Source of the DNA: Candidatus Tayloriibacteriota bacterium
GTDB lineage: Bacteria; Patescibacteriota; Minisyncoccia; Phycocordibacterales; PALSA-1337
Assembly (NCBI GenBank): GCA_023269245.1
Contig: JAHFMB010000009.1
Coordinates: forward strand, 1-16,373
DNA: 16,373 nt
Direction of reading: 5' to 3'
How positions within the stretch are numbered: the first letter of the stretch is position 1; every line of letters starts with the position of its first letter. A program made the translations under genes and the position numbers. Below, in pieces: positions 1 to 16,373 of this stretch. The notes beneath the pieces are model-generated. The model did not search any database and was not told the DNA's origin. It saw only the letters and a program-made list of their open reading frames with translations.

Positions 1-383
1 TCGTGGTTGTGGCCATTATCGTTATTTGGAATACGATTCGACTTATTGTGTACACGGCTCGGGATGAGATTTCGGTCATGAAGCTGGTCGGCGCAAGCAA
101 TACATACGTGCGCGGTCCACTCGTCGTCTCAGGTGTCATGTACGGAGTCATTTCTGGAGTCATTACCCTTATCTTGATGGCGGCTTTTGCCTACTGGAGC
201 GATGCGTTGATACTCAAATTTGCCGGCGTCCAGGTGGCATCTGATTTTGAATTAGCGGTGAACATGCTCTCTCGTTATTTTACAGGACATTTTGGTGAAA
301 TTTTTGTGATAATTATGGGCGCAGGGGTTATGTTGGGAGCAATCCCGAGCTATATAGCGGCACGACGATATCTCAAGGTTTAA
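1..383 (+). CDS. ftsX: Cell-division ABC permease FtsX, C-terminal part (5' end outside window)
   Basis: This is the last 127 or so codons of FtsX, the membrane partner of the FtsE ATPase, which transmits division signals to periplasmic or wall hydrolases. The frame is open at the window edge. What is seen: a membrane helix ending in NTIRLIVY, then the cytosolic motif RDEISVMKLVGAS, close to the R-x-E-I-x-[IV]-M-K-L-V-G-A signature of FtsX. A second hydrophobic stretch (PLVVSGVMYGVISGVITL), an external loop and a final helix (IFVIIMGAGVMLGAIP) follow, with a short basic C-terminus. This is the four-helix FtsX/MacB permease topology from helix 2 on. ftsE would be expected upstream. The gene ends 27 bases before the next one. 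It is a core gene and marks one border of the accessory surface region. The family is near certain; the choice of FtsX over another permease of the fold rests on the RDEI..MKLVGA motif. Confidence 0.9.
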   Translation, partial: VVVAIIVIWNTIRLIVYTARDEISVMKLVGASNTYVRGPLVVSGVMYGVISGVITLILMAAFAYWSDALILKFAGVQVASDFELAVNMLSRYFTGHFGEIFVIIMGAGVMLGAIPSYIAARRYLKV

Positions 384-400
384 CAGCTTCTCTCCACAGG

Positions 401-405
401 GGAGG
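401..405 (+). promoter_or_regulatory. Shine-Dalgarno GGAGG supporting the GTG start at 411
   Basis: GGAGG is a perfect five-base complement to the 3' end of 16S rRNA. It lies 5 bases before GTG 411 and inside a longer purine run (398-405). It is the only strong Shine-Dalgarno site I could find ahead of any gene here, and it favours the GTG at 411 over the GTG at 405, which overlaps it. A weaker AAGGG (428-432) precedes the alternative ATG at 441. Confidence 0.6.
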
Positions 406-410
406 TGCTT

Positions 411-2225
411 GTGAAGCATGATAGAATAAGGGTATTCGTCATGAGTGTATATGCACGAACCCAACGAGTGGCCGTCCGCACTCTTGCCATTGTCGCAGGT
501 ACGGCAATTGTCGCATTTGCACTACTCGTTTTTGTGCGCCTGATGGTCCATACGACACAGCCGGCTGAGGCGGCCAGCGTGATTTACTATCCAAATTTCT
601 GTCTCGGTGGCTGGAAATACCCACAGCATGCGAGCGGTCCTGCAGCTGTGACTGGCGATTTTGACCCAAGCAAGTTCAATGCGCAAAATTCGGCATATCT
701 TGAGTCGTCGATAGCGTCGCAGATGTTTTGCGGTTATTTCTCGGTACGCAATGCAAAAAATCCGCCAACAAAAGCAGTCATCTCGTTCAACTGGCTTTTG
801 GACTTCAAAGGAGCCACGGCCGACACACCAAAGATAGACTCATATACGAGCACGAGCTCCAACCCTTCGGGCATATCTCCGAACACTGGTTTTACTCCTC
901 CTGCTGCAACGTCGACAGTATCTACAACGACGCCACAGACCCAATCATCTTCAAGTAGCCCAAATACCGCGGCCGTGGGGGATTCAGTGAATACTCATGC
1001 GCCCTCCACCACAAATGGAACGTCGACGACGACCGAAATACCACTGATACCAAATTCAACAGACACAAACACGAATGCCACTACGACTGCAAGTCCTACC
1101 CCAGCGTCGCCCTCGCTAGATAATCCAACAACAAACTCGACTACACATCAGCCGACCACAAACTCTGACTCTGGAACCGCGCCAGGAACAGGCAGTGCGA
1201 ATACCGATGCAAACCCACCATCTTCAGGTCAGACAAACCCTCCTCCAGCTCCTGGGCCGGCACCTGCTTCCACACCTGCTCCTACGTCGGCTTCAGATCC
1301 AGCCCCTGCGCCCTCAGGTGATGCGCCAACAACCTTTAATACTCATCACAATCTTGGTTCACTCCTTTCTTCCTTGATTATTTCTGAGGTGCACGCGGCT
1401 GAAGTCGATGCGGTTGTCCAGTCGCCGCTCACAAGCGAGTCATTCAAAGATTATCTTGAGATCAGCTACAGTCTTGACGGTATCCGTTGGACTGCGATTG
1501 GTCGTGTCAACAGGGACAATTGGCAACATTTCTCCGTCGAGATTCCGGTGACCTCGTGGGATGAGGTAAAAAGGCTCCAAGTGATGGTCTCTGTTCTCCC
1601 AACTATCGACGAAAAACCGGATATATATTTGGATAGCATTTCTATGAAAGCGGAATACAAACAGACTGTTGCCGAGCTTGCGTCGCAGGGCCTTGCTGCA
1701 GTTTCAAACGCAGTCGATAGCCTGATCGGTGATGGTAACGGTCCTGAAAACGCATATGATATAGTTGCTGACGCCCCAGCACCTCGTCCGACGACCGAAC
1801 TCCGCACAAAAAAATTGCTGTTCCCATCGGTGGGTACAACCATTAGTATTATGCATGAGACGTTTGACAGCGAAGGGAGAGCATCTGGAAAGATTCAATC
1901 AAAAAAGGTCGCTGTCTCGGCGAGCGGAGAAGGTGCTTCATTGCAAGTATCAGGAAGCTGTGGAAAGAAGTATTTCGTGGTTCTTACCTACCGTAACATG
2001 GAAGATTATTTGAAACGACCACGGTCCTTTATAGTAAACAGGGCTGATGAATGCAGGGATGGCCATTTCTCTTTTGACCTCGCCTCACTCTCGCCTGAAA
2101 CGCGAGGAGGGTTGCAGTACCTTGTCGTTGGAGAACAAGGGGAAGAAGGGACATGGAATGTGGTGAGCGACATATTCCCAGTCACCATCGAGGCTACCAC
2201 TACCGTACAGATTATCAACCAGTGA
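411..2225 (+). CDS. Exported beta-sandwich surface protein with a long Thr/Ser/Pro-rich insert
   Basis: Function not recognised. With the GTG at 411 the product is 604 residues; an ATG start at 441 would give 594. Residues 21-46 form a hydrophobic signal or anchor helix, followed by AEAAS, which could be a signal peptidase site. Residues 55-144 begin a globular domain and end in a strand (KAVISFNWLLDFKG). Residues 143-320 are almost only Thr, Ser, Pro, Asn and Ala, ending in Pro-Ala repeats. Strand-rich sequence then resumes: DYLEISYSLDGIRW (357-370), NWQHFSVEIPVTSWDEVKRLQV, and PDIYLDSISMKAEY (413-426). This resembles the second half of a jelly-roll domain, as if the low-complexity stretch were inserted in a loop. 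A further C-terminal beta domain (residues 465-604) has two cysteines. Just after the insert, SLIISEVHAAEVDA looks like a second, internal signal-peptide end. The start lies 27 bases after ftsX, so co-transcription is possible. It is likely a cell-surface stalk protein. Confidence 0.75.
   Translation: MKHDRIRVFVMSVYARTQRVAVRTLAIVAGTAIVAFALLVFVRLMVHTTQPAEAASVIYYPNFCLGGWKYPQHASGPAAVTGDFDPSKFNAQNSAYLESSIASQMFCGYFSVRNAKNPPTKAVISFNWLLDFKGATADTPKIDSYTSTSSNPSGISPNTGFTPPAATSTVSTTTPQTQSSSSSPNTAAVGDSVNTHAPSTTNGTSTTTEIPLIPNSTDTNTNATTTASPTPASPSLDNPTTNSTTHQPTTNSDSGTAPGTGSANTDANPPSSGQTNPPPAPGPAPASTPAPTSASDPAPAPSGDAPTTFNTHHNLGSLLSSLIISEVHAAEVDAVVQSPLTSESFKDYLEISYSLDGIRWTAIGRVNRDNWQHFSVEIPVTSWDEVKRLQVMVSVLPTIDEKPDIYLDSISMKAEYKQTVAELASQGLAAVSNAVDSLIGDGNGPENAYDIVADAPAPRPTTELRTKKLLFPSVGTTISIMHETFDSEGRASGKIQSKKVAVSASGEGASLQVSGSCGKKYFVVLTYRNMEDYLKRPRSFIVNRADECRDGHFSFDLASLSPETRGGLQYLVVGEQGEEGTWNVVSDIFPVTIEATTTVQIINQ
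837..1370 (+). other. Mucin-like low-complexity insert within the 411 gene
   Basis: About 178 codons are dominated by Thr, Ser, Pro, Asn and Ala (for example TSTVSTTTPQTQSSSSS and a later PAPGPAPASTPAPT segment). No long exact nucleotide repeat is seen, so this is composition bias rather than a recent tandem expansion. The protein on both sides is ordered, strand-like sequence, so the stretch probably forms an extended and possibly glycosylated loop. Confidence 0.8.
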
Positions 2226-2254
2226 CGAATAACGGATAGGACGAAAAAACCGCT

Positions 2255-2878
2255 ATGAATATAACCGCAAAACACATCCAGCGATCAAACATCATTGCCA
2301 TTTTCCCTCAGGGGACTATTTCTTTACCCGAAGCTTCGCAGATTTTTGGTTTGTACTCGGCAGACCAAGTCAAAGGTGCAACTTTTTCCGATAATCCTTC
2401 GATGCTGACGCGCATTTTTGAATTTCCCGTTACTGGATTCCAATGGATTTTTGAACCGACCAAAATACGCCTGGAAGACAAGATGAACCGTTCGCCACAG
2501 GATGCAAAACTTGCCATAGAGATGAAACGGCTTCTCGGCGCGCTCTATCCTGATCGCCAACCCAGTGCATACGGGTTCAATTATGATATGATTTATCGCA
2601 TAGATACGGTAATCCCCATCAAGGAAATCGTGGGATCATTCCTGAAGCCGTCTTCACTCGAAGAGGTCAAGGAATTCGGCTGGCAATATACCTTAGTCAA
2701 AGACAAAGGGAAGCGCGCCGAGACGTATTTTTTCAAGATGGTGTCGCCGATAGAATACGGCGTGCACGCGAATTTTCATTTCAACGAGGTGGTATTGCCG
2801 AAGAGTGAGGATCTGCAGGAATCCTTTGAACGCAAGTATGCGGATGCGGATGAAAGTTTGGCGCATATCACCATGTAA
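2255..2878 (+). CDS. Unrecognised soluble protein, 207 residues
   Basis: I do not recognise this family. There is no signal peptide or membrane segment, so it should be cytosolic. It looks like a mixed alpha/beta protein: a first strand IIAIFPQGTISL (13-24), a Phe/Trp-rich patch (IFEFPVTGFQWIFEPTKIRL, 54-73), a helix (PQDAKLAIEMKRLLGALYP, 81-99), then a second half with YGFNYDMIYRIDTVIPIKEI and a late beta region, EYGVHANFHFNEVV (167-180). The tail is acidic. The ATG at 2255 is the first after the previous stop, 29 bases downstream; the nearest SD-like sequence (TAGGA, about 2237-2241) is too far away to be convincing. It opens a compact series of genes with viral-looking members (tail-fibre-like protein, glycosyltransferase, methyltransferase), so a virus-derived or surface-modification role is possible. 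Nothing in the sequence itself proves this. Confidence 0.75.
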   Translation: MNITAKHIQRSNIIAIFPQGTISLPEASQIFGLYSADQVKGATFSDNPSMLTRIFEFPVTGFQWIFEPTKIRLEDKMNRSPQDAKLAIEMKRLLGALYPDRQPSAYGFNYDMIYRIDTVIPIKEIVGSFLKPSSLEEVKEFGWQYTLVKDKGKRAETYFFKMVSPIEYGVHANFHFNEVVLPKSEDLQESFERKYADADESLAHITM

Positions 2879-2900
2879 TTTTTCCATTCCCATTTAACCC

Positions 2901-4508
2901 ATGTCCATCCAAGACGGAAAAGTGTTCCTGTACATATCGAAAAACCGCAACGCCCTCGTAGTTGGCGTACTTATGGTTGTACAGGTGGCACTTTCTGTTG
3001 TGCTTTCGATTTCGCTTGCTGGCCATTTGATTTGGCCTGAGAAAAGTTCTGCCGCAGCCGGTGCGCCGCTCAAAATAGCATATGAGGGACGTCTTACCGA
3101 TAGTTCGGGTAATGCCCTTGGCGGTACGGGCACGGTCTATTGTTATCGTTTTTCTATCTATGATGCCTCATCGGGAGGGAACAAGCTGTGGCCGGGTGGG
3201 ACGCCGACAAATACCACTGCAACGACGACGGACGGGGTTTTCAATGCTGTTGTTGGACAGGCAGACACCCTAAGTTCGTCGGTCTTTGATTTTTCGACGA
3301 CATCCATTGCGTATCTCCAAGTCGAAGTGAACACGGTCACATCTACCTGCGGCGGTTCGTGGGAGGCGCTCTTGCCGCGCCAGCAGGTCCTCTCATCGGG
3401 ATATGCGATGCAGTCTGCAAATGTGTATGGGTCGCTCTTGAAAACTGATCCAACTCTCAATATTGTCCAAGTCGGCGCCGGCGGCCAAGCAAACCCGGTT
3501 GAGCTTGCGCTCGATACGAACAATACGACTGCAGAATATGTCGGACAGTCGTGCTCCACGAGCGGCTACATGTGGTACAACTCAGTGACGACGCAGGCGC
3601 TCATCTGCGAGAATGGCGTTATAGAAGAATTGGGCACCTCCGGTACGACTACTATTGCAGCCATCAACGCGAACGGCGGTACGCCGGCAAGCGTGGGGAC
3701 GGTCAATTTTGATAATGCGAACGGTGTGACCTTCGGTATCAACCAAGGTACAATCACCGCGAGCGTGAATGCGGCTGGAGGAGGACAAACCATATCACAT
3801 TGGCCACCGGTCCCTACAGGATTAGCATCGAATACAAATAACACCGGGACCTCAGGAGCTACAGGAGGGTCAACACAGTTTTCTGCAGTGTTCCGCGTGG
3901 CACCTATGATTGTTGAGGATGCAGTTACGTATAACCGCGCAAATCTCTGGGTATCCAATGTGACCGTTGCCGGTACAGGAACCGCCTCGGTGAACCGCTA
4001 TGTGGGAATATATACCTTGAATGGCGGAACGGCGTTGTCACTACTCTCATCATATATGTTCAGACACGAAATGACGCAGAACAGCGTCACGGCGGTGAGC
4101 CATAGGTTTTACTGGGGGACCAATAGCACGTCGAACAGTTCATCTTCGGGGGGCAACATATCGGCAAACTATGCTGGTGTTCGCGCCCTCCCTATTCTTA
4201 CCGGGGCCAACTCGTTCTCCGCAGGCCAGTACTGGATTGTATACGGACAGAACAATATCACGGGCGGGTCTAACGTCGTGTCTGGATATAACAACATGTT
4301 CCTCAATGAATCACAGACGACCGCTGGCCAGCTCGGATCGGCGGCTACCATATCGCCATTCAGATTCCTCGGTGTTTTTTCATCTACTACGAATACCAAC
4401 GTTGTCACTGCTGTCTTCATGCCAAGCTCCATAAATACCACCGCTATCACAAATACAGGCGGTACAAGCCAGCACTTGTGGCCGTATATCAACCTCATCA
4501 GCTCATAA
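2901..4508 (+). CDS. Membrane-anchored surface protein with phage tail-fibre-like sequence
   Basis: 535 residues. Residues 18-45 form one hydrophobic helix, a signal or N-terminal anchor. Residues 55-170 are a beta domain of the type IAYEGRLTDSSGNAL ... GVFNAVVG ... YLQVEVN ... LPRQQVLSSGYAMQSA, a pattern I associate with tail-fibre and collar-type proteins and bacterial surface adhesins. At 221-245, GYMWYNSVTTQALICENGVIEELG is the repeat seen where tail fibres list node data. At 265-291, VGTVNFDNANGVTFGINQG followed by a TITASVN segment strongly recalls the SNGVSFG-type repeats of tailed-phage fibres in metagenomes. The C-terminal half (300-535) is rich in Asn, Thr, Ser and Gly with regular strands, and is probably the receptor-binding or spike part. 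No SD is visible before the ATG at 2901. The next gene starts one base after its stop. The best reading is an adhesin or receptor-binding protein held by the cell membrane; a true virion protein would not usually carry the anchor helix. Confidence 0.7.
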   Translation: MSIQDGKVFLYISKNRNALVVGVLMVVQVALSVVLSISLAGHLIWPEKSSAAAGAPLKIAYEGRLTDSSGNALGGTGTVYCYRFSIYDASSGGNKLWPGGTPTNTTATTTDGVFNAVVGQADTLSSSVFDFSTTSIAYLQVEVNTVTSTCGGSWEALLPRQQVLSSGYAMQSANVYGSLLKTDPTLNIVQVGAGGQANPVELALDTNNTTAEYVGQSCSTSGYMWYNSVTTQALICENGVIEELGTSGTTTIAAINANGGTPASVGTVNFDNANGVTFGINQGTITASVNAAGGGQTISHWPPVPTGLASNTNNTGTSGATGGSTQFSAVFRVAPMIVEDAVTYNRANLWVSNVTVAGTGTASVNRYVGIYTLNGGTALSLLSSYMFRHEMTQNSVTAVSHRFYWGTNSTSNSSSSGGNISANYAGVRALPILTGANSFSAGQYWIVYGQNNITGGSNVVSGYNNMFLNESQTTAGQLGSAATISPFRFLGVFSSTTNTNVVTAVFMPSSINTTAITNTGGTSQHLWPYINLISS

Positions 4509-4509
4509 T

Positions 4510-5238
4510 ATGAAACCTGCAGTCATCATAGAAAATTTGAATCTCGGACTTCATAATGCTGATTTAGCGGCATCTATTGAGCGTCTCAACAAGAGCAAAA
4601 CCTATCAGGATCTTTCGACCATTATCGTATGTCCTACGCGAGGCATGATTTCTGACCGCGTGGTACAGTCGTGGATGGGCATGATTCGTCCCATGAATCA
4701 AAAAGTCATCGGCCCTTTGTTCATACGCGGGTACGAAGTCGGCCAGGCGTATAATATGGCAGTCGAGATGATTCTAGGGAATCCGGAACTTTCGAAATGG
4801 AAATACATGCTAACTATTGAGGAAGATAATCTTCCGCCACCGGACGGGCTAATAAAGTTATACGAAAGCATGGATAGATATGATGTCGTAGGAGGATTGT
4901 ATTGGACGAAGGGGGAAGGGGGACAGCCAATGATTTATGGCGACCCGATTATCGAACCAGTCAATTTTATTCCCCAAAAGCCTATCCCGGATACGGTGCA
5001 ACAGGCTCGAGGGCTTGGCATGGGCTTCAATTTGTTCAAGATAGAGATGTTCAAAGATGAACGTTTCAACAAGCCATGGTTTGAAACCAAGCAGGAATTT
5101 ATTCCCGGCGTCGGTGCCAAGGTGTACACACAAGACCTTTATTTTTATGAACACGCCGGCAAACTCGGCTATAGATTCGCGTGTGATACTCGGATACGGG
5201 TCGGCCATCTTGATCCGCAAACTGATGTAGTATGGTAG
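4510..5238 (+). CDS. GT-A-like glycosyltransferase, phage/metagenome type
   Basis: 242 residues, soluble, no signal peptide. The N-terminal part has a strand STIIVCPTRGMI (36-47) and an MIRPMNQKVIGPLFIRGYEVGQAYNMAVE segment, which fits the nucleotide-binding start of a family 2-like GT-A fold, with an R..N..A-type helix. YMLTIEEDNLPPPDGL (99-114) fits the DxD position: a strand, an acidic triad at 104-106 and the Pro-rich turn that often follows. GLGMGFNLFKIEMF (168-181) and YTQDLYFYEHAGKLGYR (206-222) match the acceptor-side region and the [ED]D..F...a...G motif, with Asp209 a candidate base. VGHLD (231-235) supplies a histidine often used as a metal ligand. Donor and acceptor cannot be told. 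The gene starts one base after the tail-fibre-like gene, so it is almost certainly co-expressed and may modify that protein or a cell-wall glycan. Confidence 0.7.
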   Translation: MKPAVIIENLNLGLHNADLAASIERLNKSKTYQDLSTIIVCPTRGMISDRVVQSWMGMIRPMNQKVIGPLFIRGYEVGQAYNMAVEMILGNPELSKWKYMLTIEEDNLPPPDGLIKLYESMDRYDVVGGLYWTKGEGGQPMIYGDPIIEPVNFIPQKPIPDTVQQARGLGMGFNLFKIEMFKDERFNKPWFETKQEFIPGVGAKVYTQDLYFYEHAGKLGYRFACDTRIRVGHLDPQTDVVW

Positions 5239-5257
5239 TCTACGTTCATAACACCAT

Positions 5258-6262
5258 ATGAAGAAATTTTTTATTATACAAATAGTGTTCGGGGTGATAC
5301 TCATCGTGTTGTTCGTGGGATACATGAACACCTCTGCATCGCGCGGTGCGGTATCCATCGTGGCGACACCGGTCGCCATGCCGCATCAGGCGCTACAGAC
5401 TGGGAATGCCACGTCGTCGCAGTTTTCATTCATAAATCCGATCATTGGCGCCGGCATCAACAAACATTTCATCATCAATTTTAAGCCGCTCAAAGCGCAG
5501 TTGCAGGACATCCAAAAAAAGTATTCAGCGAAAACCTATGTGTATTTCTTGTACCTCAACAACGCGGCGTGGGTTGGCTTGAATGAGCGGGATGAATTTA
5601 CTGCGGCGAGCACTATCAAAGTACCGATTGCTATGGCAATCATGAAAGCTGTCGAGGATAAAAAACTCAACTTGTCTGATTCGTATCCGCTCGCCGATCT
5701 CGACTTGGATAAAGGCTTTGGGGATCTCTACAAGGTCGGCGCCGATCGGGAATTTACTGTTGAAGAGTTGATGACAATTATGCTCAAACAATCCGACAAC
5801 ACCGCCATGAAAGCCGTCATTGGCATATTTGATCGTATCGGCATTCCTGATCCATTGGCCAATATATACGAATTTCTTGGATGGGAATTTACCCAGAAAC
5901 TTCCTGAGTTTGGCGCGGCACCTGATTACTCGAAAATCAATCTCAAAACGCTCTCGAATTTGTTTCTTGCGCTGTATGACGCCAAATATGTAAGTGTTGA
6001 ACATTCGGGTAACATATTGGCATACCTCTCAGACACGCCGTTCGTCGATCGGATTGTGGCGGGAGTTCCTTCGGACGTCGTGGTAAGTCACAAAATAGGC
6101 ACAGCGGCAGGGGACAACACGTATTCCGATTGCGGCATTATCTATGCACCGAATCGGCATTATGTCCTGTGCTTGGGTGTGAGCGGCACCACTGAAAAAA
6201 ACGCAAGCATGTTTATGGCCGATATTTCCAAAGTGGTCTATGAATATGTCATAAAGAATTGA
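5258..6262 (+). CDS. Exported beta-lactamase-fold serine hydrolase (class A-like, not a typical penicillinase)
   Basis: 334 residues with an N-terminal membrane helix (4-22) and a spacer, so the catalytic domain (about 75-334) should lie outside the membrane. The three active-site elements of the serine beta-lactamase/DD-peptidase fold are present: S118-T-I-K121 (nucleophile and lysine), S179-D-N181, and H278-K279-I-G281-T (KTG equivalent, with Ile for Thr). The helix after SxxK and the NLKTLSNLF segment (228-236) also match the class A-like family (Beta-lactamase2). The class A omega-loop motif E-x-x-[LI]-N with the deacylating Glu166 is not recognisable: the loop reads FGAAPDYSKIN (218-228). 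It is therefore more likely a peptidoglycan peptidase/esterase or a non-hydrolysing binder than a resistance enzyme. The ATG at 5258 lies 19 bases after the previous stop with no SD; the methyltransferase start follows its TGA by one base. TGA as its stop argues for the standard code. Confidence 0.8.
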   Translation: MKKFFIIQIVFGVILIVLFVGYMNTSASRGAVSIVATPVAMPHQALQTGNATSSQFSFINPIIGAGINKHFIINFKPLKAQLQDIQKKYSAKTYVYFLYLNNAAWVGLNERDEFTAASTIKVPIAMAIMKAVEDKKLNLSDSYPLADLDLDKGFGDLYKVGADREFTVEELMTIMLKQSDNTAMKAVIGIFDRIGIPDPLANIYEFLGWEFTQKLPEFGAAPDYSKINLKTLSNLFLALYDAKYVSVEHSGNILAYLSDTPFVDRIVAGVPSDVVVSHKIGTAAGDNTYSDCGIIYAPNRHYVLCLGVSGTTEKNASMFMADISKVVYEYVIKN

Positions 6263-6263
6263 T

Positions 6264-6809
6264 ATGAAATTATTCGGAAAAGGAGAGTCAAAGGGAATAA
6301 AGCTTGATGTGGCATGCGGGCAGAACAAACGCGAAGGATTTGTCGGGGTTGATATAGCGCCTGGACCAGGGGTTGACGTCGTCTGGGACCTTGAGCAGTA
6401 TCCGTGGGAGCCGTTCAAAGATAACAGCGTAAAAGAAATCAATGTCAGTCACTATGCCGAGCATACAAAGGACCTGATGAAGTTTATGAATGAAGTTTGG
6501 CGTATTTGCGAAGACGGCGCCAAAGTGACCATTATTGGTCCTTACTACACCTCCATGAGGTGCTGGCAGGATCCGACGCATACCCGCGCTTTGTCCGAGG
6601 CGACATGGCTGTATTATCAAAAATCATGGCGTGAGATAAACAAGCTGGCGCATTATCCGATCGTGTGTGATTACGAAGTGACCAACCTCATTTTGTTTTT
6701 TAACGAACCGTGGAATCAGAAATCTGAAGAGGCAAAGCAGTTTGCCATCAAGCACTATTGGAATGTGGTATCGGACATCATGGTCGAACTCAAAGTCAAG
6801 AAGGTGTAA
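6264..6809 (+). CDS. Small SAM-dependent methyltransferase (class I, type 11-like)
   Basis: 181 residues, soluble. Motif I is KLDVACGQNK (13-22), a variant of the LDLGCGxxK loop that holds SAM, followed by FVGVDIAPG with Asp30 at the end of strand 2, which usually binds the ribose. VSHYAEHTKD (61-70) is in the place of the HVLEH motif after strand 4, then a helix and GAKVTIIGPY (strand 5). QDPTHTRALSEATW (102-115) is a feature of a branch of these enzymes found in bacterial glycan loci and phages. The substrate is unknown; no nucleic-acid or lipid-specific domain is attached. The start codon lies one base after the stop of the beta-lactamase-fold gene, with no SD, so translation is probably coupled. 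Together with the glycosyltransferase it suggests surface glycan tailoring. The family is well supported and the role is open. Confidence 0.8.
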   Translation: MKLFGKGESKGIKLDVACGQNKREGFVGVDIAPGPGVDVVWDLEQYPWEPFKDNSVKEINVSHYAEHTKDLMKFMNEVWRICEDGAKVTIIGPYYTSMRCWQDPTHTRALSEATWLYYQKSWREINKLAHYPIVCDYEVTNLILFFNEPWNQKSEEAKQFAIKHYWNVVSDIMVELKVKKV

Positions 6810-6866
6810 GAATAATGGTGAGGTGCAATAAGGATGCGGTGATTGGGTATCAAACATCAATAACGT

Positions 6867-7391
6867 ATGGTAAAAATTGTTCCTAACATAGAAAAATTAC
6901 TCCGTACAAACACCGCTTTGGTATTTTTGTGCGTGATTTCGATCGGAGTATTAATCTTACTGTTTCGTCACTCCAGTAATAAGGAACCGGTTGTCGCACC
7001 AATTATCACACCGATTTCGTCCACAGTGGGACAGTCATCTGATTTTTCTTCTGTAGGTGTCGAAGATTTGGTGCCTTCTCTATCAGCATCACCATTCAGA
7101 AATGCGCCGGCACCAGAGGCGCTTCCGACGTTTGTCTTTAAGGGCCAAGCAACCGCCAAAACGTCATTTACATGTACCGATGTCTATGACGTGGCGTTGA
7201 TTTATCCAATGTCTATTGATTATCGTTTGTACCCACTTTCTTCACTCTACAACCGCGCAACTCCCTGTGCCAAGGGCACCACATTATCACAAACTATTTC
7301 ACTCGAGCATGTAAGGACTGAGACAGGTTCGACATATTACATAGTTCGTGCGCATCAAGGTAAAAAGGGAGGATGGTATGCGCCATACTAG
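6867..7391 (+). CDS. Single-pass exported protein, unknown function
   Basis: 174 residues, family not recognised. One hydrophobic helix at 15-33, preceded by basic residues, suggests an N-in/C-out anchor. A disordered Pro/Ser/Ala-rich spacer (about 38-85) follows, then a compact C-terminal domain (86-174) with two cysteines (103 and 134) that could form a disulphide. Its end, STYYIVRAHQGKKGGWYAPY, resembles the last strand of a small SH3-like wall-binding domain, but the match is too weak to name it. The gene sits 57 bases after the methyltransferase with no SD before the ATG and no clear promoter in the gap. It is the last gene before the promoter at 7419-7427, so it probably ends the upstream transcription unit. 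Confidence 0.7.
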   Translation: MVKIVPNIEKLLRTNTALVFLCVISIGVLILLFRHSSNKEPVVAPIITPISSTVGQSSDFSSVGVEDLVPSLSASPFRNAPAPEALPTFVFKGQATAKTSFTCTDVYDVALIYPMSIDYRLYPLSSLYNRATPCAKGTTLSQTISLEHVRTETGSTYYIVRAHQGKKGGWYAPY

Positions 7392-7418
7392 GCGTATCAG
7401 AGCTCATCTTCGATAATT

Positions 7419-7427
7419 TGCTATACT
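7419..7427 (+). promoter_or_regulatory. Extended -10 promoter, predicted leaderless start
   Basis: TGCTATACT matches the extended -10 form TGnTATAnT; no -35 is seen at 16-18 bp. The usual distance puts the transcript start at about 7434, one base before the ATG at 7435. TATAAT at 7427-7432 overlaps it; used as the -10, it would start the transcript inside the gene, so the first hexamer is preferred. Confidence 0.55.
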
Positions 7428-7434
7428 ATAATCC

Positions 7435-9492
7435 ATGGATCCTCGGAAACTATTGCGAATAGTAGGCTTTGTTCTTACTTTTGTATTCTTTCTTTGCTCA
7501 TTTTCTTTGCCAGCAAAGGCGACTTTGGTGATAGATGCTTCTTCGCCCGCAACAGTCAAGAGCAACGCCGCAACATTGACGACGGCATCGTTTACACCAC
7601 CGGCGAACTCAGTCCTATACATAGCGGTCTTTTTAAGAAGTGAAGCGTCGCCTGCTGGTCGCAACAATAGTGTTTCGAGTATAACAGATAACCTTGGTTA
7701 TCATCTGACGTATACGCTTCAAGGGCAGTATGGGACGGTCAATACTGATGACGGTCTCGTCTATCTCTACACAGCAGTAGCGACCACATCGCAAGCAATG
7801 ACCGTCAGTGTGACGCAGGCAAGCACCGTTTCGACTGCGCGAGATGCCATGCTGCGAGTTGTGGTTATCAATGGGGCACGGTTGAGCGGGCCGGTTGGCC
7901 AGATTGGCGGTGGCAGGGGAGTGACTGGGGTCGTGAGCGACACATATACATCATCGGCACATGGATCATGGGGATGGCTCATGACGGCTGATTGGTCTGC
8001 CGGAGCGGTTCCGACTCCTGGTACGGGACAAGAAACAGATGATTCGTATAACGTTGCGTCAAAAATTACGGACAGCCTCATAAAACGGACGACGACGACA
8101 CCTACTGCAGGGACATCAGTAACCATGGACACAACCGCGCCGGTATCGGGTTCACAGATAGCGCACTTGTATTTTGAAATGTATCCCGATCCTGATCTCG
8201 GGTACACGACATTCGCGTCTTCAACAAATTTCTTTGTGAATCACACAATGCTCGGTATAGCGGGCGGCAATCCGACCTATACATTTAGCACGTCAACAAC
8301 ATTTAAATTATTGAGCGCCGCCCAGCAGCAACAAACAGGGATAGGCACTTCAACGTCGTCGACATTCGGGCTTTTGAGCGGTTTTCTGAGGTCGTTGTAC
8401 GTGAGTCCGTCACCGACATATACTCAGATTCATTATCACTGGAGAAACGATGATGGATCCGAAGCTGCGGCGACGTCGAAAACAAGTGGTGTTCAGGACA
8501 CTGATATTACATCGCTGGCAAAATCAACGGGAGTGCGGCTGCGTTTTGAGGTCGCCAATAAAGGGGGTACGAAAGTCGGCTATTCCACCCAGCAATTCCG
8601 TCTAGAATATGGTTTAAAATCGACGACCTGTGCTGACATTGGGTCATGGACCGACGTTGGTGCGGTCGCGGGTGATTGGGACATGTTTGATTCATCGAGT
8701 CTGACTGAAGGTGGAAACACAACGAACATCGCGGCCGGCATTGGGGGGGTCGTTGATGGAAATCATACCTTTCTTACCCCGAATGGTGGTATCAAGGATA
8801 CATCGAGTACGGTGTCAGCGATCAATCTGACAAGCGAGCAATTTATCGAGCTTGAATATTCGATACAGGCACTCTCAGCAGCGACTGATGGCGGAGCATA
8901 TTGTTTTCGCGTGACGAACGCGGGAAATCCGACGAATTATTCCTACACTGTATATCCGCAGGCGACTCTTGCGGCCGGTGGGGGATATCTGTATTTCTCG
9001 GTTGATGGAACAACTGAAGGATTTGGCACAGTAACACCGGGCACCGTGGCGGCTACTTCGAGTATTTTGACGGTACGTACAGACAACTCGACGGGATTTT
9101 TCGTGACCGTACGGCGTTCTGATGCGACGGGAACCATGTCATCCAGCGGCACATACATACCCGACAAAACAGCCTGGGTCCCAGGTGCCAATACATCACT
9201 AGCTGGAAATGCGACGGCATCTACCACTGAACCTCTGACCTTGCAGTTCAGGGTACGCCAGGCAGGTACTGACGGAGCCAATTATTCATCGGCATGGTGG
9301 GGGACAGCAGATACCACGGTGGCGGCCTTGTTTGCAGGGTTTCCAGCAAGCAACCAAAATATCATTGACCGCAGTTCATCAGCAGTCTCTACGACCACGG
9401 CCTATGTCTTGTATAACCTGAATGTACCGACTACTCAGAAAACAGGGGCATATTCCGGAGATATCATTTATACCGTTACGACAAATATATAA
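7435..9492 (+). CDS. Large multidomain exported surface protein ending in a WxL-like module
   Basis: 685 residues. A signal peptide (1-29, cleavage near PAKA-T) is followed by a first beta domain (30-250) containing TPPANSVLYIAVFLRSEA and SSITDNLGY, a pattern seen in lectin-like surface domains. Residues 255-320 form a second strand-rich unit (FKLLSAAQQQQTGIG ... FGLLSGFLRSLYV). The third domain (about 328-512) begins with QIHYHWRNDDGSEAAA and has RLRFEVANKGG, the lone cysteine pair C399/C490, and IELEYSIQA; I have the impression of a recurrent module of bacterial secreted proteins but cannot name it. The C-terminal module (about 518-685) matches the whole of the next protein: FRVRQAGTDGA, SSAWWGTAD and TGAYSGDIIYTVTTN. 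There is no C-terminal anchor or sorting signal, so retention probably goes through that module, as for WxL proteins of Firmicutes. The ATG at 7435 sits directly after a promoter and there is no SD. Confidence 0.8.
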   Translation: MDPRKLLRIVGFVLTFVFFLCSFSLPAKATLVIDASSPATVKSNAATLTTASFTPPANSVLYIAVFLRSEASPAGRNNSVSSITDNLGYHLTYTLQGQYGTVNTDDGLVYLYTAVATTSQAMTVSVTQASTVSTARDAMLRVVVINGARLSGPVGQIGGGRGVTGVVSDTYTSSAHGSWGWLMTADWSAGAVPTPGTGQETDDSYNVASKITDSLIKRTTTTPTAGTSVTMDTTAPVSGSQIAHLYFEMYPDPDLGYTTFASSTNFFVNHTMLGIAGGNPTYTFSTSTTFKLLSAAQQQQTGIGTSTSSTFGLLSGFLRSLYVSPSPTYTQIHYHWRNDDGSEAAATSKTSGVQDTDITSLAKSTGVRLRFEVANKGGTKVGYSTQQFRLEYGLKSTTCADIGSWTDVGAVAGDWDMFDSSSLTEGGNTTNIAAGIGGVVDGNHTFLTPNGGIKDTSSTVSAINLTSEQFIELEYSIQALSAATDGGAYCFRVTNAGNPTNYSYTVYPQATLAAGGGYLYFSVDGTTEGFGTVTPGTVAATSSILTVRTDNSTGFFVTVRRSDATGTMSSSGTYIPDKTAWVPGANTSLAGNATASTTEPLTLQFRVRQAGTDGANYSSAWWGTADTTVAALFAGFPASNQNIIDRSSSAVSTTTAYVLYNLNVPTTQKTGAYSGDIIYTVTTNI

Positions 9493-9538
9493 AATACGAC
9501 GCAGGTAGTGGATGTGGATAAGTCGTGTGGTGCCGGCG

Positions 9539-9547
9539 TGGTATAAT
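9539..9547 (+). promoter_or_regulatory. Extended -10 promoter for the surface-complex operon
   Basis: TGGTATAAT is a perfect extended -10 (TGnTATAAT). No good -35 is found at 16-18 bp, which is normal for this class. The predicted start near 9554 gives a leader of about 53 bases, T/A-rich and without SD, up to the ATG at 9607. It lies in the longest gap of the window (9493-9606) and probably drives 9607-15148. Confidence 0.65.
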
Positions 9548-9606
9548 GCTTGCTACAGGCATTCACATTTTCTTTTATTTTATTAATTTACACTAAGTAC
9601 ACAACT

Positions 9607-10314
9607 ATGCGCACATTCTCGCGTGTCTCAGGCACATCGAACAATCGCTTCAAGTCATTCATTGCCGCTCTCTTGGCAACGGTTATCTTGACTTACTCTG
9701 GCATGTATGGCCTTCAGGCGGCAACTTCCTCGTCGTCTCCGACACTTACCGCTACTGTTGCGGCGGCTCTCACGTTTACTGTTTCTACCGATCAGTTTGC
9801 TACCATAAACCCGGGTACCATATCGTATGCAACGACGACTCTTGCAGTTGCAACAAACGAAAGCAACGGCTGGAATGTGACGTTGTATGGCTCAAACAAG
9901 ACAACGGGTAACAACAACCTTCAACTGGCGGGCAATACTGCATCTATCCCTGATCAGACTGAATGGATCCCGGCCGCGGGTAATGCGACCACATCAGCTG
10001 GTAACTCAGTCGTCCGCGCTTCACTCAACAGCTCTGGAAATGTGCTTGCGTTCCGAGTCATGACCGCATCATCAAGTAACGGTGCAGCATTCACCGCATC
10101 GACATGGTGGGGTACGACGGATGCTGATGGAACTGCAAAGTGGGCCGGTATCGCTAGCACTACAGGTGGTCCGCGATATATTGGTAGCGCCGGCGTAGGC
10201 TCATACAGTGCTTCTACTCACCTGAATACAGTTCAGTATTATCTCTTGGCCTCGGTCACTCAGCCGACAGGTGCTTATAGCGCCCCATTGACATATACCG
10301 CCACCTCGAACTAA
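9607..10314 (+). CDS. Secreted WxL-like surface protein, likely abundant
   Basis: 235 residues from the ATG at 9607. An in-frame TTG at 9550 would add 19 hydrophobic residues, but it lies upstream of the predicted transcript start, so I reject it. The signal peptide has a long basic start (MRTFSRVSGTSNNRFK) and ends about LQAAT (36-40). The rest is one beta domain: LTATVAAALTFTVSTDQFATINPG, NGWNVTLYGS (a Trp near the position of the first W-x-L), LAFRVMTASSSNGAAF, TASTWWGTTDADG and TGAYSAPLTYTATSN at the very end. The last four blocks align with the C-terminus of the 685-residue protein just upstream. There is no membrane anchor. The strong promoter and small size suggest a major surface component. 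The DUF916-like gene follows after 10 bases, as WxL genes do beside DUF916 genes in Firmicutes. WxL-like is my inference from fold-level pattern and neighbours, not a clear motif match. Confidence 0.75.
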   Translation: MRTFSRVSGTSNNRFKSFIAALLATVILTYSGMYGLQAATSSSSPTLTATVAAALTFTVSTDQFATINPGTISYATTTLAVATNESNGWNVTLYGSNKTTGNNNLQLAGNTASIPDQTEWIPAAGNATTSAGNSVVRASLNSSGNVLAFRVMTASSSNGAAFTASTWWGTTDADGTAKWAGIASTTGGPRYIGSAGVGSYSASTHLNTVQYYLLASVTQPTGAYSAPLTYTATSN

Positions 10315-10324
10315 ACTGCACCAT

Positions 10325-11260
10325 ATGAAATCGTGCCGCTTTATCCTTGGTGTAGGAATCACCGGAGTCCTATCTATCATATCTGCGGCTTTGTTGATGG
10401 CACCTCCTGTCGCCCTGGCGGGTACAGGTCTTTCGGTGCAGCCGATTAAAATCTCACAGACGATGAAGCCCGGGGATACTATCTCCGGTAAGGTTCTTCT
10501 TACGAATGCCAGCCCGGAAGACGTGGTGGTTGATTTGTCGATCCAGGACTTCGTGCCAAGTGCCGGAAGCGACTCATTCAATTTCGTTGGCCGCGCCGAA
10601 GGTGTGACGACAGTCCGTGACTGGATCAAGTTCGATATGCCGAAGGATAGTTTTACCTTCAAAGAAGGAGATGTCCGCGAAATCCCCTATACTATCACCG
10701 CCCCGAAAAACGCAGAGCCTGGCAGCCACTTCGGTGTATTGTTCTTCAAAGCTGTCCGCGCGACTGATGCCAATTCGTCGTTTAAAGTCGGTACACAGGT
10801 CGGCGTGTTGGTGTTTGTGACTATTCCTGGAAAGTTTCAGCAAAAGGGAACCATCAAGGACTTTACTGTTCCATCATTTCTACAGACAGGCCCGGTAGTC
10901 TTTAATATGCAGTTCGAAAATACCGGTACGGTCCACTTTGAGCCAAAGGGAACGATTGAGATAACCAACATGTTTGGCAGTAAGGTTGGTTCGGTGCCGA
11001 TCGAGGGGTACGCAGTACTGCCGACAGGCATAAAAAAGATGGCATTTACGTGGCATACCGTTGGACTGCTTTTGGGAAAATACAGCGTGGTTGCCAATGT
11101 ATATGACACCGAAGGCAATGTCATCAGTACCGCTTCAGCCAGTTTTATGGCACTACCGATTTGGTACGCAATTATCTGTATCGTTATTCTCGTCGTGCTT
11201 TATTTCATTATTAGATTCCTGAAGCGTCGCGTCTCATTTACCGTTAGCTTGAAGAAATAG
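10325..11260 (+). CDS. DUF916/WxL-interacting-protein-like membrane protein
   Basis: 311 residues: signal peptide (1-32), two Ig-like beta domains, one C-terminal membrane helix (about 279-298) and a basic cytosolic tail. Domain 1 (35-168) has GLSVQPIKISQTMKPGDTI, GKVLLTNASPEDVVVDLSI and IPYTITAPKNAEPGSHFGVLFF. This is the N-terminal layout of DUF916 (peptidoglycan-binding domain of WxL-interacting proteins), where a PG[DQ] turn leads to an N-rich strand and a later P..A.PG.Y/H motif. Domain 2 (170-275: KGTIKDFTVPSF, FNMQFENTGTVHFEPKGTIEI, GKYSVVANVYD) matches the usual second domain (DUF3324-like). Known family members are anchored in the same topology and bind WxL proteins and wall. Here the gene follows the WxL-like gene by 10 bases with no SD (the context CACCATATG is shared with the 5258 gene). 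It is likely the hub holding the secreted partner at the membrane. Confidence 0.75.
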   Translation: MKSCRFILGVGITGVLSIISAALLMAPPVALAGTGLSVQPIKISQTMKPGDTISGKVLLTNASPEDVVVDLSIQDFVPSAGSDSFNFVGRAEGVTTVRDWIKFDMPKDSFTFKEGDVREIPYTITAPKNAEPGSHFGVLFFKAVRATDANSSFKVGTQVGVLVFVTIPGKFQQKGTIKDFTVPSFLQTGPVVFNMQFENTGTVHFEPKGTIEITNMFGSKVGSVPIEGYAVLPTGIKKMAFTWHTVGLLLGKYSVVANVYDTEGNVISTASASFMALPIWYAIICIVILVVLYFIIRFLKRRVSFTVSLKK

Positions 11261-11272
11261 TTCCGATTATGA

Positions 11273-12790
11273 ATGAAAAAATTTCTCTTAGTTATTCTTA
11301 TAGGAATCATTCTTGCGCCTCAAGCCTGGGTACGTGGTGCCGTTAGTTTGACGTCGAACCTTAGGATTACTGTGTGCAATGGTTCCGACTGCGGCGACGA
11401 TACTCCGCCGTCTGTTCCGACAAACCTGGTAGTGACCGCGGTCACCACTTCCCAGATTAACCTTTCATGGGATGCCTCAATCGATCCCGGATCTCCCGCG
11501 TCGGGTGTTTCAGGTTATGCGATATATCGTAATGGGGGCGCGTCTGCGATTGCGACCACGACAGGGACCTCATATTCGGACACCGGACTGAGTTCAGGGA
11601 CACTCTATTCATACTCGGTTCTTGCGTATGACGCTATTCTCAATGAAAGTGCTCAGAGCTCAACCGTTTCGACTACGACCATCTCAATTCCCTCGAACGC
11701 TCCTGTTCCATCGAATGGGTCGCCATCCGGTTCACTTGCCGCAGGGACGACACAGACGACGGTATCATTGGATACGGATATCGCTGCCACCTGCAGATAC
11801 GGTACAACGGCCGGCACAGCCTATGTAGGCATTCCCAACACATTCGGAACGACCGGTGGCACTTCGCATTCGACTATCGTCGCCGGCCTTGCCAATGGTA
11901 TAACCAAAACATTGTATGTGCGTTGCCAGAGCTCGACGAACGTACCGATGACGAGTGATTACGTCATTTCATTCTCGATTGCGTCGCCATCATCGAGTAG
12001 TAGCGGTGGTGGAGGCGGGGGAGGCGCCGGATCGCCGCCTTCACCCGTCAATCCGGCCAATCAGGTGAACGTCATTGTCCGCGGTATTGCATACCCGGGC
12101 AGCCGTGTGTCGCTGCTCAAAGATGGGCAGACCGCAGCCACCACGCAATCAGGTCCTGATGCCCGCTTTGAGGTTCAGCTTTCAGGTGTAGGCGAGGGGA
12201 CGTTTACGTTTAGCGTATGGGCAATGGACAAAAATGGCATCCGTTCCGCACTATATCCATTTACCGTCACCTTGACCTCGGGGGCAACGACAGTGATTAG
12301 TGGCGTGTTTATACCACCAACGGTCAGTCTTGAGTATGAGACGGTCAAGCGGGGAGACCCGCTCCGTGTCATCGGACAGTCGGCACCGCAGGCAAAAGTG
12401 TCGGTTATTTTTCACTCAGACACGGAAATAATCGAGGATGTTTCAGCCGATGCGCAAGGGCTTTGGACGTACGCGCTGGATACATTGCGTTTGGACTACG
12501 GCGACCACACGACCCAGGCACGCTCGGTAAGCAACAAAGATATAAGCACGCTCTCCAAGCTCGTTTCTTTCAAGGTGGGCACGGAAAATGTTGTGGCAAA
12601 AAAGGAGGTTCAAGCATCAAAGTCTGATATGAATGGAGACAATCGCGTCGACTTGGCTGATTTCAGCATCATGCTGTTTTGGTACAAGCGTACATTGACT
12701 GGCAAATCCCCAGCGGGAGTCGATTTGAATAAGGACGGAAAGGTCGACCTGGTTGACTTTAGCATTTTTGCGTATAACTGGACCGGCTAA
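11273..12790 (+). CDS. Secreted Fn3/Ig multidomain protein with C-terminal type I dockerin
   Basis: 505 residues: signal peptide (1-22); fibronectin III domain (about 47-138: PTNLVVTAVTTSQINLSW, GYAIYRNG, YSYSVLAYD); a second Fn3/Ig-like unit (143-237); a Ser/Gly linker (238-257); two bacterial Ig-like domains (258-346 and 347-436: PGSRVSLLKDGQ, APQAKVSVIF); and a dockerin (451-505). The dockerin has two full calcium-binding loops, D452-N454-D456-D463 and D484-N486-D488-D495, each followed by the same FSI helix start, so it is nearly two-fold symmetric. A dockerin binds a cohesin, and the next two genes encode cohesins, so the partner is in the same operon. No enzyme domain is present: the cargo is a stack of adhesive or spacer domains. 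The ATG at 11273 is 12 bases after the DUF916-like gene, without SD; an ATG at 11269 is out of frame. Confidence 0.85.
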   Translation: MKKFLLVILIGIILAPQAWVRGAVSLTSNLRITVCNGSDCGDDTPPSVPTNLVVTAVTTSQINLSWDASIDPGSPASGVSGYAIYRNGGASAIATTTGTSYSDTGLSSGTLYSYSVLAYDAILNESAQSSTVSTTTISIPSNAPVPSNGSPSGSLAAGTTQTTVSLDTDIAATCRYGTTAGTAYVGIPNTFGTTGGTSHSTIVAGLANGITKTLYVRCQSSTNVPMTSDYVISFSIASPSSSSSGGGGGGGAGSPPSPVNPANQVNVIVRGIAYPGSRVSLLKDGQTAATTQSGPDARFEVQLSGVGEGTFTFSVWAMDKNGIRSALYPFTVTLTSGATTVISGVFIPPTVSLEYETVKRGDPLRVIGQSAPQAKVSVIFHSDTEIIEDVSADAQGLWTYALDTLRLDYGDHTTQARSVSNKDISTLSKLVSFKVGTENVVAKKEVQASKSDMNGDNRVDLADFSIMLFWYKRTLTGKSPAGVDLNKDGKVDLVDFSIFAYNWTG

Positions 12791-12795
12791 ATCTT

Positions 12796-13722
12796 ATGAC
12801 TACACGATGCCGCCCAATCCACACCGCATATACGCTCGCACTGGTTTTTTTGTTGGCCGCCATACCATGCGGAATGTCCGAGGCGCACGCAGCGACCATT
12901 GCGTTTGACCCACAAGAAACTACCGTTGGCATGGCCCAACCATTTCTTGTCGGTATAACTATTGATTCTGATGTGGCGGTAAACACTATTCGTGCCATCA
13001 TTGATGTTCCCGAATCGATGGATGTGCTTGAAGCGTCGGATGGAAACTCAATCGTCAATTTTTGGGTGGAACGTCCGCATATTACTAACTCTCACCAACT
13101 TGTGTTCGCCGGCATCATCCCGGGCGGGTTTGCCGGAAATAAAGGGAAACTCATTACACTTACTGTGCGCGCCAAGAAATTGGGAACATTTGATTTTATT
13201 TTTAATCCTTCCTCAGGGATTTATGCGAACGATGGGTCAGCGACCCGTCAGAGTATCGCGTCTCGCCCAGTGCGGTTGAATGTAGTCGCGGGAAAAGAAA
13301 ATATTCGGAATAGTATTCCTGATACGACCGCTCCAGAGACGTTTGTCCCTGTGTTGGCGCAGATTCCCGATGGTGGAAAGGGAAGTTGGGCGGTTTCATT
13401 TGAGGCGCAGGACAAGAGTTCGGGAATTTCTTCATATGAGGTCGCTGAATCTTTTGTTCGAATTGACCCATTGAACACCCGCTCTATTGCGCGTTTGAAA
13501 TGGCGCCCAGCTCGTAGCCCGTACATTCTCGCTGATCAGCAACTGTCTTCGCACATTTATATTCGGGCAATTGATGGAAATGGGAACGACCGGGTAGCGC
13601 ATGTTGCACCTCGGGCCGTACCCTCATGGTATCGGACGCCGGGAGGTTATATACTTATAGCGTTAGTTCTATTTTTTGCCTTGTATGCCCTTAGCAAACG
13701 TTTACATTGGAAACTTGAATAG
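12796..13722 (+). CDS. Membrane-anchored cohesin protein A
   Basis: 308 residues: signal peptide (1-33, HAA-T), cohesin domain (34-165), Ig-like domain (about 178-275) and a membrane helix (283-300) with a short basic cytosolic end. The cohesin is recognised from its strand order: ATIAFDPQETTVGMAQPFLVG, an inner strand AVNTIRAIIDVP, NSIVNFWVERP, VFAGIIPGGFAGNKGKLITL and GIYANDGSA before the last strand VRLNVV. These are the same landmarks as in the cohesin of the next protein ([IV]NFW, GF[AS]G..GK, ANDG). The second domain (DTTAPETFVPV ... FEAQDKSSGISSYEVAES ... IRAIDGNGNDRVAHV) looks like an Ig-like spacer. It starts 5 bases after the dockerin gene. The expected role is to display a cohesin on the outer face of the membrane and bind the dockerin protein. 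The cohesin call is by pattern and should be tested with a profile search. Confidence 0.8.
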   Translation: MTTRCRPIHTAYTLALVFLLAAIPCGMSEAHAATIAFDPQETTVGMAQPFLVGITIDSDVAVNTIRAIIDVPESMDVLEASDGNSIVNFWVERPHITNSHQLVFAGIIPGGFAGNKGKLITLTVRAKKLGTFDFIFNPSSGIYANDGSATRQSIASRPVRLNVVAGKENIRNSIPDTTAPETFVPVLAQIPDGGKGSWAVSFEAQDKSSGISSYEVAESFVRIDPLNTRSIARLKWRPARSPYILADQQLSSHIYIRAIDGNGNDRVAHVAPRAVPSWYRTPGGYILIALVLFFALYALSKRLHWKLE

Positions 13723-15148
13723 ATCTGGATGGGTCTACGGGACTGTGCGCCTACTCCAGGTCGGAGCGCTGCTCGGTGTGTTTTTCTTTGGAAGCTACGC
13801 ATGTGCGCAAGCGGCTACGTTGTCGGCCATTCCCGCCGGGGGAACCTCTTCGTTTGCTGTCGGCCAGCTGTTCTCGATAACAGTTGCGGTCACATCATCG
13901 GGCACCGAATCGCTCAACGCGGTGTCGGGGTCGTTATCATACCCGACGGACATTCTTCAGATAGTTTCGGCAGACAAAACGAATGGCATTATCAACTTTT
14001 GGATAAGCGAACCAGGTTTTTCAAATCCTATCGGCCAGGCCCAATTTGAAGGAGGGGTATACAATCCTGGATTTAGCGGTTCTCAAGGGAAAGTGGTAAC
14101 TTATTTGTTCAAGGCAAAAACGGTCGGGACCGCGGACCTCACATTTACTCATGCCACCATCTTGGCAAATGATGGACAAGGTACGAATATTCTCGAACGG
14201 ACCAACCCGCTTCATCTCACCATCACCGCCGGTGCTCCTGATCAGCAGATAGTTCCCGAATCAAGTATACCTCCAGGTATATCTGTTCGGTCGGCGACAC
14301 ATCCGGACCAACATGCGTGGTATAGCTCTAGCATGGTTGCTATAGCGTGGGATGTCCCGCCGGGCGTGACCGCTGTACGCACGGGCATCGATCACAACCG
14401 TCAGTCCATACCTACAACAATAGCCGGGAGTGTTATTTCCGAAATGACGCTCAATCTTGAAGATGGTACATGGTATTTTCATATTCAGACCAAAGATGCA
14501 AAAGGATGGGGGTCTGTCTCGAGCTTTAAGATCAACATAGACACCTCGGCCGTCAATCCTCCGACATTCGATACATTCCCGACAGTTTTGACCGAAGGGG
14601 ATGTTCTGTTGGTTTCCGGTTCTGCACCAAAAAATGCAGTGATCCGCATGTCTCTCAAAAATAGCGGCGGTGATGTGCTTGAGCAATCCGCGAAGGCCGG
14701 CGATGATGGCAGATTCCAGGCAGTATGGAATGCGAAACTCAATAATGACAGTTATACCTTGAGTGCAGAAGCCGTAAACAGCCGCGGTCTCAAGAGTTCG
14801 CGTAGCCAAGATGTCGTAGTCACGGTCAATCCGACTGTTATTGAGCGTGTTGCCAAACCGGTTATTGATTATGCAACTATTTTCGTCCTTGTGGCCGGCA
14901 TTGTTGTGCTGTGCGTCTTATGGGTGTGGTACCTTGTCCAACGTGCGCGACATTTCCGCAAGAAGGTTCGCGCTGACATCAAGCGCACCAATCAGCTGAT
15001 TCATGTCCAGTTCAAGAAGCTTCTCGATCAAGCGCGCAGCAGGCGCAAACTGACCGCCGAAGAAGAGCGCATGATGTCCATCATTCGCGAAGGTGTTCAG
15101 GATATTGAGGAAGAAGTTGAAGATGAGGTGCGAGATATTGGCCAATAA
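13685..15148 (+). CDS. Membrane-anchored cohesin protein B with charged cytoplasmic tail
   Basis: 487 residues from the ATG at 13685, which overlaps the previous gene by 38 bases; TTG 13676 and TTG 13715 are alternatives, and no SD decides. A signal peptide (about 1-44, CAQAA) is followed by a cohesin domain (45-181: INFWISEPGF, GVYNPGFSGSQGK, ILANDGQG). Next come a beta domain (203-290: YSSSMVAIAWDVPPGV, TGIDHN, GTWYFHIQTKDAKGWGSVSSFK), an Ig-like domain (295-383: VLLVSGSAPKNAVIRMSL, GRFQAVW, YTLSAEAVNSRG) and a membrane helix (395-418). The last 70 or so residues are cytosolic, basic at first and then strongly acidic (LTAEEERMMSIIREGVQDIE...), probably a helical coiled coil. Such a tail on a surface anchor suggests contact with a cytosolic partner. 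It is probably a tandem paralogue of protein A in its cohesin, with different outer domains. It is the last gene of the surface operon. Confidence 0.8.
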   Translation: MPLANVYIGNLNRSGWVYGTVRLLQVGALLGVFFFGSYACAQAATLSAIPAGGTSSFAVGQLFSITVAVTSSGTESLNAVSGSLSYPTDILQIVSADKTNGIINFWISEPGFSNPIGQAQFEGGVYNPGFSGSQGKVVTYLFKAKTVGTADLTFTHATILANDGQGTNILERTNPLHLTITAGAPDQQIVPESSIPPGISVRSATHPDQHAWYSSSMVAIAWDVPPGVTAVRTGIDHNRQSIPTTIAGSVISEMTLNLEDGTWYFHIQTKDAKGWGSVSSFKINIDTSAVNPPTFDTFPTVLTEGDVLLVSGSAPKNAVIRMSLKNSGGDVLEQSAKAGDDGRFQAVWNAKLNNDSYTLSAEAVNSRGLKSSRSQDVVVTVNPTVIERVAKPVIDYATIFVLVAGIVVLCVLWVWYLVQRARHFRKKVRADIKRTNQLIHVQFKKLLDQARSRRKLTAEEERMMSIIREGVQDIEEEVEDEVRDIGQ

Positions 15149-15186
15149 TTCCACCTTTTTCAGGCTATTTCTGTAACACATATATT

Positions 15187-15203
15187 CTACTTGTTTCAAG
15201 TAG
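15187..15203 (+). repeat. Inverted repeat overlapping the pyrG -35 (possible operator)
   Basis: CTACTTG-TTT-CAAGTAG is a perfect 7-bp palindrome with a 3-base centre. Its right arm covers the first three bases of the -35. No T-run follows on either strand, so it is not a standard terminator. Its position fits a repressor or activator site; this is inference. Confidence 0.5.
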
Positions 15204-15229
15204 ACAAAGCCGTACCGCTTCACTAGAAT
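15201..15229 (+). promoter_or_regulatory. Sigma-70-type promoter of pyrG, predicted leaderless
   Basis: The -35 is TAGACA (15201-15206, 5 of 6 to consensus) and the -10 is TAGAAT (15224-15229, 5 of 6), with an optimal 17-base spacer. The usual distance puts the transcript start at 15236, which is the A of the pyrG ATG, so the mRNA would have no leader. Confidence 0.7.
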
Positions 15230-15235
15230 GAGCCT

Positions 15236-16373
15236 ATGAAGCGCACGCCTGGGAAAAAGACTAAGGCCATTGCTCACAAATACATCTTCGTTACCGGAGG
15301 CGTGATGTCCGGCGTCGGCAAAGGCATTGCCACCTCATCCATCGGTACACTGCTCGCTGCAAAAGGATTTAAGGTCAGCTTGGTGAAAGTTGACCCCTAT
15401 TTGAATGTGGATGCAGGTACTATGAATCCCATCGAACATGGGGAAGTATTCGTACTCAATTCAGGAATGGAGACTGATCAAGACATGGGGAACTACGAGC
15501 GTTTTCTCAACCGCGATCTGACGCCGGATGATTACATCACGAGCGGCATGGTCTACAAGTATGTTATCGAAAAAGAGCGTGCTCTCGGCTATGGTGGCAA
15601 GTGTGTCGAAGCAGTACCGCATATCCGCGATGAGATTGTCAGGCGGTATGAACATTCGGCTCGTGTCAACAAGTCCGATATTTCTATCATTGAAATTGGT
15701 GGCACCGTCGGCGACTATCAGAACATCATGTTCATCGAAGCTGCCCGTGCGCTCAAGATTCGTCATCCACAGGACGTAGCATTCTTGATGGTCTCGTATT
15801 TACCAACTCCCGGAACACTCGGTGAGATGAAGACCCGTCCGACCCAGAATGCGGTCAATCAGTTGGCATCATATGGTGTTACTACTGATATTGTTATTGC
15901 CCGTGCTTCGACGCCACTCGATGATCGACGCAAAGAGAAGATTGCAACTGCCTGCAACATTCTGCCAAAGCGCGTGATTTCTGCGCCCGATATCAAGAGT
16001 ATCTACGATGTGCCAGTCAATTTTGAACATGATAAGCTCGCGGAAATTATTCTCGACGTTCTTCATGTTGATCCGAAAGTGCTCAAGGGACTTTCGGCGC
16101 ATCCGGTTCTTTCTATGCCTGAATGGAAGAAGATGGCTCGTGGCATCAAGAATCACGAGAACAAAACATTGAACATTGCCATTGTCGGAAAATATTTTAA
16201 TACCGGTGATTTTGTTCTGACTGATGCGTACCTGTCAGTGTTGGAGGCGGTAAAATTTTCGGGATACGCAGTGGGGATGAAGCCTATTATTCATACGATT
16301 AATTCGAGGGATTTTGAAAAAAATGAGGTAAGAGGTAAGAGATATGAGGCAAGAAAAGCACCAAAAAACACTG
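15236..16373 (+). CDS. pyrG: CTP synthase, N-terminal 379 residues (3' end outside window)
   Basis: CTP synthase makes CTP from UTP, ATP and glutamine in the cytosol. The synthetase domain (about 15-280) is clear: KYIFVTGGVMSGVGKG (15-30, P-loop), KVDPYLNVDAGTMNPIEHGEVFV, ETDQDMGNYERF, EIGGTVGDYQN (153-163) and MKTRPTQNAV (198-207, UTP/CTP-site region). The glutaminase domain opens with LNIAIVGKYFNTGDFVLTDAYLSVLEAVK (312-340), a form with an insertion before DAY compared with the E. coli enzyme. The catalytic Cys-His-Glu lie outside the window. About 14 extra residues (MKRTPGKKTKAIAH) precede the usual start, which fits the promoter predicting transcription exactly at this ATG. Near residues 361-377 the protein becomes a basic, hydrophilic stretch encoded by heptamer repeats. 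The frame stays open to the last base. It is separate from the surface operon by promoter and function. Confidence 0.93.
   Translation, partial: MKRTPGKKTKAIAHKYIFVTGGVMSGVGKGIATSSIGTLLAAKGFKVSLVKVDPYLNVDAGTMNPIEHGEVFVLNSGMETDQDMGNYERFLNRDLTPDDYITSGMVYKYVIEKERALGYGGKCVEAVPHIRDEIVRRYEHSARVNKSDISIIEIGGTVGDYQNIMFIEAARALKIRHPQDVAFLMVSYLPTPGTLGEMKTRPTQNAVNQLASYGVTTDIVIARASTPLDDRRKEKIATACNILPKRVISAPDIKSIYDVPVNFEHDKLAEIILDVLHVDPKVLKGLSAHPVLSMPEWKKMARGIKNHENKTLNIAIVGKYFNTGDFVLTDAYLSVLEAVKFSGYAVGMKPIIHTINSRDFEKNEVRGKRYEARKAPKNT
16325..16359 (+). repeat. Imperfect 7-bp tandem repeats inside pyrG
   Basis: Five consecutive purine-rich heptamers: GAGGTAA, GAGGTAA, GAGATAT, GAGGCAA, GAAAAGC. The first two are identical and the fourth differs by one base. 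Since 7 is not a multiple of 3, three units are needed to keep frame; the stretch encodes a basic, hydrophilic segment (EVRGKRYEARK) at the place where CTP synthases carry a variable surface loop. Confidence 0.55.

Follow-up and report, generated by a model that had tools for sequence, protein, structure and literature searches.

The evidence leans slightly towards the gene cluster at 7435-15148 encoding a pilus-like surface fibre together with its cohesin-dockerin membrane anchor. The cluster lies in a 16,373-nt stretch of DNA (the window) from the 83%-complete assembly of a tiny uncultured bacterium of the CPR. Its gene order and domains are conserved in relatives, and the 10325 product has a predicted WxLIP-like fold.

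The preliminary description had proposed a unit of five adjacent genes, and their positions and close spacing were as it claimed, with gaps of 10, 12 and 5 bases followed by a 38-base overlap between the 12796 and 13685 ORFs (Table 1). The five genes stood, but the span missed the upstream gene at 7435, which shares the C-terminal domain of the 9607 product. The extended -10 element proposed as a promoter, TGGTATAAT, was also present. Its status as a promoter is not firm but only plausible, because the promoter scan paired no -35 element with it and the 8 promoter-like matches in 6700-15400 were no excess over the shuffle mean of 12.1.

Table 1. Features of the cluster and the basis of each assignment (window positions)
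Feature	Position	Strand	Basis
685-aa secreted protein, C-terminal ~160 residues like the 9607 product	7435..9492	+	phmmer; sub-cut-off NF058581 match; conserved upstream position
Extended -10 promoter-like element TGGTATAAT, TATAAT at 9542	9539..9547	+	Sequence; not evidence of function
235-aa secreted, putatively pilin-like subunit	9607..10314	+	Predicted helix 11-39, then beta-rich domain; remote Pam pilin homology
311-aa membrane protein, WxLIP (DUF916)/pilus-chaperone-like two-domain ectodomain, C-terminal helix 279-302	10325..11260	+	Predicted fold
505-aa secreted protein: fn3, Ig-like domain, C-terminal type I dockerin	11273..12790	+	Domain matches
Dockerin match; two Ca-loop repeats at the protein end, DFSI in each	12623..12766	+	Profile match; comparison with relatives
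308-aa small membrane cohesin, C-terminal hydrophobic segment and short tail	12796..13722	+	Profile match 12829-13338
487-aa large membrane cohesin: cohesin, Big_13 Ig domain, hydrophobic segment, conserved charged tail	13685..15148	+	Family-level matches

The 9607 product had been described as WxL-like (PF13731), which was not upheld. The protein had no Pfam match at E <= 1, and its family had no WxL match in PDB sequences. When 48 related or neighbouring sequences were compared with Pfam at E <= 0.5, 30 families matched, and WxL was not among the best 25; these were ordered by E, so the remaining five families are expected above 0.16. Instead, the 9607 product appears to be a remote relative of the NCBIfam "Pam pilus" pilin domain. 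A profile-profile comparison linked its family to a distant CPR Pam pilin family (probability 98.1), and the pilin model NF058581 gave it 16.3 bits, below the cut-off of 55. The 9607 product as a phmmer query retrieved the C-terminal domain of the 7435 product (E 2.5e-13), on which NF058581 scored 12.7 bits at 9004-9483, again under the cut-off of 55. The 7435 product is likely a tip or adhesive subunit. Foldseek found no match at E <= 0.001 for the predicted model of the 9607 product (pLDDT 67); given this and the low NF058581 score, the pilin label rests on remote homology.

The likeness of the 10325 product to DUF916 held at the level of the fold. The protein itself had no Pfam match at E <= 1, PF06030 included, and its relatives matched PF06030 weakly (13 of 31 family members, best 5.9e-4). 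The predicted structure combines the two-domain WxLIP fold with a C-terminal membrane helix, and both domains aligned with Enterococcus WxLIP. Among matches to the whole two-domain model, WxLIP from E. faecium aligned the most residues (221 and 217), with a Foldseek E of 1.9e-9, and one of the matched entries was solved bound to WxL. The pilus chaperones Caf1M, FimC and CfaA were, together with WxLIP, among the top folds. The WxLIP matches equalled single-domain Ig matches in Z, and their Foldseek TM-scores were low (0.31-0.43).

These matches might also be attributed to a WxL/WxLIP-type complex of the kind first proposed, with no fibre: the 10325 product would retain its 9607 partner at the cell wall, and binding of the dockerin protein by the cohesins would be a separate matter. 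Such a complex would agree with the extensive alignment to E. faecium WxLIP, the entry bound to WxL and the weak PF06030 matches in the family. It is at odds with a 9607 product that has no WxL match in Pfam, and whose family has none in PDB sequences and is linked to Pam pilin. Because of this remote relation a pilus-like fibre is likelier, and we consider the WxL complex unlikely.

The proposed type I dockerin of the 11273 product was confirmed. Dockerin_1 (PF00404) scored 25.7 bits, above the curated cut-off of 22.9, the calcium loops are duplicated, and the family profile matched solved dockerins (e.g. 5nrm, E 2.4e-6). The motif D[FYL]S[ILV] was present in both loops of this protein and of 14 of the 18 compared relatives. 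The cohesin assignments of the 12796 and 13685 products hold through their relatives. PF00963 scored 12.7 bits on the 13685 product itself, below the cut-off of 24.1, and was matched by 21 of 29 members of its family at E <= 0.1 (best 1.3e-10). A profile of the cohesin part of this family found the 12796 product with an E of 1.1e-20. The latter had no Pfam match of its own; 3 of 16 members of its family matched PF00963 at E <= 0.1 (best 0.0021), and the family profile reached the solved scaffoldin cohesin 5aoz (E 0.0034).

The gene order is conserved beyond chance in related genomes, where a check had been suggested at the outset. Among 18 close loci, all 16 that were not cut by a contig end encoded the WxLIP-like protein, the dockerin protein and then the cohesin(s), with two or more cohesins in 15. 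A pilin-like gene lay directly upstream in all 16 close relatives with room for it, and a counterpart of the 7435 gene in 12 of the 14 with room. With L024, L025 and L031 excluded, the two cohesin ORFs overlapped in 13 of 15 relatives, and at most 50 bases separated the WxLIP-like and dockerin genes in 13 of 15; relatives' starts were those of the longest ORFs, which inflates the overlaps. The profiles for this comparison and for the fetched regions considered below derive in part from the loci to which they were applied, and single-sequence searches recovered the same genes.

Pairing of dockerin and cohesin extended across the order. Within its 148 genomes, a cohesin-profile match followed on the same strand in less than 2.5 kb at no fewer than 45 of 88 dockerin sites, in at least 39 genomes; among the matches listed, the other 43 sites had no cohesin downstream. 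Neighbouring dockerin matches within one ORF were merged to give the 88, the cohesin side covered 53 of 66 genomes, and further cohesin matches of the same ORF were omitted; because of this merging and omission, the pairing counts are lower bounds. By genome, dockerin and cohesin co-occurred with a Fisher p of about 1e-14. The order-wide cohesin profile also spans Ig domains, and 2 of the 53 genomes matched via the Ig part alone; dropping them gave a p of 1.2e-14. In the class of locus L042, to which Saccharibacteria belong, curated models paired at least 15 of 59 dockerin sites (adjacent matches merged) in at least 12 genomes, and 18 genomes had both partners (p 3.6e-10).

In the order, WxLIP-like genes lay within 4 kb of all nine Pam pilin matches over the cut-off and of 27 of the 37 at E <= 0.05, and one over-cut-off cluster (G097, L083) had a gene order identical to that of the 7435-15148 region. 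Their co-occurrence by genome with cohesin (p 0.013) and dockerin (p 0.026) in the order was loose. In other relatives, the trio of a dockerin and two cohesins lay behind giant surface ORFs. Sixteen of 17 fetched regions (L067-L083) held the trio, with a WxLIP-like gene upstream in 4 and none detected in 13; these regions were chosen for dockerin or cohesin matches and so show context, not frequency. Of 17 distant loci that combine WxLIP-like with pilin-like genes, 11 showed no cohesin, although two of these 11 end within 1.7 kb. Given the loose co-occurrence and the 4 of 17 regions, the trio may belong to an adjacent module and not to the pilus. Two independent modules, WxLIP/pilin and dockerin/cohesin, the latter serving, for example, to present the Ig-rich dockerin protein on the surface for adhesion, would account for the trio regions without a WxLIP-like gene and for the distant loci without cohesins. 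The order kept in all 16 testable close relatives and the short WxLIP-dockerin gaps argue against such independence, which seems to us improbable.

The absence of a hydrolase from the cluster, also part of the preliminary description, was corroborated, as searches of the five products of 9607-15148 revealed no catalytic domain. A reduced cellulosome for glycan breakdown is very improbable: cohesins are present, the type I dockerin is similar to cellulosomal ones and the exoglucanase model CbhB matches residues 37-227 of the 11273 product (E 7.4e-17), but this match is confined to positions 697-878 of the 997 in the model, overlaps the fn3 region and reaches 60.7 bits where the cut-off is 1950, the assembly has a single dockerin, and no dockerin on a carbohydrate-active enzyme was found in the five-gene cluster.

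In the pilus-like fibre that we favour, the 9607 and 7435 products would both be beta-sandwich subunits with kinship to the Pam pilin domain of CPR bacteria; the 9607 product would polymerise, and the 7435 product would form a tip or variable subunit. The apparently membrane-tethered, WxLIP/chaperone-like 10325 product would receive or hold these subunits, as WxLIP holds WxL, perhaps chaperoning them. The 11273 product would terminate the fibre or tie it down, with its type I dockerin docking calcium-dependently onto the 12796 and 13685 cohesins in the membrane, and the large 13685 cohesin would reach the cytoplasm via its conserved charged tail. Behind giant surface proteins in other relatives, the trio might be a reusable plug-in anchor. 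A hydrolase-free complex in which cohesins capture the dockerin protein beside a WxLIP-like protein had been envisaged from the start; gene order and predicted fold agree with it, except for the WxL partner. Non-covalent anchoring is not forced, because the same genome encodes a sortase.

NCBIfam has families named for a Pam pilus system in CPR bacteria (NF058581, pilin C domain; NF058579, PamT; NF058578, PamR), on which we found no publication in the open-access literature. There, as in the cluster, pilin-like proteins adjoin a WxLIP-like gene, in the same order in G097/L083. However, the 9607 and 7435 products score far under the NF058581 cut-off, and no Pam family name encountered in our scans denotes cohesin or dockerin parts. 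With the Firmicutes WxL/WxLIP (DUF916-DUF3324) systems, the cluster shares the two beta domains and C-terminal helix of the 10325 product, which matches solved WxLIP; it differs in a partner with no WxL match, the CPR host and the attached dockerin and cohesin genes. Chaperone-usher pili (Caf1M, FimC and CfaA chaperones) have the chaperone-like fold in common with the 10325 product, but the latter is apparently membrane-tethered, no usher gene was seen in the window, and the 9607 fold is weakly pilin-like. The cohesin-dockerin clip is best known from cellulose-digesting machines; Peer et al. 2009 are cited for cellulosomal and non-cellulosomal pairs. The cluster shares with known pairs its cohesins and its type I dockerin with duplicated loops. 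It differs in that no hydrolase was found and in the fixed trio, which either shares one row of genes with pilin-like and WxLIP-like ones or follows giant surface ORFs.

The combination had been thought undescribed. This agrees with our searches of the open-access literature, where we found none, but the Pam pilus is already named in NCBIfam, and Southlakia epibionticum is reported to have an essential dockerin protein, with host glycans as its supposed target. PMC10633639 interprets 'dockerin' in Patescibacteria as glycan-related. The discussion of CPR attachment, in the excerpts available, is led by type IV pili and adhesins.

More tentatively, the cohesin-dockerin clip may serve CPR/Patescibacteria at large as a plug-in means of anchoring extracellular fibres and giant adhesins in the membrane. 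A base protein with a dockerin tail would bind a pair of membrane cohesins encoded beside it, one of which would have a cytoplasmic tail for signalling or anchoring, and a WxLIP-assisted pilus would be one cargo. If so, the essential dockerin protein reported from S. epibionticum would be such an anchor part, and 'dockerin' annotations in CPR genomes would gain another meaning. The cluster bears on how ultrasmall CPR bacteria grip other cells. If our reading is correct, a conserved, hydrolase-free cohesin-dockerin anchor and a second, non-type-IV pilus-like system would constitute a concrete apparatus for CPR attachment.

The gene row is real and conserved. Five adjacent genes with spacings of 10, 12, 5 and -38 bases were confirmed downstream of an extended -10 element, with which the promoter scan paired no -35 element. 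When GTDB genomes were scanned by pattern for the family of the WxLIP (DUF916)-like 10325 product, 35 loci emerged, 18 close (L023-L040) and 17 distant (L041-L057). Two close loci (L024 and L025) stop directly after the WxLIP-like gene, which left 16 for testing the downstream genes. In all 16 the dockerin protein came next, recognised by eye in L029, followed by cohesins, with two or more in 15 loci; the reading frames of L031 appear broken. The pilin-like gene stood immediately upstream of the WxLIP-like gene in 16/16 close loci with room for it, and before it a larger protein with its domain was found in 12/14. This retention places the 7435 gene in the unit; the preliminary description had the five genes in their right places and missed one upstream. 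Single-sequence searches with the window proteins recovered the same conserved genes. Among the distant loci, 12/17 had the order WxLIP-like, ~360-aa pilin-like, WxLIP-like, and 6/17 had a cohesin downstream.

Coordinates of the features discussed (a single number is a start unless stated)
Feature	Position	Strand	Remark
Gene row	window 9607-15148	+	five genes
Larger gene with pilin-like domain	window 7435-9492	+	upstream of row
Extended -10	window, end at 9547		TGGTATAAT
CTP synthase	window 15236		after the row
535-aa protein	window 2901-4508		
Beta-lactamase-like protein	window 5258-6262		class A
Paralogous WxLIP-like gene	G000 C28:5642-6625		L065
Paralogous WxLIP-like gene	G017 C15:12973-14082		L067
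Cohesin-profile protein	G000 C22:4497-5810		L064, 437 aa
Cohesin-profile protein	G000 C37:176-2269		L066, 697 aa
12796-family member	L028:12872-14152		426 aa
Giant ORF ending in a dockerin	L074:1-15291		5,096 aa
Giant ORF ending in a dockerin	L030:10881-15302		1,473 aa
Sub-cut-off PamR model match	L041:10966-12381		
Sub-cut-off PamR model match	L056:11109-12011		

The DUF916-like character proposed for the 10325 product was borne out at the level of its predicted fold. No WxL match turned up for the 9607 product, and its description as WxL-like is unsupported. Kaiserbacteria and Taylorbacteria, along with other Parcubacteria, are among the public records that match the 10325 family best. The window forms contig C73 of an assembly of 814 kb and 83% completeness (G000), which has a second, paralogous WxLIP-like gene, as does a same-genus relative (G017). 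Both paralogues are flanked by other secreted proteins with C-termini that look pilin-type by eye, and no cohesin or dockerin was detected beside them. Elsewhere in the window, the N-terminus of the 535-aa protein weakly resembles NF053851, a family of mosaic adhesive trimer fibres, at E 3.6e-5 and under its cut-off; this protein is perhaps another surface fibre. The beta-lactamase-like protein (PF13354, E 3.5e-40) fell under the NCBIfam cut-offs among the 25 models listed.

The cohesin assignment of both putative membrane proteins is supported, largely through their relatives. Alone, the 13685 product scored weakly against the cohesin model (12.7 bits, cut-off 24.1); PF00963 matched 21/29 members of its family, and two homologues bear the NCBI name 'cohesin domain-containing protein'. 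The Pfam search gave no match for the 12796 product, which a profile built on the cohesin portion of 13685 family proteins picked up (E 1.1e-20). Its own family showed weak PF00963 matches in 3/16 members, and the family profile touched a solved scaffoldin cohesin (E 0.0034). Both products have C-terminal hydrophobic segments on a crude scale, followed in the 13685 product by a conserved charged tail. The window's genome encodes two more cohesin-profile proteins with no dockerin detected nearby; the contig of one, C22, also bears a sortase. A bAvd/23S-IVP domain (PF22296, PF05635) occurs on cohesin-type ORFs, namely protein P0030 and one member of the 12796 family, probably that of L028, the longest of the 16; these may be fusions or ORF run-ons.

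The 11273 product carries a type I dockerin above its cut-off, as first described, and its family profile also matches solved dockerins. An fn3 match (E 1.4e-8) and a Big_6-like domain slightly below cut-off were also found. An exoglucanase-type enzyme was rejected, since the CbhB match (residues 37-227, E 7.4e-17) reached 60.7 bits against a cut-off of 1950 and covered model positions 697-878 of 997, overlapping the fn3 region; the similarity is taken as common fn3-type sequence. A D[FYL]S[ILV] segment is present in both dockerin loops in the window and in 14/18 relatives compared. Such symmetry is linked to two binding modes, beside which the two cohesins of the row may be set.

Dockerin and cohesins also travel together as a module. 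Across the 148 genomes of the order, the WxLIP-like profile was found in 42 (E <= 1e-10), Dockerin_1 in 59 and the profile of the cohesin proteins in 66 (E <= 1e-5, in some cases over the Ig part only). Genomes with both dockerin and cohesin numbered 43 (p 1e-14), or 42 with Ig-only genomes dropped (p 1.2e-14), a far tighter association than WxLIP-like with cohesin (22, p 0.013) or with dockerin (23, p 0.026), all p values being optimistic because the genomes are related. At least 45/88 dockerin sites, in 39 genomes, were followed on the same strand by a cohesin-profile match whose start lay no more than 2.5 kb downstream, and 43/88 were not. In 17 regions chosen from relatives for having matches (L067-L083), the dockerin protein preceded two or more cohesins in 16, with one intervening gene in L082; L081 lacked the dockerin. 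A WxLIP-like gene lay upstream in only four (L067, L068, L080 and L083), and neighbours in the others include ORFs of 1,000-5,000 aa. Two giant ORFs, in L074 and L030, end in a dockerin and are followed by two cohesin genes. In the class of the Saccharibacteria genome of L042, Dockerin_1 occurred in 35/147 genomes, PF00963 in 22/147 and both in 18 (p 3.6e-10), and 15/59 dockerin sites had a same-strand cohesin within 2.5 kb downstream. Six ORFs of this class (G063:C8, G279:C6, G279:C8, G211:C16, G195:C12 and G296:C26), identified by open frames of equal length at the same place, seem to join cohesin and dockerin, and by analogy with scaffoldins could self-polymerise.

NF058581, the pilin C domain of Pam, an NCBIfam-named pilus system of CPR bacteria, exceeded its cut-off at nine places in five of the 148 genomes, all nine within 4 kb of a same-strand WxLIP-like gene, as were 27/37 matches at E <= 0.05. 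The G097 cluster (L083) has the window's exact order of large pilin, small pilin, WxLIP-like, dockerin protein, cohesin and cohesin. Although the curated cut-off does not make the window a member, this adjacency and shared order make it a diverged relative of the Pam system. Foldseek matched the 10325 model best to V. cholerae RbmA (E 1.6e-10), and in L041 and L056 the gene that follows the WxLIP-like one gave a match, below cut-off, to the NCBIfam 'RbmA-like PamR' model. The name Pam pilus was absent among the open-access papers listed; PamT with pilus led to a plant paper, and 'Pam pili' variants to a Lysobacter paper.

Among open-access papers (preprints and most subscription papers lay outside the scope), none was found joining WxL with Candidate Phyla Radiation or cohesin domain with Parcubacteria. 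Papers that mention dockerin alongside Parcubacteria or Patescibacteria do exist there, as do some that bring dockerin, cohesin and Candidate Phyla Radiation together. A passage of PMC10633639 reports the dockerin protein SEML1_0315 as essential in Southlakia epibionticum, with host glycans as its target being the authors' speculation. In PMC10066038, a giant ORF of Omnitrophota is described as carrying non-cellulosomal dockerins, which may be adhesins.

Two observations speak against taking the trio of dockerin protein and two cohesins as strictly a pilus anchor: the trio and the pilin/WxLIP genes are also found apart, and the window's genome encodes a sortase. The simplest reading is a dockerin-ended base protein held on two co-encoded membrane cohesins, with cargo varying by lineage. 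The terminal dockerin would dock onto the cohesins; the window's cargo would be a pilus-like fibre, whose subunits the WxLIP/chaperone-like membrane protein may handle. The row would represent an unusual, testable use of cohesin-dockerin pairing.
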